Shown one piece after another: positions 1 to 64,000 of a DNA stretch of 64,000 nt. Where the stretch lies: the NCBI RefSeq assembly GCF_001723605.1, contig NZ_CP017111.1, positions 1,116,001-1,180,000 of the forward strand, given 5' to 3'. The translations under genes and the position numbers were made by a program. Positions within the stretch are counted from its first letter, which is position 1. Each line of letters starts with the position of its first letter. Origin of the DNA: Sulfurospirillum halorespirans DSM 13726. Its GTDB lineage: Bacteria > Campylobacterota > Campylobacteria > Campylobacterales > Sulfurospirillaceae. Below the pieces are notes generated by a model, which saw only the letters and a list, made by a program, of their open reading frames with translations, was not told the DNA's origin and made no database searches.

Positions 1-1
1 A

Positions 2-415
2 GTTGATAGCTACATTAAAGAGCATTATAAAGAAGCAACGGTCATTGTCTCAACCGTGGAAGGTTTACATGTAAACACGAAAGAGCTAGGTGCAACGGAC
101 GATCCGCATACGCTTAAAGATGTGGATTTGGCGATCATCAAAGGCGAATTTGCCGTGGCTGAAAACGGCGCCGTGTGGATCAAAGAGGCAGATGCAAGGC
201 ACCGAGCTCTTTATTTTATCACTCAAAAATTGATGATTATCGTCCCAAAAGGCGAAATTGTCCACAGCATGCACGAAGCGTATACGAGGGTGCATTTTGG
301 TGATAAAGACGTCTTTGGTCTTTTCATCAGTGGCCCATCCAAAACCGCTGACATCGAGCAGTCTTTGGTCATCGGAGCGCATGGTGCGACTGAGGCGTGC
401 GTGGTGTTTATTTAA
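2..415 (+). CDS. lutC: LUD-domain protein (LutC-like), 5' truncated
   Basis: The window opens inside this gene: the frame is open from base 2 with no convincing start, giving 137 residues to a TAA stop. The C-terminal motif GPSKTADIEQSLVIGAHG is the signature seen in LutC/YkgG proteins of the LUD (DUF162) family. In that family LutC is part of the LutABC complex that oxidises L-lactate to pyruvate with iron-sulfur partners; lutA and lutB would be expected just upstream, outside the window. Family members are usually a little over 200 residues, so roughly the N-terminal third is missing. A TTACATGTAA palindrome at 65-74 encodes Leu-His-Val-Asn here. The gene converges on the EamA transporter at 527. 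The family call is good; lactate as substrate is inferred. Confidence 0.8.
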   Translation, partial: VDSYIKEHYKEATVIVSTVEGLHVNTKELGATDDPHTLKDVDLAIIKGEFAVAENGAVWIKEADARHRALYFITQKLMIIVPKGEIVHSMHEAYTRVHFGDKDVFGLFISGPSKTADIEQSLVIGAHGATEACVVFI

Positions 416-417
416 TT

Positions 418-491
418 TTGATACGCTTAAGGGCAAAGCCCCCAGAGTTACGCTAGGCGCTGTGCTGCTGAAGCTTGCCCCTTTGGGGCAG
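418..491 (+). repeat. Dispersed stem-loop repeat, copy A
   Basis: This stretch begins 3 nt after the lutC stop. It shares TTGATACGCTT, then GCAAAGCC, then a TACGnTAG block and AAGCTTGCC with copy B at 57329-57404. A shorter relative, copy C, lies at 16244-16290. The 3' end folds into a GC-rich hairpin (GCCCC-TTT-GGGGC). It could be a mobile intergenic repeat or a structured RNA; which is not known. A TTTACATGTAAA palindrome follows 22 nt downstream. Confidence 0.55.
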
Positions 492-526
492 AATGTGTAT
501 CGGTATTTGGGCTTTACATGTAAAGC

Positions 527-1432
527 CTAAAGCAATCTCTCTTTGGCTCTAAAACGTGGCAGTTGCGAGACGATAATGCCTCCAAAAATGACAAAGCTTG
601 CCATCATCTCTGTTTGGCTGAGTACTTCACCTAAGAAAATGTAGGCAAGTAGAACCGTGAAAACGGGGATGAGATTGACAAAGACGGAGGCGCGTGAGGC
701 TTCGATGCGACTGAGTGCGAGGTTGAACATGCCGTATCCTCCCAGCGTCACGATGACGCCCAAATAACACAACCATCCGAGCGCTTCCCATGAGAGATTG
801 ATCGGCACACCCCATGATTCCCAAACGGCTAATGGAAAGAAGAAGAGCGTTCCGACAAACGCTTGAACAGCGGTCAGGAAGAGGGCGGAGAATCGTTGGC
901 TGAGGTAACGCACCGAGATGGCGTACCATGTTCCGCAGACCATCGCGCAAAATTCTAAGAAATTTCCTAAAAGGGGATTGCTCGCGTGTTCACTGCTTTG
1001 TGCGCCAAGGCTCAGCCAAACAGCTCCTGCTACGGCTAAAATGGAGCCTACGACGATGCGTTTGCTCAGGTACTCTTTGAGCACAAAACTTGCCGCGATT
1101 GCTGTCATGAGTGGCATCATAGAGGTGATCATGCCTGCTTGGGAGGCGGTGGTGAGTTGCAAGGCTTTGGCTTCAAAAATGAAGTAGAGACAAGGTTCAA
1201 AAAACGTCAAGAGTAAGATGTACTTCACATCTCTTTTTGTAAATTCAAGTTTGGAAAATTGCTTGATAAAATAGACAAAACAGAGGCTCGCAATTACCAT
1301 ACGACCGAACATTGCGCTCATGGGTCCAAGGATGCCAAGGACGGCTTTGAGGGCAATAAAAGAGCTTGCCCAGGTGAGCATAGCGATAAGTAAAAATACA
1401 ATGCCTATCAAATCGATGCGTTCTTGCTTCAT
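527..1432 (-). CDS. EamA/DMT-family transporter
   Basis: This is a 301-residue, strongly hydrophobic protein with about ten predicted membrane segments in two similar halves, the usual layout of the drug/metabolite transporter (DMT) superfamily with tandem EamA domains. Features include the N-terminal LTWASSFIALKAVLG segment and a second-half GGYGMFNLALSRIEASRAS segment, both typical of EamA proteins. Such proteins export or take up small metabolites at the inner membrane; the substrate cannot be read from the sequence. It is transcribed leftward, divergent from the SGNH hydrolase gene at 1513 and convergent with lutC. Start is the ATG at 1430-1432. Length matches the family norm of about 300. 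Confidence 0.85.
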   Translation of the reverse strand: MKQERIDLIGIVFLLIAMLTWASSFIALKAVLGILGPMSAMFGRMVIASLCFVYFIKQFSKLEFTKRDVKYILLLTFFEPCLYFIFEAKALQLTTASQAGMITSMMPLMTAIAASFVLKEYLSKRIVVGSILAVAGAVWLSLGAQSSEHASNPLLGNFLEFCAMVCGTWYAISVRYLSQRFSALFLTAVQAFVGTLFFFPLAVWESWGVPINLSWEALGWLCYLGVIVTLGGYGMFNLALSRIEASRASVFVNLIPVFTVLLAYIFLGEVLSQTEMMASFVIFGGIIVSQLPRFRAKERLL

Positions 1433-1512
1433 TCCGTAATCTCTTTATGAAAAATTGTGTGCCATTGTATCTTTTGTTTGCTAAAACGAGTGGTATAGTG
1501 TACAATGAAGCC

Positions 1513-2160
1513 ATGGAACTCTTTAACGTACGCAATCTCATTCTTATCATTCTGCTTATCGTTGGCATCAACTATTACAGGAGCACGCAAGAGATCAATG
1601 CTCAAAGCCTCTCGTTGCCGCTTGATACCAAAATCCTTGCCTTTGGCGATAGCCTTACCTACGGTTATGGTGTCACGCGTGATAAAAATTACCCAACGGT
1701 TTTAGGCGATCTTTTACATGTAAACGTTATCAATGAAGGGGTGAATGGAGAGCTTAGCGAGCAAGGTCTCGCACGACTCGCCTCTGTTTTAGCACGCCAC
1801 AAGCCTGACATCTTGGTGTTGTGTCATGGAGGGAATGATATTTTACGCAAAAAAGATTTGACGCAAACCCAAAATAATCTTTCTCAAATGGTTAAAATGG
1901 CAAAAGAGAAGGGCGTTTATGTTCTTTTAGTGGGCGTGCCGACCTTTGACATCTTAACGTTTAACGTGCCTTCGTTTTACTATGAAGTCGCGAAAGAAAA
2001 TGGCATCGAGATAGAAGATAGCAGTCTTAAAAAGATCATGGACGGTGAAAATCTCAAATCCGACCAAGTCCATCCCAATGCTGAAGGCTACGAGCTAATG
2101 GCGAAAAACATCGCTAAAATACTCAGCGAAGAGTACCACCCATCAGCGAAATCGTTTTAA
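1513..2160 (+). CDS. SGNH/GDSL-type esterase (lysophospholipase L1-like)
   Basis: A 215-residue protein begins with a single membrane or uncleaved signal segment (residues 8-20, LILIILLIVGINY), followed by the SGNH hydrolase blocks. Block I GDSLTYGYG is at residues 45-53 with the catalytic Ser, a block with HGGND lies near residue 100, and the C-terminal DQVHPNAEGY supplies the Asp-x-x-His pair. This matches periplasmic TesA-like arylesterase/lysophospholipases. I prefer the ATG at 1513 because the upstream extension from 1447 is not conserved in character and runs into the divergent promoter region of the EamA gene. Its 3' end overlaps the convergent gene at 2143 by 18 bp. A TTACATGTAA site (1714-1723) encodes Leu-His-Val-Asn. 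Confidence 0.85.
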   Translation: MELFNVRNLILIILLIVGINYYRSTQEINAQSLSLPLDTKILAFGDSLTYGYGVTRDKNYPTVLGDLLHVNVINEGVNGELSEQGLARLASVLARHKPDILVLCHGGNDILRKKDLTQTQNNLSQMVKMAKEKGVYVLLVGVPTFDILTFNVPSFYYEVAKENGIEIEDSSLKKIMDGENLKSDQVHPNAEGYELMAKNIAKILSEEYHPSAKSF

Positions 2161-2421
2161 AATCCCTTTTAAATACTCCTCTGCCAATGTTACGATCTCC
2201 TCATCTGTAAGGGTGATCGGCTCGGTTTGAGAGGGGATGTTATTGAGAAGTACCGCCATTTGGGTACAAGTTTTAAACAGCTCTTCAGGACTCATCGAGA
2301 TCATTACATGTAAAACATCGTTGGGAAGATTTCTGGGTTCAAGTTGGTGCAGGGCGGTAAGATTGGCTAAAAAAGTTTCGATCGTCGGATGCAAAAGTCT
2401 TTCCTTATTTTTTGTGTGCAA
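2143..2421 (-). CDS. Hypothetical protein, 92 residues
   Basis: I do not recognise this protein. It is predicted soluble and helical, with an acidic C-terminal half (SPEELFKTC, LTDEEIVTLAEEYLKG) and no membrane segment. The frame opens at a TTG (2419-2421) and has no strong Shine-Dalgarno sequence, so the start is uncertain. It reads convergently into the end of the SGNH hydrolase gene. A TTACATGTAA palindrome at 2304-2313 lies inside it and encodes Val-Leu-His-Val-Met. Amino acid composition looks protein-like, and it fills an otherwise empty gap. Confidence 0.5.
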   Translation of the reverse strand: MHTKNKERLLHPTIETFLANLTALHQLEPRNLPNDVLHVMISMSPEELFKTCTQMAVLLNNIPSQTEPITLTDEEIVTLAEEYLKGILKRFR

Positions 2422-2525
2422 TTATGCCACATTCTTCGTTGATCTTTCCACTTATTCTTTACATGTAAGCATTTTTTGGCTCGCTTAGCGTTACAATCAA
2501 AGCTACTCACCTTAAGGGGCTTGGC

Positions 2526-4343
2526 ATGAGCATGCACGATTTAGAGGCGTTTTTGCGCTCCATTCATCCATTTCAACTGCTTTCAAAAGCCGAGATGGCT
2601 AAAGCCATTGGTGCGATGAACATTGCCTACTACAAAAAAGAGACCCTGCTTCTCTCACCTTCAAAACCTGCTGAGTTTTTGTACATCATCATCAAAGGTG
2701 AAGTGGGCGAGTTTCATGAAGAGGAGCTCCTTAAAGTCTACAGCAAATCCAACTCGTTTGACGCGGACGCGCTCATCTACGCCAAAAGCGAAAACAGTTT
2801 TAAAGTGCTCGAAGAGCTCATCTGTTACGAGCTTAAAAAAGAGGATTTTCTCTCTCTTTTGGACTCCAATAAAACGTTTAAAGCCTACTTCATTCAAGAC
2901 CTTGCCAATAAAATTCAATCTGCCAAAGCCAAAGAGTACACGACAGAGCTTTCAGGCTTTATGATGGCGCGCGTGCAGGACAGCTATTTGCATGAGCCGA
3001 CTATCGTTGAGAAGGAGTGTTCCATCATGGAAGCACTGCGCCAAATGGAGGCAAAAAAGAGCAGTTGTATCATCGTACGAAGTGGCGAAGGGTACGAGTA
3101 TGGCATCGTCACCGACAGTGTCGTGCGCCGCCATGTGCTCTTTAACGAATACGATAAACACGCCGCCATCGGTCCCATAGCGCTTCATCCCATCATCACC
3201 ATCGAGGCGGATGACTACCTTTTTAACGCGCTTCTCTCTTTTACAAAGCACTCCATCAAACGTATTGTTGTGACGCGCGATGGCGAGATTATCGGCATTT
3301 TAGAGCAACTCGACCTTCTCAGCTACTTTGCCAATCACACCTATCTGGTCGCTGTTCAGATTCGCAAAGCGACCACGATTGACGAGCTCAAACAAGCCAG
3401 CAGTGATCTCATTAGCATCGTGCACAAGTTACATGTAAAAGGCACAAAGGTTGATTATATTGCAAAATTGATCTCGGAAATTAACGAGAAAATCTATGAA
3501 AAACTCTACGCGATGATCGTCCCAGAGGAGCTTGCTACCAAAGCATGTTTGATCGTCATGGGCAGTGAAGGGCGCAAAGAACAGCTGCTCAAAACCGACC
3601 AAGACAATGCGCTTATCATCGATGATGCCATGGATGAAAGCCTGTACATTCCTTACATGCAACGCTTCACGGCAACGCTCATCGCCTTTGGTTTTCCGCG
3701 CTGTGAGGGAAACATCATGGTTTCAAATCCCTATTGGTGTAAGCATAAAAGCGCTTACCATAAGGAGATCGTGCGGTGGTTTGATGCTCCTAGCATGGAA
3801 GATGTGATGAACCTTGCGATCTTTTTTGACGCGATTCCTGTGGCGGGAAATGCGTCGATGTTGCGCAGTCTCAAAGCAGAAGTCTTTGAGTACGTCGAAG
3901 AGCAGAGTCCTTTTTTAGCCAACTTTGCCAAAGCTGCAACGGCGTTTGAAACGCCCATCGGCATTTTCACCAATTTGATCGCGCAGAACAATAAAATCGA
4001 TGTCAAAAAAGGGGGCATTTTCCCCATCGTTCAAGGCATCCGAGCTCTCGCGTTGGAGCATAAAATTGAGCCGACCGACACGGTAACGCGCATCAAAAAG
4101 CTTGCCAAACTCGACATCATCGACGCCGATTTTGCAGGTGCTCTCATCGAAGCGCTCGATACCCTGCTGAATTTACGCCTCAAAGAGCGCTTGGCACGTG
4201 GCGAAGAAAAAGGACTCGATAACTTCGTGAACATCGAAAATCTCAACCAATTAGAGCTAGAACTGCTCAAAGACAGCTTCAAAATCGTCAATAAATTTAA
4301 GAAATTTTTGACGCACCATTTTAAACTCTCGATGGTCATCTAA
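2526..4343 (+). CDS. cNMP-binding / CBS-pair / nucleotidyltransferase (DUF294) protein
   Basis: The 605-residue protein has the domain order of DUF294 signalling proteins. A cyclic-nucleotide-binding-like domain lies at about residues 10-125, a CBS pair at about 150-270, a GlnD-like nucleotidyltransferase domain, and a DUF294 C-terminal substrate-binding domain. The nucleotidyltransferase core is visible at about 345-362 as MGSEGRKEQ followed by TDQDNAL, the GS...DxD metal-binding pattern. A Shine-Dalgarno AAGGGG lies just upstream of the ATG. The next gene, a DnaQ-like exonuclease, starts one base after the stop, and this pairing is common in proteobacteria. The biochemical target is not established for the family; a regulatory nucleotidylation role is inferred. 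Confidence 0.85.
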   Translation: MSMHDLEAFLRSIHPFQLLSKAEMAKAIGAMNIAYYKKETLLLSPSKPAEFLYIIIKGEVGEFHEEELLKVYSKSNSFDADALIYAKSENSFKVLEELICYELKKEDFLSLLDSNKTFKAYFIQDLANKIQSAKAKEYTTELSGFMMARVQDSYLHEPTIVEKECSIMEALRQMEAKKSSCIIVRSGEGYEYGIVTDSVVRRHVLFNEYDKHAAIGPIALHPIITIEADDYLFNALLSFTKHSIKRIVVTRDGEIIGILEQLDLLSYFANHTYLVAVQIRKATTIDELKQASSDLISIVHKLHVKGTKVDYIAKLISEINEKIYEKLYAMIVPEELATKACLIVMGSEGRKEQLLKTDQDNALIIDDAMDESLYIPYMQRFTATLIAFGFPRCEGNIMVSNPYWCKHKSAYHKEIVRWFDAPSMEDVMNLAIFFDAIPVAGNASMLRSLKAEVFEYVEEQSPFLANFAKAATAFETPIGIFTNLIAQNNKIDVKKGGIFPIVQGIRALALEHKIEPTDTVTRIKKLAKLDIIDADFAGALIEALDTLLNLRLKERLARGEEKGLDNFVNIENLNQLELELLKDSFKIVNKFKKFLTHHFKLSMVI

Positions 4344-4344
4344 G

Positions 4345-4956
4345 ATGTTGAGCTCTTTTTTTGCCAAACGAAACGCTAAAAAACTCAAAGACGAGCAGTA
4401 CCGTTTTTTATTTGAAGAAGCGCCCGAAGATGAAGTCGTGGTGTTCGACACCGAAACGACAGGGCTAAGCCCCAAAAACGACGAGATTCTCTCCATCGGC
4501 GCGGTGAAAATCAAAGGCAATAAAATCCTGATGTCCGAAAAGTTTGAGCTCTTCATCAAACCCAGCCGCGAGATCACGGAGAAGAGCATCAAAATCCATC
4601 AAATTCGCAATGTCGACTTGCAAAATGGCATCGCCCCACACGAAGCGATTGTCCAGTTTTTGCACTTCATCGGCTCACGCCCACTGGTCGGCTACTACCT
4701 TGAGTTTGACATCAAAATGATGAACACCTACGTCAAACCCTGGCTTGGCATCAACCTCCCCAATCCCCAAATCGAAGTGTCAGGACTCTACCACGATAAA
4801 AAAATTAAGTTCATTCCCGATGGCGTGATAGACCTGCGTTTTGATGTGATGATGAAAGAGTTGGGCTTGCCAATCTTCGGGAAGCATGACGCGCTGAATG
4901 ACGCGGTGATGACGGCGATGATGTATATTAAATTGCAGAATGTTGAGAGGGTGTAG
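4345..4956 (+). CDS. DnaQ-like 3'-5' exonuclease
   Basis: A 203-residue DEDDh exonuclease of the DNA polymerase III epsilon type. Motif Exo I is VVVFDTETTG (residues 31-40, Asp35 and Glu37). Exo III is HDALNDAVM around residue 182 with the DEDDh His and Asp. The protein is a stand-alone exonuclease domain without a polymerase-binding extension. It starts immediately after the stop of the DUF294 protein (TAA-G-ATG), so the two are co-transcribed and probably work together. It could be the replicative proofreading subunit, but the neighbour suggests the accessory exonuclease paired with DUF294 nucleotidyltransferases instead. Confidence 0.85.
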   Translation: MLSSFFAKRNAKKLKDEQYRFLFEEAPEDEVVVFDTETTGLSPKNDEILSIGAVKIKGNKILMSEKFELFIKPSREITEKSIKIHQIRNVDLQNGIAPHEAIVQFLHFIGSRPLVGYYLEFDIKMMNTYVKPWLGINLPNPQIEVSGLYHDKKIKFIPDGVIDLRFDVMMKELGLPIFGKHDALNDAVMTAMMYIKLQNVERV

Positions 4957-5015
4957 AGAAGCTTTTTTGCTTTACATGTAAACGCTATCTACAATTCTAT
5001 CTTGATAATTTTCTA

Positions 5016-5282
5016 TTATGTTAAATTTGAAAGCCAATTAGCCGTTCTTTGCATTAAATTCTTACATTCACCTGTGTATCCAAATATCAGTGTTTTCAAA
5101 AACTGATAGATGAAATAACAAATATAAAGAGCAAGAGCTAAAAGACTTCCTTCAAAAACCCAAATAAAATAAGATGGAAAAGCCAGTAATTTTGCTAAAC
5201 CATAAACAAAGCTATTAAGGATCATTAAACCAATGAGTAGCCAACATACGAATCGTAATTCACACTTTAAAAATAACCACAT
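5016..5282 (-). CDS. Small membrane protein, hypothetical
   Basis: An 88-residue protein with two predicted membrane helices (about residues 10-33 and 40-65) and a polar C-terminal tail. I do not recognise a family. The start is well supported: GGAGG lies 6 nt before the ATG on the minus strand. The gene and its flanks are clearly more AT-rich than the neighbours. It lies downstream of metE on the same strand but beyond the likely metE terminator, so it is probably transcribed by itself. Confidence 0.6.
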   Translation of the reverse strand: MWLFLKCELRFVCWLLIGLMILNSFVYGLAKLLAFPSYFIWVFEGSLLALALYICYFIYQFLKTLIFGYTGECKNLMQRTANWLSNLT

Positions 5283-5365
5283 TTAAATCCTCCATTTTAA
5301 GATTTTTATTTGGCTTTACATGTATATATTGAATTGTAGTTAGTCGTGACTTAAAAGATAATAGA

Positions 5366-5391
5366 CCACGAGAGGAAAACTCCCCTCATGG
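5366..5391 (-). terminator. Probable metE terminator hairpin
   Basis: On the minus strand, immediately after the metE stop, a 10-bp stem (CCATGAGGGG paired with CCTCTCGTGG, two wobbles) closes an AGTTTT loop. It is followed by a T-rich stretch (TCTATTATCTTTT). Position and shape suit a rho-independent terminator. Confidence 0.55.
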
Positions 5392-5398
5392 CAAACGT

Positions 5399-7594
5399 TT
5401 AACGCGCTAAATGCACCGCTTTTATCATGTTAGTCAGTGCAGCTTTAGTCTCACTCCAGCCTCTGGTTTTAAGCCCGCAATCGGGGTTGATCCAGAGTTG
5501 CTCTTTGGGGAGCACTTGCAAGAACGCTTTGATCTGCTCGCTCATCTCTTCCACGCTGGGTACGCGCGGCGAATGGATGTCGTAGACGCCTGGTCCTATT
5601 TGCGCTTTGTAGTTTGCTTTTTGGAAAACTTTGAGCAGTTTATTGCCACTGCGTGAGGTCTCGATAGTGATGACATCGGCGTCCATTCGCTCTATCGTGT
5701 CGATGATGTCGTTGAAGTTGCTGTAACACATGTGTGTGTGAATTTGGGTTTGATCCCATGCGGTACCCACGGAAGCTTTAAAGCTCTCGACCGCCCATTT
5801 TTCATACGCTTTGATCTTCTCCGCGCGTAATGGATAACCCTCTTTGAACGCCGCTTCATCGACTTGGATGATCTTGATGTCATGACGTTGAAGCTCATCG
5901 ACCTCTTCAGCGATGGCGGTGGCGACTTCGTAGGCGACCTCACTTTTAGGAATGTCATCGCGCACAAACGACCAGTTCAGAATCGTCACAGGTCCTGTAA
6001 GCATGCCCTTCATTGGCTTGTCGGTTAAACTTTGCGCGTAAACCGTCCAGTCAACGCTGAGGGGTTGTTTGCGACTCACGTGTCCGTATAAAAGCGGTGG
6101 CTTAACGCAACGGCTTCCGTAGCTTTGCACCCAACCATTTTGGCTGAATGCAAAACCCTCTAGCAGTTCGCCAAAATACTCAACCATATCGTTACGCTCG
6201 AATTCGCCATGTACCAAAACATCCAGCCCTAATTCTTCTTGGAACTCAACGCACTCTTTGATGGACGCTTTCAACGAAGTTTCATAAGCTTCTCGTGTAA
6301 TCTCACCTTTTTTATAAGCATTGCGAACCGCTCGGGTCTCTTTGGTTTGCGGAAATGAGCCGATGGTGGTGGTCGGGAAAAGTGGCAAATTCAGCGCTTT
6401 TTGTTGCAAAGCAAAACGGGTGGCATACGCTGATCTGGTATAGAAAATGCCACTGCTTTTAACCGACGGTGCTTTTTGAGTGCATGCGCTTATCTCAGGT
6501 TTTTCTCTTTTCTCCCAAAGCGTGTTGATCTGCTCTAACTCTTCGAGTTTTTCAAGTGCAAAACTCAGGCGACTTTTGACTTCGGGTGCCAATTTTTCTT
6601 CAAACTTAGTTGAAAAAGGTACATGTAAAAGCGAGCATGAGGTGGAGAGGATGATGTTTTTTGCATCCACTTTTTCGCTTATTTTCTCTAGCAATGCGTA
6701 CGTTTTGAAAGCATCGTTTTTCCACACATTGCGTCCATCGATGAGCCCAGCGATAAGCATTTTATCGTTTACATGTAAAAGCGCTTCAAGGTTCTCTTCG
6801 CCATAGACAAAATCAAGCCCTATCGCCCAAATAGGGCAATTTCCCAAGATTTCCACTGCTTCATTGGCTCGATCAAAGTACGTTATAACCGCGATCTTAA
6901 GATGGCGACTTACCGTTCCTAAACGCTCATACGCGATTCTAAGAAGGCTTAAAAATTTTGGCTCCAATGTTTTGGCAAAGAGTGGTTCATCGAACTGAAC
7001 GATAATGTTTTCACCCAAACTTGAAATGGCTTGGAGCACTTTAGCGTACGCTTCCACGACATCATCAAAGAAGCCAAACAGATCACTTCCATCAACGGGG
7101 TTACAAAGCGCTAAAAAAGTCAATGGTCCAATAAGATTGATCTTAGGATCGATCCCAAGCGCTTTGGCTTCAATGTACTCATCGACGATTTTGGAAATGT
7201 CGACTTTGAACGCCATGTGTGCGTGAATCTCAGGAACGATGTAATGGTAATTGGTGTTAAACCACTTGGTCATCTCCATGGCGGAACGTTGCGCATCGCC
7301 CCTTGCCATCGCAAAATAGCGTTCGGTTTTATCTTCGATGCCTTGGAAGCGAGGAGGGATGGCGCCAAGCATTACCGCCGTGTCGAGCATTGTGTCGTAC
7401 AGACTAAAGTCATTGCACGAAATAAAATCAACATGACGCTCTTTTTGGTAGTTCCAATGGCGCTCTCTGAGCGTTTTTGCAACTCTTTTTACCGTTTCAA
7501 AATCAGAATTCCCCGCCCAATACGCCTCTAGCGCAAATTTGAGCTCACGTTTTTCCCCAATGCGAGGAAAGCCCGTAACGTAGGTTTGTGACAT
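5399..7594 (-). CDS. metE: Cobalamin-independent methionine synthase
   Basis: A 731-residue 5-methyltetrahydropteroyltriglutamate-homocysteine methyltransferase, catalysing the last step of methionine synthesis without vitamin B12. The N-terminal half (starting YVTGFPRIGEKRELKFALE) and C-terminal catalytic half (LPLFPTTTIGSFPQT) are both complete. Zinc ligands are visible as HTHMCYSNF near residue 620 and NPDCGLKTRGW near 704. Length is close to the usual 750. It stands alone with a 26-nt hairpin about 30 nt before its start and a probable terminator after its stop. It carries one exact palindrome (6769-6778, LLHVND) and one variant (about 6620, LLHVPF). Confidence 0.97.
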   Translation of the reverse strand: MSQTYVTGFPRIGEKRELKFALEAYWAGNSDFETVKRVAKTLRERHWNYQKERHVDFISCNDFSLYDTMLDTAVMLGAIPPRFQGIEDKTERYFAMARGDAQRSAMEMTKWFNTNYHYIVPEIHAHMAFKVDISKIVDEYIEAKALGIDPKINLIGPLTFLALCNPVDGSDLFGFFDDVVEAYAKVLQAISSLGENIIVQFDEPLFAKTLEPKFLSLLRIAYERLGTVSRHLKIAVITYFDRANEAVEILGNCPIWAIGLDFVYGEENLEALLHVNDKMLIAGLIDGRNVWKNDAFKTYALLEKISEKVDAKNIILSTSCSLLHVPFSTKFEEKLAPEVKSRLSFALEKLEELEQINTLWEKREKPEISACTQKAPSVKSSGIFYTRSAYATRFALQQKALNLPLFPTTTIGSFPQTKETRAVRNAYKKGEITREAYETSLKASIKECVEFQEELGLDVLVHGEFERNDMVEYFGELLEGFAFSQNGWVQSYGSRCVKPPLLYGHVSRKQPLSVDWTVYAQSLTDKPMKGMLTGPVTILNWSFVRDDIPKSEVAYEVATAIAEEVDELQRHDIKIIQVDEAAFKEGYPLRAEKIKAYEKWAVESFKASVGTAWDQTQIHTHMCYSNFNDIIDTIERMDADVITIETSRSGNKLLKVFQKANYKAQIGPGVYDIHSPRVPSVEEMSEQIKAFLQVLPKEQLWINPDCGLKTRGWSETKAALTNMIKAVHLAR

Positions 7595-8090
7595 AGTTAT
7601 TTTCCTTAGTATCTTTACACCTCAAAAAAGCACTGCTTTTTGAGAAAATTAAGCCAGCTTCAATGCGTGGCAAAGCTCGTTGTTTAATGGTTGAAAGAAA
7701 GGAAAAAGTGGCGGATGGATGCCTGTTCGGCGGAAGCTAAAGTAGCGGCAATGGCAGTTGCATTTACGTCTTTTTTTGGCACGTTTGATGGCGGAGTGGG
7801 CGCGCTTTGCGAACAGTCGACTGCATTTACAAAGACGAGGGCGATACGTTGAGACAAATCCAAGAAGGGCAGAAGCGAGTGGCGGCGGATCGTCTTCAAT
7901 CTCTTCAGGAGCGCAGGTATCAGCAAAGAGTCGAGCGGTGTGCAATAGGCGTGCGTGTTGGCGTTTGGTTTTGTATTCGATGGTCGAAGCTTGAATGGAA
8001 GCGAGCCTAAAGTAGCCCTTTTTGCCAAAGCCCAGAGGCAGTCTCACGTGATCCACGTCCTTGTACTATGATGGCGGCATTATAGCATAA
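7595..8090 (-). other. Gene-poor region upstream of metE; possible long leader or unrecognised ORF
   Basis: About 500 nt without a gene I can name. A hairpin at 7621-7644 (CTCAAAAA...TTTTTGAG) precedes the metE Shine-Dalgarno region. Two overlapping minus-strand frames are open: 7649-8056 (135 codons, GTG) and 7684-8028 (114 codons, TTG); neither resembles a known family, and their reading frames alternate in plausibility. A TATAAT on the minus strand at 8079-8084, facing metE, would start a transcript near 8072 running about 470 nt to the metE ATG. I do not see the conserved cores of cobalamin or SAM riboswitches. It may be a regulatory leader, a small unknown gene or a gene remnant. Confidence 0.3.
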
Positions 8091-8105
8091 TAGACTTCTT
8101 GCATA
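8079..8105 (-). promoter_or_regulatory. Outward-facing promoter at the edge of the inverted-repeat element
   Basis: Reading leftward, TTATGC (inside the terminal repeat) is separated by 16 nt from a perfect TATAAT at 8079-8084. This points toward metE. The -35 match is weak, as is usual in Campylobacterota, so the call rests mainly on the -10 box. Confidence 0.4.
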
Positions 8106-8357
8106 ATCTAATGCAATGGCATTGTTCTCACAAGAGACAATAGCGAGGCACATTTTTGAGTCATAGCTAAAGCTATGGCGATGAAATGTAACGAAGGCTA
8201 GTGTTTCTTGTGAGAACAACCCTACGGGCAAGTGTGAAAAGAAAATTCTAACTTCGTTAAAAAATCTCACCTTGCAATAAGCAAGGCTTCAATTTTTTGC
8301 CTTGTTATAACTTCTTTTGACACTTGTGCCACTGCATTAGGTTATGCAAGAAGTCTA
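8091..8357. mobile_element. 267-bp MITE-like element with 30-bp terminal inverted repeats
   Basis: The left end TAGACTTCTTGCATAA (8091 onward) is repeated inverted at the right end (8328-8357). The 30-bp arms agree at 28 positions. Two further inverted pairs are nested inside: TTGTTCTCACAAGA at about 8122 against 8204-8219, and CAAGTGTnAAAAGAA at about 8229 against 8312-8327. The element has no transposase and would fold into one long stem-loop. TA at each tip is compatible with a TA target duplication. This is the structure expected of a non-autonomous transposon (MITE). A short relic with the same tips may lie at 57405-57433. Confidence 0.6.
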
Positions 8358-8429
8358 ATAGTTTACATGTAAAAACTATTTACCAAAGTTAGGTAAAATA
8401 ATACAACGAATTTTTCAAGGAGCATGTCC

Positions 8430-9281
8430 ATGGAAGTGGTAAAAACCGTTGTATTATTGACCTTAATGAGCGTGTTGTTTGTCTGGGTTGGTGGCATGAT
8501 GGGTGGAACGCAGGGGATGATGATCGCGCTTGTATTGGCAGGTGTGATGAACTTTGTGAGCTATTTTTACTCCGACACATTGGTGCTTCGTCACTACAAT
8601 GCGGTGCCTGTAACACGTGAAGCTGCCAATGGACTTTACATCATCGTTGAGCGTTTAAGTCAAAAAGCCAATCTGCCTCTGCCTCAAATCTACATCATCC
8701 CTGATTCCGTTCCAAATGCCTTTGCAACAGGGCGCAATCCCTCGCATGCGGCCGTTGCCGTTACCGAAGGGCTTTTGCAACTTTTGGACGATGAAGAAGT
8801 CGAAGCCGTTTTAGCGCATGAGCTGAGTCACGTGAGACATTACGATATTTTAGTCGGAACCATTGCGGCGACTATCGCAGGCGCCATTGGCGTGATTGCC
8901 AATATGATGCAATTTGGCGCGATGTTTGGAGGGAGCAGGGAAAACAGACCCAATCCTATCGTGATGATTGCTCTTGCGATCATCTTACCACTTGCTGCTG
9001 CGGTCATTCAGATGGCAATCAGTCGCAACCGTGAATACATGGCAGATGAAGGCTCGGCGCGCTTGACAGCGCATCCTGAGTGGTTGCAAAGTGCGCTTGC
9101 AAAGCTTTCAAGCTACAACGCGCAAGGGATGGTGCATGAGGCAACGCCTGAGAGTGCACATATGTTTATCATCAACCCTTTTGCGGGTAAACATATCTCC
9201 TTTGCGTCACTTTTTTCGACGCATCCGTCCACGGAAGATCGGATTGCAAGGTTAGAAGAGTTAAAATTCGAGATAAAATAA
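8430..9281 (+). CDS. htpX: M48-family zinc metalloprotease, HtpX-like
   Basis: A membrane protease of 283 residues. Two N-terminal membrane helices are followed by the zinc-binding HELSH at about residue 130, two further hydrophobic stretches, and the downstream glutamate ligand region EYMADEGSARLT. The C-terminal STHPSTEDRIARLEEL is typical of HtpX, which degrades misfolded inner-membrane proteins with FtsH. I choose the ATG at 8430 over 8424 because AAGGAG (8417-8422) is then spaced 7 nt from the start. A TTTACATGTAAA palindrome (8363-8372 core) lies about 60 nt upstream and another 1 nt after the stop. Confidence 0.9.
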   Translation: MEVVKTVVLLTLMSVLFVWVGGMMGGTQGMMIALVLAGVMNFVSYFYSDTLVLRHYNAVPVTREAANGLYIIVERLSQKANLPLPQIYIIPDSVPNAFATGRNPSHAAVAVTEGLLQLLDDEEVEAVLAHELSHVRHYDILVGTIAATIAGAIGVIANMMQFGAMFGGSRENRPNPIVMIALAIILPLAAAVIQMAISRNREYMADEGSARLTAHPEWLQSALAKLSSYNAQGMVHEATPESAHMFIINPFAGKHISFASLFSTHPSTEDRIARLEELKFEIK

Positions 9282-9282
9282 T

Positions 9283-9292
9283 TTACATGTAA
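9283..9292. repeat. TTACATGTAA palindrome merged with a Shine-Dalgarno
   Basis: The core sits 1 nt after the htpX stop, and its right arm runs into AAAGG, about 8 nt before the cupin ATG. Any protein or methylase bound here would cover the ribosome-binding region in DNA. Confidence 0.8.
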
Positions 9293-9301
9293 AGGTTGAA
9301 A

Positions 9302-9679
9302 ATGAAAAAATCACTGAGTGAAATTCCAAGTACACCGCTTCAAGCAGGCGAGGGTGCGAGTATGCAGATGCTCATCTCTCCAGAAATTGCACCTCATTTT
9401 GCGATGCGCAAATTTGTCATTAAAAAAGAGGGACACATGCCCTTTCATACCAATACGGTCGAGCATGAGCAGTATATTTTAAAAGGCAAAGCGCGCGTTC
9501 AATTGGGTGACGAGAGTTTTATCGCAGTCAAAGATGACATCATCTTTGTTCCAGCGGGTGTTCCGCATTCATACCAAGTGATCGGCGATGAAGATTATGA
9601 ATTTTTATGTTTAGTTCCCAATCACGAGGATACGATTGAGATGGTGAAAGCCACACCACGCGTAGAGTGTGGTTGTTAA
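9302..9679 (+). CDS. Cupin-domain protein
   Basis: A small single-domain cupin of 125 residues with the two cupin motifs. The first is GHMPFHTNTVEHEQYILKG and the second FVPAGVPHSYQ, giving His/Glu metal ligands. It ends in an unusual Cys-Gly-Cys tail. Function is not predictable beyond a metal-binding beta-barrel of the small-molecule-binding or dioxygenase type. The ATG at 9302 is preferred over the TTG at 9296. The Shine-Dalgarno (AAAGG) is formed by the right arm of a TTTACATGTAAA palindrome lying between htpX and this gene. A strong hairpin follows. Confidence 0.8.
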   Translation: MKKSLSEIPSTPLQAGEGASMQMLISPEIAPHFAMRKFVIKKEGHMPFHTNTVEHEQYILKGKARVQLGDESFIAVKDDIIFVPAGVPHSYQVIGDEDYEFLCLVPNHEDTIEMVKATPRVECGC

Positions 9680-9706
9680 GTAAGAAGCCTTTTTAAGGCT
9701 TCTTAC
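9680..9706. terminator. Bidirectional terminator between cupin and hydrolase genes
   Basis: A perfect 12-bp stem (GTAAGAAGCCTT paired with AAGGCTTCTTAC) closes a TTT loop. It begins right at the cupin stop and contains the stop codon of the convergent hydrolase gene, so it can serve both genes. Confidence 0.7.
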
Positions 9707-10239
9707 GCACGGCGTAGTTGTCCTAAATAAGCATACCCTTCTTCCCATGACCCAATGTCACTAAAGCTGTTGATATGACCTTTATCGCCGACATTGACCA
9801 ACGCACTTCCCCATGCTTTGGCTAAGCCTTGCGCATAACTAAGACTCGCGTAAGGATCGTTGGTGCTGGCAATGATGATACTTGGAAAATCAAACAAGCC
9901 CATTGGTGTGGTTTCAAATCCTTCGACATTGCTTGGAAAAACGTCTGAGTTTGGATCGGGTGGGGCGACAAGAAGCGCTCCTTTGATGGACGAGTGCATT
10001 TTTTGCGCGTCCCAATGGGCGATCACTAAGCATGCAAGGCTGTGCGCAACAAGGACAACCTCTTCGCCTGCTTGGGCGACTTCTTCTTCAAGTTTTTCGA
10101 TCCACTCTTTGCAAATGGGATGATCCCAATCCCTTTGAATTACACGTTTAAAGTCAGGATTTTCTCTCTCCCAAAACGTTTGCCAATGCTCGTCCCCTGA
10201 GCCTTGATACCCTGGTAATATAAGCACAGATGTTGCCAT
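9703..10239 (-). CDS. RBBP9/YdeN-family alpha/beta hydrolase
   Basis: A compact 178-residue serine hydrolase of the RBBP9/YdeN (DUF676-like esterase) family. Seen in sequence: the N-terminal LILPGYQGSGDEHWQTFWE oxyanion-hole region, the nucleophile elbow VAHSLACLVIAHW, an Asp in STNDPYAS, and the catalytic His in GDKGHINSFS near the end. Members are small soluble esterases of unknown natural substrate. The start is the ATG at 10237-10239. It shares a bidirectional hairpin with the convergent cupin gene. Confidence 0.87.
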   Translation of the reverse strand: MATSVLILPGYQGSGDEHWQTFWERENPDFKRVIQRDWDHPICKEWIEKLEEEVAQAGEEVVLVAHSLACLVIAHWDAQKMHSSIKGALLVAPPDPNSDVFPSNVEGFETTPMGLFDFPSIIIASTNDPYASLSYAQGLAKAWGSALVNVGDKGHINSFSDIGSWEEGYAYLGQLRRA

Positions 10240-10337
10240 AAATCCCTCATTTGATCAAATTAAAGAACTATTGTAGTCTAGCCTCACTTAATTAAGAGCG
10301 AGTAGGCTATGATAATGGCAAAAAATAAGGAGTTTTC

Positions 10338-10886
10338 ATGCGCATTTTTGCTCAACAAACGGCGATGTTACTCGTGGATGTTCAAGAGCGTCTTTTTGGG
10401 CATATTGAGGGGCACGATGAACTTGAAAAGCATCTGTTGGTACTGCTTCAAGGGCTTCAAAGCTTAGACATTCCCATTGTCTGCAATCAGCAATACACCA
10501 AAGGATTGGGTGAGACGATACAGAGTATTCGCTTACTTTTAGGCGACGTTGAGATTTATGAAAAACGTACCTTTAGCTGTTGCCAAAATCCAGACGTGAT
10601 GGAAGCGCTTAAAGCCTTACATGTAAAGCGTGTCATCGTCGCAGGCGTGGAGAGCCATGTGTGCATTTTGCAAAGCGTGTTGGATCTGTTAGACGCAGGA
10701 TTTGAAGTCATCGTCTGTGCCGATGCTCTCGGTTCGCGCAAAGCAAAAGACCATGAACTGGCACTCTTACGAATGACTCAAGAAGGAGCACGTGTTGGCT
10801 CAGTGGAATCACTGCTGTTTGAGCTTTTACGCAGTGCCGATCATGCGCAGTTTAAGACGATTAGCAACTTAGTCAAAGCGCTCTAA
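10338..10886 (+). CDS. Isochorismatase-family cysteine hydrolase
   Basis: A 182-residue protein with the isochorismatase-like Asp-Lys-Cys triad: AMLLVDVQERL (Asp14), YEKRTFSC (Lys near 77) and GVESHVCILQ (Cys near 113). It most resembles the YcaC-like subgroup of hydrolases with unknown amide substrates. AAGGAG lies upstream of the ATG. A palindrome at 10617-10626 encodes Ala-Leu-His-Val-Lys directly before the beta strand that leads to the catalytic Cys. The gene converges on cheR with only 21 nt between. Confidence 0.85.
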   Translation: MRIFAQQTAMLLVDVQERLFGHIEGHDELEKHLLVLLQGLQSLDIPIVCNQQYTKGLGETIQSIRLLLGDVEIYEKRTFSCCQNPDVMEALKALHVKRVIVAGVESHVCILQSVLDLLDAGFEVIVCADALGSRKAKDHELALLRMTQEGARVGSVESLLFELLRSADHAQFKTISNLVKAL

Positions 10887-10891
10887 ACGTT

Positions 10892-10922
10892 TTACATGTA
10901 AAGAAGTTTAGGACTTCTTTAC
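10892..10922. terminator. Palindrome plus hairpin at the isochorismatase-cheR junction
   Basis: A TTTACATGTAAA palindrome is joined to a 10-bp stem (GTAAAGAAGT paired with ACTTCTTTAC, loop TTAGG) at 10898-10922. The loop contains the cheR stop codon. It could terminate transcription arriving from the left, but no T-run follows, so the call is tentative. Confidence 0.35.
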
Positions 10923-11753
10923 ATAGTATGAGAGACGATGGTCGGTGTGTTTTGTAAAATAATTATTGTCAGGAATGATGTCCGCATGCCCTAAAAAGAG
11001 CTTGCCTTCAGGTTTGAGAAGCGTGGCAAAACGCTCGATGGTTTTGAGGCGAAAATCGTCATCAAAGTAGATCAGCATATTACGTGAAAAGATGATGTCA
11101 AATTTCCCTAAAGAGAGAAATTCGTGCTCAAAGATATTGACTTTAGTGAACGAAACAGAGCTGAAATACTCTTTTTTAACACTAAAATAGCGCTCTTCTT
11201 GTGTGAAAAATTTCTCTTTCAAGCGTGCTTCTAATTTATGCAAAGAGCGCTCGGAGAAGAGCCCTTTTTGCGCTTTTTCGATCGCTTCAGAGTTGATGTC
11301 AATGCCCGTGATGCTAAAATCTCTTGGCTCTCGTTTACGCTCTTGCATCATCATGGAAAGAGAATATACCTCTTCTCCCGAAGCGCAAGGAGCGCAGAGA
11401 ATCTTGACATTGGGAATGGCAAGGGCAAAATTAACTGCCATGTCGAGTTGTGCCTCTTCACGGTAGAAGTAGGTTTCATTGACCGTCACAAGATCGATCA
11501 AATCTTGCCTAAGGCCTTTATCGCTTTGCAACGCTTCAAAGAGTTTACGAAAACTGTAAATCTCTTTGCGTTCGCAAAAAAGGCGAAGTTTGGTTTCGAT
11601 GACGCTGTTTTTCGCAAACAGATCCACACCAATCTCACGTTTGATGTAATGCAGTAGATCGTGGAGTCCAAAGGTATTGAACTCTTTTGGGGCTGAAACT
11701 TCGTGTTTCTGTGCAATTTCAGGCTCTTTTTTCTTGTTAAAAAACCACATCAA
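10908..11753 (-). CDS. cheR: CheR-type protein-glutamate methyltransferase
   Basis: A 281-residue chemotaxis methyltransferase that would methylate glutamates on methyl-accepting receptors using SAM. It has the helical N-terminal CheR domain (about residues 25-90) and the SAM-binding domain with VTVNETYFYREEAQ, CAPCASGEEVYSL and FDIIFSRNMLIYFD. It overlaps cheB by 4 nt (ATGA), so the two opposing enzymes are translationally coupled. The N-terminal 20 residues are a charged linker absent from shorter CheR proteins. Confidence 0.92.
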   Translation of the reverse strand: MMWFFNKKKEPEIAQKHEVSAPKEFNTFGLHDLLHYIKREIGVDLFAKNSVIETKLRLFCERKEIYSFRKLFEALQSDKGLRQDLIDLVTVNETYFYREEAQLDMAVNFALAIPNVKILCAPCASGEEVYSLSMMMQERKREPRDFSITGIDINSEAIEKAQKGLFSERSLHKLEARLKEKFFTQEERYFSVKKEYFSSVSFTKVNIFEHEFLSLGKFDIIFSRNMLIYFDDDFRLKTIERFATLLKPEGKLFLGHADIIPDNNYFTKHTDHRLSYYVKKS

Positions 11754-12316
11754 GACGCTCCAAAGGTTTTAATAATTTGTACGATTTCATCCAAGGCAAA
11801 CGAAGTGATATTAGGATTAATCTCCACCGCGCGCTTTGGCATGCCATAAACTATAGCACTTTTTTCACTCTCTGCGATACATTGTGCGCCATGTTTTTGC
11901 AATTCGCTCAGTCCATTGGCACCATCGTGCCCAATTCCCGTAAGCAGCACCGCTAAAATCTCAGCGTGACCAATGCACTCAACTGCCGAAGAGAAGAGCG
12001 AATCAATGCTTGGATTGTACGGGGTTTCACCCTCATCCATGGGCTCAATGCGCGTGCAATCGGCTTGCTTTAGACGGCAATTTTGAGGACAGATGTAGAC
12101 ATGCGACGCGTGCAAGTTCATTCGCGCATCCACAGCATGGACGGGCAGGTGTAACTCATTTTGAAATTGACTGATAAAGCTTGGAATAAAGGTTGCATTC
12201 ATGTGTTGCGCAATAATAATTGACCCATTGTACGTTGCAGGAATCACCGATAAAATCTTTTTTAAATGACCAGGGCCTCCGGTGGAGGCTCCGATCAACA
12301 CAATTTTAGGTTTCAT
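11750..12316 (-). CDS. cheB: CheB-type methylesterase lacking the receiver domain
   Basis: This 188-residue protein is the C-terminal catalytic half of CheB only. The catalytic Ser lies in IGASTGGPGHLKK (about residues 7-19), His in IAQHMNATFIPSF, and Asp in LTGIGHDGANG. The usual N-terminal response-regulator domain is absent; Campylobacter jejuni CheB is known to have the same architecture. Control by CheA phosphorylation is therefore not expected. It demethylates or deamidates chemoreceptors together with the adjacent CheR. The start overlaps the end of pepA by 4 nt. Confidence 0.9.
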   Translation of the reverse strand: MKPKIVLIGASTGGPGHLKKILSVIPATYNGSIIIAQHMNATFIPSFISQFQNELHLPVHAVDARMNLHASHVYICPQNCRLKQADCTRIEPMDEGETPYNPSIDSLFSSAVECIGHAEILAVLLTGIGHDGANGLSELQKHGAQCIAESEKSAIVYGMPKRAVEINPNITSFALDEIVQIIKTFGAS

Positions 12317-13773
12317 TGATCTCCACGTTTAGTGTCATCAATCATCCAGTAAAGGTTCATACGAACCCCTGCGCCACTGGCACCAAACTGGTTGTATCCC
12401 CACGCTTTTTCAATGTAAGCAGGTCCTGCGATGTCAAGATGAAGCCATTTGTCTTTATGTGCTTCTTCGATGAAATTATCTAAAAACAGACCCGCGGTGA
12501 TAGCGCCACCGTAGCGACTGGAGCTAATGTTGGACATGTCAGCAACCGAGCTTTTGAGAAGCTTTTTAAGGTATTTGTTAAACGGAAGGGAACCACTTAG
12601 TTCGCCACTCGCCGTTGAGGCTTTGAGCATCGAGTGTTTTAGCTCACTGCTATGCCCCATAATGCCTGTGGTAAACTCACCCAATGCCACCACGCACGCA
12701 CCTGTGAGCGTTGCCATATCGACCAAAAGATCGGGGCCAAGCTCTTGGGCATAACATAAGCAATCCGCGAGCACCAAACGTCCCTCAGCATCGGTGTTAC
12801 GTACTTCGATGGTTTTACCGTTTTTTGCCACTAAAACATCATCGGGTTTATAGGCATTGCCTCCGATCATATTTTCCGTTGCGCCAATGATCGCATGAAT
12901 TTCATACGGAAGCGCTAAGGTTGCTGCACCTTTTAAGATCGCCATAACCGCAGCAGCGCCACTTTTATCGGCTTTCATCGTGACCATATGTTCACTCGGT
13001 TTGAGGCTCAGTCCACCGCTATCATACGTTAATCCTTTGCCCACATAGACCAGACGTTTTTTAGCATTTTCAGGTTTGTAGGTCAGATGAATTAAGCGAG
13101 GCGGATGCACGCTTGCACGGTTGACGGCAAGGAACGCATTCATGCCTTGCTCTTTTAAAAAGGTCTCATCCATCACTTTACATGTAACGTTGGGAATCGA
13201 GGCCAAGGTTTGTGCAACATCGGCAAGAGCGATGGGTGTCATCTCTTCAGGGGTTGCGTTGACGATGGCTTTGGCAAAGTTGGTCGCTTCTGCAATCGCA
13301 GTGGCGACACGAAGCGCCTCAGTCGCTGTTTGCATGGAAACATCCACGCGACTGTAATCTTCCAAGCAGATGATAATTTTTTCGATCGAAGAAGACTCTT
13401 TTTTACTTTTGTAGGTATCAAACGTGTAGCTTCCAAGGATAAACCCTTCCACCAACGCTTTGATATTTAAGCCTGGGCAATCGTTCGAATAAGTTCCAAT
13501 GCAGAGGCTTCTCAGTTTCGTTTTTTTGAGCGCGTCCAACGCTTTCGCCGCGGCGAGACGAATCTCATCGGCATCGAGTGAGTCGCATCCGACGTAGAGT
13601 GTTTTACTCTCTGCCACAAAAAGGCTCTCTTCACTCTCTCCTTTAAAGCCTAAAAGTGTTAGAGTCTCTTTATCGCTGATGGACGCGTGGTCTAAATTTT
13701 TATCGATAACAAGGACGATTTTGGCGTCGGCTTGTGTTTCACTGATTTTCTGATTGTTGAGGTGTATTTGCAT
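12313..13773 (-). CDS. pepA: Leucyl aminopeptidase (M17)
   Basis: A 486-residue cytosolic aminopeptidase with two metal ions. The C-terminal catalytic domain shows VGKGLTYDSGG and KADKSGAAAVM (metal-binding Lys and Asp) and the family signature NTDAEGRL near residue 320. I place the start at the ATG 13771-13773 (MQIHLNNQK), with AAGGA 6 nt upstream, rather than at the in-frame codon 60 nt earlier. This still overlaps the 3' end of the dedA gene by 35 nt. A TTACATGTAA site at 13178-13187 encodes Val-Thr-Cys-Lys. Confidence 0.93.
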   Translation of the reverse strand: MQIHLNNQKISETQADAKIVLVIDKNLDHASISDKETLTLLGFKGESEESLFVAESKTLYVGCDSLDADEIRLAAAKALDALKKTKLRSLCIGTYSNDCPGLNIKALVEGFILGSYTFDTYKSKKESSSIEKIIICLEDYSRVDVSMQTATEALRVATAIAEATNFAKAIVNATPEEMTPIALADVAQTLASIPNVTCKVMDETFLKEQGMNAFLAVNRASVHPPRLIHLTYKPENAKKRLVYVGKGLTYDSGGLSLKPSEHMVTMKADKSGAAAVMAILKGAATLALPYEIHAIIGATENMIGGNAYKPDDVLVAKNGKTIEVRNTDAEGRLVLADCLCYAQELGPDLLVDMATLTGACVVALGEFTTGIMGHSSELKHSMLKASTASGELSGSLPFNKYLKKLLKSSVADMSNISSSRYGGAITAGLFLDNFIEEAHKDKWLHLDIAGPAYIEKAWGYNQFGASGAGVRMNLYWMIDDTKRGDQ

Positions 13774-14452
13774 GTTTTTCCTTAAATGTCTTGTCGGTAA
13801 CTTTGTGAAAATAGTACGAGATTCCTCCACCAATAATAGCTGCTAGTGGAAGCGCAAAATACCAATGCTCTTTTGCCCAGTGAATAACGATGAGAATTTC
13901 CTGACCAAAGTACCATGTCGGTACAATGGTGAGGGCTGCCCAAAACCACGCTGAGATGAGATTGATACAGGCGAACATCTTTCCGCTGTAGCGGGTGAGT
14001 CCTATGGAGATAGGAATAACGGTGCGAAGACCGTAGAGATAGCGTTGAATAAAGATAATCGGCCAGCCGTATCGTTTGAGTAAAAGATGCGCAAGAGCAA
14101 GTTTACGGCGTTGTCCGCGAAGTTTTTTATAGACGAATTTTTTATTGAAACGACCGATGTAAAAATAGACTTGATCGCCTGCAAAACCACCCAGCCCTGC
14201 GACGAAAATCGCAAGAAAAAGATTCATATCGCCTGTGTGGGTGAGAAGCCCTGCCATCACCAGACCCATCTCGCCCTCTAACATTCCCCAGAAGAAGAGA
14301 ATGATATAGCCGTACTCTTTCATCAAATAGAGAAATTTATTCTCCAACCCTTCCACGGGTGCCATGTACAAAACATAGCCTAGAACAGAGAGAATAACGA
14401 TCATAAAAAGAGCGAAAAGTTTGCCTGAGTGTTTGTTCATAAAGTCACTCAT
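13739..14452 (-). CDS. DedA-family membrane protein
   Basis: A 237-residue polytopic inner-membrane protein of the DedA (SNARE-associated/VTT) family, linked in other bacteria to lipid-carrier or phospholipid flipping. Typical features are GYIILFFWGMLEGEMGLVMAG, the GGFAGDQVYFYIGR segment and RYGWPIIFIQRYLYGLRTVIP with its conserved Arg residues. Start is ATG 14450-14452; a second Met four codons on is possible. It lies 4 nt after trpB and overlaps pepA. A second, shorter DedA is encoded at 62113. Confidence 0.9.
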   Translation of the reverse strand: MSDFMNKHSGKLFALFMIVILSVLGYVLYMAPVEGLENKFLYLMKEYGYIILFFWGMLEGEMGLVMAGLLTHTGDMNLFLAIFVAGLGGFAGDQVYFYIGRFNKKFVYKKLRGQRRKLALAHLLLKRYGWPIIFIQRYLYGLRTVIPISIGLTRYSGKMFACINLISAWFWAALTIVPTWYFGQEILIVIHWAKEHWYFALPLAAIIGGGISYYFHKVTDKTFKEKHANTPQQSENQ

Positions 14453-14456
14453 GCCC

Positions 14457-15662
14457 TTATCCTATGTTCAAAATAGATTTTGCTTGTACCATATCTTTAT
14501 CCCCACGACCGGAGAGATTAACGATAATAATTTTATTTTTGATCTCATCTTTAGGGATTTTTTTAAGATACGCAATCGCATGCGCACTTTCAAATGCAGG
14601 GATAATGCCCTCTTTACGGCTCAACCAAACAAACGCATCGAGTGCTTCTTGATCGGTGATATTATCGTATTTTGCAACACCTAGCTCTTTAAGATACGCA
14701 TGTTCAGGGCCAATGCCTGGGTAATCCAGACCTGCGGAGATGGAGTGCGCTTCGAGTATTTGCCCATCGTCATCTTGAAGCAGGTAACTCATCTGCCCGT
14801 GAAGTACACCGGGGCTTCCTTTGGCAAGTGAACAGCCGTGTTTGTCGGTATCAATGCCATGACCTCCTGCTTCGATGCCCACACACTGAACACCCTCATC
14901 GCCTAAGAAGTGGCTAAAAATACCCATAGCATTACTGCCACCACCGATACACGCCACGACCATATCAGGCAGGCGTTTCTCTTTGACCAAAATTTGCGCT
15001 TTGGCTTCATAGCCGATGATCGCTTGAAAATCACGCACCATCATAGGATACGGATGTGGCCCTGCAACGGTACCAATGATGTAAAATGTGTCACGCGCAT
15101 GCGTTACCCAGTAGCGAATCGCTTCGTTCATTGCATCTTTTAAGGTTTTACTGCCACTTTTAACGGCATGTACTTTCGCTCCCAAAAGTTTCATACGAAA
15201 GACATTGAGTTCTTGGCGCTCGACATCTTTTTCACCCATAAAAACTTCACATTCAAGACCTAGCAAAGCGGCAACGGTTGCCGTAGCCACGCCGTGTTGC
15301 CCTGCACCCGTTTCTGCAATGACACGTTTTTTACCCATCTTTTTAGCAATCAAGCCTTGCACAATCGTGTTGTTGATCTTGTGCGCACCCGTGTGGTTGA
15401 GGTCTTCTCGTTTGAGATAGATTTTAGCACCCAACTCTTGGGAGATATTTTTAGCATAATAAAGCGCTGAAGGACGTCCAACATAATCTTTCATGTGATG
15501 ATCGACTTCGCTCCAGAAATTTTCATTGAAACGAAGGCTCTGATACTCTTTTTCAAGCTCTAAAAGAACAGGCATCAATGTTTCAGGAACATAGCGCCCT
15601 CCAAAAATGCCAAAGTGTCCGTTGTGATCAGGGTCAAATTTAGAAGCTCTTGGAATGTACAT
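14457..15662 (-). CDS. trpB: Tryptophan synthase beta chain
   Basis: A 401-residue PLP enzyme that condenses indole and serine to tryptophan. The PLP lysine is Lys95 in [23 protein letters not shown] and the phosphate-binding [10 protein letters not shown] loop are intact. Length matches the family. No trpA or other trp genes lie nearby, so trpB is separated from its partner. Its ATG overlaps the apt stop by one base (TAATG), so apt and trpB are translationally coupled despite unrelated pathways. Confidence 0.97.
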
Positions 15663-16219
15663 TAAAACACCTCTAAAACAGAGTAAACGGAGGTTGTTTT
15701 TTTGATGTCAAGATCGCCTTGTAAAAACGTAAGGTTGATCACAAAACAGGCTTCAATACACTCAGCACCTGCTTTGTTGATAAGATTGACCGCAGCAGTG
15801 GCTGTGCCTCCTGTGGCGATAAGATCATCGATTAAAAGAACTTTGGGTTTTGCTTTTCCCGCACCCGTAAACGCATCAATGTGGATGGAGACAGCATCGA
15901 CGCCGTATTCGAGTGAGTATTTTTCGCTGATGGTCGTGTAGGGAAGTTTACCGGGTTTTCGAATCGGGACAAAACGTGTTCTAAGACGCGCTGCAAGTGC
16001 CGATCCAAAGATAAATCCACGGCTTTCAATGCCTGCAATGTAGTCAATTTCTCTGTTTTCGTAGCGCTCAACCAAATGATCCATCAAAAGATGAAACGCT
16101 TTTGCATCGCCTAAAAGCGTGGTAATGTCTTTGAACTTAATGCCCGGTTTTTGAAAATCTTCGATCTCACGAATCGAATTTGAAAGATACGTTTTATCCG
16201 CTTCACTTAAATGACTCAT
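15662..16219 (-). CDS. apt: Adenine phosphoribosyltransferase
   Basis: A 185-residue purine salvage enzyme converting adenine and PRPP to AMP. The PRPP-binding motif [17 protein letters not shown] (about residues 126-142) and the [10 protein letters not shown] segment are visible. It is the first gene of a minus-strand run apt-trpB-dedA-pepA-cheB-cheR with small gaps or overlaps. A shortened dispersed repeat and a TTTACATGTAAA palindrome lie within 90 nt upstream. Confidence 0.95.
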
Positions 16220-16243
16220 AGAAACCCTTTTTCATTTTTAGTA

Positions 16244-16290
16244 TATACGATTTGTAGGCAAAGCCTAAAAAACTTGCCTTATTGAGGCAG
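16244..16290. repeat. Dispersed stem-loop repeat, copy C (short form)
   Basis: It shares ATACG, GCAAAGCCTAAAAA and CTTGCC-loop-GAGGCAG with copy B at 57329 but lacks the middle of the element, as if internally deleted. The 3' hairpin (GCCT-TATT-GAGGC) is kept. A TTTACATGTAAA palindrome begins 9 nt further on, as also occurs shortly after copy A. Confidence 0.5.
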
Positions 16291-16338
16291 AAATAATGTT
16301 TACATGTAAACGGAAAAAACAACTCAACCCTAAATTCA

Positions 16339-16671
16339 TTACAAGAGTGCCTCGATCTTTCCTTCGAGCTCTTTAATGTGTTGACGGAGTTTATCGCCTT
16401 CCATTCGGTATTGGCTGTTACGGGTACGAAGGGATTTGAGGTCGTTTTTGACCTTTTTGAGCTCATCGCTTAAAATATCAATATTGCCCAAAGAGCGTTG
16501 TAACTGGACTTGATATTTGCGGATGACCACTTCGGCATCGTTGAGGGTTTGTTTGACGACAATATTACTACGCTTCTCTTTGCGAAGCAGCGTTTTGAAG
16601 TAAAACACCATAATCAACAAATAGACACACGCGGAAAAAAGTACCGTTGCTATAACCCAATCAAGTGCCAT
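16339..16671 (-). CDS. Membrane-anchored coiled-coil protein, hypothetical
   Basis: A 110-residue protein with one N-terminal membrane helix (about residues 5-27) followed by a long heptad-rich coiled coil (about 38-110) exposed to the cytoplasm or periplasm. I do not recognise a named family; the layout resembles small division or envelope scaffolding proteins, but that is only shape. It begins 2 nt after the rpiB stop on the same strand, so it is co-transcribed with rpiB. Confidence 0.75.
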   Translation of the reverse strand: MALDWVIATVLFSACVYLLIMVFYFKTLLRKEKRSNIVVKQTLNDAEVVIRKYQVQLQRSLGNIDILSDELKKVKNDLKSLRTRNSQYRMEGDKLRQHIKELEGKIEALL

Positions 16672-16673
16672 GG

Positions 16674-17102
16674 CTACAGCTCTAACTTTTCAACACGCAT
16701 CGCATGTCTTCCGCCCTCAAATGAGGTAGCACACCATGCGTTGAGCATCGACTCAATGACACCGAGTCCCACAACACGTTGTCCAAAGCAGAGCACGTTG
16801 GCATCGTTGTGCGCGCGTGCCATCTGTGCTGTGTACGCATCATGACACAAGGCGGCTCGAATACCCACATGTTTGTTGGCTGCCAAACTCATACCAATGC
16901 CTGAACCACAGATCAAAATACCCTGTGTTTCACTGTTTTTGAGCACTTCAAGACTAAGGGCATGTGCGAAATCAGGGTAATCGACACGTTCTGTGTTAAA
17001 AGGTCCAAGATCAATGACTTCGTGCCCCATGCCTTGGAGCATCTCAATGACATCTTGTTTGATGGCAATGCCTGCATGATCGGTTGCAATAAAAAACTTC
17101 AA
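16674..17102 (-). CDS. rpiB: Ribose-5-phosphate isomerase B
   Basis: A 142-residue LacAB/RpiB-family isomerase that interconverts ribose 5-phosphate and ribulose 5-phosphate in the pentose phosphate pathway. ATDHAGIAIK at the N-terminus and the catalytic-cysteine loop ICGSGIGMSLAANK (about residues 64-77) are diagnostic. The start is the ATG at 17100-17102. It is followed by the coiled-coil protein on the same strand. Confidence 0.95.
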   Translation of the reverse strand: MKFFIATDHAGIAIKQDVIEMLQGMGHEVIDLGPFNTERVDYPDFAHALSLEVLKNSETQGILICGSGIGMSLAANKHVGIRAALCHDAYTAQMARAHNDANVLCFGQRVVGLGVIESMLNAWCATSFEGGRHAMRVEKLEL

Positions 17103-17165
17103 GAAAGTGTCCTTCTGTAAGGGAATAAGGACGATTATATCACAAGCATTATTATAAATTCCAAA

Positions 17166-17191
17166 AACAGGTCTCTTAGAAAAGACCTGTT
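17166..17191 (-). terminator. Rho-independent terminator after the M50 protease gene
   Basis: A 9-bp stem (AACAGGTCT paired with AGACCTGTT) overlaps the M50 protease stop codon. On the minus strand it is followed by TTTT, giving a standard intrinsic terminator for the folD-lepB-M50 run. Confidence 0.7.
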
Positions 17192-17843
17192 AATACAACC
17201 ATCCAATAACGTAGCGAATAGGCAGAAAAAAGTAGTGTGAAAGCGGTGTGGCAATGAAGAGAATCAAGATCACCATACCATAACGCTCCATGGATTCATA
17301 CAAGCGAACCAAAGCCGTCCATCCCATAATCAGACCCAAATAAGTAAGGGCGTGAGAACCATCGAGAGGTGGAATCGGGTAGAGGTTGAAAATGCCTAAA
17401 ACGACATTGTAAATCATGGATTGGATGAGGAAAAAGATGAGAAAGACTTCGATAAAACTATTGGCTTCCCTAAGATCTGGTAAAAAGCTTAAAATGCCTG
17501 AGCACACAAGGGCGAGGGTAAAGTTGTAGGCAATGCCTGCAAGTGAGACGTGAATTGCCGCTTTGTACCCACCATTGCGAACAACCGTAGGAATAAAAAT
17601 CGGCACCGGCTTCGCCCAGCCAAACATAAACGGAGCGCCACTGAAAAAAAGCACCGCAGGCACGATGATGGTTCCTACAAGATCGACATGAACGATGGGG
17701 TTAATGCTCAATCGTCCTTGGTTTTTAGCCGTGGTGTCACCATAACGATACGCTACATATCCGTGCATGATCTCATGCCCAATAATTGCGATCATTAGGG
17801 CGAGAATCGTTGCTGTGATCTCAATAATTTTAAGCTCTTCCAT
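17190..17843 (-). CDS. Site-2-protease family (M50) metalloprotease
   Basis: A 217-residue polytopic membrane protein with the zinc-binding HEIMH at residues 23-27 and the second metal motif NLYPIPPLDGSHAL near residue 145, typical of minimal M50B site-2 proteases without PDZ or CBS domains. Such proteins may cut membrane-bound regulators, but no substrate is evident here. Its ATG overlaps the lepB stop by one base (TAATG), so it is translationally coupled to signal peptidase I. Confidence 0.9.
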   Translation of the reverse strand: MEELKIIEITATILALMIAIIGHEIMHGYVAYRYGDTTAKNQGRLSINPIVHVDLVGTIIVPAVLFFSGAPFMFGWAKPVPIFIPTVVRNGGYKAAIHVSLAGIAYNFTLALVCSGILSFLPDLREANSFIEVFLIFFLIQSMIYNVVLGIFNLYPIPPLDGSHALTYLGLIMGWTALVRLYESMERYGMVILILFIATPLSHYFFLPIRYVIGWLY

Positions 17844-18670
17844 TAGAAAAAGCTCTCATCGTACTGCATCGTCTCAATAAAACGACCGATGCGGTTCCAT
17901 CTGATTTTATACTCATCATCCCATGAAAAATAGATAAACCAAGGTTTTCCAACGATGAGTTTGTACGGCACACTGCCCCAAAAACGGCTGTCATTGGAGT
18001 GATCGCGGTTATCACCCATCATAAAGTAGTTGTCTTTTTCCACTTTCGTATAAAAAGCGTTAAAGCCATACCCTGAGAGACTTGGAAGCTCTTGCACTTG
18101 GGCAGGTTTCATCGCCAACTGATTGGCGCTTAAATGCAGGGTCATTTGTTGAAAAAGATTGATGGCATCATCGTAGTGAATGCCATGAAATTTTTCAATG
18201 TAAGGGTTATTGACCCAAAGTTTGCCTGCAATCGTTTTAATTTTTTCCGCAGGATAGTTGGCTTTGATGTATTCATCACCCTCACTAAAATGGATGTAAA
18301 GATTTTTCTCTTGGAAAAGAATTTCATCATTTTCTGTGGCAACACATCGTTTGACATAATGCACTTTTTCATCTTTGGGGTAGCGAAACACAACGATGTC
18401 ACCACGCTGTGGTCGATCACCTTCGATGATGTGTCCATTGCCTTTTAGATCAGGAAAAACAGGGATTTCAAGCCACGGAAGGTGCGGTGTTGCGACGCCA
18501 TAAGAGAATTTTTTGACAAAGAGATGATCTCCTATGAGCAATGTTTTGATCATCGAACCACTGGGAATCACAAAAGCTTGTGCGACAAAAAAGATGACAA
18601 AAAGGACAATAACAATCGTACCCGTCCAGCTGTTGGAGAAGGTATAAAAACGGTTGAGAAATTTTTTCAT
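17843..18670 (-). CDS. lepB: Signal peptidase I
   Basis: A 275-residue type I signal peptidase that cleaves signal peptides at the outer face of the inner membrane. One N-terminal helix (about residues 18-34) precedes the catalytic Ser39 in PSGSMIKTL; Lys107 in HYVKRCVA is the general base. Box E GDNRDHSNDSRFWG is present. I take the ATG at 18668-18670 as the start because the longer upstream frame runs into folD. It is followed by the M50 protease with a one-base overlap. Confidence 0.95.
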   Translation of the reverse strand: MKKFLNRFYTFSNSWTGTIVIVLFVIFFVAQAFVIPSGSMIKTLLIGDHLFVKKFSYGVATPHLPWLEIPVFPDLKGNGHIIEGDRPQRGDIVVFRYPKDEKVHYVKRCVATENDEILFQEKNLYIHFSEGDEYIKANYPAEKIKTIAGKLWVNNPYIEKFHGIHYDDAINLFQQMTLHLSANQLAMKPAQVQELPSLSGYGFNAFYTKVEKDNYFMMGDNRDHSNDSRFWGSVPYKLIVGKPWFIYFSWDDEYKIRWNRIGRFIETMQYDESFF

Positions 18671-18683
18671 GAGTTTCCTAAAA

Positions 18684-19526
18684 TTATAAACGCTGAGTAG
18701 CAGCTTTAATGGTATTTTCGAGTAGCATCGCAATGGTCATAGGTCCCACACCGCCTGGAACGGGTGTAATGTAAGAGCATTTGGGTGCGACATTTTCATA
18801 ATCCACATCGCCGACCAATCGTCCTTCTTGCGTTTTATTGATCCCGATGTCAATGACAATCGCACCCTCTTTGACCATATCTGCGGTAATAAGATTTTGC
18901 TTGCCCACACCCACGATCACAAGGTCTGCTTTTTGAGTATGCGCTTTGAGATCTTTGGTGAAGATATGGCAGATGTCAACGGTAGCACCTGCATTTAAAA
19001 GCAGGTTCATCATCGGTTTTCCGACGATATTACTCGCACCCACGACACAGGCATCTAACCCTTTTGGGTCGATGTTGTAGTGCGCCAAAAGACGCATAAC
19101 ACCCAGTGGCGTGCAAGGAACAAAACTGTCCAGTCCTGCGACTAAACGACCCACATTGAAAGGGTGAAAACCATCGACATCTTTTTTAGGGTCAATCGCC
19201 TCGATAATTTTCGTCGTATCCACATGTTTTGGAAGCGGAAGTTGCACCAAAACGCCATCGATGTTTGGGTTATTGTTAATCATCATAATGGTTTCTAAAA
19301 TCTTCTCTTGCGAAATGGTCGTTGGCATTTTGTGAATGATAGAGTAAACACCCGCAGCATCACACGCTTTTTCTTTCATTTTAACGTACGTTTGACTCGC
19401 AGCATCATCACCGACTAAAATCACGGCAAGGCCTGGTGTGATGCCTTTAAGATTGAGTGTATCACTCTTTGTTTTGAGTTCAATTTTGATTTGATCTGAC
19501 AGTGCTTTTCCATCGAGGATTTGCAT
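18684..19526 (-). CDS. folD: Bifunctional methylenetetrahydrofolate dehydrogenase/cyclohydrolase
   Basis: A 280-residue enzyme interconverting methylene-, methenyl- and formyl-tetrahydrofolate. Family hallmarks include YVKMKEKACDAAG with the active-site Lys, GVLVQLPLPKH, DGFHPFNVG, and the NADP-binding VVGASNIVGKP. The C-terminal PVPGGVGPMTIAML is typical. The ATG at 19526 is preferred over the preceding TTG. It heads the folD-lepB-M50 run, 13 nt upstream of lepB. Confidence 0.97.
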   Translation of the reverse strand: MQILDGKALSDQIKIELKTKSDTLNLKGITPGLAVILVGDDAASQTYVKMKEKACDAAGVYSIIHKMPTTISQEKILETIMMINNNPNIDGVLVQLPLPKHVDTTKIIEAIDPKKDVDGFHPFNVGRLVAGLDSFVPCTPLGVMRLLAHYNIDPKGLDACVVGASNIVGKPMMNLLLNAGATVDICHIFTKDLKAHTQKADLVIVGVGKQNLITADMVKEGAIVIDIGINKTQEGRLVGDVDYENVAPKCSYITPVPGGVGPMTIAMLLENTIKAATQRL

Positions 19527-19593
19527 CAAAACATCCTTTTAGTTCATTTTTGGTACTATACCTAATTACGAATAAAGAGAGGATAAAGCAGTT

Positions 19594-19941
19594 TTGACGC
19601 GATTTTGGCTTACATGTAACGTGGTACTACTCCTAGCAATAACACCACTGTTTAGCGAAGATTTTATCACCAAAATGGAGTATGCAAAAATGCTCTATTC
19701 CAATCCTAGAGGCATTGGCTGTAACAAGTGCCATGGCGAAAAAGGTGAGGGTTCTGTGATCGCGCAATACCAAAACAGAGGCAAAACCATTGTCCTCGAA
19801 GCTCCCAATCTTACGACCGTTTCCAAAGAGCGATTTTTCCAAGCGCTCACAAGCCAGCATAAAGTGATGCCAACCTACTTTTTAACATGGCAAGAGATCG
19901 ACAGTTTGTACTACTTCGTCTCAAGCGAAGTGAAAAAGTAG
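19594..19941 (+). CDS. Small periplasmic c-type cytochrome
   Basis: A 115-residue secreted monohaem cytochrome. The N-terminus is a signal peptide (VVLLLAITPLFS) and the haem motif CNKCH is at residues 43-47. A Met in HKVMPTYF is a candidate axial ligand. The start must be a TTG at 19594, since the first ATG would remove the signal peptide; GAGG lies about 12 nt upstream. A palindrome at 19610-19619 falls inside the signal peptide and encodes Leu-Thr-Cys-Asn. The electron-transfer partner is not evident; hemL follows 54 nt downstream. Confidence 0.8.
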   Translation: MTRFWLTCNVVLLLAITPLFSEDFITKMEYAKMLYSNPRGIGCNKCHGEKGEGSVIAQYQNRGKTIVLEAPNLTTVSKERFFQALTSQHKVMPTYFLTWQEIDSLYYFVSSEVKK

Positions 19942-19995
19942 TTTGTTTAAAAACTTTCAGTAAAATAATAAAAAATGAATTAAGGATGTATAACA

Positions 19996-21282
19996 ATGCA
20001 CTATGATAAAAGCATTAAAGCGTATGAAAAAGCTCAAAATGTGATCCCTGGTGGTGTTGATTCTCCTGTACGAGCGTTTAAAAGTGTGGGTGGAACACCG
20101 TTGTTTATCAAAAAAGGCGAGGGCGCTTATCTGATCGATCTGGACAATAATCGCTATGTCGATTACGTTCAAAGTTGGGGTCCATTGATCTTTGGACATG
20201 CCAATAAAACCATCGAAAAAGCGGTCATCAAAGCAGTGAAAAAAGGACTGAGCTTTGGCGCTCCAACCAAAGCCGAAACCAAGCTTGCAAGCCTTATCTG
20301 TTCGCTCTTTCCTGAGATGGACAAAGTCCGTTTTGTGAGCAGTGGAACTGAGGCGGTTATGAGTGCGATTCGTCTTGCGCGAGGCTTTACATGTAAAGAT
20401 GACATTATCAAATTTGAAGGGTGTTACCATGGACACAGCGACTCGCTTTTAGTCCAAGCAGGAAGTGGTGCCGTGACCTTTGGATGTCCTAGTTCTCCAG
20501 GTGTGCCTGCGGATCTTACGAAGCATACGTTACTTGCCAAATACAATGACATCAAAAGTGTTAAAGAGTGTTTTAAAAACTCTAAAAATATCGCGTGTAT
20601 CATCATCGAGCCGATTGCGGGCAATATGGGTTTTGTCCCTGCCGATCCAAAATTTTTGCAAGAGCTCAGAACGCTATGTGACAAACACGGAGCTTTGCTT
20701 ATTTTTGATGAGGTTATGAGCGGATTTAGAGCAAGCCTTAAAGGGGCGCAAGGCATTTATGAAACCGTGCCAGACTTAGTGACGTTTGGAAAAGTCATCG
20801 GTGGCGGTATGCCTGTGGGTGCCTTTGGTGGACGCGCTGAAATTATGGATAACCTCTCCCCTGATGGTCCTGTGTACCAAGCAGGTACACTCAGTGGCAA
20901 TCCTGTGGCGATGGCGGCAGGACTGGCTTCTTTGGAGCAAATATTCAAAGATGAAACCTTACATGTAAGATTGGAAAAGAAAGCAAAAAGGCTTGTTGAA
21001 GGGCTCAAAGATGCGGCAGAAGTATCGGGGATTACGCTTCAAGTGAATGCCATTGGTTCGATGTTTGGCTTCTTCTTTAACGATAAACCTGTGAAAAATT
21101 TTGACGATGCGCTGAAGAGCAATACGCAGTGTTTTGCCGCCTTTCATCAAGGTATGCTGAGAGAGGGTTTTTACTTTGCCTGCTCGCAGTTTGAAACAGG
21201 CTTTATTTCCGATGCCATGAGCGATGCGATGATCGAAGAGACCATTGAAGCAGCGATTAAAGTTTTTGAAGAGATTGCATGA
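19996..21282 (+). CDS. hemL: Glutamate-1-semialdehyde 2,1-aminomutase
   Basis: A 428-residue PLP enzyme forming 5-aminolevulinate in the C5 haem pathway. The PLP lysine lies in [18 protein letters not shown] near residue 267; [11 protein letters not shown] at the start and the GCYHGHSD motif are family hallmarks. Two palindromes lie inside (20387-20396, Phe-Thr-Cys-Lys; 20959-20968, Leu-His-Val-Arg). It opens a tight plus-strand series through recG; the next gene overlaps by 4 nt (ATGA). Confidence 0.97.
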
Positions 21283-21581
21283 GCGAAGAGAAAAAACCAA
21301 AATACGGCAAACTGATCGAAGGGGCGGAACAGCTCTCTTTGGGTATTTCCATTGTGGTAGCTGTGCTCATCGGTATTGGTGTGGGAATGCTCATGAGCAA
21401 TTGGTTCAACACACCGTGGCTTTTATGGGTCGGCGTTTCATGGGGTATTGGTGGCGCGATCCTCAATGTCTATAAAGCGTATAAAAAAAATGTGGCGTCA
21501 CTGGATGAACTCAAAGATGCTGTGCGCTATAAAAAATACCAACAACCTAAAGACGATGATGAAGATGACGACGACAAGTAG
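21279..21581 (+). CDS. AtpZ/AtpI-family small membrane protein
   Basis: A 100-residue protein with two membrane helices separated by a short loop (about residues 18-38 and 45-66), matching the AtpZ/AtpI family often found near ATP synthase genes and linked to magnesium handling or F0 assembly. Here it lies instead behind hemL, overlapping it by 4 nt. The C-terminus is a run of Asp/Glu ([11 protein letters not shown]) whose GAT/GAC/GAA codons also supply the ATG of the next gene. Confidence 0.75.
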
Positions 21582-22056
21582 GCTTGTGCGCTTTTACCTT
21601 TTCGGCGATGTTTTGGTCGTTCTTCTCTCCTTATTTCAAGGCGGCGATTGGCTTTTAAACACGCAAATGGCGTTTGTATGCTCACTACTGATCACATTGG
21701 CATCGTTTCGCTCGTACCATACGTTTGTAACACGTCGTGTCGATGCAGGACTGATTCCTGATGATAAATTTGATAAATTCTATGAAGACGATAAAGAAGA
21801 GGATGATGATGAGCAAGAGAGCGTTGCACCAAGCGTCGCTAAAGTAGGCTTTAAACAGAGTTTTCACAATCTCGCTTTAAGCTATAAAAGTGCACTTTCG
21901 CTGTATCGTATCTTCTCGTATGGCGTGCTGTTTTTAGCAGTACTTTTTTTAATTCGCCACGATACGTTGGACGCAGTGGCATTTTTTGTGGGCTTAAGTG
22001 TGGTTCCACTCTCAAGCTTTTTATCTGTTTTGTTTGTAAAAAAGGGTTTTGAATGA
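21565..22056 (+). CDS. Membrane protein with acidic loop, hypothetical
   Basis: A protein of about 163 residues with four predicted membrane helices in two hairpins, separated by an acidic loop (EDDKEEDDDEQES) near residue 70. No family is recognised. The start is uncertain: ATG at 21565 is favoured; ATGs at 21556 and 21559 are also in frame, all inside the acidic tail codons of the preceding gene. The gene is likely translated by coupling. It overlaps mqnC by 4 nt. Confidence 0.7.
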   Translation: MTTTSRLVRFYLFGDVLVVLLSLFQGGDWLLNTQMAFVCSLLITLASFRSYHTFVTRRVDAGLIPDDKFDKFYEDDKEEDDDEQESVAPSVAKVGFKQSFHNLALSYKSALSLYRIFSYGVLFLAVLFLIRHDTLDAVAFFVGLSVVPLSSFLSVLFVKKGFE

Positions 22057-23102
22057 AACGAATGAGTAATGAAGAGGCGTTAAAGCTGATCCGTGAGGCA
22101 GACCTCAATACGCTAGGAGCGATGGCGTTGAAGCGAAAAATGGAGCTTCATCCTGAAAATATCACCACCTTTGTGGTCGATCGCAACATCAACTACACCA
22201 ATGTCTGTTGGGTTGATTGTAAATTTTGCGCATTTTACCGCCATCATAAAGAAGATGAAGCCTATGTGCTCTCTTACGAGGAGATCGGTCAAAAGATCGA
22301 AGAGTTGATAGAAATCGGAGGAACGCAGATCCTTTTCCAAGGCGGTGTGCATCCAAAGCTCAAAATCGAATGGTATGAGGAGTTGGTCGAATGGATTAGT
22401 ACCAATTATCCGTCTATTACGATTCATGGATTTTCAGCCATTGAGATTGATTACATCGCTAAAATCTCGAAGATTAGCTACCAAGAGGTGTTGTTACGTC
22501 TTCAGAAAAAAGGGCTTTACAGCATCCCAGGAGCAGGAGCTGAAATTTTAAGTGATCGTGTTCGTGACATTATCGCTCCTAAAAAATTAGGGACTGAAGA
22601 GTGGCTTGGAGTACACAGAGCCGCACATAAAATCGGTATGCGTTCCACTGCGACGATGATGTTTGGAACGTTGGAAAGCGATGAAGAGATCATTGAGCAT
22701 TGGGAAAAAATCAGAGAGCTGCAAGATGAAACAGGTGGTTTTAGAGCGTTCATCATGTGGAGTTTTCAAAGCGATCACACGAAGCTCAAAGAAGAACACC
22801 CTGAGATCAAAAAGCAGTCCTCGAACCGTTATCTTAGGCTTTTAGCGGTGAGTCGTTTGTACTTGGATAATTTTAAAAATATCCAAAGTTCATGGGTCAC
22901 GCAAGGCAGTTACATCGGTCAGCTTGCCCTTATGTTTGGCGCGAACGATCTAGGCAGTACGATGATGGAAGAAAATGTGGTCAAAGCTGCAGGGGCGGCG
23001 AACCGCATGAATCAAACCGAGATGATCAAACTCATCAAAGACATCGGCTCCATTCCTGCCAAACGCGATACCTCGTACACGGTTTTGGAGCAGTTCGCAT
23101 GA
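22053..23102 (+). CDS. mqnC: Cyclic dehypoxanthinyl futalosine synthase (radical SAM)
   Basis: A 349-residue radical-SAM enzyme of the futalosine menaquinone pathway. The cluster-binding motif is CWVDCKFC (Cys52, Cys56, Cys59), followed by GGTQILFQGGVHP and SIPGAGAEILSD, typical of MqnC rather than MqnE. It starts within a 4-nt overlap of the previous gene and ends in an ATGA overlap with the M16-like gene. Its presence indicates menaquinone-based respiration by the futalosine route, the usual one in Campylobacterota. Confidence 0.93.
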   Translation: MKRMSNEEALKLIREADLNTLGAMALKRKMELHPENITTFVVDRNINYTNVCWVDCKFCAFYRHHKEDEAYVLSYEEIGQKIEELIEIGGTQILFQGGVHPKLKIEWYEELVEWISTNYPSITIHGFSAIEIDYIAKISKISYQEVLLRLQKKGLYSIPGAGAEILSDRVRDIIAPKKLGTEEWLGVHRAAHKIGMRSTATMMFGTLESDEEIIEHWEKIRELQDETGGFRAFIMWSFQSDHTKLKEEHPEIKKQSSNRYLRLLAVSRLYLDNFKNIQSSWVTQGSYIGQLALMFGANDLGSTMMEENVVKAAGAANRMNQTEMIKLIKDIGSIPAKRDTSYTVLEQFA

Positions 23103-24400
23103 AAAAAATGTTTTTAGTTACGATAATGATTTTGTTACAAGGAGTATTAGTGGCGCAAGAAGTCAGTCAAATCAATGTAAATGGTGTAGAAATTCCTGTG
23201 GTCTTTGAAAAAGATGCCTCACTGCCAATCACTTCAGTACAGCTTGTGGTCAAAAATGCAGGTAGTATGGAAGATGGTGCCAATGAGGGCATCGCGAAGT
23301 TCTTAGCGGGCATGTTAGGCGAAGGAACCAAAGAGATGGGAGCAACGGCATTTGCAGAAGAGCTTGAATTTCGAGCGATTTCATTGGGCGCTCACACAGG
23401 CATTGAAACGCTTGTATTTGAAGTCTCAGCGCTTAAAGAGCAGTTTCCCTACGCGCTTGGGATGCTTCAAAAACTCCTTAAAAGCCCCAATTTCAGCAAA
23501 GGAAGCTTCGATAAAATCAAGCTTTTAACATTGGGAATGCTCTCCAATAAAGAGAGTGATTTTGACTACATCGCCAACCTTAACCTTCAAAAACTCATTT
23601 TTGAAAACACGCCGTTTGCGCATGCGTACAGTGGCGATGTAAAAAGCATCAAAGCACTGAAACTCAAAGATGTTGAGACATTTTACAAAGAGCGTATTAA
23701 TTTAGAGAGCCTGATTATCGTCGCAGGTGGCGACATTGAACTGGATGAACTTAAAAAATTGTTGTTGCCTGTCCTTTCGGAGATTAAGCATGGAAAACGC
23801 CGTGATATGGCGTACTTTGATGCCAATAAAAACGCGAAAGAGCTTGTTGTTCACAAAGAGAGTGAGCAGGCGTACATCTATTTTGGAGCACCATTCTACA
23901 TGAAAAGTGGCGATCCTGAGGCGTACAAAGCGAAAGTGGCGAGCTTCATTTTAGGCGAAAGTGGTTTTGGAAGTCGTTTGATGGAAGAGGTGCGTGTGAA
24001 ACGAGGATTGGCGTATTCGAGTTACAGCAGAAACAGCATTGGCAAATCCAGCAGTAGTTTTACAGGGCATCTTCAAACGAAAAATGAGAACTTGGAAGAG
24101 GCTAAAAAAGTCGTTGCCGCTGAGATCAAGCGTTTTGTGGACGAGGGCGTGAGCGAAGATGAATTGGCACAAGCCAAACGCTTTTTACTAGGAAGTGAAC
24201 CGCTTCGCAACGAGACCCTTTCGCAACGCCTTTCGCGTGCATTTTTTGAGTACTACAGTGGATTTGAGTTGGGACACTCTAAAAAGCAGTTAGAAAAAAT
24301 TGAGGCGTTGAGCCTTGAGGATCTTAACAGCTTCATTAAAAAACACGATGAGATCACAGCCCTTAGCTTTTCGGTAGTCACGAAACGTGAAAAACCTTGA
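23099..24400 (+). CDS. M16-family peptidase-like protein, probably non-catalytic
   Basis: A 433-residue secreted protein with an N-terminal signal (MFLVTIMILLQGVLVAQ) and the two-domain insulinase/M16 fold, including the C-terminal domain motif around SRLMEEVRVKRGLAYSSYS. The catalytic HxxEH expected near residue 65 is replaced by IAKFLAGML, so zinc cleavage is unlikely. It may be a non-catalytic M16 subunit or chaperone-like protein. The start is the ATG overlapping the mqnC stop. The 3' end overlaps recG by 14 nt. Confidence 0.85.
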   Translation: MKKMFLVTIMILLQGVLVAQEVSQINVNGVEIPVVFEKDASLPITSVQLVVKNAGSMEDGANEGIAKFLAGMLGEGTKEMGATAFAEELEFRAISLGAHTGIETLVFEVSALKEQFPYALGMLQKLLKSPNFSKGSFDKIKLLTLGMLSNKESDFDYIANLNLQKLIFENTPFAHAYSGDVKSIKALKLKDVETFYKERINLESLIIVAGGDIELDELKKLLLPVLSEIKHGKRRDMAYFDANKNAKELVVHKESEQAYIYFGAPFYMKSGDPEAYKAKVASFILGESGFGSRLMEEVRVKRGLAYSSYSRNSIGKSSSSFTGHLQTKNENLEEAKKVVAAEIKRFVDEGVSEDELAQAKRFLLGSEPLRNETLSQRLSRAFFEYYSGFELGHSKKQLEKIEALSLEDLNSFIKKHDEITALSFSVVTKREKP

Positions 24401-26204
24401 TCTTGACCCGATCGACAAAGAACGCTTTAAAAAAATAGGGGTAGGAACGCTTTTAGACTTAGCGCTCCTTCTGCCGCATTCGTATGAAAACACCACCCTC
24501 TCGCCATCACCGCTTTTGGAACAGATCAACACCTTACATGTAAAGGTGATTTCACTCAAACAAAGCCCCAAAGTCTTTCAAATCGTCTTTGATGTGGAGG
24601 CGTGGAATGCGCATCTTGATGGGGTCATTTTTGCCGCAAAACCGTACCATAAAGCACTGTTTAAAGTAGGGAATGAATGTTACATCCACGGAAAAGTCAG
24701 TTATAACAATGGGCGTTTGCAGATGGTGCAACCCAAAATCGTCACAGCGATCAACACGCTCATTCCTAAATACAAAACTCCACTTCAAAACAAAACCGTC
24801 ATAGAGTTAATGACACGCTTTCTTAGCCTTGAAGCACTCTTAAACGAAGGCTTACATGTAAGCGAAGCTCAGACACTTTTAAGCTTGCATCGACCAAACG
24901 CCAAAGAGGCAAGTGCGTTCAGCAGCTTTGGTTACTCGGAATCCATCCTAAAAGTGCTCAAATTTGTCGAGATTCATAACTACTTGAAAAAACTCTCAGG
25001 CAAAAAAGTGACGTTTCCCTCCTGTGCCAAACTGGATGGTGATGAAGCACCTTTTATCGCTTCGCTTTCCTTTATATTGACCGCCGATCAGCAAAAAGTT
25101 ATTGGTGAAATCAAGCGTGATTTTTTAAGTGACAATGCCGCAAAGCGCGTCATCATGGGTGATGTAGGCTGTGGTAAAACGATGGTTATTTTAGCGTCTG
25201 TGATGATGAGTTACCCTAAAAAAGCCATTTTGATGGCGCCGACGACCGTCCTTGCCAATCAACTTTTTGAAGAAGCGGTGAAGTTTTTACCTTTACATGT
25301 AAAGACACTTTTGATCACCCAAGAGGCTGACAGCAAAGAAAATTTGGCTGATTTTGACTTCATCATCGGCACACATGCTTTGTTGTATCGTGAACTTCCA
25401 ACCTGTGCGCTTGTCATGGTGGATGAACAGCACCGTTTTGGTACGAAACAGCGCGCACTTCTTTCTGCTTTGGTTTCAAAACAGGCGTGGCATCCGCACT
25501 ATTTGCAGTTTTCTGCCACGCCGATTCCAAGAACGCTCAGCATGATTCAGTCTTCGTTGGTCGATTTATCCTTCATAAAAATGCTCCCTTTTCCCAAAGA
25601 TATTACGACCAAAGTGATTGCCAAAAAAGATTTTAAAGCGTTGGTGGAGCATTTACGCGCTGAAATTGCCAAAAAACATCAATGCATCATCGTTTATCCA
25701 CTCGTTGAAGAGAGTGAGATGGTAAATTATCAGTCCATCGATGAAGGGCGTGGCTTTTGGGAAAAGAACTTTGAAAAAGTCTATGTGACGTATGGCAAAG
25801 ATAAAAACAAAGAAGAGATCCTCAAAACCTTCAAAGAAGAGGGAAATCTGCTCATTTCGACCACGGTTGTTGAAGTGGGCATTTCACTTCCAAATCTCTC
25901 GACGATCGTCATCGTAGGCGCAGAACGTCTTGGGCTTGCCAGCTTGCATCAACTTCGTGGGCGCGTGAGTCGCAATGGTCTAAAAGGCTACTGTTTCCTC
26001 TACACCAACCTTGCTAAAAGCGAAAGGCTTGAGAAGTTTTCTCAAACACTCGATGGCTTTGAGATCGCTGAGCTAGATTTGGCGTACCGCCAAGGTGGCG
26101 ATGTGGTGGAAGGGAGTATTCAAAGTGGCAAGAAATTGGTTTGGTTTGATATGGTTGGAGATGAAGAGATTTTAAAAGAGGCAAAAGCTAGAATTGAGGC
26201 GTAG
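24387..26204 (+). CDS. recG: ATP-dependent DNA helicase RecG
   Basis: A 605-residue branch-migration helicase that remodels stalled forks and Holliday junctions. It has the OB-fold wedge (about residues 40-150), Walker A GDVGCGKTMV near 258, the DEQHRFG box in place of DEAD, and motif VI QLRGRVSRNG. It is shorter than the near-700-residue E. coli protein because of a reduced N-terminus, common in this phylum. The start is GTG at 24387, inside the M16-like gene. Three TTACATGTAA sites fall in this one gene (24534, 24852, 25293), each as Leu-His-Val-x. Confidence 0.95.
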   Translation: MKNLDLDPIDKERFKKIGVGTLLDLALLLPHSYENTTLSPSPLLEQINTLHVKVISLKQSPKVFQIVFDVEAWNAHLDGVIFAAKPYHKALFKVGNECYIHGKVSYNNGRLQMVQPKIVTAINTLIPKYKTPLQNKTVIELMTRFLSLEALLNEGLHVSEAQTLLSLHRPNAKEASAFSSFGYSESILKVLKFVEIHNYLKKLSGKKVTFPSCAKLDGDEAPFIASLSFILTADQQKVIGEIKRDFLSDNAAKRVIMGDVGCGKTMVILASVMMSYPKKAILMAPTTVLANQLFEEAVKFLPLHVKTLLITQEADSKENLADFDFIIGTHALLYRELPTCALVMVDEQHRFGTKQRALLSALVSKQAWHPHYLQFSATPIPRTLSMIQSSLVDLSFIKMLPFPKDITTKVIAKKDFKALVEHLRAEIAKKHQCIIVYPLVEESEMVNYQSIDEGRGFWEKNFEKVYVTYGKDKNKEEILKTFKEEGNLLISTTVVEVGISLPNLSTIVIVGAERLGLASLHQLRGRVSRNGLKGYCFLYTNLAKSERLEKFSQTLDGFEIAELDLAYRQGGDVVEGSIQSGKKLVWFDMVGDEEILKEAKARIEA

Positions 26205-26227
26205 GCAAGAAGGTTTTGCCTTCTTGC
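26205..26227. terminator. Terminator hairpin after recG
   Basis: A 9-bp stem (GCAAGAAGG paired with CCTTCTTGC) with loop TTTTG starts at the recG stop. It closes the hemL-recG series and faces the end of the convergent hpf gene, so it may act in both directions. Confidence 0.6.
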
Positions 26228-26238
26228 GTTCTAAAAGA

Positions 26239-26751
26239 TTAATACAACCCGAATCTTCCATCGGTTTTTTTATACATCACGCGGAATTTATCTTCCATAT
26301 CATGGAAAACGATGAATTGTTTATCACTTGCTTTGAGCTCATTCATCGCATCTTCGACTTCGACAGGTTTGTAGCTATCAAGGCGAATTGGCACGATCTC
26401 ATCGTCGCTTCCTTCACTGTTCTCTTCGATAACAACGAGTTCTTCAGCTTTGTAATTGGTAATTTTATCATGGTGACGACGTAAGACTTTTTTTGCTCTC
26501 TCGATGGCGAGATCAACCGCGGCATAGACATCTTTGTCTTTTTGTTGAATGACAACGGTGTTTTTATGCGCCATGTTAATCGCAAACTCGACATTGAAGC
26601 CTTTTTTGCCGTTTTTTTCATCGGCTGAAATCACAGTACGCACAGAGATAATGTCCAAATTGTATTTGCCAAGAGCATCAACGGCTCCATTCACATAAGC
26701 CTTAATGGGCTCCGTCAAATCAAATTGTTTACCTACGATACTGGTGTTCAT
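26239..26751 (-). CDS. hpf: Long-form ribosome hibernation promoting factor
   Basis: A 170-residue protein with the N-terminal S30AE domain (about residues 1-100), a linker, and the C-terminal dimerisation domain (SYKPVEVEDAMNEL ... KFRVMYKKTDGRFGLY). Long HPF drives formation of inactive 100S ribosome dimers in stationary phase. It is transcribed leftward and converges on recG. The ATG is preceded by AAGGAGA on the minus strand. Confidence 0.93.
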   Translation of the reverse strand: MNTSIVGKQFDLTEPIKAYVNGAVDALGKYNLDIISVRTVISADEKNGKKGFNVEFAINMAHKNTVVIQQKDKDVYAAVDLAIERAKKVLRRHHDKITNYKAEELVVIEENSEGSDDEIVPIRLDSYKPVEVEDAMNELKASDKQFIVFHDMEDKFRVMYKKTDGRFGLY

Positions 26752-26841
26752 CTTGTCTCCTTTTCCTTCCCTCTTTCAAGGGTTTATAAAGTCAGTATAA
26801 CAAATAAAACCTTAAATGAAAAGGAGAATTTTGGGCTTGTT

Positions 26842-27306
26842 TTACGGCTTTTGGATGGTACGGCGATGAAGGCGAATGGGCTCTGTGGAGATGTTATTGT
26901 CGGTCACGGTTGAAACAATGGTGTCGATGATGACGGTGACATTGGAGTCCGTTGTACTAATATTAGATTCGCTGAATTTTTGACATTTAGCATTGCCAAC
27001 GGGTAATCCCGTTCCGATGTAGTGCATGGATATATTGATGTCAAAGATCGCAGTAGCACTAGTGCTAGGAATGTATTGCGCATTGATGGTATTTAAACAA
27101 TTATCGTTTGTGGCAATGTCATGTGCTGAGATAGCCAGTAAAGCATACTCTGTACTGCTTCGTAGTAAAAGTTCTGCTTGTTCTCTCAAATAAGTATCGC
27201 TGGTTTGTTTAACACTCAGTGCCGAAATAGAGAGTGCTAATGCGCTTAATGATGCGATGAGTATCATAAAAATAATGGCGGTAAGAAGAGAAAATCCTTT
27301 ACGCAT
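26842..27306 (-). CDS. Pilin-like minor pseudopilin (PilX/GspK-like)
   Basis: A 154-residue protein with a class III-like leader and hydrophobic helix (MRKGFSLLTAIIFMILIASLSALALS). It lacks the usual Glu5, which among minor pseudopilins is a feature of GspK-type tip subunits; that assignment is inference. The remainder is Ser/Thr/Asn-rich. It is the last gene of the minus-strand pilin operon, starting at the stop of the upstream pilin gene. Confidence 0.7.
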   Translation of the reverse strand: MRKGFSLLTAIIFMILIASLSALALSISALSVKQTSDTYLREQAELLLRSSTEYALLAISAHDIATNDNCLNTINAQYIPSTSATAIFDINISMHYIGTGLPVGNAKCQKFSESNISTTDSNVTVIIDTIVSTVTDNNISTEPIRLHRRTIQKP

Positions 27307-28199
27307 CAGTACACAACCTTTTCTTTACAAATGGCAATTCGATCACCTGTTCCTGTTTCATTATTGTCATGTAAACAGAGTTTTAGGCGAATGACGGTGT
27401 CATCTTGTTTAAATTGAAAAAGACTCACATGTTCTGCCAGTACAGAATTGCCTATGCCATTACTACCATAATTCTGACCTAGCCATGGCTGATAGTTATA
27501 ACGAAGCGTTAAATTAAAATCGGTTGAGTTAAAACTACTCGGGACGATAGCATAGGCAGAATGGGCTAAAACATAATGCTCATAAATATCATTGGGAATA
27601 TCAGCAGCATCAATGGTTAAAATATCATCTGTATTTCGTGTTACTTTAACGGTAGCTGAACCATCTGCATTGTTTGGATTTCCCCAACCAAAGTCAGTAG
27701 CATTGTAAGCTGTTTCAAAGATAAGCGCTGCCTCTTTCCCTGCTGTTAAATCAATAGCACTATTGGTTAATGCACTCATCGTAGCAGCAGTAGAAGAGAG
27801 ATTGCTATCGGGAGTTTTAAGTGTATGGGGTGTTTTATCGGTACTAGCATGGTTCAAATCAATCAGTCCACTCCACCCTGGAGGTGTATCTAAAAGGCTT
27901 TCATTGCTGTAGCCAATCCACTCGATAATAGAATAGCTATTGTCACTATTTGCAAGTGCAGTAAAACTTGTATCCGCTTTTCGGGCTATAGTGCTATCTT
28001 TAATACGGTACTGCAATCGTTTGGCAATCTGTTCTAAAACAATCTCCGTTTGTGATTCTAATTGATTGATAGTTCGTGAACGTAAGTAATTATTGTAGAG
28101 TGAAAGAATGATCTCCGAGCCAATGCTTGCCACAATGCCTAAAACAACGATGACCATCACAAGCTCTATCATTGTAAATGCTTTTTTCTTCATTGCCAT
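27306..28199 (-). CDS. Prepilin-type protein
   Basis: A 297-residue protein with a textbook type IV prepilin N-terminus: KKAFTMIELVMVIVVLGIVASIGSE, cleaved before Phe/Thr with Glu5 conserved. The C-terminal globular part is Asn/Thr-rich and unrecognised. It is longer than major pilins and probably a minor pilin, MshO/GspJ-like by size and position. It overlaps the upstream pilin gene by 10 nt and abuts the downstream one. Confidence 0.8.
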   Translation of the reverse strand: MAMKKKAFTMIELVMVIVVLGIVASIGSEIILSLYNNYLRSRTINQLESQTEIVLEQIAKRLQYRIKDSTIARKADTSFTALANSDNSYSIIEWIGYSNESLLDTPPGWSGLIDLNHASTDKTPHTLKTPDSNLSSTAATMSALTNSAIDLTAGKEAALIFETAYNATDFGWGNPNNADGSATVKVTRNTDDILTIDAADIPNDIYEHYVLAHSAYAIVPSSFNSTDFNLTLRYNYQPWLGQNYGSNGIGNSVLAEHVSLFQFKQDDTVIRLKLCLHDNNETGTGDRIAICKEKVVY

Positions 28200-28876
28200 G
28201 TCTTTTTAATCACTTTACTTTGCCCAATATTGGATGAGAAAGCATACATAAATATGGGTTTTTCAATACCATTGGCCGTTGCTGTTACTTTGATCATTTT
28301 TATATTGGTACTATTGGTTGTACTGTTAGAGGGATTGAATGTAAAGGTTATATCCTTACTTGAAGCATAATTTCCATTTGAAAGAGTGTCTTTTATATAG
28401 TTAACGGTAGTGTTCAGTTCTACATTGAAAATAAAATCATCGAGTGCTGTTACCGTTTTTATTTCGCTATCTACGTCAAAATCATCAATATCACCCTCTA
28501 GTATTGTTGCATTAGCTACACCAAAATTAGCTTTTGTCGTAGAAACATTTAAATCATCCCATAGTCGTCTTCGACCATCGGCTAATACATGCCCTTTGCG
28601 TCTTATAGTGCTTGTATTAAAATCAGTGTCAGTATCAGCAGATGTGGGTACATTTAAAACGCGTTCAATATCAGCTGTTGCATCATAGGTATTTTGATCC
28701 CATTGGTAAGATAAGATGTAAGAGAGCTTTGTTCTAATAGACAATATAACCTCTTGACGCAAAGCAAAGCTATTGCTATTTTGCACTTGAGTTAAAACAA
28801 GGGGCAAGCTCATTACCACAATGCCCATAATGACAATTGCAAAGACAAGTTCTATCATTGACATCGCTTTTTTCAT
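28190..28876 (-). CDS. Prepilin-type protein
   Basis: A 228-residue minor pilin candidate with leader and helix MKKAMSMIELVFAIVIMGIVVMSLP, Glu5 conserved but Met in place of the usual Phe1. The rest is a polar globular domain with no family recognised. It begins 1 nt after the large MshQ-like gene stop, so the four genes form one operon. The assembly machinery (ATPase, platform, secretin) is not in this window. Confidence 0.78.
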   Translation of the reverse strand: MKKAMSMIELVFAIVIMGIVVMSLPLVLTQVQNSNSFALRQEVILSIRTKLSYILSYQWDQNTYDATADIERVLNVPTSADTDTDFNTSTIRRKGHVLADGRRRLWDDLNVSTTKANFGVANATILEGDIDDFDVDSEIKTVTALDDFIFNVELNTTVNYIKDTLSNGNYASSKDITFTFNPSNSTTNSTNIKMIKVTATANGIEKPIFMYAFSSNIGQSKVIKKTWQ

Positions 28877-28877
28877 T

Positions 28878-31800
28878 TTACCAGTTCATCTTTCGGTTGG
28901 TACGATTAAGATCATTCGTGTTTGTAAAGGCTCCTGTTGTATGAGAAGTCTCATTCCTCTCAACATTTCCTGCACCTGACCAATTTCCTGCACGTGTAAA
29001 TTCTACAGTAAAGTCATTGGTGGTAGCTGTATTGCTGTATTGATTGTAACGTAACCATGATGATGGATTCATTTGAATAATATCTGTATAAGGGGCATTG
29101 GTATTTGTAAGCCTATGAGTATTATCCATACCCGTACCAGCATTGATGGTACTTACGGTTGCATTTGCAATAGTTGTTGCTTTTGATCCTGTTGTTGCAG
29201 AAGTGAAAGCGGTAACATTTCCATCGGCGATTACATGTAAAGGATTTTGGTACCAATAGAGCGATAATGGACTTTGTGTACCTGTAACACCAAGAGCTGT
29301 CTTATTGCAATCTTTACAATAAACTTCATAGCGAATCGTTGTATCGATTGGACTTGGAGCGCGATAATCCGTGGAATAGACGCGACCGTAGTAAAAAAGA
29401 GAGCTTTGATTAATATCCTTGGTTCCTGTAACAGTATCCTCATCTGTTACATTAATATCGCGAAGATTTAGTTTGAAAGGATTGACTACTTTAGTATTAT
29501 CCCGATCAAAATTGAGTTTTATCTTCATTGTCCCTGTACCATTATTATCAATTCCAAAAATAGTTTTATCAACGTTACTAATATTTAAATTTGTGTTAAT
29601 AAGTGAGCTATCTGCTTTAAGAGTATTTGTCTCAAAAAAATTGATTTTAGTCAGCGAATTTGCAGGAGAAATAGCAAGTGCATCATATGAAATATTGTAG
29701 TCTGTTATTTTAGCATAACATAGACTATTATAACTAGATGTCGTTGCATTATTTTCTGTTTTTGCCGTTATATTGACATCTAATACTGCTGACATAGTAA
29801 AATCACTTGAAAGATAAGTAAAATTAGTATCGTGATTTGATACGGTTCCTATTAAATTAAAATGATGAGGAATAAATTTAAATTGCTTTGTTCCCTTGAT
29901 AAGACATCCCACAGGTGTACTACTTGTACTATCACTATTTAATGTACAGCCACCAGATACTTGATCTGTACTTGTCCAATCACCGTCTGAAATAGTAAAA
30001 TTAATATCCATAACATCATTATACGTAAATGTCGATAATGTTGAACGTCCTTCATTAAATGTAAGAGATTCTGTTTGAATAGTATTAACTGGGCACGTTG
30101 TCATGGAAGGATTTGCAACTTTTAATACACTGGTATTTAATGTTGCAGTACCAAGTGTTGTATTGTACCCACTTACATTTCCATCAGAAAGTGTTGATGT
30201 AGCATTAATATCCAAAGTGTAATTTTTACCTGCCAATAGTTTATTGGGATTAGAATCATTTATATTGATAGAAAATGATTTTGGTCGTATGGCAAATGTA
30301 TCGGAATAAGATAACATAGACGCATCACTAGGGTTACTGATAATAAACTGCATTTGCTTTGCTGCACTACTTGTAGTAACATCAAAACATGTTATTGAAC
30401 TAGCTGCAGGTATAGCTAAATTGTGGGCAACTCGTTGATTAAATCCACTGTTATCTGTTAAATTAACATCAACAGTGACAGAAGAGCTAAGAGGTGATGC
30501 GCTATTATTAGCACTTGTCCCAGCTAAAACGCAATAGCGTTTGTTTAGTGGTGCAATTTGAGTTTTGAGATTATTATTGAGCCATTTTGTTGACCACGAA
30601 GCGGTAGAGCTGTCCTCTGTTACCCTAAATGCACCCGATAATGTTGGAACATAAGCGGAACAATTTCCTCGAACGACCAAATCATCTATTTCATGGGCAT
30701 TACACCCATCACCTGTTCCTGCAGTGAGTGCAAAGCGGACATAATCAGGCGTTGCAGATTGGTTATAAATCGCTAATTTTGCATCAAATTTATTAATAAT
30801 AGTTTGGTAACCATTCCCATCGTTAATATCACGCTCAAGTTTAATAAAAAGATGGCTCGTGTCTCTTGCATCAACAGTCATTTGGAATTTGTCACCTGGA
30901 AGTTTATCAGGATTTGTAATATCAATTATTGGTGCTATTGTAGGAGAAACTGGATATGCTTCTTGTAAAAAATTGTATCCGGACGTTCCTGAGCCTCCAC
31001 CCCTAATGACAGCAGCATTAATACGAGAACCTGGTCCTCCAATCCTGCCTTCTGTGGGATTAGAAAAATTTCCAAATTCATCTAATCCAAGCCCTAACCA
31101 TCCACCTTGAAAACCATTTATGCCAGTTTTTTGTGCGTACCCCATGGATCCACCATATGCTCCAGGTGTTGGACTGGCTCCTATTGACGAGTCATATAAA
31201 ACAGCAACAATTCCATCAGCACCATAATCTCCTATTCCTTTTGCAGGAGTCGATTCTTCAAAACATCCTCCATAAGCATAGTGTTTAAATTCGATTATAA
31301 TGAGATTCTCTTTAGATGGAAATTCATAATCTTTTGTTACCGCCGTAGAAATCTTGTATTTACCAGGGGTTAATTTCAAATGTCCTTGGTTGATTTGAGG
31401 TGTAAAACCTCCACTACTATACAGTGTTCTCCATTTTGAATCTAGTGTTGTATCAAAATTATCGGAGTAACAAAGAGGTGCGGATGTTTGTTCTAGTATT
31501 TGAACAATGGCAGATGCGTTGGTTCCTAACGCAATTGAGCCTGAGGGTTGTGGATTTTTTAGAATAACTGAAAAATTTTCTGTTATCTCAATAGGTTGAT
31601 CATGGATAATATACATAGGAAGGGAGACACTCGTCTCTCCTGCAGGAATAGTTATTGTTCCACTTTGTGAGATATAATCAGTACCACTGTTTGTCGTCCC
31701 TATCGCTGTACCATCTTGTGTTGCAAATTCGACAGTAATGTTATCGTCAACTGCCTTAGAAAGAATAACAGTCATAAGCATTGTGCTAGAAGAGTTAAAA

Positions 31801-32609
31801 GGAAGGCTTGTATCTTCTGCTGTTTGATAGAGACTTTGCTGAAATTCTATTGTTGGTGGATTGTCATCATTTAGAATAATACCTGTTGCCGTTGTCGTGC
31901 TTATAGTCGCGCCAGAAGGGTTGGAAAGTGTAACGTAAAAGGTTTCATCTGATTCAATGGCTGTATCCCCCATAATAGGGATAGAAATGGTCTGTGTTGT
32001 TACTCCACCTGAAGTAAACGTCAATGGTTCCGTTTTAGCAGTATAATCGCTTCCTGCCGTTGCCGTACCATTTGAAGTGGTATAGTTGACAGTTGCAGTA
32101 GCACTTTGAGACAGTGTTACTGTAAAATTCATATAAGAAGTTCCACTATTGCCTTCGTTTTGTGAAGCATTTGCAATGGAAAGAGTTGGAGGTGTTGGAA
32201 CAAAACTTAGTCCCAGACTGTAATTTGGTGTTCCATTCCTTCTTTGAATTCGTACATAGACTGTTTGTCCAGCAGTAATACTGAGGCTATTACTATAGCT
32301 GGATCCATTATTTAAAACTCTTGTAATTGTACTTAAGCAAGAAACACCTGCTTGAATACGTAAATCAGTATTTGCTGTTGATGTATAATTAATAGTTAAT
32401 GTGCCAGTTTGTGGAATTGTGAAATAGTAGTAGTCATCATCTCCACTTTGGACTGTGCCTGTTTCTGTGCGACTGTAACTTCCTGTTTGATTGTGCATTT
32501 CACTAATAAGTTCTGCTTGAGTACAGTTGTCATTATTTTCCGTATCAGCAAACGCAGTGAAAGGAATGAAAAAAAGAAAAATATAAAAAAGAAATAAGCT
32601 GTTTTTCAT
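28878..32609 (-). CDS. Large MshQ-like surface protein with Calx-beta repeats
   Basis: A 1243-residue secreted protein. In order: signal peptide (residues 1-21), a bacterial pre-peptidase C-terminal (PPC) domain at about 25-135, two Calx-beta domains (about 145-250 and 255-375, ending ILNDDN and QILEQT), and a lectin/laminin-G-like region at about 380-650. The long C-terminal part contains DTFAIRPKSFSINI, the hallmark of the DUF6701 region of MshQ proteins. MshQ is encoded with MSHA-type pilus genes, and three pilin-like genes follow here. It is AT-rich and has just one palindrome (29231-29240). A pilus-associated adhesin is the best inference. Confidence 0.8.
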   Translation of the reverse strand: MKNSLFLFYIFLFFIPFTAFADTENNDNCTQAELISEMHNQTGSYSRTETGTVQSGDDDYYYFTIPQTGTLTINYTSTANTDLRIQAGVSCLSTITRVLNNGSSYSNSLSITAGQTVYVRIQRRNGTPNYSLGLSFVPTPPTLSIANASQNEGNSGTSYMNFTVTLSQSATATVNYTTSNGTATAGSDYTAKTEPLTFTSGGVTTQTISIPIMGDTAIESDETFYVTLSNPSGATISTTTATGIILNDDNPPTIEFQQSLYQTAEDTSLPFNSSSTMLMTVILSKAVDDNITVEFATQDGTAIGTTNSGTDYISQSGTITIPAGETSVSLPMYIIHDQPIEITENFSVILKNPQPSGSIALGTNASAIVQILEQTSAPLCYSDNFDTTLDSKWRTLYSSGGFTPQINQGHLKLTPGKYKISTAVTKDYEFPSKENLIIIEFKHYAYGGCFEESTPAKGIGDYGADGIVAVLYDSSIGASPTPGAYGGSMGYAQKTGINGFQGGWLGLGLDEFGNFSNPTEGRIGGPGSRINAAVIRGGGSGTSGYNFLQEAYPVSPTIAPIIDITNPDKLPGDKFQMTVDARDTSHLFIKLERDINDGNGYQTIINKFDAKLAIYNQSATPDYVRFALTAGTGDGCNAHEIDDLVVRGNCSAYVPTLSGAFRVTEDSSTASWSTKWLNNNLKTQIAPLNKRYCVLAGTSANNSASPLSSSVTVDVNLTDNSGFNQRVAHNLAIPAASSITCFDVTTSSAAKQMQFIISNPSDASMLSYSDTFAIRPKSFSININDSNPNKLLAGKNYTLDINATSTLSDGNVSGYNTTLGTATLNTSVLKVANPSMTTCPVNTIQTESLTFNEGRSTLSTFTYNDVMDINFTISDGDWTSTDQVSGGCTLNSDSTSSTPVGCLIKGTKQFKFIPHHFNLIGTVSNHDTNFTYLSSDFTMSAVLDVNITAKTENNATTSSYNSLCYAKITDYNISYDALAISPANSLTKINFFETNTLKADSSLINTNLNISNVDKTIFGIDNNGTGTMKIKLNFDRDNTKVVNPFKLNLRDINVTDEDTVTGTKDINQSSLFYYGRVYSTDYRAPSPIDTTIRYEVYCKDCNKTALGVTGTQSPLSLYWYQNPLHVIADGNVTAFTSATTGSKATTIANATVSTINAGTGMDNTHRLTNTNAPYTDIIQMNPSSWLRYNQYSNTATTNDFTVEFTRAGNWSGAGNVERNETSHTTGAFTNTNDLNRTNRKMNW

Positions 32610-32669
32610 ACATTACCTCTAAAATATCTTTACATGTAAAAGCCAAAAACGCATAAAACGCGTCACGTT

Positions 32670-33065
32670 CTACTCAGATTTCTCTTTATTCAAAAACAGT
32701 GAAATACTCTCCATAAGCCCAAAATCAGGATGTTGATTGGCGTCTAGTACGACTTGTGCTAGGCTTTGGTTGTCGACATTGAAGACGAGTGGGGCGATGA
32801 AGTTAATCGTTGAGGTTTCGATTGGTGTGGCGATAATCATAATGTTTAAGATAAGAATGTTCGATTTTTCGTTGATCTCTAGCAGGGTTCTAAAGTATTC
32901 GGGGATTTCAAATTCGTAAGGGCGGAGCATAAAAGGGTTAATAAGTGTAAAGGTAGTCGGATCGGATTTTGAGATAAATTTGACGAAAAACTCATCAATT
33001 TTTTCCAGTTCTACCTCTTTGATGGTTTCAAATCCAGGGATCGGCGCTTTCACAGAGAAGATCAT
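32670..33065 (-). CDS. fliW: Flagellar assembly factor FliW
   Basis: A 131-residue FliW protein, which binds flagellin and antagonises the RNA-binding regulator CsrA, so coupling flagellin level to its translation. Typical segments are PIPGFETIKEVEL and the NILILNIMIIATPIETSTINFIAPLV core. It is divergent from bamD, and the fliW-bamD-lon grouping is known from Campylobacter jejuni. The palindrome at 32630-32639 lies between it and the start of the MshQ-like gene. Confidence 0.9.
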   Translation of the reverse strand: MIFSVKAPIPGFETIKEVELEKIDEFFVKFISKSDPTTFTLINPFMLRPYEFEIPEYFRTLLEINEKSNILILNIMIIATPIETSTINFIAPLVFNVDNQSLAQVVLDANQHPDFGLMESISLFLNKEKSE

Positions 33066-33232
33066 ACTATTCCTTTTTAAAAAACAAATATTTCATCTAT
33101 TGTATCATTTTGTATGTTAAATAAGGCAAGCGGCGCAAAAGAAATCGACTTCAAAGCGAAAAAATCTCGTTTTATTTTAAGATAACAAAAAAGAAGATAC
33201 AATAGGTTTTTTTAACACAAAGGATAGAGTGA

Positions 33233-33880
33233 ATGAAGATAGCAAATGTTCTTATTGTGGCGTCATTGGTGGCTTTTATGAGCGGTTGTGCCTCTAAAGA
33301 TAAAGAGGTTTTCAATATGCCAGCAACCTATTGGTATGAAGAGATCGCAAAAGAGATCAAGAACCAAGATTTGGAAAAAGCAGACTCGCTTTACACCTCA
33401 TTGGCCAGTGAGCATATCGAATCCCCACTTTTACCTGAAGCGATGACGATGCTAGCCAACGCGCACATTCAAGATGAAGAGTATGTTTTGGCAAATTTTT
33501 ATCTGGATGAGTACCTCAAACGTTATGGTAGCAAAGCCAATGCGGATCATGTTCGTTACATGAAAATCAAAGCAAATTACGAAGCATTTCCAAACCCAAA
33601 TCGTAATCAACAGTTGCTGATCGACACCATTACGCAAACCAAAGATTTTATTGCGCGTTATCCAAATTCCAAATTTCGCCCTCTAGCGGAGACGGTTTTG
33701 GTGCGTTTGGAGCTGGGTGAGTATCTTTTAGATACGAACATCAAAGATCTTTACGAGAGAGTGGACAAGCCAGAAGCTGCAAAATCGTATGAAGAAAAAC
33801 TGAACAAATCTTCATTGGGTGGCGCTAAAAGTATAGAACCTGCGATACCATGGTACCGTTCTTGGTTTGAAAAACAGTAG
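33233..33880 (+). CDS. bamD: Outer membrane assembly lipoprotein BamD
   Basis: A 215-residue lipoprotein: signal peptide with lipobox FMSGC (Cys19), then TPR-like helical repeats (LYTSLASEHIESPLLPEAMTMLANAHI ... YVLANFYLDEYLKRYG). BamD is the essential partner of BamA in inserting beta-barrel proteins into the outer membrane. It is followed by lon at 116 nt. A 7-bp GCATAAG/CTTATGC stem in that gap has no T-run. Confidence 0.9.
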   Translation: MKIANVLIVASLVAFMSGCASKDKEVFNMPATYWYEEIAKEIKNQDLEKADSLYTSLASEHIESPLLPEAMTMLANAHIQDEEYVLANFYLDEYLKRYGSKANADHVRYMKIKANYEAFPNPNRNQQLLIDTITQTKDFIARYPNSKFRPLAETVLVRLELGEYLLDTNIKDLYERVDKPEAAKSYEEKLNKSSLGGAKSIEPAIPWYRSWFEKQ

Positions 33881-33995
33881 TTCTTAAAACTTTTTATTTA
33901 CTTCTTTACTATACAATCTAATTATCGCATAAGGGCTTAGCTCTTATGCCCTTACATGTAAACTATTATAAAACACACATAACGGAGATTGAGCG

Positions 33996-36419
33996 ATGAA
34001 ACTCAGCGACTATACCGCGTTTCCTGCAGACATACCCATTGTCGTAGAAGACAATCTATTTTTATACCCTTTTATGATTTCCCCTCTTTTTTTAACGGAT
34101 GAAGAGAACATTCGTGCGGCGAACGATGCTCTGGATCACAACTCGTTAGTCATGGTCTGTACCGCCAAAGTTGGCAGTGAACACGGACGCGATTTTAATG
34201 CTATTTACCCAGCAGGTGTTATCGGTTCTATCATGCGTAAGGTTGACCTTCCTGATGGACGCGTTAAGATTCTTTTTCAAGGAATGCAAAAAGGAAGAAT
34301 TTTAAAAGAGCTCACGAGCACGCCACTTCGCGCAACGATAGAGTTGATTCCAACACATCGCTCAGAAGCAATGAAAGTAGACGCAACCTTGGCTGTTTTA
34401 CGCGAAAAAGTTTCTCTTCTTGGATCACTCGGCGGTCAATTTCCCCCTGATCTTATTAAAACCATTGAAGATAACAGCGACATTCACCGCATCACCGATC
34501 TTGTCGCGAGTAGCATGAAACTCAAAAAAGAGCAAGCCTATAAGCTTTTTGTCGAAGAAGATGATGAGACAAGACTTCTCCAACTGATTGATTATGTGAT
34601 CGAAGAGATTGAGTCAAGTCGTCTTAAAAAAGAGATCAAAACAAAAGTGCATTCACAGATTGAAAAAGTGAATAAAGAGTATTTTTTAAAAGAGCAACTG
34701 AAGCAGATTCAAAAAGAGCTAGGAACGGACAACCAACGCGAAGAAGAGATCGAAGAGTACCGTAAAAAGCTCGAAGCGAAAAAAGAGTACATGGAAGAGG
34801 ATGCGTACAAAGAGATCAAAAAACAGATCGATAAACTTTCGCGCATGCACCCAGATTCTGCGGATGCTAATCTCATTCAAAGCTATCTTGACTGGGTCAT
34901 TGAGATTCCGTTTGGCAAAGCAGCTAAGAAAAATCTTGACGTCTTAGAGGTTAAATCACAACTCGATAAAGACCATTATTCGCTTGAAAAACCCAAAGAG
35001 CGCATCGAAGAGTTTTTTGCCGTGCGTGAATTGCTCGCAAAACGTGGCATTGCTGAAAAAAATGCCAATGGGGCAATCTTATGTTTTGCAGGCCCTCCAG
35101 GTGTGGGTAAGACTTCTTTAGCAAACTCGATAGCCAAGGCTTTGAAACGCAAATTAGTGCGTATTGCACTGGGTGGACTCGAAGATGTCAATGAGCTAAG
35201 AGGTCACAGACGTACCTACATTGGTGCGATGCCCGGGCGCATTGTGCAAGGTATCATCGAGGCCGAAGAGATGAACCCTGTGGTTGTTTTAGATGAGATC
35301 GACAAGGTCGCACGAAGCTTCAGAGGCGATCCAACGGCAGTGCTTTTAGAAGTGCTTGACCCTGAGCAAAATAACAAGTTTAGAGACTATTATCTCAACT
35401 TCAACATTGATCTTAGCAAAGTGATTTTCATCGCGACAGCCAATGAAGTAGGCTCGATCCCAGCACCGCTTCGCGATCGTATGGAGTTTATTTTTGTCAA
35501 TTCCTATACGCCACAAGAGAAGTATGAGATCGCTAAAAAATACCTCATTCCCCAAGAGCTTAAAAAACATGGTTTAAAAAACAATGAGATTAATATCTCT
35601 AAGCCTACGTTGCAGCTCATTATCGCGAACTATACCCGTGAATCAGGCGTTAGAAATTTACGTCGAAGAATTGCCGATATTTTGCGAAAAGTAGCCAAAC
35701 AGCTTTTGACAAATCCAGCAATTGATAAAGTGAGCATTACCAACAGCAATTTAAAAGATTACCTGCCAAAAACCGTCTTTGAAATCGACGAGGTCGATAA
35801 AGAGAACAGTGTTGGCATCGTCAATGGGCTTGCGTGGACGAGTGTCGGTGGCGATGTGCTCAAAGTGGAAGCGATTCGTATTCAAGGTAAGGGTGGCATT
35901 CAGATCACAGGTTCACTCGGTGATGTGATGAAAGAGTCTGCCAAAATTGCTCTGAGTGTGGTCAAAGTTTTGATCGATAACGGCAAGATTGATGTACCAC
36001 TTTCCATCATTCCCACCACAGGAATGGATAAAGAAGAGAATGCCAAACAGGTAGAACCTAGCGATGTTTACAGACGTTTTGATCTGCACATTCACGTACC
36101 TGAGGGCGCTACTCCTAAAGATGGTCCAAGTGCGGGTGTGACGATGGCAACGGCGATTGCTTCGATTTTGAGTAATAAAAAAGTAAAAAGTGATCTTGCT
36201 ATGACGGGTGAATTGACCTTAACAGGAAAAGTATTGCCAATTGGGGGATTGAAAGAAAAACTGATAGCAGCGTATAAAGCGAAGATTAAAACTGCACTCA
36301 TTCCTAAGAAAAACTATGAGAGAGATCTCGATGAGATTCCTGATGAAGTCAAAGAGAAGATGAAAATCATCCCAGTATCTCGTGTGGAAGAAGTGTTGGA
36401 GTATGCGTTAGTGAAGTAG
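33996..36419 (+). CDS. lon: ATP-dependent protease Lon
   Basis: An 807-residue AAA+ serine protease. The N-terminal substrate domain, coiled-coil, AAA+ module (Walker A GPPGVGKTSLAN at about 366-377, Walker B VVVLDEIDK) and protease domain are all present. The Ser-Lys dyad is Ser near 711 in KDGPSAGVTMA and Lys near 752 in GGLKEKL. Complete and of normal length. Upstream at 33952-33961 a TTACATGTAA lies about 35 nt before the start; a hairpin terminator follows the stop. Confidence 0.97.
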   Translation: MKLSDYTAFPADIPIVVEDNLFLYPFMISPLFLTDEENIRAANDALDHNSLVMVCTAKVGSEHGRDFNAIYPAGVIGSIMRKVDLPDGRVKILFQGMQKGRILKELTSTPLRATIELIPTHRSEAMKVDATLAVLREKVSLLGSLGGQFPPDLIKTIEDNSDIHRITDLVASSMKLKKEQAYKLFVEEDDETRLLQLIDYVIEEIESSRLKKEIKTKVHSQIEKVNKEYFLKEQLKQIQKELGTDNQREEEIEEYRKKLEAKKEYMEEDAYKEIKKQIDKLSRMHPDSADANLIQSYLDWVIEIPFGKAAKKNLDVLEVKSQLDKDHYSLEKPKERIEEFFAVRELLAKRGIAEKNANGAILCFAGPPGVGKTSLANSIAKALKRKLVRIALGGLEDVNELRGHRRTYIGAMPGRIVQGIIEAEEMNPVVVLDEIDKVARSFRGDPTAVLLEVLDPEQNNKFRDYYLNFNIDLSKVIFIATANEVGSIPAPLRDRMEFIFVNSYTPQEKYEIAKKYLIPQELKKHGLKNNEINISKPTLQLIIANYTRESGVRNLRRRIADILRKVAKQLLTNPAIDKVSITNSNLKDYLPKTVFEIDEVDKENSVGIVNGLAWTSVGGDVLKVEAIRIQGKGGIQITGSLGDVMKESAKIALSVVKVLIDNGKIDVPLSIIPTTGMDKEENAKQVEPSDVYRRFDLHIHVPEGATPKDGPSAGVTMATAIASILSNKKVKSDLAMTGELTLTGKVLPIGGLKEKLIAAYKAKIKTALIPKKNYERDLDEIPDEVKEKMKIIPVSRVEEVLEYALVK

Positions 36420-36427
36420 AGAAGAAG

Positions 36428-36453
36428 AAGCTAGATGGGAGACCATCTAGCTT
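36428..36453. terminator. Bidirectional terminator between lon and rpsR
   Basis: An 11-bp stem (AAGCTAGATGG paired with CCATCTAGCTT) with GAGA loop. It is joined directly to a TTTACATGTAAG palindrome (core 36453-36462) and lies between convergent lon and rpsR. Confidence 0.65.
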
Positions 36454-36465
36454 TACATGTAAGAC

Positions 36466-36732
36466 TTATTGTTGAAGTTGTTCGAAAGGCACAGCAACGA
36501 CTTTTTGAGTGTCGATGATGTAAGGAATAACTGCTGTAGCACGAGCGCGTTTGATCGCTAGTTCTACCATCTCTTGATGTCTTTTGCAGTTACCTGTCAA
36601 ACGACGTGGCATAATTTTGTATCTCTCGGAGAGAGAATGTCTCAAAATTTTTGCATCTTTATAGTCAATGTATTCTACTTTTGCTTCACAGTATTTGCAG
36701 TATTTGCGTGCAAATTTTCTTTTCTCTGCCAT
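36466..36732 (-). CDS. rpsR: Small ribosomal subunit protein bS18
   Basis: An 88-residue bS18 with [18 protein letters not shown]-like N-terminus (KYCKYCEAK) and the core [21 protein letters not shown]. The CxxC suggests a zinc-binding form. It is the last gene of the conserved rpsF-ssb-rpsR operon. Confidence 0.96.
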
Positions 36733-36750
36733 TTTTTATCCTTTTATGTG

Positions 36751-37260
36751 CTAAAACGGTATTTCGTCATCGTTAATATCGATGTCCGGAATCTCATGAC
36801 CACTGTATTCAGGAGTCGTCTGTTTTGGATAGGCTGCAGGTTTTTGTGCGTTAGCATTGTTGTAGCCAACATTCGGTGTTCCTGTTGGTTCACCATAACT
36901 TCCACCCTCAACGCCACCACTCTCTTGTCCACCGCGTGAGTCAATCATCTGGAGTGTTTCAACGGTAATAGAGTGCTTTGAGCGCTTTACACCTTGTTGG
37001 TCGGTCCATTGATCGAGCTTTAAACGACCTTCTACCAATACTTTTTTGCCACGGCTAAGGTATTGGTTAGCGATTTCTGCAGTACGTCCAAAAAAAGTGA
37101 TGTCGATAAAGCAAACCTCTTCGCCTTGGCTTCCATCTTGCTTTTTGAAGCGACGATTGGTCGCAAGTCCAGTGGTACAAACCGCACCACCACTAGGGAG
37201 GTAACGAAGCTCGCAGTCACGTGTGAGGTTTCCAAGCATAACGACTCTATTGAACATCAT
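36751..37260 (-). CDS. ssb: Single-stranded DNA-binding protein
   Basis: A 169-residue SSB: N-terminal OB-fold (MFNRVVMLGNLTRDCELRYLPSG ... VEGRLKLDQWTDQQG), a Gly/Asn/Pro-rich linker, and the acidic C-terminal tip DINDDEIPF that binds replication and repair partners. It sits between rpsF and rpsR, the standard arrangement. Confidence 0.97.
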   Translation of the reverse strand: MMFNRVVMLGNLTRDCELRYLPSGGAVCTTGLATNRRFKKQDGSQGEEVCFIDITFFGRTAEIANQYLSRGKKVLVEGRLKLDQWTDQQGVKRSKHSITVETLQMIDSRGGQESGGVEGGSYGEPTGTPNVGYNNANAQKPAAYPKQTTPEYSGHEIPDIDINDDEIPF

Positions 37261-37270
37261 GGCTCCTTAA

Positions 37271-37678
37271 TTAAGCTTCAGTTGTAACAGTTTCTTCTAC
37301 GATCTCTTTAGATTCGACAACCGCAGGAGCTGGTGCATCACTTTTTTTAGTGATTTTTTCAACTTGTTTGTTCCAAAATCTAAGCTCTTTTTGATTTTCA
37401 AATTTAACAGTCATAAAGCGAATAAACTCTTCAGTAATTCTGATAAGTCTCTCAACTTCAGCAATAGCAGGTGTTGGGGAAGTAAAGTAGAATACTACAT
37501 ACGTTCCACGCTCAAATTTATCGATTTGATACGCAAGTTTACGTGTACCCATCTCAAGTGTTGCAGCGATCACTGCACCGTTTTTCTCTAAAATTTCTTT
37601 TAGATAGTTTAGTTTTGCTTGTAGTTCTTCTACGGTTAATGTAGGTTTTACTACAACAAGCAACTCATAATGTCGCAT
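37271..37678 (-). CDS. rpsF: Small ribosomal subunit protein bS6
   Basis: A 135-residue bS6, starting [19 protein letters not shown], with an acidic/Ala-rich C-terminal extension. It is the first gene of rpsF-ssb-rpsR; bS6 and bS18 bind the 30S platform together. The gap to ssb is 10 nt. Confidence 0.96.
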
Positions 37679-37750
37679 CGTTTCTCCTTCTGGATTTCAC
37701 CCAAATAGTGTGTATTTGAGTAAGGATTTTTAGAATAGGCGTGGATTATA

Positions 37751-38737
37751 CTACAAATAACTTTGAAGTTTTATTAAGCTTGAAAGTAAGTAACTGCTCT
37801 TTTCAAGGTTGCCCACTTTTTTCAAGCGGTACTCCGCATCGATGAGTTGGGCGCAAAGCTTCTGATAGGTTGCAAGATCGATCTTAATTGAGTGCTGGGA
37901 GCGTTGCGCCGCAAGCTGTGGTGGAAGAGGGTACCCAAGAATGGCTTTGGCATCGAACGCGCCATGCAGTTTAATGTAGGCATGAAATAAAAAGAGTTGT
38001 GAAACGTGCGCTTGAATCGCGTTAATAATGCGAATTTCTTCAACGCCATCGCCTTCAACGAGACGTTCAAACTCCTCTTTAATGTCTTTTTTCTCCAATA
38101 GTTTCGTGATGAAATGATCCATGGAAACAGAACCGAGTCCATAAACCAAGGTATTAATATCGTTGATGCCAATCTCACGACCGAGCACCAAAAGCTTTTC
38201 GCATTCATTGACACACAAGGAAAGATCTTCAGAGTGGATCATGTAGAGATGTTGCAATGCGTAGCGGTCAATGGAGAGTCCAACCGCATTGGCGTGGTTT
38301 TGAAGTAACTGCATTGCTTCGTTAAAATCAGCTTTAAAGAGACGGACAAAGGCACCGTCATTTTGTTTTTCAAAAATTTTTGTCAGAGGTGTTGCTTTCT
38401 TATCTTCGCCAAAATACTGGTAGATAAAATAGCTTGAATCGTTTTTAGCGCAGAGACTCACAAGGGTTTCAACCTCTTTGGAAGGAATCGTTTTATCGGT
38501 TTTAACAATTAAGATATTGCGATCACCAAAGAGCGAAGATTGGGAGAGAAAATTCTTAGCGGATGTGAAGTTGTATTCATCAAAATACATCATTACTTTC
38601 TCTTCACTCGCTGCTTGTAACAGTGTGAGAAGTTGGTGGGCAAGGGCGTTATTTTGATAGGCACAGGCACCGTAAAAAAGCGTTGATTTGGGGGCTTTGT
38701 TGGCTTTTAAAACGCCTTCAAATTCTCTTTTATACAT
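37751..38737 (-). CDS. holA: DNA polymerase III delta subunit
   Basis: A 328-residue clamp-loader delta subunit, which opens the beta sliding clamp. The sequence is divergent, as usual for HolA, but has the N-terminal FYGACAYQ fold start, the SLFGDRNILIVKTDK segment and the C-terminal helical collar (YRLKKVGNLEKSSYLLSSLIKLQ). ATG at 38737 is preferred, with AGGAG about 6 nt upstream. It overlaps the end of the RNase R-family gene by a few bases. Confidence 0.88.
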   Translation of the reverse strand: MYKREFEGVLKANKAPKSTLFYGACAYQNNALAHQLLTLLQAASEEKVMMYFDEYNFTSAKNFLSQSSLFGDRNILIVKTDKTIPSKEVETLVSLCAKNDSSYFIYQYFGEDKKATPLTKIFEKQNDGAFVRLFKADFNEAMQLLQNHANAVGLSIDRYALQHLYMIHSEDLSLCVNECEKLLVLGREIGINDINTLVYGLGSVSMDHFITKLLEKKDIKEEFERLVEGDGVEEIRIINAIQAHVSQLFLFHAYIKLHGAFDAKAILGYPLPPQLAAQRSQHSIKIDLATYQKLCAQLIDAEYRLKKVGNLEKSSYLLSSLIKLQSYL

Positions 38738-40676
38738 CAAAACTCCTGGTCACTCTGGCATAAATTCGAGCGGTTGCGATATTGCTCTCGACAATTTTAA
38801 CTTCAATGCGTTGCAGTAAATGCACATCATTGTCGAGTAAAAAGATGCGCGCACCTTTGAGTTCATCGTCCAGTTTGGCAATCGGATTTTGTTCGGTTTC
38901 GACGACAATCGCTTTGAAATTATCGCCTACATGTAAAGCCATATAGCGTGCAAATTTGCGGTCCATATAATCCCACGCCACTTTGTCACTTTCACGTTCC
39001 AGCGCACTGATTTGTTCACACAATGGCGCAATGTCTTTGAGTAAAAAGGTCAGCTTTTTTTCGTCATTTGCCATTTTTGCTTTTAAAAGACGGTGCAAGG
39101 TGAGGTCACTGTAACGACGAATGGGGGAGGTGAAATGGGTGTAGATGTCAAATCCAAGTCCAAAATGTCCCTTGTTTTCAGGCTCGTAAATCGCCTTTTT
39201 TTGGCTTTTGATGATGAGTTTATCGACCTCTTCACGAAGGTCTAATACATCGGCTTTGGCTTGAATGCCTTGAATCATTTTAGGAAGGTCGCTACTCAGT
39301 TTAGCATTGATGCCAATCAGTGCGAGGTCATTCAAAAGCATCTCCATGCGCTCGTACGAAGGGCTTTCATGGGTTCTAAAGATACCAAAACCCAGTTTTT
39401 TAGCCGCCGCTTTATTGGCTAAGAGCATACAATCTTCAATCAAACCGTGCGAAGGCGTCTCCTCTTCTACGGTGGTGGAGATTAAGTTTTGGTCTGCATC
39501 AACTCTCATTCGCACTTCGGAAGAGCGAAACGAAAAGGCATTTTCAAGCCTCATGTCACGTAGTTTTTGTGTCAGTGAATGTAAGGTCAAGAGGTACGCT
39601 AAGATTGTTTGATCGGCTGCATCTGCATCGTCGGTTTTTCCTTGCAAGAAAAGATCAATTTTCTCGTAGGTGTAGCGCTTTGTGGAGTGGATGATGCTCT
39701 CAAAAAGCTCCTCTTTGATCGGTTTACATGTAAGCGGATCGAGGGTGATTTTGAAGGTGTAAGCAAGGCGGTCGACATTGGGTTTGAGGGAGCAGATATT
39801 TTCACTTAATGAGCGTGGAAGCATGGGGATCGATTTATGGGGAAAATAGATCGAAAAGCCGCGCTCAATCGCCTCTTTATCAATCGCTCCCATCGCATAA
39901 ACGTATTCGCTGACATCGGCAATCGCCACGTAAAGGATGTAGTTTTTGACATCAAAATAGATCGCATCATCAAAATCTTTGGCATCCACGGGATCAATCG
40001 TACAAAAAGGTAAATTCGTGAGGTCAACACGATGCGGATAGTACGCCTTATCCACAAAATCGCCATGACTTTTAGCCTCGGTTTCGGCCTCTTTAGTGAA
40101 AAATTCTTTTTTATCAAACAGTGCCAAAGAGATTTTCTCATCGACCAAGGGATCATCCAGCACCCCTAAAACCTCTTCGATGGCATTGGTGATATTATCG
40201 ATCTTTAAAACACTTCCCAATGGAAGTTGCTTGAGCGATTTTTGACTCGCGGTGATCTCAAAGATGGATGCGTTTTTGACATTAACGCCAATGACTTTGC
40301 CTTTGCTCATTTTGGTGTAAACGATGCTTTTGGCAAAAGCGCGCTGGGCGATGTAGACAACGACGGCTTTGGCACGTCCGCCTCGTTTATTGGTGACACG
40401 CTTGGCAACCACCAAGTCACCTCGCATCGCACCATGCAGTCCTGAAGCTTCGACAATAAGGTCTTTGGAACGTGTTGGCTCTAGCGCGCTTAAATAGCCT
40501 GTTCCGCTAAACGAAACGTCCATTTTACCCACGACATGGGAAGGCTCAAGCTCAAAAAGACCATTGTGTGCGACAAGGGCTCGAAGTTGGATCAAGGTTT
40601 GAAAATGGGGGAGAAAAGGGGCTGGCACATCAGCTTGTGCTACCCCTTCTTTAAGGCTTGAAAGAAAGTTTTTCAC
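38730..40676 (-). CDS. rnr: RNase II/R-family 3'-5' exoribonuclease
   Basis: A 648-residue RNB-domain exoribonuclease. The catalytic Asp cluster is in DPVDAKDFDDAIYFDV near residue 228; THFTSPIRRYSDLTLHRLL is the RNB signature. It is smaller than E. coli RNase R, with reduced cold-shock domains and a short C-terminal S1 region, as common in this phylum. The start is GTG, overlapping the HDOD stop (GTGA). It holds an exact palindrome (39724-39733, Leu-Thr-Cys-Lys) and a variant near 38929. Confidence 0.92.
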   Translation of the reverse strand: MKNFLSSLKEGVAQADVPAPFLPHFQTLIQLRALVAHNGLFELEPSHVVGKMDVSFSGTGYLSALEPTRSKDLIVEASGLHGAMRGDLVVAKRVTNKRGGRAKAVVVYIAQRAFAKSIVYTKMSKGKVIGVNVKNASIFEITASQKSLKQLPLGSVLKIDNITNAIEEVLGVLDDPLVDEKISLALFDKKEFFTKEAETEAKSHGDFVDKAYYPHRVDLTNLPFCTIDPVDAKDFDDAIYFDVKNYILYVAIADVSEYVYAMGAIDKEAIERGFSIYFPHKSIPMLPRSLSENICSLKPNVDRLAYTFKITLDPLTCKPIKEELFESIIHSTKRYTYEKIDLFLQGKTDDADAADQTILAYLLTLHSLTQKLRDMRLENAFSFRSSEVRMRVDADQNLISTTVEEETPSHGLIEDCMLLANKAAAKKLGFGIFRTHESPSYERMEMLLNDLALIGINAKLSSDLPKMIQGIQAKADVLDLREEVDKLIIKSQKKAIYEPENKGHFGLGFDIYTHFTSPIRRYSDLTLHRLLKAKMANDEKKLTFLLKDIAPLCEQISALERESDKVAWDYMDRKFARYMALHVGDNFKAIVVETEQNPIAKLDDELKGARIFLLDNDVHLLQRIEVKIVESNIATARIYARVTRSFDV

Positions 40677-41485
40677 TGTTTAAATTGCTCTACGGTTTGT
40701 AAAAATGGCTCAGCATCAAGTCCGTATGATTCTAAAAGCGTGAGTGCGTGTTTGATGGAAGGCTCATCGAGTTGTCCGAAGATATTGATGCTGTTTCTGA
40801 CCACATTCAGTGCTTCAGAGAACGTACGGATGTGCTCTTGAGCTTCCTGTGGGTCATTGCAAAACTTGATCGATTCGACCAGTTCACTCTCTAAATTCCA
40901 CTGCTCAAAAATCTTTGCAGTGATCTCTTCGTTGGAAAAACCGACATACTCTTTTTCGAGTACGGAGAGTTCTTGAGGTGTTTTCATCGAATCAAGCGCC
41001 GTTTTAAAGGCACTCTCTTTTTGTTGTTCAATGAGCTCGTGCGCGATGATGATTTTGCCAACTTCCATCATAAAAGCAGCAGGTTGAAGCACATCAAGCA
41101 TTGCTTTGTTGACTTTGGAATACCATTTGAACATGAAGGTGCTTTGAAGCGTGCTGATCTCTAAAAACGTTGTGTTGGAGAGATGATACGGGGAGAGATC
41201 GATTTTGATATTTTGTTTGATAGCACTTGAAAGCGCAAAACCACGCACGGTTGCCATGCCAAAAAGCGATACCGCATGGGCGATATTTTTAATCTCTCTG
41301 CTAAAGCCGTAAAGAGGAGAATTAGAAGATTTTAAGATATTGGCTGTGAGCATCGGATCGCTTTCAACGACTTTGACAAGATCCGCTAAAGAACTATTTT
41401 TATCGACGCAAATACGCTGAATCTTCAAAACCGTATCGTCAAGAGGCGGAAGTGCTTTGATTTTTTTTAAAATATTTTCGTCCAT
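40673..41485 (-). CDS. HDOD-domain signalling protein
   Basis: A 270-residue protein consisting of an HDOD domain (about residues 8-205; LVKVVESDPMLTANILKSSNSPLYG is typical). HDOD proteins are non-catalytic relatives of HD hydrolases and act in regulatory networks of motility, cell cycle or stress. No output domain is attached. It is the first gene of HDOD-rnr-holA and divergent from ilvC. Confidence 0.88.
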   Translation of the reverse strand: MDENILKKIKALPPLDDTVLKIQRICVDKNSSLADLVKVVESDPMLTANILKSSNSPLYGFSREIKNIAHAVSLFGMATVRGFALSSAIKQNIKIDLSPYHLSNTTFLEISTLQSTFMFKWYSKVNKAMLDVLQPAAFMMEVGKIIIAHELIEQQKESAFKTALDSMKTPQELSVLEKEYVGFSNEEITAKIFEQWNLESELVESIKFCNDPQEAQEHIRTFSEALNVVRNSINIFGQLDEPSIKHALTLLESYGLDAEPFLQTVEQFKQ

Positions 41486-41560
41486 AAAGGGTTCCTATTT
41501 CGAGTGATTTGTTTATAGCCAAATTTTATCTCTTGTTGGTTTATAGTTTCCTTTGCCCGT

Positions 41561-41621
41561 TTACATGTAACGTTTTTAAGTAACGTTGCTGTAAAATACC
41601 GACATTTAATATTACATGTAA
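41561..41621. repeat. Pair of TTACATGTAA palindromes in the ilvC promoter region
   Basis: Cores at 41561-41570 and 41612-41621 are 51 bp apart centre to centre. They bracket a candidate -10 TAAAAT (41592-41597) and two GTAACG repeats. The second core merges with the ilvC Shine-Dalgarno TAAGGA. This is the only intergenic region with two sites. Confidence 0.6.
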
Positions 41622-41628
41622 GGATTGA

Positions 41629-42653
<1,025 letters not shown>

Positions 42654-42654
<1 letters not shown>

Positions 42655-43463
42655 TGGGTATAGTTATTACCGTAACGTCCGGTAAAGGTGGGGTGGGTAA
42701 ATCCACCACCACTGCTAATCTAGCCGTAGGACTTGCAAATTTAGGCAAAAAAGTGGTTGCGATTGACTTTGACATAGGGCTTAGAAATCTCGACATGATC
42801 TTAGGACTTGAAAATCGCATCGTGTATGATGTGGTCGATGTAATGGAAGGTCGTTGTAACCTTGCACAAGCGCTGATCAACGATAAAAAATCCAAATCAC
42901 TTTACTTCTTACCTGCGAGTCAAACCAAAGATAAAGATATTTTGAATAAAGATAAAGTCAAAGCGTTGATCGAAAACCTCAAAGAGAGTTTTGATTTCGT
43001 GATGATTGACTCACCTGCGGGAATTGAGAGCGGGTTTGAACACTCTATTTTCCTAGCAGACCGCGCGTTGATCGTCTCTACGCCTGATGTGAGTTCTGTT
43101 CGTGATGCGGATCGTGTGATTGGCATTATTGATGCTAAAAGCGAGCGTGCTAAAAATGGCTTGGAAGTCGAAAAACACATCATCATCAACCGAATCAAAC
43201 CCGAGATGGTCGATGCAGGCAACATGCTCAGCGTTGACGATGTTTTAAGTATTCTTGCTCTTCCACTGATTGGTATTGTGCCTGATGATGAAGATATTAT
43301 CACCTCCACTAACACAGGCTCACCGATTGTCAACAAAGATAAATCACTTTCAGCCGAAGCGTACCGCAATATCGCGCGTCGTATTTTAGGCGAAGAGGTC
43401 GAATTTTTAGATATTCGTGTGAAGAAAGGACTGATGGCAACCTTGAAAGGAATGTTCAAATGA
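42654..43463 (+). CDS. minD: Septum-site determining ATPase MinD
   Basis: A 269-residue ParA/MinD ATPase with deviant Walker [16 protein letters not shown] at the N-terminus and a C-terminal amphipathic membrane-targeting helix ([11 protein letters not shown]). It places the division septum at mid-cell with MinC and MinE. It is translationally coupled to ilvC upstream and minE downstream (ATGA). minC is not in the window. Confidence 0.97.
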
Positions 43464-43699
43464 GTTTCTTTGACACTCTTTTTGGTCGTTCTAAACCTAC
43501 CGCAGATGTGGCAAAAAATCGTCTGAAAATCATGCTTGCCCATGAGAGAGCCAGTTGTAAATTGCCTTATATGGATGATTTGCGCAATGATCTCATTGCC
43601 GTCATTCGCAAGTATACCAAAGTTGAAGATGTAAAAATTACCTCTCAAACGAATCAAAATATTGAGTTATTAGAAGTCGAAGTCATTCTTGGAAAGTAA
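43460..43699 (+). CDS. minE: Cell division topological specificity factor MinE
   Basis: A 79-residue MinE: short N-terminal amphipathic segment ([10 protein letters not shown]), the anti-MinCD region ([14 protein letters not shown]) and the C-terminal topological domain ([17 protein letters not shown]). MinE stimulates MinD ATPase and drives the Min oscillation. Confidence 0.96.
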
Positions 43700-43707
43700 G
43701 TGTATTG

Positions 43708-44844
43708 ATGGTAAAAAAGATTAAAGAAAAACGCCCAAAAAAAGAGACGCCTTCGTTGAATGAGATCAAATCAGCTAAGCTTAAAAAGTACAGCCTTATC
43801 TTAATGCTCATTTTAACCCTCAGCATGATTGCTTTTGGAACCTATTTGTATATGACGACCTCGTATCAGCATTACAAAATAGTGCAAAAAGATCAAAAAG
43901 CGTCTAGCGATGCGTTAATGCAGAAGATGAAGCAGATGCTTGATGAGGAAAAAGCGCGTCAAGCGACACTGCCACCTCCTCCTTCTCCTGTGGCTGAAAC
44001 CAATGTCTCAACCGTTGTTGAAAACAATCAAAGCAGTGAAAAACCTCTTGAAAACAATGAGACGCATGTCGTCCAACAGACTCCTGAAGAGGAGAGCAAA
44101 GCGCAGGAACGCTCCGAAGTACATGACTATGAGCGCAGTCTCAAAGAGAGTGGCAAACCTGCTCGTCCTCATGACATTGTGCGTAAAAAATATCCCGAAG
44201 GTACAACGCCTAGGCTTGCCATTATCATCGATGATGTCTCGTTTCCTTGGCAAACGCGTTCGATAAAAGAGATTCCTTACAAAGTAACGCCTTCGTTTTT
44301 TCCACCCACCAAAGGGCATCCTGAAACGGTACGCATGTCACATGAGTTTCCGTTTGCGATGATTCATCTTCCGATGGAGTCGAAAAACTACTCGTCACCT
44401 GAACCTGAAACGCTCAATATTGTCGATTCGAGCGAGGTGATCGAAAAGCGCATCAAACGCATCAAAGAGTGGTTCCCTCAAATTATCTATTACAATAACC
44501 ATACGGGTGGATCGTATACAGCGGATTATAACGCGATGGATCGTTTGGTAAAAGTGCTCAAAGAAAATGGGCTCATTTTTGTCGATAGCCGTACCGTTGG
44601 CAACTCGAAAGCGCCTGAAATTACGAAAAAATACGGGATGTTTCTCTACTCGCGTGATGTCTTTTTGGACAATTCACTCGATAAAAACTTGATTCGCATT
44701 CAGCTCAAAGAGGCTGTAACGAAGGCTAAGAAATTTGGTTATGCCATTGCCATTGGGCATCCACACAAAAATACCTTAGAGGTTCTTAGGGATTCCAAAG
44801 ATCTTTTAAACGGTGTGGAAATGGTCTATCTGAAAGATTTGTAA
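43708..44844 (+). CDS. Divergent polysaccharide deacetylase family protein
   Basis: A 378-residue protein anchored by an N-terminal helix (about residues 29-50), followed by a Pro/Glu-rich periplasmic linker and a C-terminal deacetylase-like domain (about 165-375). That domain has LAIIIDDVSF, NNHTGGSYTADYNAM and LIFVDSRTVGNSKAPEI, typical of the divergent polysaccharide deacetylase (YibQ-like) family. Activity is unproven in the family. ATG 43708 is preferred over TTG 43705. Its stop overlaps the dprA ATG by one base. Confidence 0.87.
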   Translation: MVKKIKEKRPKKETPSLNEIKSAKLKKYSLILMLILTLSMIAFGTYLYMTTSYQHYKIVQKDQKASSDALMQKMKQMLDEEKARQATLPPPPSPVAETNVSTVVENNQSSEKPLENNETHVVQQTPEEESKAQERSEVHDYERSLKESGKPARPHDIVRKKYPEGTTPRLAIIIDDVSFPWQTRSIKEIPYKVTPSFFPPTKGHPETVRMSHEFPFAMIHLPMESKNYSSPEPETLNIVDSSEVIEKRIKRIKEWFPQIIYYNNHTGGSYTADYNAMDRLVKVLKENGLIFVDSRTVGNSKAPEITKKYGMFLYSRDVFLDNSLDKNLIRIQLKEAVTKAKKFGYAIAIGHPHKNTLEVLRDSKDLLNGVEMVYLKDL

Positions 44845-45614
44845 TGATTCAAACGATAGACTTTCACGTCCCTGAATTGGAGATGATGAAAGTCTATCCC
44901 AATCCTCTTTTCGCTCTGGGCAATCTTGCCCTTCTCAAACGCCCTAAAATCTCCATCGTTGGCACACGCCACCCCATTACGTACACAAAAATTTACACCC
45001 AAGAACTGGCTCAAAAACTCTCCAATGCGGGTGTCTGCATCGTGAGCGGAGGTGCGCAAGGGGTTGATGGTATCGCGCACCAAGCAGCAGGCATTTCCAA
45101 TACCATTATGGTCGCAGGAACGGGGTTAGATATTCGCTACCCTGCTTTACATGTAAAGCTGATTGAAGGTATCGAAAAAGAGGGGTTGGTGCTCAGTCAA
45201 TTTGAAGCAGGACAGCCTTCAATGAAGTGGAATTTTCCGCTGCGCAACGAATTAGTCGTCGCCCTTGGTGAGGTACTGATTGTTACCCAAGCCGATCTTA
45301 AAAGTGGCACGATGCACAGCATCGAATTTGCGCTTAAAATGCAAAAGCCCATTTATGTCCTTCCGCACCGTTTGGGTGAGAGCGAAGGAACGAATTGGCT
45401 TTTGAAACAAAACTTAGCGACGCCACTGCATGACGTGGACTCGTTTGTTGCACAGTTTGGGCAGAGTGATCTTACATGTAAGGATGAATTTTTAAATTAT
45501 TGCTCTACGCAACCGCTCTACCATGAAGCCGTGGAAAAATACGCGGATAAAGTATTTGAATATGAATGTTTAGGTAAAATTAGGGTTGAAAATGGGCGCA
45601 TCAAGCGCGCGTAA
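44844..45614 (+). CDS. dprA: DNA processing protein DprA
   Basis: A 256-residue DprA/Smf protein consisting of the Rossmann-like domain only: SIVGTRHPITYTKIY, VSGGAQGVDGIAHQAAG, VAGTGLDIRYPALH and WNFPLRNELVVALGE. It lacks SAM and winged-helix domains, as in other Campylobacterota. DprA protects incoming single-stranded DNA and loads RecA in natural transformation. Two TTACATGTAA sites lie inside (45147-45156, Leu-His-Val-Lys; 45472-45481, Leu-Thr-Cys-Lys). Confidence 0.92.
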   Translation: MIQTIDFHVPELEMMKVYPNPLFALGNLALLKRPKISIVGTRHPITYTKIYTQELAQKLSNAGVCIVSGGAQGVDGIAHQAAGISNTIMVAGTGLDIRYPALHVKLIEGIEKEGLVLSQFEAGQPSMKWNFPLRNELVVALGEVLIVTQADLKSGTMHSIEFALKMQKPIYVLPHRLGESEGTNWLLKQNLATPLHDVDSFVAQFGQSDLTCKDEFLNYCSTQPLYHEAVEKYADKVFEYECLGKIRVENGRIKRA

Positions 45615-45623
45615 AGGAAGAGC

Positions 45624-46427
45624 ATGGGTTTTGAATGGATTGTGGCTTTTTTAGTGCTAGGATTGGTCGTTGGGTTTATGGCGGGGCTTTTAGGAATTGG
45701 CGGAGGTGGCATTATGGTGCCTATGCTGACGTCGATTTTCTTGGCACAAGGCGTTCCTGTGGAGCAAGTGGTGCATATGGCACTTGGAACCTCGATGGCT
45801 TCCATCATCTTTACCTCGTTTGCGAGTATGCGCGCACACCATAAAAAAGGTGCGGTGATGTGGAATGTGGTCAAATACATGGCAGGCGGCGTCGTCATTG
45901 GAACCTTTGCAGCAACGTTCTTAGCCACCTACATGAAATCCGTGCAATTGGCGATCTTCTTTGCCATCTTTATGGCGTATGTTTCGATTCAAATGGCGAT
46001 CGATAAAAAACCCAAACCGAGTCGCGAACTCTCCACGCCTCCATCGCTTTTTGGCGCAGGTTCGTTTATCGGCATCATTTCTGCATTGGTCTCCATCGGT
46101 GGAGGATCTCTCACTGTGCCCTATCTTGTGTGGCAAAATGTGGATCTTAAACGTGCGATTGCGACCTCTGCGGCGATTGGATTTCCTCTCTCCATCGCAG
46201 GAACTGTGGGCTACGTTCTCAATGGCATGCTACACGCTGAAGCAGGGTCTGATATGATGTTAGGGTTTGTCTATCTTCCAGCCGTTGTGCTGATCTCCCT
46301 CGTCAGTTACTTTACCGCTCCGTTGGGGGCGAAAATGGCGCATACCCTTCCTGTTGGCAAGCTCAAAAAGATTTTTGCGTTGCTTTTAATGCTTCTAAGC
46401 ATCAAGATGCTCAGCTCCGTCATTTAG
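45624..46427 (+). CDS. TSUP-family (TauE/SafE) anion exporter
   Basis: A 267-residue membrane protein with about eight helices and the repeated TSUP motifs GLLGIGGGGIMVPML (first half) and SIGGGSLTVPYLVW (second half). TSUP proteins move sulfite or organosulfonates; substrate not determinable. AAGGAAG precedes the ATG. It follows dprA by 9 nt. Confidence 0.88.
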   Translation: MGFEWIVAFLVLGLVVGFMAGLLGIGGGGIMVPMLTSIFLAQGVPVEQVVHMALGTSMASIIFTSFASMRAHHKKGAVMWNVVKYMAGGVVIGTFAATFLATYMKSVQLAIFFAIFMAYVSIQMAIDKKPKPSRELSTPPSLFGAGSFIGIISALVSIGGGSLTVPYLVWQNVDLKRAIATSAAIGFPLSIAGTVGYVLNGMLHAEAGSDMMLGFVYLPAVVLISLVSYFTAPLGAKMAHTLPVGKLKKIFALLLMLLSIKMLSSVI

Positions 46428-46429
46428 CG

Positions 46430-46439
46430 TTACATGTAA
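46430..46439. repeat. TTACATGTAA palindrome merged with a Shine-Dalgarno
   Basis: Lies 2 nt after the TSUP stop; the right arm continues as AAAAGGG, about 5 nt before the YbaK-like ATG. Confidence 0.75.
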
Positions 46440-46449
46440 AAGGGTTAAG

Positions 46450-46923
46450 ATGGCATTGGAAAAAGTCAAAGCTTATTTTAGAACGCAGGGGATGGAAGAG
46501 CGCGTCATTGAGTTTCAAGCATCCAGTGCAACGGTTGAACTTGCCGCTATGGCATTGTGTTGTGCGCCTGAGCGTATTGCTAAAAGTCTCTCGTTTTATG
46601 CAGAAGAAGGTGCTATACTCATCGTGGTTGCAGGCGATGCAAAAGTGGATAATCAAAAATTTAAAGAGCAGTTTAACCTCAAAGCCAAGATGCTTAAAGC
46701 AGAAGATGTTGAGCCCCTTATCGGGCATGGCATCGGGGGCGTGTGCCCTTTTGGGGTTAATGAAAAAGTACATGTTTATCTCGATATTTCGCTCAAACGC
46801 TTTGATATGGTCTATCCTGCCGCAGGAAGTTCTAACAGTGCAATTGCATTAGATTTAGAAGCTTTAGAAGTGCATTCCAAAGCCTTGAGCTGGGTGGATG
46901 TCTGTAAAAACTGGCAGAATTAG
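46450..46923 (+). CDS. YbaK/EbsC-family aminoacyl-tRNA deacylase-like protein
   Basis: A 157-residue single YbaK domain. Conserved patterns seen: a CCAPERIAKSLSFY segment with the usual Lys, LIVVAGDAKVDNQKFKE, and HGIGGVCPFGV. Family members hydrolyse mischarged tRNAs such as Cys-tRNA(Pro) in trans. Substrate here is inferred only. Confidence 0.85.
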   Translation: MALEKVKAYFRTQGMEERVIEFQASSATVELAAMALCCAPERIAKSLSFYAEEGAILIVVAGDAKVDNQKFKEQFNLKAKMLKAEDVEPLIGHGIGGVCPFGVNEKVHVYLDISLKRFDMVYPAAGSSNSAIALDLEALEVHSKALSWVDVCKNWQN

Positions 46924-46948
46924 CCTTATATGTAACAAAGGAAAGATA

Positions 46949-47479
46949 ATGCAAAGAAGAGGTTGTTTATGGGCTCTTCTCGTGCCATCATTGCTCTTAT
47001 GCGCTACGACACGCGATCTTTTTGAAGAGAGCAAACCTGCGATGGTGAGCACCTGTATGGAGCGCGTTGAGATTAATAATAGTCTCACGCCTGTTGATCT
47101 GTTTAAATCCAGTGCGATCTGTGTTGAAGAAAAAAAATACGCTGAGGCGGTTGATCTTTATCTGGTCGCTACGGCGTACGGCTATTTTGACAGTGCCCGT
47201 GTGATTGATAAAAGTACAAGAGACACGCTAGAATCGCTCAAAACAGAGAATTTTGGCCCCCTTGATGCGAGTAAACGCAACCAATTTGCCGAAGCCTTGC
47301 GCGCTAGATTGGACGATATGAAATCCAGCTGTCGATTTTTAGAACAACTAGGAAGTCCCTCATACTACCCCAAATACATGGTTCAAAACGGTGTCACACG
47401 CGGCGATGGACTTATCTTAAATTATGATGCGAAAGCATTGTGGCAAGAGACACGGAGCGATTATTTGAGATGCCCGTAA
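46949..47479 (+). CDS. Secreted hypothetical protein
   Basis: A 176-residue protein with an N-terminal signal peptide (about residues 6-19, LWALLVPSLLLCA). I do not recognise a family. The mature part is helical (CVEEKKYAEAVDLYLVATAYGYF resembles a single TPR-like hairpin) with four cysteines. Start is ATG 46949 with AAAGGA about 6 nt upstream. It is followed 22 nt later by another secreted protein of unknown function. Confidence 0.75.
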   Translation: MQRRGCLWALLVPSLLLCATTRDLFEESKPAMVSTCMERVEINNSLTPVDLFKSSAICVEEKKYAEAVDLYLVATAYGYFDSARVIDKSTRDTLESLKTENFGPLDASKRNQFAEALRARLDDMKSSCRFLEQLGSPSYYPKYMVQNGVTRGDGLILNYDAKALWQETRSDYLRCP

Positions 47480-47501
47480 AATAGAATAACAAGGCGATTT
47501 T

Positions 47502-48713
47502 ATGTATGCAACGTCTTCATATGATATTTTTTTGAGATTTCACCGTAAATTATGGGATATGCTCTTTGTGGGATTTTTTTGTATAACACTTTCCTATGCT
47601 GACACGACAAATAATGATTGGGTGAGAGTGTATGACGGTAAAATTGCAGAAATTTATCTTCAAAGTGACACGACAATGGATTCAACTCCCATTTCTTTAG
47701 ATAAAGTCATTATTGCTATCAGTGCTGATCCAAAAGAGAAAGAGTATGTTGATAGAAACAGTCCGTTGATTCTTGTAGAATATATGACAGGCAAACGAAG
47801 CAAAGCTGGGTGTATTTATACTCCAAATGGATTAGATATCTTCAAAAATTTTGTAGGTTTTGCCTCAGATGAATGTAAAAAAATACAAGGATTAGAAAAG
47901 GTTCAAACAGCATTCAATAAATGCAATGAAAAACATTATGATGCTTTTTTTGTGTCATTTGACCTTTCTCAAACACGATGCTTAAATGGACTCGATGGAG
48001 ACGATGACGTACATCGTGAAAATCTCTCTATTAAACCTTCTCATAAAGATGACTATGTTATTGCAACATGGTCTAGTTTTGATAGTAACTATAAAAAAAT
48101 CCCATCTTCTGAGTTTAAAAATTATTATAGAGCTGAACGTGGTTTTATTCGTAACTATTATAATACATACCAGAATAAAATTTTTGGGGGAGAAGATTAT
48201 GGTCAGCCTTTTGGATGCTTTACAAAAGAGGTACCTAAAAACTATGCTTATGACAGTTCATTTTATGTTGAGATGAATGACCCTTATGATCATGTGGCAT
48301 TATGGCAAAAGCAATATCTCATTAAAACAAAGGGTTTTTATGATAGCGACCTTTGGTGGGCATGGCGAGTGATAGATGAACCCATTAGCATTGGAATAAA
48401 TCTCAATGATGGAACGGCACTTTTAAAAGGAGTGAGTAGTATTTTAAGAGTGCGCTATGTTGATGGAGAGACAAAAGCACCTGAATCTATCGTAAAAGTT
48501 AAAGAACCAAGTGAGATACGAGCTTACTTTAATAAGCATGGCGGATTGCAAAATTGCACAGGAGAAGACATAGCAGCTTGTGGGAGTTGTAGTCTTGATT
48601 ATGTCCCTAAATACCCAGAAAGCGAAAAATTAACACGAGAAGATTTTTATAAAACGATTATTGAAGCTACTGATAAAATCATTCAAGAATTCTTTGAGCA
48701 AGGAGATAAATAA
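47502..48713 (+). CDS. Secreted hypothetical protein, AT-rich
   Basis: A 403-residue protein, probably secreted: a hydrophobic segment MLFVGFFCITLSYA (residues 20-33) follows an unusually long N-terminal region, so ATG 47559 is an alternative start. The mature protein is Asp/Tyr/Lys-rich, has seven or more cysteines, and matches nothing I recognise. Base composition is distinctly more AT-rich than the flanking genes and it contains no palindrome, suggesting recent acquisition. Confidence 0.7.
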   Translation: MYATSSYDIFLRFHRKLWDMLFVGFFCITLSYADTTNNDWVRVYDGKIAEIYLQSDTTMDSTPISLDKVIIAISADPKEKEYVDRNSPLILVEYMTGKRSKAGCIYTPNGLDIFKNFVGFASDECKKIQGLEKVQTAFNKCNEKHYDAFFVSFDLSQTRCLNGLDGDDDVHRENLSIKPSHKDDYVIATWSSFDSNYKKIPSSEFKNYYRAERGFIRNYYNTYQNKIFGGEDYGQPFGCFTKEVPKNYAYDSSFYVEMNDPYDHVALWQKQYLIKTKGFYDSDLWWAWRVIDEPISIGINLNDGTALLKGVSSILRVRYVDGETKAPESIVKVKEPSEIRAYFNKHGGLQNCTGEDIAACGSCSLDYVPKYPESEKLTREDFYKTIIEATDKIIQEFFEQGDK

Positions 48714-48753
48714 TGGCACTCATTTATCTTCCTAATCCTTTACATGTAAAGCA

Positions 48754-49944
48754 CTAAAGATAACGTTTTGCTAGACCACCCAGAGAGGTCTCTTTGTACT
48801 TCGTGTTCATATCTTTTCCCGTTTCGACCATCGTTTGGATGATCTCATCGAAGCTTACTTTATGCGCTCCATCGGTGTAGGAGGTGTACTCCGCCGCGTC
48901 AATGGCGCGGATCGCCGCAACCGCGTTGCGCTCGATGCAGGGTACTTGCACGTAGCCAGCGATGGGATCGCACGTCATGCCAAGGTGATGCTCTAGCCCC
49001 ATCTCCGCGGCATAATCAATCTGTTGCAAATTGCCGCCAAAGAGGTACGATGCCATGCCTGCTGCCATCGAACACGCTACGCCTACTTCGCCTTGACAAC
49101 CTACTTCTGCGCCTGAAATGGAGCCATTAAACTTCACGATATTTCCCAAAAGCCCTGCAACGGCAAGGGCGCGTAGACAATCGGTTTGATCTAAATTGTA
49201 CAGCTCTTTGAGATAACGAAGCACGGCTGGAACGACGCCACAGGCACCGCACGTCGGTGCAGTCACGACGATGTTGCCCGAAGCGTTCTCTTCGCTCGTG
49301 GCAAGGGCATAGGCGAAGATGATCCCATGCGCTCGTTTTTCTTCTTTGCGCGCTTTGGCAAAGAACTTGGAGGCTTTCCTTGGGTATTGGAGGATGCCTG
49401 GCAGGACGCCTGATTGTTTTAAGCCTCGATCGATCGTGGTTTGCATACTCGCCCACACTTCGGCAAGATACTCCCAGATCGCTTCACCTTCGTACGTTTC
49501 GACGTATTGCCACAGCTCTTTGTGCTCATCATGGCACCACTGCATAATGGCATTAAACGATGTGAGCGGATAGATCGAAGGCTCAGAGATAGGATTTTCA
49601 CCTGCTTCTTTAAGCGCGCTACCGCCTACACTGTAGACTTCCCACGAGCCTAAAAGTTCTTGTTTATCATTGAAGGCTTCAAACAACATGCCATTGGAGT
49701 GAAAGGGTTTTGTGATGTCGGGGCGAAAGAGGATTTCAACACCTACTGAGGCGAGGGCTTGATGCAGGGCGTCGTCGGTTAAGTGACCTTTGCCTGTTGC
49801 GGCGAGTGAGCCAAAAAGGGTTACGCGGTATAACGAAGCGTTAGGAAAGCGTTTTTTAAAGATCGTCCCCGCATTAAAAGGTCCCATCGTGTGGCTTGAA
49901 GAGGGTCCATGACCTATACAGTAAAATGTTCTAAGTGATTGCAT
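48754..49944 (-). CDS. sdaA: L-serine ammonia-lyase, iron-sulfur type
   Basis: A 396-residue single-chain serine dehydratase converting L-serine to pyruvate and ammonia through a 4Fe-4S cluster. The N-terminal beta domain begins IGHGPSSSHTMGPFNAG; the alpha domain has APTCGACGVVPAVLRYL and GSISGAEVGCQGEVGVACS. It is shorter than the typical 455 residues, mainly in the beta domain. Serine is an important carbon source in related Campylobacter. A TTTACATGTAAA palindrome separates it from the convergent gene (48740-48749), and another lies upstream of its start (49997-50006). Confidence 0.92.
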   Translation of the reverse strand: MQSLRTFYCIGHGPSSSHTMGPFNAGTIFKKRFPNASLYRVTLFGSLAATGKGHLTDDALHQALASVGVEILFRPDITKPFHSNGMLFEAFNDKQELLGSWEVYSVGGSALKEAGENPISEPSIYPLTSFNAIMQWCHDEHKELWQYVETYEGEAIWEYLAEVWASMQTTIDRGLKQSGVLPGILQYPRKASKFFAKARKEEKRAHGIIFAYALATSEENASGNIVVTAPTCGACGVVPAVLRYLKELYNLDQTDCLRALAVAGLLGNIVKFNGSISGAEVGCQGEVGVACSMAAGMASYLFGGNLQQIDYAAEMGLEHHLGMTCDPIAGYVQVPCIERNAVAAIRAIDAAEYTSYTDGAHKVSFDEIIQTMVETGKDMNTKYKETSLGGLAKRYL

Positions 49945-50071
49945 GACACACCTTTTGGCACGAAAAATTGTGGTGGATTATAGCACAGAATACGCTTTAC
50001 ATGTAAAGAGAAAAAGAGCGCTTTAAATCAATCTTGGATAGAATAAATGAATTCCAACAAATGAGTTTTAT

Positions 50072-50479
50072 GTGAAAAAAATGGCAAGTATTGATATTGG
50101 GTTAAAGCGTATTGGTGTAGCACTTTGTTTGAGCTTAGGCATCGTATCCCCGCAAGAGGCGATACTGCGTAAAAACCGTGACCAAGCTGCACACGATGTC
50201 GATGCTTTTTTAAATGAGTGGAACATCGAGCTTTTGGTTGTGGGGCTTCCCAAAGGTGGCAGTAGCAGTGACGAGATGGAGAGGCGCATCAAACATTTTG
50301 TGAGTTTGCTAAAATTTAGCGGCGAAGTTGTCTATCAAGATGAGTATGGTTCTAGCAATGAAGCCAAAGAGATGATGCAAGGCGTTGTGCGTCAAAAGCG
50401 CGATGGGCGCATCGACTCGATGGCGGCTAAAGTGATTTTGGAGCGCTACTTGGACGCGTTAAAGGCAAGCCATGGTTGA
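50072..50479 (+). CDS. ruvX: Holliday-junction resolvase-like protein RuvX/YqgF
   Basis: A 135-residue RNase H-fold protein with catalytic Asp in SIDIGLKRIGVAL and later acidic residues in QDEYGSSNEA and the C-terminal DSMAAKVILERYL. Members process pre-16S rRNA or branched DNA. The start may be GTG 50072 or ATG 50081; no strong Shine-Dalgarno is visible. In H. pylori the order is ilvC-minD-minE-dprA-ruvX; here about 4.4 kb separates dprA and ruvX. Confidence 0.9.
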   Translation: MKKMASIDIGLKRIGVALCLSLGIVSPQEAILRKNRDQAAHDVDAFLNEWNIELLVVGLPKGGSSSDEMERRIKHFVSLLKFSGEVVYQDEYGSSNEAKEMMQGVVRQKRDGRIDSMAAKVILERYLDALKASHG

Positions 50480-51080
50480 GCTTGAAGTCGCCGAAATTAT
50501 CGGTACCATTGCATTTGCGCTGAGTGGTTTTTACGTGGCGGTCAAGGAAAAACTTGATCTTTTGGGCATTTTTATCGCTTCGTTTTTAACGGCACTTGGC
50601 GGTGGATTGGTGCGTGATATGCTGTGTGATCGTGCTCCGTACACCTTTACGCATCTCATGCCTTCTATTTTGGTGATTGCTGTGATTCTTTTGAGCACGC
50701 TTCTAAAACTTCACCTAAAAGGGGAGATAGAGAAAAAGTTTTATTTTATTATCAGCGATACATTGGGGCTGGTTTCATTTTCGATTTCAGGGGCACTCAT
50801 TGCTCTGCAAGTGGAGTTTAACTTTTTTGGTGTCGTGCTGATGGCGCTCGTAACCGCCGTGGGTGGTGGTGTCATAAGGGACATCTTGCTCAACCGCGTA
50901 CCATTGCTTTTGATCAGTGAATTTTACGGCACCGTTTCGCTGTTAGTCGGGGCGATTTTATTTATCTTTGCGCAGTTTGACATCAGCGGCTATTTGCCTG
51001 TGATGGTTGTTTTTGCCTTTGGCGTGGCGTTACGGTTGTTGGCGTATTACAAACAGTGGCATTTGCCAAAAATTGGGTAA
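50472..51080 (+). CDS. Trimeric intracellular cation channel-like (UPF0126) protein
   Basis: A 202-residue membrane protein of seven helices built from two inverted halves, each with the GGGxxRD motif: LGGGLVRDMLCDRAPY and VGGGVIRDILLNRVPLL. This is the UPF0126/TRIC family; bacterial members conduct potassium or transport glycine. It overlaps ruvX by 8 nt. Confidence 0.87.
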   Translation: MVELEVAEIIGTIAFALSGFYVAVKEKLDLLGIFIASFLTALGGGLVRDMLCDRAPYTFTHLMPSILVIAVILLSTLLKLHLKGEIEKKFYFIISDTLGLVSFSISGALIALQVEFNFFGVVLMALVTAVGGGVIRDILLNRVPLLLISEFYGTVSLLVGAILFIFAQFDISGYLPVMVVFAFGVALRLLAYYKQWHLPKIG

Positions 51081-51122
51081 GGTTTTTTTCGCTATAATGG
51101 CGTTTTTTTAGAGGAGTAGATC

Positions 51123-52310
51123 ATGGATTTTGAAACAATGGATAAAGAGTATGTGTTGCAGACGTATGCGCGAAACTATGTCAATTTTAAACACGGCATC
51201 AACGCAACCCTTTTTGATGATAAAGGAAGAGATTATATCGATTTTACGAGCGGTATAGGTGTGGTGAGTGTGGGGCATGGCAATCAACGACTTGCCGATG
51301 CGATCAGTGATCAAGCACGCCATATTATCCATACATCCAATCTTTACATGATTGAACCCCAAGCGAAGCTCGCTAAAAAAATCTGTGAACTTACAGGCTA
51401 TGATGTGGGCGTTTTCTTTGGAAACTCAGGCGCTGAAGCGAATGAAGGTGCCATTAAACTCGCACGAAAGTATGGTGAGAAAAAATTTGCCAATAAAAAA
51501 TACAAAGTCTTAACCCTAGAGCATTCGTTTCATGGACGTACCATAACAACGGTGAAAGCCACAGGTCAAGAGAGTTTTCATAAAACGGCTTTTGCTCCGT
51601 ACCCAGCGGGATTTTCATACACAAAAGAGATCGCAGATCTTTACAATGCGATTGATGATGAGACGGTTGCTGTCATGATCGAACTCGTGCAAGGCGAGGG
51701 TGGCGTTAAGGCGTTTCCTAAAAAAGATATTCAAGATTTGGCAAAATTTTTAAAAGAGAAAGAGATTTTGCTTATCATCGACGAAGTCCAAAGCGGCGTC
51801 TTTAGAAGCGGTGAATTTTTAGCCACAAGTCTGTATGAAATTGAGCCAGACATCATCACGCTTGCCAAAGGATTAGCCGGTGGTGTGCCTATTGGCGCGG
51901 TGATTAGCAAGCACAAAGACATTTTTGAAGCAGGCGATCACGGCAGTACATTTGGCGGAAATTTCCTCTCCACACGCGCAGGACTCGAAGCACTGGCGAT
52001 TTTGGAAGAGTACAAACAAAGTGGGATGCTGGATGAAGCGCTCATCTATTTTGATGCAAAACTCAAAGTTACATGTAAAGCGTTTCCGACACTTTTTGAG
52101 AGTGTTGAGGGACTTGGTTTGATGCGTGGCATTAAGTGTCAAAGTGGCGATATTTTGGCAAGTGTCATCAAAAAAGCGTTTGAGCAGGGCGTGTTGGTTC
52201 TCAAAGCGGGCAAAAATACGCTTCGATTCTTACCTCCACTCACGATCTCAAAAGAGGAGATCGATGAGGGCTTTAAACGTTTAGCGAGTGCGTGTAGCAC
52301 GCTTTTATAA
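51123..52310 (+). CDS. argD: Acetylornithine aminotransferase
   Basis: A 395-residue class III aminotransferase of arginine synthesis. The PLP lysine is in TLAKGLAGGVPIGAV; FFGNSGAEANEGAIKLARKY and LEHSFHGRTITTVKATGQ are family motifs. GAGGAG lies 6 nt before the ATG. A palindrome at 52069-52078 encodes Val-Thr-Cys-Lys. Confidence 0.95.
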   Translation: MDFETMDKEYVLQTYARNYVNFKHGINATLFDDKGRDYIDFTSGIGVVSVGHGNQRLADAISDQARHIIHTSNLYMIEPQAKLAKKICELTGYDVGVFFGNSGAEANEGAIKLARKYGEKKFANKKYKVLTLEHSFHGRTITTVKATGQESFHKTAFAPYPAGFSYTKEIADLYNAIDDETVAVMIELVQGEGGVKAFPKKDIQDLAKFLKEKEILLIIDEVQSGVFRSGEFLATSLYEIEPDIITLAKGLAGGVPIGAVISKHKDIFEAGDHGSTFGGNFLSTRAGLEALAILEEYKQSGMLDEALIYFDAKLKVTCKAFPTLFESVEGLGLMRGIKCQSGDILASVIKKAFEQGVLVLKAGKNTLRFLPPLTISKEEIDEGFKRLASACSTLL

Positions 52311-52319
52311 AAGAGAAAC

Positions 52320-53354
52320 GTGAACTTTAGCGCCTACATGCAAGCGTGGCTTTACGGCGAGCAGGGCTACTACAGCAATGTGCGTACCATCGGAAAAGAG
52401 GGTGACTTTTACACCGCTGTGAGTACGAGCATGTTCTTTGGTGGAACGATTGCCAAGCGGCTGATTTCAACGATTGAGAGCGGGTTTTTAAGCCCTGCTT
52501 GCAGTGTCGTTGAGATCGGCGCGCACAAAGGCTATTTACTTGCCGATATGATCCAATTTATCTACACCCTCAAACCCGAACTGCTTCAAACCCTAACCTT
52601 TGTCATTGTCGAGCCCTTTGCTGCGAATCAAACGATGCAAAAAGCCTACTTTGAAGAGGCGTTTGGCGATGCTATAAAGCTTTTACATGTAAAGAGTTTG
52701 GAAGCATTTACATGTAAAGAGGCGTTCTTTGTGGCAAATGAGATTTTTGATGCGTTTTCCTGTGAGCTGATCAAAGACGATCAGATGCTTTTCGTTGAAA
52801 ATGGAAAAGCTTTTTTTGAAACGATGGATGATTTTACATGTAAAAAAGCCAAAGCGTATGGTATTACCAAAGGGGAACTCTGTTTGGGGTATGAGCCTTT
52901 TGCAGAGGCAATGGCGCGATGTTCTGAGCGTTTTGAATTTATCACGTTTGATTATGGCGATAAAGAGGCACGAAATGATTTTTCACTGCGTGTGTATGCC
53001 TCTCATCAGGTCTATCCTTTTTTCGCACTGAGCGATTTGGTGGAAGAGAAACTGCGTGAAAAAAGCGATTTTAATGCCTTTTTTGCGCACTCCGACATCA
53101 CCTATGATGTCAACTTTAGCCATCTTTTTTTAGCATTTGAAAAAAGTGGCATTCGCGTGCATGAACACGCTACGCAGGTAAAAGCCTTGGTCGATTTTGG
53201 CTTAGTGGAGCTTTTAAAACTGTTTGCCAAAAACGTTTCGAAAAAGCAGTACGAGCGTGAGATGAATAAAATTAAAACCTTGATCGATCCTTCGTTTATG
53301 GGAGAGCGGTTTAAAATGGCATGTTTTCGCAAAGGAGAAGTGGGATGCAGTTGA
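52320..53354 (+). CDS. MidA/NDUFAF7-like SAM-dependent methyltransferase
   Basis: A 344-residue COG1565 protein. N-terminal GYYSNVRTIGKEGDFYTAVS and the SAM-binding VVEIGAHKGYLLADMI are characteristic. The mitochondrial relative methylates an Arg of complex I; the bacterial role is not established. Start is GTG at 52320. Three TTACATGTAA sites within 161 bp (52683, 52708, 52834) add LLHVK, FTCK and FTCK to one segment of the protein. Confidence 0.85.
   Translation: MNFSAYMQAWLYGEQGYYSNVRTIGKEGDFYTAVSTSMFFGGTIAKRLISTIESGFLSPACSVVEIGAHKGYLLADMIQFIYTLKPELLQTLTFVIVEPFAANQTMQKAYFEEAFGDAIKLLHVKSLEAFTCKEAFFVANEIFDAFSCELIKDDQMLFVENGKAFFETMDDFTCKKAKAYGITKGELCLGYEPFAEAMARCSERFEFITFDYGDKEARNDFSLRVYASHQVYPFFALSDLVEEKLREKSDFNAFFAHSDITYDVNFSHLFLAFEKSGIRVHEHATQVKALVDFGLVELLKLFAKNVSKKQYEREMNKIKTLIDPSFMGERFKMACFRKGEVGCS
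52683..52843. repeat. Cluster of three TTACATGTAA palindromes inside a gene
   Basis: Cores at 52683-52692, 52708-52717 and 52834-52843. The first two are 25 bp apart, and the third is 126 bp further. The densest group in the window. Confidence 0.85.
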
Positions 53355-53545
53355 TTATTAACGGTGAAAAAAAAGAGAGTGGGGCAAAGAGCATTCAAGC
53401 GCTTTTGGATGAACTGGGAATTGAGAGCAAAGTGATGGCGGCGGCGGTGAATATGAACGTCGTCAAAAAAGAGCTGTGGGAAAGTTACGAACTGAACGAA
53501 AATGACAAAGTTGAATTTTTACAGTTTGTCGGTGGTGGCGCTTAG
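53345..53545 (+). CDS. thiS: Sulfur carrier protein ThiS
   Basis: A 66-residue ubiquitin-like ThiS, which carries sulfur as a C-terminal thiocarboxylate for thiazole synthesis. ATG 53345 is chosen because AAAGGAG lies 7 nt upstream; it overlaps the end of the methyltransferase gene by 10 nt. The protein ends GGGA rather than the usual GG: an extra Gly-Ala would have to be removed, or the protein works differently. No other thi genes are nearby. Confidence 0.85.
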   Translation: MQLIINGEKKESGAKSIQALLDELGIESKVMAAAVNMNVVKKELWESYELNENDKVEFLQFVGGGA

Positions 53546-53916
53546 TGGGAGAGTTTTTTGGAGTTTTTTTTGCCTTCAATGACCGCTACTGCAATCGCAA
53601 AACCGTTGTCGTGAGTAATGGAAAGCGAGAGATCGGTGATGGCATACGCTTCGATGAGATGCGCTGAGAGCGTGAAAAAAGGTGCATTTTTAGCATCTTT
53701 GTAGAGTTTAATATCCATAAAGCCGCACTGTGCACTGATGCCGATGCCAAGCGCTTTGGAAACCGCCTCTTTGGCTGCGTAAAATCCAGCCGCTGTTGCA
53801 TCACTTTTTGCTAAGAGTATCTCTTCAGGGGATAAAAATTTAACAAGCGCCTTGTCTCCAAAGCGCTTTTTGAGTTTGGTGATTCGCTCAACACTAACGA
53901 GGTCTACGCCAATCAT
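53542..53916 (-). CDS. acpS: Holo-[acyl-carrier-protein] synthase
   Basis: A 124-residue AcpS that attaches phosphopantetheine to acyl carrier protein. MIGVDLVSVERI (metal Asp) and FYAAKEAVSKALG (Glu) are the two signature blocks. It overlaps fliL by 4 nt (ATGA), the acpS-fliL link known from Helicobacter, and overlaps the convergent thiS stop by 4 nt. Confidence 0.95.
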   Translation of the reverse strand: MIGVDLVSVERITKLKKRFGDKALVKFLSPEEILLAKSDATAAGFYAAKEAVSKALGIGISAQCGFMDIKLYKDAKNAPFFTLSAHLIEAYAITDLSLSITHDNGFAIAVAVIEGKKNSKKLSH

Positions 53917-54449
53917 TGAACCACGAAGTCGGTAAAGTAAATATTTTTAACTTGTCCATCGGAAAGATTTTCATTGATCTTATCAAGAACCTCTTCTTTG
54001 AGCTTATCTTTGCCCTTTAAGGTACTGATCTCTTCAAAGGTTTTAGAAGAGAAGGTACGAATGATGATGTCACGAATCAACGATTTTTTATGATCCATCT
54101 CAGGTTGCAGTTTTGCATCACTGAGTTCCAAATCAACAGCAACTTTTAAAAAACGGTTACCGCTTTCGCTAAGTAAGTTTACAACAAATTGCGCCATCGG
54201 GTACATTGGACCAATCGTTAAATGATCGGTTGATTTTTTGCTACTGCTTTTTTTCTTCTCAACTTTTGCATCTTGAGAAGAGGGTATTGAGGCTGCTACT
54301 TCGTCATCGTTGTTTCCTAAGAGGAAAAATGCCGCTGCACCGCCACCAATGAGAAGAACAACTAAAAGAACAACGACAATGATAAGCACCATATTGCTTT
54401 TAGATTTTTTTTCAACTGCTCCATCGCCATCTTCAGGTTTTTTAGCCAT
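53913..54449 (-). CDS. fliL: Flagellar basal-body protein FliL
   Basis: A 178-residue single-pass protein: cytoplasmic N-terminus, membrane helix (about residues 20-45, VLIIVVVLLVVLLIGGGAAAFFLL), Lys/Ser-rich linker and periplasmic FliL domain ending IYFTDFVVQ. FliL stabilises stator units around the flagellar motor. A palindrome (54461-54470) runs into its Shine-Dalgarno AAAGGA on the minus strand. Confidence 0.92.
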   Translation of the reverse strand: MAKKPEDGDGAVEKKSKSNMVLIIVVVLLVVLLIGGGAAAFFLLGNNDDEVAASIPSSQDAKVEKKKSSSKKSTDHLTIGPMYPMAQFVVNLLSESGNRFLKVAVDLELSDAKLQPEMDHKKSLIRDIIIRTFSSKTFEEISTLKGKDKLKEEVLDKINENLSDGQVKNIYFTDFVVQ

Positions 54450-54460
54450 TCGTTATCCTT

Positions 54461-54470
54461 TTACATGTAA
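54461..54470. repeat. TTACATGTAA palindrome merged with the fliL Shine-Dalgarno
   Basis: Reading on the minus strand, TTTACATGTAAA is followed directly by AGGATAACG and the fliL ATG, so the palindrome forms part of the ribosome-binding region. Confidence 0.75.
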
Positions 54471-54509
54471 ATATACTTTGCCTGTATATCGTTTGATTTC
54501 GTGAAAAAT

Positions 54510-55865
54510 TTACATCCATTCGATTAATTTCGAAACTTCATCAATATTATAACACTTGAGCCCCTCAATTGTCTCCAAGGGAAGGGACGGAACGACCGCT
54601 TTTTCAAACTGTTGCGACTTCGCCTCTTTGAGTCTCAGGTCAAGGTTGAAGATGTCGCGCACATCCCCAATCAATGAGACTTCACCGATAAAAACGGTAT
54701 CTTTGCTAATCGGTCGGTTACGGTACGAGCTAATGATCGCCGCGATGATAGCAAGATCCGCCGATGTTTCGCTGATTTTGATACCTCCCGCAATGTTGAT
54801 ATAGACATCGTACTGGTTAAAAGGAAGGTCAAGTTTGCGCTCCAACAGAGCTAAAAGCATCGTAAGGCGGTTGAGCTCATAGCCTGTGGCACTGCGCTTA
54901 GGGTTGGGATAGCCACTGTCACTGACCAGTGCTTGCACTTCCAAAACGATTGGACGGCTTCCTTCCATCAAAACGGTGATAGCAGAGCCCGCTTGTGCTT
55001 TGCCCCGGGTAAAAAACTTCTTGGAGATGTCTTTTGCACTGACTAAACCCGCTTTGGTCATCTCAAAAATGCCCACTTCGCTGGTTGTTCCAAAACGGTT
55101 TTTAAATCCACGAAGCAGACGAAGTTCTCGTGAAGAATCCCCTTCAAAATAAAGAACCGTATCGACCATGTGTTCAAGCACGCGAGGCCCTGCGATGGAG
55201 CCTTCTTTGGTGATGTGCCCGATGATAAAAATAGCGATATTTTTATCTTTCCCGTAACGCATCAGCTCAAAGGTGATCTCACGCACCTGCGAAACACTTC
55301 CGGGAGCCGAAGCCACTTTTTCGCTGTAAATCGTTTGAATGGAGTCGATAATGAGCACTTCAAAAGCGTGCGTTTCGAGCTCTTTAAAAATCGTGTCAAG
55401 CCTGATTTCGGAGAGTAAATAAAGATTGGGGTAGTTGCTATCCACGCGGTTCGCACGTAGTTTGATCTGACTTGAAGACTCTTCGCCACTGACGTAGAGA
55501 ACTTTTTTTCCCTCTTTGGCAAGATTGCCTGCGATCTTTAGCAGTAGGGTCGATTTACCTACCCCTGGGCTTCCACCAATCAGTGTCAAACTTCCTTGAA
55601 CGATGCCTCCACCAAGCACTAAATCAAGTTCGCGGTCACCCGAGCTGTAACGCTCAACCTGCTCAAAACTGACTTCTGTGATCGGAATGGCACTACTTTG
55701 GGTGTGGGTCGTTGGCTTGGAGTTGATCTCTTTAAGGACTTCTATCTGCTTTTCACTGAGTTCAATGTACTCATCCCATGCACCACAATTGGGACATTTT
55801 CCAAGCCATTTGGCACTTTGGTGACCACAGGCTTGGCACTCGAAAAGGATCTGTTTTTTAGCCAT
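54510..55865 (-). CDS. radA: DNA repair protein RadA
   Basis: A 451-residue RecA-like branch-migration helicase. The N-terminal zinc finger is CQAC..CPNC (Cys10, 13, 24, 27), Walker A is [10 protein letters not shown] near 97, the RadA-specific KNRFG motif is in [14 protein letters not shown], and a Lon-like C-terminal domain follows. Complete. It overlaps ftsY by 8 nt. Confidence 0.96.
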
Positions 55866-56742
55866 GAGTTTGCGTGAAAATGGAGTCTAAAATGGTGTCG
55901 ATGTAATCATCTGAATTAAACGGAATCAGATCATCTTTTCCCTCACCCACGCCCACATAAATGATAGGAAGCTCTAACGCTTTGGCGATGCCAAACAGTG
56001 AACCACCTTTTGCGGTACCATCAAGCTTAGTGATGATAATCGCATCGATGCTGATCATCTCATGAAAGGCTTTGGCTTGGTTAATCGCAGACGTACCTTG
56101 CGTGCCATCTAAAATGAGAATTTTACGGTGTGGGGCTCCGCTGAGCGCTTTATCGCAGATACGCACGATTTTTTTGAGCTCATTGGCAAGGTTGACTTGG
56201 TTGTGCAGGCGTCCTGCGGTATCGATGATGACGTGATCGATTTTTTTAGCTATGGCAGAGCTAATCGTATCGTACGCTACAGCGGAAGGATCGTGCCCTT
56301 GTTGGGTGTAGATGATGCCCACATCAATCTTTTCTGCCCAGCTTTTGAGCTGTTCAATCGCTGCGGCTCTAAACGTGTCAGCAGCACCCAAAAGCACGCT
56401 TTGGTTCTCTTTTTTGTAGTTGTGCGCGAGCTTGGCAATCGTCGTCGTTTTTCCTGCACCATTCACGCCAATGACGAGTTCTACAAAAGGATTTTGTTCT
56501 GTTTGAGCAGATGTTGTGTCGTATTTAAAATAGGCTTTTAGAACACGTTTGACATCGTCACGTACTACGAATTGAGAAGGCGGAAGATAGTAGATGATCT
56601 CTTCAACCAGTTCATAAGGAATGTCGGATTCGATTAAGATCTCTTCTAAAAGTGTTTTGTCGATTTTTTCGACTTTTTCAGGCAATATCTCTTTGATCGC
56701 ACCGAGTGTTTTATCGAGTCCTTTTTTAATAAAGCTAAACAT
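55858..56742 (-). CDS. ftsY: Signal recognition particle receptor FtsY
   Basis: A 294-residue SRP GTPase that docks translating ribosomes at the inner membrane. N and G domains only; the acidic A domain of E. coli is absent. P-loop [15 protein letters not shown] starts at residue 92; DTAGR and [10 protein letters not shown] are the other GTPase motifs. Its ATG overlaps the thioredoxin-like stop by one base. Confidence 0.96.
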
Positions 56743-57290
56743 TAGAGCACTTTTTTGATGTCAGCGTCAATCATCTCTTCAGGAATCGCCCCTACGTAAT
56801 GGGTTGAGTATTTGCCATTCTTGTCATACAAGAACATAAGGGGAATGTTTTTAACACCACCCGCACTTTGTGCCAGTTTAAAGTTTTCAATACTATTGGT
56901 GATAATGTAATTAATATTGTTGTATTTGATAAAGCTATTGATCTCTTCATTGGATTTATTCTCTTCTAAAAGAACACTTATGATGACAAAATTGTCTTTA
57001 TATTTCTCTTGAAGGCTATTCAGATGGGGAATTTCAGCCTTACACGGAGGGCACCATGTGGTAAAAAAGTTGACTAAAACGACTTTATTCTCAAATCCAG
57101 CAAAACTAAATCCTTTATCAACTGACGTAACAACAATCTCTTTGCCAGAAACATCTTGCAGTACAATTTTTTCACTTTTAGTCTCTTTATTAGCGTTAGA
57201 AGCGTTAGTGTCCGCTTTCTTTTTTTCAGAAGAACACCCATTAAAAAAGAGCATAGAAGATGCGATAAACAGAGCAAACCAAAATTTCAT
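56742..57290 (-). CDS. Thioredoxin-like (TlpA/ResA-type) lipoprotein
   Basis: A 182-residue lipoprotein with lipobox FFNGC (Cys19) and a thioredoxin fold whose active site is WCPPC near residue 80. Such proteins reduce periplasmic disulfides, often for cytochrome c maturation. It leads the operon thioredoxin-ftsY-radA. Confidence 0.88.
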
Positions 57291-57328
57291 TATGATCCTT
57301 TTAATGCAGAGTGTGTATGAAACTCTGC

Positions 57329-57404
57329 TTGATACGCTTTCTAAGCAAAGCCTAAAAAGCTACGTTAGCCACTGGGGCGCTTAAGCTTGCCTCAAATGAG
57401 ACAG
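57329..57404. repeat. Dispersed stem-loop repeat, copy B
   Basis: Shares TTGATACGCTT, GCAAAGCC, TACG-TAG and AAGCTTGCC in the same order and nearly the same spacing as copy A (418-491). It ends in the hairpin GCCTCA-loop-TGAGAC. It lies in the gap upstream of the formyl-THF cyclo-ligase gene. Confidence 0.55.
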
Positions 57405-57440
57405 AGACTTCTTGCAAAACGGCACGAAGTCTATTATAAT
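57405..57440 (+). promoter_or_regulatory. Promoter for the cyclo-ligase gene, possibly built on a MITE relic
   Basis: TTGCAA (57413-57418), 16 nt, TATAAT (57435-57440), with the start codon 40 nt further on. The same stretch has the tips of the 8091-8357 element: AGACTTCTTGCA at 57405 and GAAGTCTA at 57426-57433. It may be a collapsed copy whose remains now act as promoter. Confidence 0.5.
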
Positions 57441-57479
57441 GGCTATGATTGTATAAAAACATGCCTTAAAGTGACAACA

Positions 57480-58139
57480 ATGCAAAAAATTAAGTTCGAG
57501 ACCAAGTCGGATTTTCGCTCCTTCGCGCGGGCAAAACTAAACTTCGTTCACAATGCTTATAAACGTGATAAAATCATTGAAAAACAGATTTTGGAGATGG
57601 TCTATCGCCTTAAAGCACGCTCTATTTTACTCTATGTCTCATTGCCTATAGAAGCCAGTACACGGGGCGTTATCGCTACATGTAGACGAAGAAAATGTAA
57701 CGTTTATGTTCCGTTTATGGAAGGTATTAGTTTCAAGATGGTAAAATGGAGATTGCCTTCAAGTAAGAAAACATTTAACATCGAAGAGCCTAAAAACTCG
57801 TTTGCTGTTAAACCAAAAATTGATTTTGCGATAGTGCCTGTCATAGGGGTTGATGGGGCATTCAAACGAATTGGTTTTGGTAAAGGGATGTACGATCGTT
57901 TTTTTGCATCGCTTGAGCCTAAACCTCCAATAGCATTTGTTCAAAGGGAGTTTTGTATGACACAAAGCCTAATATGCGAACCACATGATATTGCAGCAGA
58001 TATTTATTTAACCCCCTATAAAACTATTATTCAAAGAGGGACAAATGGTCTTAGAGTCATTAGCGGTCGGCGGCGCTGCATTAGCAAGCGGCGTTGTAGG
58101 ATTTTTCATCGCCAAAAAGATGGAAGCTGCCAATTATGA
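57480..58139 (+). CDS. 5-formyltetrahydrofolate cyclo-ligase
   Basis: A 219-residue enzyme converting 5-formyl-THF to methenyl-THF with ATP. The motif RIGFGKGMYDRFF (about residues 135-147) matches the family GxGxGYYDR loop. ATG 57480 is preferred over an upstream frame start. The natural C-terminus of the family ends soon after ADIYLTPYKTI, but this frame continues for about 35 Arg/Cys-rich residues, overlapping the start of rny by 95 nt. The tail may be real or due to loss of the original stop. Confidence 0.87.
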   Translation: MQKIKFETKSDFRSFARAKLNFVHNAYKRDKIIEKQILEMVYRLKARSILLYVSLPIEASTRGVIATCRRRKCNVYVPFMEGISFKMVKWRLPSSKKTFNIEEPKNSFAVKPKIDFAIVPVIGVDGAFKRIGFGKGMYDRFFASLEPKPPIAFVQREFCMTQSLICEPHDIAADIYLTPYKTIIQRGTNGLRVISGRRRCISKRRCRIFHRQKDGSCQL

Positions 58140-59595
58140 AATACATGTTGCCCAAGCAAGGGCCAAAGCCATTGAACACGAAGCGGAACTCATCCTTAGT
58201 AGCAGTAACATTAAGGTTAAAGAGGCTGAACTAGAGGCGAAACGCAAATACGAAGATCGTACGATCACGCTTAAAAAAGAGCACTCTGAAAAAATGTTAG
58301 AGCTGGATAAAAAAGAGCGTGGCTACAAAGAAGAGCTTCGAAAAATAACCAAAGATCGTGAAGATCTTCAACTCTTTCAAAACAATGCCAATGCGCTTTT
58401 TGATGAGGGAGCGCAGCTCAAAGAGGAGTACACCACGAAAGTGAATGAAGCACTTTTAGTGTTGGAACGCTCGTCTGGGCTCACACAAAATGAAGCCAAA
58501 GAGATCGTTTTAGCCAAAGTTGAAGAGCAATCTCGCGCCGAGATCGCCCATACGGTGAGACGTCTCGAAGAAGAGGCGAAACAAGATATAAAACGTCGTG
58601 TTAACTACATCTTAGCGCAAGCAACGACCCGTTTTGCAGGGGAATTTGCGGCTGAGCGTCTGATTAACGTGGTCAATATTAAAGATGACGAACTCAAAGG
58701 GCGCATTATTGGTAAAGAGGGTCGTAATATCAAAACCCTTGAGATGCTTTTAGGCGTTGACATCATCATCGATGATACGCCAAATGCGATCATCTTGAGT
58801 AGCTTTAACCTCTACAGACGCGCGATTGCGACCAAAGTGATTGAGCTGTTGGTTCAAGACGGACGTATTCAGCCTGCGCGAATTGAGGGTATTTATGAGA
58901 AAGTCAAAGATGAATTTGACCAAAGTTTGACTGAAGAGGGCGAGAATATCGTCATTGATCTAGGTCTTACAAAAGTGCATCCAGAGCTTGTGAAACTGAT
59001 CGGGCGTCTTAAATTTAGAGCCAGTTACGGTCAAAATGCCCTTGGTCATTCCCTTGAAGTGGCGCATTTGGCAGGTATTATCGCGGCTGAAACGGGTGGC
59101 GATGTTCTATTAGCGCGTCGTGCAGGAATTCTTCACGACATCGGTAAAGCCTTGACACATGAGACAGCAGGTAGCCACGTTGATTTGGGTGCTGAGATTT
59201 GTCGTCGTTATAAAGAGCACGATGTGGTCATCAATGCTATCTTTGCGCACCACGGACATGAAGAGCCAACTTCGGTTGAATCCGCAGCCGTATGTGCCGC
59301 CGATACGCTCTCAGCGGCGCGTCCAGGAGCCAGAAGAGAAGTGCTTGAGAGCTTCTTGAAGCGTGTTCAAGACATTGAAGAGATTGCGAAAAGTAAACCG
59401 GGTATTAAACAAGTGTACGCAATCAATGCGGGTCGTGAAATTCGTGTCATTGCCAATGCCAAGTTGATCAATGATGACGAAGCCGTTTTACTTGCCAAAG
59501 AGATTGCGCAAGAGATTGAGAGCAAAGTTCAGTATCCTGGTGAGATTAAAGTCAATGTCATCAGGGAAATTCGCGCCATCGACTTCGCACGCTAG
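58045..59595 (+). CDS. rny: Ribonuclease Y
   Basis: A 516-residue membrane-anchored endoribonuclease that initiates mRNA decay. Order: N-terminal membrane helix, coiled coil (about residues 30-180), KH domain with GKEGRNIKTLE near 228, and HD domain with HSLEVAHLAG and HDIGKA (about 335-375). ATG 58045 has an AGAGGG just upstream. Complete. Confidence 0.96.
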   Translation: MVLESLAVGGAALASGVVGFFIAKKMEAANYEIHVAQARAKAIEHEAELILSSSNIKVKEAELEAKRKYEDRTITLKKEHSEKMLELDKKERGYKEELRKITKDREDLQLFQNNANALFDEGAQLKEEYTTKVNEALLVLERSSGLTQNEAKEIVLAKVEEQSRAEIAHTVRRLEEEAKQDIKRRVNYILAQATTRFAGEFAAERLINVVNIKDDELKGRIIGKEGRNIKTLEMLLGVDIIIDDTPNAIILSSFNLYRRAIATKVIELLVQDGRIQPARIEGIYEKVKDEFDQSLTEEGENIVIDLGLTKVHPELVKLIGRLKFRASYGQNALGHSLEVAHLAGIIAAETGGDVLLARRAGILHDIGKALTHETAGSHVDLGAEICRRYKEHDVVINAIFAHHGHEEPTSVESAAVCAADTLSAARPGARREVLESFLKRVQDIEEIAKSKPGIKQVYAINAGREIRVIANAKLINDDEAVLLAKEIAQEIESKVQYPGEIKVNVIREIRAIDFAR

Positions 59596-59628
59596 AGCTT
59601 TTTACATGTAGAGGTGTAAAGCCTCTGC

Positions 59629-61458
59629 ATGACTGCTTTTGAATGGAACACTATGCAAAAACACTACACGTTCAAAACCCTTTTTCACGAAGTCAAACAG
59701 TATAAAAAAGAGCTGATTTTAGCCAATGTGGTCGCTTTTTTAGCCGTGCTGGTAAGTACACCAGTACCTCTTTTGATGCCAATGTTGGTGGATGAAGTTT
59801 TACTTGGTAAAAAAGGATTTGTGACACATGTTGTTGATGGGTTTTTCGGTTTTCCAAACCCTGCTTATGTTTACATCGTTACTGTCTTAGCCGTTGTTGT
59901 GACGCTGAGATTTCTTTTTTTTCTTTTGAACTATCTGCAAACGAAACTCTTTACGATTGTCTCTAAGAACATCGCTTTTAAAATACGCACCAATGTTTTA
60001 GGTCATCTCAGTCATGTTGCGATGAACCAATTTGAATTTTTTGGCTCAGGGAAAGCAGCATCATTGCTCGTTACCGATGTTGAAACAATCGATAATTTCT
60101 TGGGTGTTTTTGTCAGCCGTCTCATTATCTCTGTACTGACCATTTTGGGTGTGGGGGCAGTTTTGCTGATGATTCATTGGCAATTGGGGTTTTTTATCTT
60201 GGTGTTGAACCCAGTGGTCATCCTTTTTACCACCAAACTCGCCAAAAAAGTGGCAAAGCTCAAAAAAGAGCAAAACAAAGCGTTTGAACTTTTCCAAGAT
60301 ACGCTCTCTGAAACGCTTGATATGTTCGTGCAAATTCGTGCAACCAACAAAGAGAGGCTTTTTTTTGATAAAGTCGAAGCGCATGCAGAAGCGATCAAAG
60401 AGAGTTCTATTATTTATGGCTATAAAAGTGATGGGGCGAACCGCCTCTCTTTTCTTATCTTTCTCTCAGGTTTTGAGCTTTTTCGAGCGGCGAGTATTTT
60501 TGTGGTGGCGTATACGGAGCTAAGCATTGGTTCCATGCTCGCCATTTTTGGGTATTTATGGGTGATGATGGGACCGATTCAAGACATTTTAAACATCCAA
60601 TACGCATACCATAATGCAGGCAAATCCCTAACCCGTATCAACGAGATTTTAGAGCTCAAAGCAGAAGAGCGAGGCTTACATGTAAAGAATCCTTTTGTGA
60701 AAAATAGCACCAATGCGATTGAACTTAAAGGGGTAAGTTTTAGTTATGATGGTGGCAAGCAAATCCTTGAAAGCATTGATCTTACCATTCCAAAAGGGTC
60801 AAAAATCGCTATAATAGGCGCAAGTGGAAGTGGCAAAACCACACTGGCGCATCTGCTGGTTGGGCTGTATCCTTTGGATGAGGGCGATATTTTCTTTGAT
60901 GGCATTTCGGTTAAAGAGATAGGGCTTGATGTGGTGCGTGAACATCTCTTCTTGGTGCTTCAAAACCCACAACTTTTTAATGCAACACTGGCTCAAAACT
61001 TAATGATGGATGAAAAAACCGATAAAGCCTTAGTGCATCAAGCACTTCAAATCGCCCAGTTGGAGAGTTTTGTGGATGAGTTGCCTGATGGACTGCAAAC
61101 CCAAATAGGTAAGCATGGTATTAAGCTCTCAGGTGGGCAACGTCAGCGTCTAAGCATCGCTCGCATGGTGCTCCAAAATCCCAATGTGGTTATTTTAGAT
61201 GAATCCACGTCGGCGCTGGATGTGCATACGGAGATGAAGCTTTTTGATGCACTTGAAAATTACCTTGTGGGCAAAACGACGATCATCATCGCCCACAGGC
61301 TGAGTACGATTAAAAAAGCGGATTTTATCTATGTGATGGATAAAGGACGCATTGTAGAATCAGGTACCCATGAAGCGTTGATGCGCCAAGAGGGCGCATT
61401 TTACGAATACGTTATACAAAATAGAAGGAGTAAAGATAATGAAAAAAATATGGTTTAG
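59629..61458 (+). CDS. ABC exporter, MsbA-like (fused membrane and ATPase domains)
   Basis: A 609-residue half-transporter with six membrane helices (about residues 30-330) and an ATPase domain: Walker A GASGSGKTTLAHLL near 400, signature LSGGQRQRLSIARM near 503, Walker B VVILDESTSALD. Lipid or drug export at the inner membrane is likely. Start at ATG 59629 or 59653 is uncertain; neither has a strong Shine-Dalgarno. A palindrome at 60676-60685 encodes Leu-His-Val-Lys in the linker. Confidence 0.9.
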   Translation: MTAFEWNTMQKHYTFKTLFHEVKQYKKELILANVVAFLAVLVSTPVPLLMPMLVDEVLLGKKGFVTHVVDGFFGFPNPAYVYIVTVLAVVVTLRFLFFLLNYLQTKLFTIVSKNIAFKIRTNVLGHLSHVAMNQFEFFGSGKAASLLVTDVETIDNFLGVFVSRLIISVLTILGVGAVLLMIHWQLGFFILVLNPVVILFTTKLAKKVAKLKKEQNKAFELFQDTLSETLDMFVQIRATNKERLFFDKVEAHAEAIKESSIIYGYKSDGANRLSFLIFLSGFELFRAASIFVVAYTELSIGSMLAIFGYLWVMMGPIQDILNIQYAYHNAGKSLTRINEILELKAEERGLHVKNPFVKNSTNAIELKGVSFSYDGGKQILESIDLTIPKGSKIAIIGASGSGKTTLAHLLVGLYPLDEGDIFFDGISVKEIGLDVVREHLFLVLQNPQLFNATLAQNLMMDEKTDKALVHQALQIAQLESFVDELPDGLQTQIGKHGIKLSGGQRQRLSIARMVLQNPNVVILDESTSALDVHTEMKLFDALENYLVGKTTIIIAHRLSTIKKADFIYVMDKGRIVESGTHEALMRQEGAFYEYVIQNRRSKDNEKNMV

Positions 61459-62104
61459 TCTTATGATAGGTCTTTTAATGACCACAACACTCTTTGCATC
61501 AGCAGAAGAAAAATTGCTAGATTCATCCAATGCGCTTAAAAATATGATACGTGATTCTAAAATTAAGATTCCACAAAAGGTGCTTGAGCGTGCCCAAGCC
61601 ATTGCCATTTTCCCAGGAACGATTGAGATTAGCATGTTTCTAGGCGGTAAAACGGGCAACGGTGTGATGGTTGTGCGCAAAAGTGATGGTTCATGGAGCT
61701 ATCCGTTCTTTGTCAAACTTGGAGGTGCAGGTCTTGGCTTTCAGCTGGGCGTTGAGAAGAAAGATATTTTGATGGTTTTCCAAAGCAAAGACAGTGTCAA
61801 AAAACTGATGAACAACAAAATCACCCTAGGGGCGGATGCTTCCGTTGCAGCAGGTCCTGCGGGAGAGAGTGCGAGTCGAGGAAGTGAAGCTGACTTTAAA
61901 TCGGAGATCTATACCTATACTAAAACAGAAGGCGCTTTTGTGGGTGTTTCCATTGATGGTTCTGTCATGAACCATGACTATGACCAAAATATTGAGCTGT
62001 ATGGCAATAACATCACCCCTGAGCAAATTGTAGAATCTGATGGTTTGGTCTCTTCGTATGCGGTTGAGGATTTCCTCAAATCCATACAAAAGCTTACAAA
62101 CTAA
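61439..62104 (+). CDS. SYLF-domain (Ysc84-like) secreted protein
   Basis: A 221-residue protein with signal peptide (about residues 5-20) and a SYLF lipid-binding domain: IAIFPGTIEISMFLGGKTGNG and GADASVAAGPAG are typical. Periplasmic or envelope location expected; role unknown. GAAGGAG lies 8 nt before the ATG, inside the end of the ABC exporter gene (20-nt overlap). Confidence 0.87.
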   Translation: MKKIWFSLMIGLLMTTTLFASAEEKLLDSSNALKNMIRDSKIKIPQKVLERAQAIAIFPGTIEISMFLGGKTGNGVMVVRKSDGSWSYPFFVKLGGAGLGFQLGVEKKDILMVFQSKDSVKKLMNNKITLGADASVAAGPAGESASRGSEADFKSEIYTYTKTEGAFVGVSIDGSVMNHDYDQNIELYGNNITPEQIVESDGLVSSYAVEDFLKSIQKLTN

Positions 62105-62112
62105 GGATTGGT

Positions 62113-62676
62113 GTGGAAGATATTTTAAGTTCCCTCTCGACGTATGGATACATCATCCTTTTTCTCTACTCTTTTGGTGGCGGCATGGTCGCCATCATTG
62201 CCGCAGGTGTGCTCTGCTATGCTGGTAAGATGGATCTGAGCACGTCCATCGCAGTAGCAGCGTTGGCAAATGTTATTGGTAGCTCTTTTTTATTTTACAT
62301 GGGACGCTACAACAAAAAAGCATTAATGCCGTACTTCAAAGATCATAAACGCAAATTAGCCCTAAGCCATATTTTGATGAAAAAGTATGGTGACAAGATC
62401 ATTTTTATTCAGAAATTCATCTATGGGCTGAAAACCTTGGTACCGATGACCATTGGTTTGACCAAGTATCCCCAAACAAAATTTCACATCCTCAACACCC
62501 TATCTGCGTGCGTTTGGGCGTTGGTTTTAGGGGTAGGTAGTTACATGGCAGGTGAGCTTTTGATGCGCATTGCCGCCTATTTTTCGGACAATGCCTTTTT
62601 AGCACCTTTGATTTTACTCTCCATCATTGGGCTTATCTGGTTTTACTTCCAATCAGCCACAAAAAAGAGGCGTTAA
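62113..62676 (+). CDS. DedA-family membrane protein
   Basis: A 187-residue DedA/VTT protein, shorter than the family member at 13739 but sharing the YNKKALMPYFKDHKRKLALSH and IFIQKFIYGLKTLVPMTIGLTKY patterns. Start is GTG 62113 with AAGGA just upstream. It closes the rny-side plus-strand run and is followed by a hairpin. Confidence 0.88.
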   Translation: MEDILSSLSTYGYIILFLYSFGGGMVAIIAAGVLCYAGKMDLSTSIAVAALANVIGSSFLFYMGRYNKKALMPYFKDHKRKLALSHILMKKYGDKIIFIQKFIYGLKTLVPMTIGLTKYPQTKFHILNTLSACVWALVLGVGSYMAGELLMRIAAYFSDNAFLAPLILLSIIGLIWFYFQSATKKRR

Positions 62677-62693
62677 ATCGTACTACCACTTCT

Positions 62694-62728
62694 AAGCGTT
62701 CCTATCGCTCTTTGAGATAGGAATGCTT
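62694..62728. terminator. Hairpin after the DedA gene
   Basis: A 13-bp stem (AAGCGTTCCTATC paired with GATAGGAATGCTT, one G-T wobble) with a 9-nt loop. It lies between the DedA stop and the convergent small ORF stop, so it can serve both. Confidence 0.6.
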
Positions 62729-62731
62729 CTC

Positions 62732-62836
62732 TTAAAATATCTTATTGCTTAAAACAAGCATCTTTTGCTCAAAACGGTTCATAAACTCATTGTAGGCTTT
62801 GCGTGAGTGACTGATCGTACAGATTAAACTTTTCAT
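62732..62836 (-). CDS. Candidate 34-residue small protein, divergent from the S24 repressor
   Basis: A short open frame from ATG 62834-62836 to TAA 62732-62734, beginning MKSLICTISHSRKAYNEFMN. The start has AGGAG 7 nt upstream. A promoter can be drawn on the minus strand (TTGTAG, 18 nt, TACAAT at 62867-62872). It is basic, without a membrane helix, and unlike any family I know. The shared control region with the adjacent repressor suggests repressor control. Short length keeps confidence moderate. Confidence 0.5.
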   Translation of the reverse strand: MKSLICTISHSRKAYNEFMNRFEQKMLVLSNKIF

Positions 62837-62857
62837 TGAAGGCTCCTCTGTTATAAA

Positions 62858-62918
62858 ATTTTCACTATTGTATACAAAATGAAAAATATGCTACAATAAT
62901 ATTTCAAAATGAAATATT
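62858..62918. promoter_or_regulatory. Operator/promoter region of the S24 repressor
   Basis: A perfect palindrome AATATTTCA-AAA-TGAAATATT (62898-62918) lies just before the repressor Shine-Dalgarno. A second pair of half-sites, TTTTCA (62859-62864) and TGAAAA (62880-62885), flanks TTGTATACAA. A plus-strand -10 TACAAT is at 62893-62898 and a minus-strand -10 at 62867-62872. This is the layout of an autoregulated divergent promoter. Confidence 0.55.
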
Positions 62919-62928
62919 GGAGGACAAA

Positions 62929-63588
62929 ATGCCAAATATTTTAGCAGTTTTACATAAAGTGAAGGATATTCTCTCCCAAGAGTTGGGTGAACGTAAAGTA
63001 TTTGACAAGGATGTGGCGGAAGCTTTGGGGATCAATCAGCTAACCCTTGCGACGATGAAAAATCGTGCCAAAATTCCCTATAAAGAGATTCTTGAATTTT
63101 GTGCGAAACGTAAAATCTCCATTAACTGGCTTTTGTTTGACCAAGTAGTCGAGAGTTTGCAAGCAGAGACCGATAAATTTGCACGTGTGCATTATTTTAG
63201 AGATATTTACGCTTCAGCAGGTGGTGGAGCGCTGAATGAAGACGAAGAGGGCGAGATGATGTACCTTGATGAGGAGATCGTTGAAAAGCTCGGAGGACTT
63301 GGGATGATTAAGCACATTCAAGCCATCAATGTTTTGGGCGATTCGATGGAGCCAACACTCTTTAGCGGGGATGTGGTGTTCATCAACAAAGAGTATACCA
63401 ACGCTTTAAAATCAGGTATTTACGTGGTCTCTACGCCTGTGGGATTGTTTATCAAACGCCTTCAACTCCACGCCAATGGCACCGTCGCTTTGGTGTCAGA
63501 TAACGAAGCGTATGCCCCAGAACTCATCAACGCAGAAGATGTTCAAGTACTTGGCAAAGTGGTTGGAAAGCTCTCTTCTAATATTTAA
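62929..63588 (+). CDS. HTH / S24-peptidase repressor (CI/LexA-like)
   Basis: A 219-residue regulator. The N-terminal CI-type helix-turn-helix domain spans about residues 1-70 (FDKDVAEALGINQLTLATMKNR). The C-terminal S24 peptidase domain has Ser near 139 in LGDSMEPTLFSGD and Lys near 175 in LFIKRLQL, the dyad for RecA-stimulated self-cleavage. ATG 62929 is chosen (GGAGG 5 nt upstream). No phage genes surround it. Classical LexA is reported missing from most Campylobacterota, so this may be a damage-responsive or stress regulator. Confidence 0.88.
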   Translation: MPNILAVLHKVKDILSQELGERKVFDKDVAEALGINQLTLATMKNRAKIPYKEILEFCAKRKISINWLLFDQVVESLQAETDKFARVHYFRDIYASAGGGALNEDEEGEMMYLDEEIVEKLGGLGMIKHIQAINVLGDSMEPTLFSGDVVFINKEYTNALKSGIYVVSTPVGLFIKRLQLHANGTVALVSDNEAYAPELINAEDVQVLGKVVGKLSSNI

Positions 63589-63595
63589 CCCTAGA

Positions 63596-63619
63596 AGCGC
63601 GTAAAGATGCTTACGCGCT
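63596..63619. terminator. Terminator hairpin after the S24 repressor
   Basis: A 9-bp GC-rich stem (AGCGCGTAA paired with TTACGCGCT) with loop AGATGC, followed on the plus strand by CAAACTCTATTTTT. It lies between convergent genes. Confidence 0.6.
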
Positions 63620-63625
63620 CAAACT

Positions 63626-64000
63626 CTATTTTTGCCTTGACCAATACCCTGCAAGTAAAGCCCCAGAGATGTTGTGCCAAACACTGAAAATGGCTCCTGG
63701 AAGTGCGCTCAGCGGTGTGAAATATTTCATAGCGAGTGCGACTGCTAAACCCGAGTTTTGCATGCCTACTTCAATCGCGATTGTTTTGCAAATCGTATGA
63801 GAGTACCCAAACCATTTTGCAACATAGTAGCCACTCGCCAATCCTGAGAGATTATGAAGCATGATGCCAAGAACCGTTAAAAAGGCAATATTGGCGATGC
63901 GTCCTTGGTTGAGTGCGACAACAATCGCAATAATAAACACAATTGCAATCATTGAAAACGTTGCTAAGTAAGGCTCATAACGTTTAATCGTTGTCTGTAA
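63626..64000 (-). CDS. Bile acid:sodium symporter family transporter, 5' truncated by window end
   Basis: The frame is open to base 64000; 124 residues of the C-terminal part are seen. Hydrophobic helices with GYYVAKWFGYS, TIAIEVGMQNSGLAVALA and LPGAIFSVWHNISGALLAGYW match the BASS/SBF family, including the conserved EVGMQNSGLA motif. Family substrates include organic acids, pantoate and other anions; the one used here is unknown. Confidence 0.85.
   Translation of the reverse strand, partial: LQTTIKRYEPYLATFSMIAIVFIIAIVVALNQGRIANIAFLTVLGIMLHNLSGLASGYYVAKWFGYSHTICKTIAIEVGMQNSGLAVALAMKYFTPLSALPGAIFSVWHNISGALLAGYWSRQK

Follow-up and report, generated by a model that had tools for sequence, protein, structure and literature searches.

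A mobile cloverleaf element between the metE- and htpX-type genes of Sulfurospirillum halorespirans and the recurrence of its core with other transposon ends

The window analyzed here is a stretch of 64,000 nucleotides, positions 1116001–1180000 of a genome of 3,029,840 bases, and coordinates below are window positions. Between a metE-type gene (5399–7594, minus strand) and a gene for an HtpX-type M48 peptidase (8424–9281, plus strand) lies a short folded element bordered by AAT on both sides. The names metE and htpX come from the initial annotation and are compatible with the domains that we detected. A 135-aa frame (7649–8056, minus strand) is also present between metE and the element; its DNA is similar in relatives, and a native TATAAT block is situated just upstream of it. 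At the element itself, the sole open reading frame of at least 80 aa was an 87-aa minus-strand frame running out of the element. The features of the locus are as follows.

8092–8356, no strand: mobile element, a 265 bp cloverleaf (four-way junction) MITE, recognized from empty sites, a scar, a duplication, copies elsewhere and its fold
8089–8091, no strand: target duplication AAT, left
8357–8359, no strand: target duplication AAT, right
8092–8121, plus strand: left strand of the closing stem P1, which is the left terminal inverted repeat (28 of 30 positions match the right end)
8327–8356, minus strand: right strand of P1, the right terminal inverted repeat
8122–8219, plus strand: arm 1, 98 nt, folding better on the plus strand
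8158–8182, plus strand: conserved arm-1 tip, GAGTCATAGC-TAAA-GCTATGGCGAT
8220–8228, no strand: mini-hairpin CCC-TAC-GGG (CCCTACGGG), 9 nt, at the junction between both arms
8229–8326, minus strand: arm 2, 98 nt, an apparent inverted relative of arm 1, folding better on the minus strand
within 8229–8326: arm-2 tip, terminator-like on both strands
8107–8112: TCTAAT, left member of a direct repeat consistent with the deletion scar seen in two relatives (G004 and G005)
8354–8359: TCTAAT, right member of that repeat
8079–8084, minus strand: native TATAAT, outside the element, in a block (GGCATTATAGC) present in 12 of 21 relatives

Being short (265 bp), free of a transposase gene and bounded by terminal inverted repeats that match at 28 of 30 positions, exactly the figure first claimed for them, the element qualifies as a MITE. 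The initial annotation had placed it at 8091–8357 (267 bp); a MITE is indeed there, but the mobile unit is 8092–8356, and one base of each AAT duplication had been wrongly included. The two inner inverted pairs described at the same time are real and correspond to arm 1 (8122–8219) and arm 2 (8229–8326).

We compared the locus with that of 21 relatives that gave an htpX match and found the element at this place in none of them. One relative, G006, reads GCACAATGGTTTACATG at the position of the element, and the length of the AAT duplication agrees with this empty site; the duplication predicted earlier was thus found, although it is the 3 bp AAT rather than TA. G004 and G005 retain ∼24 nt from the start of the left end, fused directly to the right flank, the product that a deletion between the two TCTAAT repeats (8107 and 8354) would leave. 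Upstream DNA of L072, L081 and L088 was too divergent for the site to be called simply empty. About 60 bp upstream of htpX, L081 carries a short stretch, ATTAGACTTCTTG, that resembles a class A end and may be due to chance.

Only one full-size copy of the element occurs in this genome, and nearly full copies were found at other sites with different surroundings in two other genomes (L039, 96% identical; L040, 92% identical). Searching the genome for the element ends, as had been proposed, returned the tip TAGACTTCTTGCATAA 48 times at up to two mismatches, against 3 for the reversed control. Neither the window element nor that of L148 matched plasmids, and the tip pattern had no match in viral contigs. 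The neighboring genes showed no clear orientation bias across copies (−+ 7, ++ 7, +− 3 and −− 3 for full-size and other copies; ++ 5, −+ 4 and −− 2 for the one-arm group).

An autonomous element with the same tips was also present, as had been anticipated: four copies of a ∼909 bp insertion sequence, with one mismatch over the 16-base tip. Its tips read TAGACTTCTTTCATAA, with AAT outside both ends, and it carries two overlapping frames, in which HTH_Tnp_4 and DDE_Tnp_4 domains were detected. At the frame overlap the run CCCAAAAAAAG is identical in all four copies (L011, about 1900–2010) and recurs in 62–63% identical relatives from other species with the tip AGACATCTTGCAAAA; the retention of this run suggests a likely programmed −1 frameshift between both transposase frames. 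With these domains and its ANT duplication, the partner is a candidate member of an IS5-family subgroup. Among 45 class A and A2 rows, some of which are one insertion seen in two species, identical 3 bp flanks were found in 25, of which 24 are ANT, and were absent in 20. Together, the target duplication, empty sites, deletion scar, copies elsewhere and a resident insertion sequence with near-identical tips bear out the earlier proposal of a non-autonomous transposon, and the anatomy of both units points to the ∼909 bp insertion sequence as what probably moves the 265 bp element in trans.

The same interior was not confined to these ends. For the comparison, copies were counted once when their cores and the 25 nt flanking each side were identical, rows without both ends were marked with a question mark, and the 25 rows of 255–275 bp were taken as full-size. 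These full-size copies fall into four end classes (A, A2, B and C) with different target duplications; through matches to the arm-1 tip we reached elements whose ends read CTGACCTTACGCAC (class B), GGGCACCTCTAAAAA (class C) and AGACTTATTGCG (class A2), and an additional end type was seen at L301. Class B elements are flanked by TA on both sides in 4/6 cases after adding one base per side, and no transposase was found near the class B ends inspected. At three loci, class C ends enclose transposase frames; DUF772 is found in two of these and DDE_Tnp_1 in the third. Identical flanks of 4 bp were seen in just 4/14 class C elements. The arms of a class C element (L148) closely resemble those of a class A2 element (L152), and the ends of the two are unrelated. 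Several end classes occur within one genome. Shortened copies without arm 2 were seen as well (L172, L173 and L182), and a one-arm group of 163–165 bp is present in Sulfurospirillum.

Three further forms were noted alongside these. In two class A copies, L154 (348 bp) and L175, extra hairpin sequence interrupts arm 1 next to its tip. One element, of ∼56 bp (L007, 1475–1532), is minimal and consists of little beyond two class A ends. This genome also contains a second MITE family of ∼138 bp (L010, L014, L022 and L026), whose ends are TAGACTTCTTGCAAAA and TAGAGTTCTTGCAGAA and whose interior differs.

We then followed the core across bacteria. Allowing two mismatches, the tip pattern occurs in 26 of 398 genomes from the order, representing 6 of 87 genera, and the control gave no match. 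Exact tip matches in a named genome collection came from 26 stretches, nearly all of Sulfurospirillum, Sulfurimonas or another Campylobacterales group, some of them titled Proteobacteria only. A covariance model of the core matched 109 of the 398 genomes, from 29 of the 87 genera, with E ≤0.001; these E-values are rough, and the model scored 9 candidates in each genome. By eye, the cloverleaf was recognized in 15 of 17 covariance loci; the other two, L284 and L292, are off-target stretches outside by-eye judging. In a draw of 121 genomes from the phylum, the number outside the order not being given, matches came from the same order only (9/121).

The initial annotation had described the element as able to fold into a long hairpin. 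Folding is real and well outside chance expectation (z −14.3 for DNA on the plus strand and −13.3 for RNA on the minus strand; 0/200 shuffles each), but the shape is a four-way junction common to elements with unrelated ends and not merely a hairpin of inverted ends. Its layout has no slack: a P1 stem of 30 bp, an arm of 98 nt, the mini-hairpin and a second arm of 98 nt, with 0 unpaired junction bases. Across the full-size copies, the four-way junction with the central mini-hairpin formed in 23/25, in 23 on the opposite strand too, and in 0/500 shuffles. The P1 strands were equally long in all 25 (29–32 nt), and 21 of the 23 copies with the four-way fold had no unpaired junction base.

An alignment and covariance model of 22 of the 25 full-size copies (L040, L183 and L189 were left out) gave a consensus structure of 65 pairs, 47 of which showed at least one compensated double change. 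For arm 1 plus the mini-hairpin (22 sequences), both-sided changes were observed in 25/43 pairs. The covariation score of this part was 0.375 compared with 0.163 in shuffles (0/500) and ≤0.157 when slid, to be read with the copies being related, so that covariation and polarity counts are non-independent events and the shuffle and slide controls leave the relatedness in. A known structured RNA was rejected as a candidate, as Rfam gave no match in the window at gathering scores; on six loci, Rfam returned just two unrelated matches below threshold.

When the elements were oriented by arm 1, arm 1 was more stable on its own strand in 40/40 and arm 2 more stable on the opposite strand in 38/40, the exceptions being L298 and L308 (RNA parameters for both). 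The arm-1 polarity follows partly from the tip used for orienting, whereas the arm-2 polarity does not. This set comprised 44 rows, from which L286+, L288−, L301− and L310− were dropped for lying on the strand opposite to the model match; L186 has no two-arm junction. With opposite arm polarity, each strand carries one sense arm. Comparing arm 1 with arm 2 directly, the inverted comparison scored higher in 20/24 elements and above all 200 shuffles in 8/24; the similarity is weak in many elements, and the arms look like inverted relatives of each other. By eye, G-U and G-A pairs account for the polarity, for example TTGTGCAA opposite TTGTGCAA, a pairing with at least one copy in 16/40 arms. The polarity is equally compatible with RNA and with single-stranded DNA.

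We also counted isolated mismatches. G-T and A-C numbered 4 and 5 in full-size class A copies, 1 and 5 in A2, 8 and 9 in B and 18 and 14 in C, and 22 and 10 in the one-arm group. The balance in full-size copies led us to reject a whole-element RNA selected on one strand; it is compatible with the opposite polarity of the arms, without proving that polarity.

The same balance, together with the lack of a gene-orientation bias, agrees with an alternative, an ordinary MITE with a functionless fold. Palindromes can retain pairing through template-switch correction without selection. A palindromic core that corrects itself in this way would then be shared by common descent, with its ends replaced by rare recombination, which is possible given that several end classes occur in the same genome. 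However, template switching should yield perfect Watson-Crick arms, and strand-specific non-Watson-Crick features persist (40/40 and 38/40). The near-constant lengths of arms and stem, while their letters vary, likewise argue against it. We regard this alternative as unlikely, while leaving it a sizeable share of our belief.

Known mobile repeats resemble the element in part. Bacterial MITEs moved by IS5-type insertion sequences are, like this one, small, gene-less and intergenic, with a short duplication and ends near those of a resident insertion sequence; they differ from it in that its interior is a conserved four-way-junction core, also found between ends that belong to other transposons. 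In Caulobacter and Brucella, CIR elements (∼110 bp) likewise have two long hairpin arms with a linker and a conserved motif near one tip, but they are described as without end-to-end pairing, whereas here paired ends of 29–32 bp close the junction in 25/25 full-size copies (PMC2229807). Nor is the GANTC near the CIR arm tip held here: the tip motif is GAGTC in 21/25 full-size copies and GAGGC in 4/25, with GAAGC-type tips in L290 and L291. Correia/NEMIS repeats of Neisseria, reported as stem-loops of 107 or 155 bp with TA termini, are likewise mobile, with inverted ends and a strongly folded transcript; the portion of the source available to us does not describe a cloverleaf for them (PMC2229807). 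QMITE2 of Coxiella combines a core with terminal repeats of 23–29 bp, and its predicted transcript folds strongly; the available portion of its description mentions no order-wide core with several end types (PMC10969869).

Among open-licence papers, searches for MITEs in Sulfurospirillum, Epsilonproteobacteria or Campylobacterota genera, for cloverleaf MITEs and for the tip sequence returned nothing relevant. No Rfam family matched the core, and its absence from that literature is weak evidence of novelty.

Closer to the locus, the element may have been put to use. Terminator-like hairpins lie on both strands at 8269–8287 in the arm-2 tip, the region has 3 such hairpins against a shuffle mean of 0.6, and the element sits between divergent units, as would suit an element acting in both directions, as terminator or insulator, between htpX and the unit transcribed leftward. 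However, the site is empty in relatives, so that this could be at most a local later use, and the terminator-like tip of the window copy is outside the conserved part of the class; we consider such a role improbable.

Still less credible is a promoter supplied by the element. An outward TATAAT facing metE had been read as part of one end. It does face metE (8084–8079, minus strand), but it is host sequence, 7 bp beyond the edge of the element; the block in which it lies, GGCATTATAGC, occurs in 12/21 relatives, none of which has the full element, and a scan of 7900–8500 found no consensus promoter. We therefore rejected an element promoter, and give it very little weight. In relatives such as G006, the palindrome TTTACATGTAAA adjoins the native leftward −10 block; here the insertion lies between that block and the palindrome (8362–8373), and it may still alter the sequence upstream of that −10.

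The palindrome is abundant in its own right. It occurs at 8362–8373 and at 18 other places in the window (19 in total; shuffle mean 0.00), and 785 times in the genome against 1 for the reversed control; across all 24 genomes of the genus, the counts range from 14 to 792. In this it is similar to highly iterated palindromes, for instance the cyanobacterial HIP1. A literature search found the string in three papers, none of them on these bacteria by title.

Least probable of all is a fixed, immobile structured RNA gene of this locus, for which the strong fold and covariation speak, but which is refuted by the empty sites (21/21 relatives lack the element, two of them with a scar) and countered by copies at other loci. 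The initial annotation had named a single copy conserved here in all relatives, with RNA-like covariation, as the case against mobility; covariation is present, and conservation at this place is absent.

Overall, we favor a MITE whose folded, orientation-independent core is under selection and hitch-hikes on exchangeable ends, the unit being moved in trans by the resident DDE insertion sequence; we put the probability of this reading at roughly 0.6. The transposase of the insertion sequence would bind the ends and move the unit, as its anatomy suggests, and in this Sulfurospirillum lineage it would have inserted the element at AAT between metE and htpX. The interior would be a conserved cloverleaf core rather than leftover transposon sequence, and in other lineages the ends of other transposons would close the same core. 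Such a core may be kept because the folded strand, as a transcript or as transient single-stranded DNA, matters; an effect in one of these two forms is favored because of the polarity, and the fold may aid movement, shield transcripts or reduce harm to neighbors. Because the arms are inverted, one sense arm is present on every strand, and insertion in either orientation would leave a working core.

A bolder version of the favored reading, which we regard as a tentative possibility, is that these elements form a separate mobile-element class: a selected four-way-junction nucleic acid with one sense arm per strand would persist by taking on the ends of any active DDE transposon, and its fold would interact with a factor of the host or of the transposon, whatever the orientation of insertion.

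The usual account of MITEs treats them as the remains of a single transposon after deletion. In the present case, a single internal core of near-constant shape, whose arms have opposite strand polarity, recurs with at least four types of ends across a bacterial order. If selection acts on the core, structured cargo that survives its transposon can travel in MITEs, and the natural copies would offer ready-made variants with which to test what an element gains from folding. Annotation of intergenic regions in Campylobacterales would likewise benefit from the structure model.

Follow-up and report, generated by a model that had tools for sequence, protein, structure and literature searches.

An S24/CI-like protein of Sulfurospirillum as a candidate LexA substitute of an SOS regulon, with a divergent microprotein gene

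The window, the whole 64,000-nucleotide stretch of Sulfurospirillum halorespirans DSM 13726 DNA that was analyzed, carries near its end a gene for an S24/CI-like regulator and a small gene divergent from it. The first-pass annotation had read this pair as a stand-alone repressor outside any prophage, with clear operators, and as a possible LexA-substitute module. The non-prophage setting holds, as the neighboring genes are chromosomal (ABC transporter, Ysc84 and VTT/DedA) and the locus is syntenic in relatives. The features, in window positions, are:

62694 to 62728, no strand assigned: hairpin separating DedA from the small ORF, a probable two-way terminator (genus alignment, by eye)
62732 to 62836, minus strand: divergent 34-codon gene, SOS microprotein candidate (length, start, stop and Shine-Dalgarno kept in 24/24 genomes)
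62841 to 62849, minus strand: small-ORF Shine-Dalgarno AGAGGAG (purine-rich, conserved in the genus)
62867 to 62872, minus strand: microprotein promoter -10, TACAAT, exactly 27 bp from the operator core (spacing common to 6/6 promoters)
62889 to 62897, plus strand: extended -10 of the regulator promoter (TGCTACAAT; TG-n-TAnnAT kept in the genus)
62898 to 62918, no strand assigned: operator, a perfect 9-3-9 palindrome with the 17-bp core TATTTCAAAATGAAATA at 62900-62916 (kept in 24/24 genus genomes)
62919 to 62923, plus strand: regulator Shine-Dalgarno GGAGG (sequence and genus alignment)
62929 to 63588, plus strand: S24/CI-like regulator of 219 aa, SOS master-regulator candidate (PF00717 and PF07022 matches)
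63217 to 63222, plus strand: A97-G98 codons, for the bond at which LexA-type autocleavage is predicted (Ala-Gly in all 72 homologues)
63343 to 63345, plus strand: codon of catalytic Ser139 (invariant in 72 homologues)
63454 to 63456, plus strand: codon of catalytic Lys176 (invariant in 72 homologues)

The operator has the consensus TATTTCA-N3-TGAAATA. The palindrome and the divergent promoters proposed earlier are both present as listed; a second half-site pair (about 62861-62885) is unconserved in the genus and probably due to chance. The palindrome is essentially invariant in the genus alignment and lies 2 bp past the regulator -10 in each of the 24 genomes, a gap that recurs at 23 of 38 distant loci. 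In the regulator promoter itself the operator lies over +1, which suggests autorepression. Relatives keep a hairpin of differing sequence in the interval between DedA and the small ORF (genus alignment, by eye), so that the small gene appears to form a closed transcription unit. No RNA family in Rfam matched at the locus.

The start codon of the regulator is ATG at 62929, with GGAGG just 5' of it; a TTG at 62917 was rejected as unconserved and without a Shine-Dalgarno sequence. The protein matches Peptidase_S24 (PF00717) with 66 bits, above the cut-off, and Phage_CI_repr (PF07022) with 24.4 against a cut-off of 22, giving it a CI-type helix-turn-helix. A CI/LexA-like protein with an intact Ser-Lys dyad, as the first-pass annotation had described it, is thus confirmed: S139 and K176 are 37 residues apart and, like A97-G98, do not vary. 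In structure comparison the AF2 model (pLDDT 80) resembles lambda and 186 CI and LexA, and a search of solved structures with the sequence returned UmuD fragments only. This is the sole S24 protein in the 3.03-Mb genome. The LexA DNA-binding domain (PF01726) has no match in the whole genome, while control genomes were positive, and the regulator misses the TIGR00498 (LexA) cut-off with 26 bits vs 110.95. By these two curated tests the regulator is not LexA.

The divergent ORF is, on the evidence of its conservation, a real gene. Its 34 codons, start, stop and Shine-Dalgarno are retained in all 24 genus genomes, and the internal stops in relatives that would have spoken against it do not occur. 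The synonymous/non-synonymous comparison called for at the outset indicates purifying selection, with a median pairwise dN/dS of about 0.08 within the genus (dS is saturated in some pairs), and in 8/8 comparisons tested the amino-acid identity clearly exceeds that of a substitution-matched null. Most distant loci, across families, have a homologue of 23-34 aa encoded divergently from the regulator, with a conserved hydrophobic C-terminus (...SNKIF, ...NEKVL, ...GEKIL). At L157 and L159 (TAATG) and at L177-L179 (ATGA) the small gene's stop codon and the start codon of a Y-family polymerase gene overlap, which ties the microprotein to translesion synthesis; in Nautiliaceae and some others the divergent gene is the Y-family polymerase itself. 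The AlphaFold model is a single helix (pLDDT 76). The product, probably one amphipathic helix, may be an SOS effector or an accessory of the Y-family polymerase. Two candidate functions were discarded: a membrane toxin of TisB type, the GRAVY being -0.19 vs 1.62 for TisB, and a clamp-binding motif, in which the Gln is unconserved by eye. Some relatives' microproteins are more hydrophobic than the 34-residue one here. The very short ORF and its leader-like translational coupling to polY in some relatives could also fit a translated leader or regulatory RNA yielding no functional protein. We regard that as unlikely given the low dN/dS, the exact length and the identity far above the null, and also because the ORF has its own promoter with no downstream gene here and has homologues in other families.

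The genome-wide operator scan consisted of pattern searches that assumed no genes, and sites recurring at orthologous places were read. The search for TTTCA-N3-TGAAA type sites, recommended in the first-pass annotation, found them before recA and other repair genes. The recA site is kept at 22 of 23 genus loci (21 with at most one mismatch); for the 23rd recA, whose start was mis-set in the alignment, pattern search found the site. The Y-family polymerase gene polY has the operator in 18/19 orthologues, at about -81. Further targets are the rSAM_link_UDG repair gene with its DUF4130 partner (above the TIGR03916/TIGR03915 cut-offs), DinD (above the NF008573 cut-off) and a gene for a 116-aa zinc-finger-like protein. 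Sites with two mismatches lie near background (39 vs 36 in the control) when taken without a spacing filter, so only those with the 27-bp spacing or with conservation were kept; addB, RhuM and ORF6N genes were picked from them by spacing. A composite pattern of operator and spacing added an integron integrase (TIGR02249, 413 bits vs a cut-off of 265) and Dcm methyltransferases to the genus targets. No classical uvrA, uvrB or sulA sites were seen among the operator sites.

Several observations accompany these sites. The CPYCGG zinc-finger-like protein (116-126 aa) has no Pfam or NCBIfam match; as a regulon member it is conserved over a range that runs from Sulfurospirillum to an Arcobacter MAG, and its genes are at L062:2588-2938 (minus strand), L253, L265, L275, L276 and L379. 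In the recA leaders L115-L137 a hairpin-like GGGCTTTTTCAAGCTC is followed by a second extended -10 (TGnTAAAAT), and in all aligned genus genomes both sit between the operator-linked promoter and the recA start, possibly as a second promoter or an attenuator. It should be mentioned that L137 (G004:C1:2724808-2725256) has an internal TAA near the recA start, either a sequencing error or a broken gene. A palindrome, TTTACATGTAAA, recurs in or beside many operator promoters (rSAM/UDG, polY; L061, L067-L072, L109, L227-L240) and may be an unrelated repeat or the site of another factor. The plasmid-sized contig G005:C2 (39.9 kb; L028, L248, L251) encodes two further S24 homologues and two Y-family polymerases with TATTACACTGTGAAATA operators, a set that represents mobile versions of the regulator module.

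The position of the operator relative to the promoter is fixed. Exactly 27 bp past the operator core stands a TAnnnT hexamer at the small ORF, recA, polY, rSAM/UDG, zinc-finger and dinD promoters, which are independent of one another and make the count 6/6 for this genome. At any other offset there was at most one such hexamer, and none of 50,000 random sets of six reached six at any one offset. The pattern operator-N27-TAnnnT gave 110 matches vs 27 in the control in eight genus genomes and 112 vs 16 in seven genomes outside the genus, four of which had 11-16 matches vs 0-1. In 17 non-orthologous promoters the operator is followed by a T-tract and then by TAnnAT at 27 bp; the tract flanks the operator on the promoter side only. 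The composite pattern already contains the spacing, so that only the first six promoters and those beyond the genus count as unbiased cases for it. Target operators thus lie at about -56 to -40 with invariant spacing, and the regulator's own promoter alone has the operator over +1. Such rigidity suggests contact with RNA polymerase, since a plain repressor would need no such spacing. The motif of mycobacterial PafBC also stands at a set distance from the -10.

The regulator is present in 24/24 Sulfurospirillum genomes, and its closest named relatives are from this genus. A scan of named genomes gave 67 relatives, nearly all Campylobacterota, from Sulfurospirillum, Nautiliaceae, Arcobacteraceae and further Campylobacterales. 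In a sample of the phylum, 226 of 397 genomes, in 53 of 68 genera, have a match at E<=1e-20. Most families have strong matches, with E-values around 1e-70 or lower. Two small-genome families, presumably Helicobacteraceae and Campylobacteraceae, differ: apart from two exceptions, their matches fall short of 1e-51 and are phage-like. Regulators with as little as about 53% protein identity still have the operator before their gene. At distant loci, 36 of 38 microprotein or polymerase promoters have the 27-bp geometry, and 11 distant genomes, five of them Arcobacteraceae, have the operator before recA, the distance to TAnnnT being exactly 27 bp. The Arcobacteraceae sites of regulator and recA have shifted together to TATTgCA/TGtAATA-type forms. 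A point against the SOS reading is that recA has no operator in genomes of S. arcachonense type or in the two Nautiliaceae that were examined (L211, L214, L215, L225, L226). Recognition helices with [LF]ATMK go with TTTCA-type operators, LSILK with TTAACA and FSRSK with TTGATA, the motif classes having been defined on the same loci. Composite targets outside the genus include radA, rmuC, polY, rSAM/UDG, methyltransferases, the zinc-finger protein and further integron integrases. Over all genomes searched, in the genus and beyond it, integrase genes with operator and 27-bp spacing stand at L256, L274, L357, L372 and L382, and integrases exceed the TIGR02249 cut-off in several genomes. In relatives, the operator is also carried by genes for the BrnT, Gp49-like and PemK toxins, which are of toxin-antitoxin type, and for an IS200-like transposase (L356, L368, L375, L384). 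Regulator, operator and regulon occur in most sampled families outside the two host-type ones.

From the sequence evidence we consider it likely that the S24 protein is a LexA substitute commanding an SOS regulon that includes an SOS microprotein. The module suggested at the outset is supported by the operator before recA, polymerase, addB, rSAM/UDG, dinD and integron integrase genes, by the lack of a LexA DNA-binding domain in the genome and by the invariant cleavage and catalytic residues. A dimer of the regulator would bind TATTTCA-N3-TGAAATA, repress its own gene from the site over the transcription start, and control the repair and mutagenesis regulon and the microprotein gene from sites 27 bp upstream of the -10 box. 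The invariance of A97-G98, S139 and K176, together with the CI/LexA-like model, makes RecA-stimulated self-cleavage the expected switch: upon DNA damage, RecA-ssDNA filaments would stimulate cleavage at A97-G98 by S139/K176, the cleaved regulator would leave its operators, and the regulon would be switched, most likely derepressed. At the level of genome comparison we take as established the operator, the regulon, its architecture, the invariance of the cleavage residues and the reality of the small gene; for repression at the targets, our judgment leans modestly in favor.

The fixed spacing is what gives weight to the opposite sign. A regulator bound at about -48 might contact RNA polymerase and activate the repair promoters while repressing only its own gene, in which case simple loss of binding would not be the way damage acts. 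Maintenance of 27 bp across the non-orthologous, microprotein/polymerase and distant recA promoters, restriction of the over-+1 geometry to the regulator's own promoter and the one-sided T-tract all favor this. Lambda CI both represses and activates, the latter at PRM. The LexA homologue GIL01 gp6 is known to activate transcription (PMC6182141). However, the invariant cleavage bond and dyad predict inactivation upon damage, error-prone polymerases and integron integrases are normally kept off, and a polymerase contact could also serve repression, or the operator might coincide in part with an upstream promoter element. We therefore hold activation to be possible but the less probable sign. Equally tentative is its most far-reaching form, a phylum-wide Campylobacterota SOS in which repair, mutagenesis and integron genes are switched by stereospecific RNA polymerase contact from -48, activating targets and repressing the regulator itself, with a dedicated microprotein of 31-34 residues tied to the Y-family polymerase.

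Since operator binding by the S24 protein is predicted from sequence, a different transcription factor might own the palindrome and the S24 gene be merely one of its targets; this appears very unlikely, because operator changes track those of the recognition helix and the autoregulatory placement is the most conserved of all. A common phage repressor standing alone, the remnant of a prophage since lost and with no regulon in the host, would explain the CI-type helix-turn-helix and the nearest phage proteins, repressors of Campylobacter and Helicobacter phages about 35% identical. Yet the regulator is core and syntenic in the genus, has no prophage genes around it and is matched by operators before repair genes across families, leaving such a remnant hardly credible.

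The proposed LexA substitute resembles several known systems. Bacteroidetes COG2932-type (non-canonical LexA) SOS repressors are an established LexA replacement, and the passages on them describe an S24 phage-repressor-like protein in LexA's place and a palindrome before its own gene, recA, dinB/umuC and repair genes (PMC8565304). Corresponding features are found here: a CI-type helix-turn-helix with an S24 domain, whose modelled fold matches 186 and lambda CI, and one palindrome before the regulator gene, recA and a translesion polymerase gene. Unlike here, the Bacteroidetes motif is CTAA-N5-TTAG / GGA-N5-TCC and the phylum is another; those passages mention neither a divergent microprotein nor a fixed operator-to--10 spacing (PMC8565304). 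In Francisella, FddR has been proposed as a LexA-type replacement with EMSA support; it too is a co-opted, autoregulated phage repressor with a divergent gene of unknown function, and it has a paralogue divergent to dinB (PMC13148647). In contrast to the regulator here, FddR leaves recA outside its control and has a tiny regulon in one genus only, and its motif GTG-N11-CAC does not fit TATTTCA-N3-TGAAATA (PMC13148647). The relevant passages on Acinetobacter UmuDAb-DdrR describe LexA-less S24 damage control of error-prone polymerases with a divergent partner, ddrR; for the partner the likeness is one of layout only, UmuDAb being UmuD-derived and DdrR a corepressor unique to Acinetobacter (PMC11332147, PMC7273328). 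Mycobacterial PafBC also governs a damage regulon independent of LexA, but it is a WYL-domain activator sensing ssDNA and has no S24 domain (PMC6789036, PMC11804915). Canonical LexA shares the S24 fold, the Ser-Lys spacing of 37, the Ala-Gly bond and the recA/polymerase/dinD/intI regulon; the regulator differs in having a CI-type helix-turn-helix for the winged helix, another operator and one fixed target position.

S24 kin in the place of LexA are already known from Bacteroidetes and Acinetobacter and have been proposed for Francisella. The novelty lies in the phylum and the operator, in how far the regulon reaches (recA and integrases among its members), in the strict promoter geometry and in the microprotein. 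Campylobacterota have been cited as being without LexA, and Helicobacter pylori as without an SOS response (PMC2912397); in the open-access literature we found no SOS system described for Sulfurospirillum, Arcobacter or Campylobacterota. A survey of 15 LexA motifs had found only E. coli-like LexA sites at integron integrases (PMC3108266). A microprotein family linked to translesion synthesis is now named, and the rigid operator spacing turns repression versus activation into a testable question. If our reading is true, damage control of integron integrases extends outside the beta/gamma-Proteobacteria, and Campylobacterota possess an SOS response, probably lost in the host-associated members.
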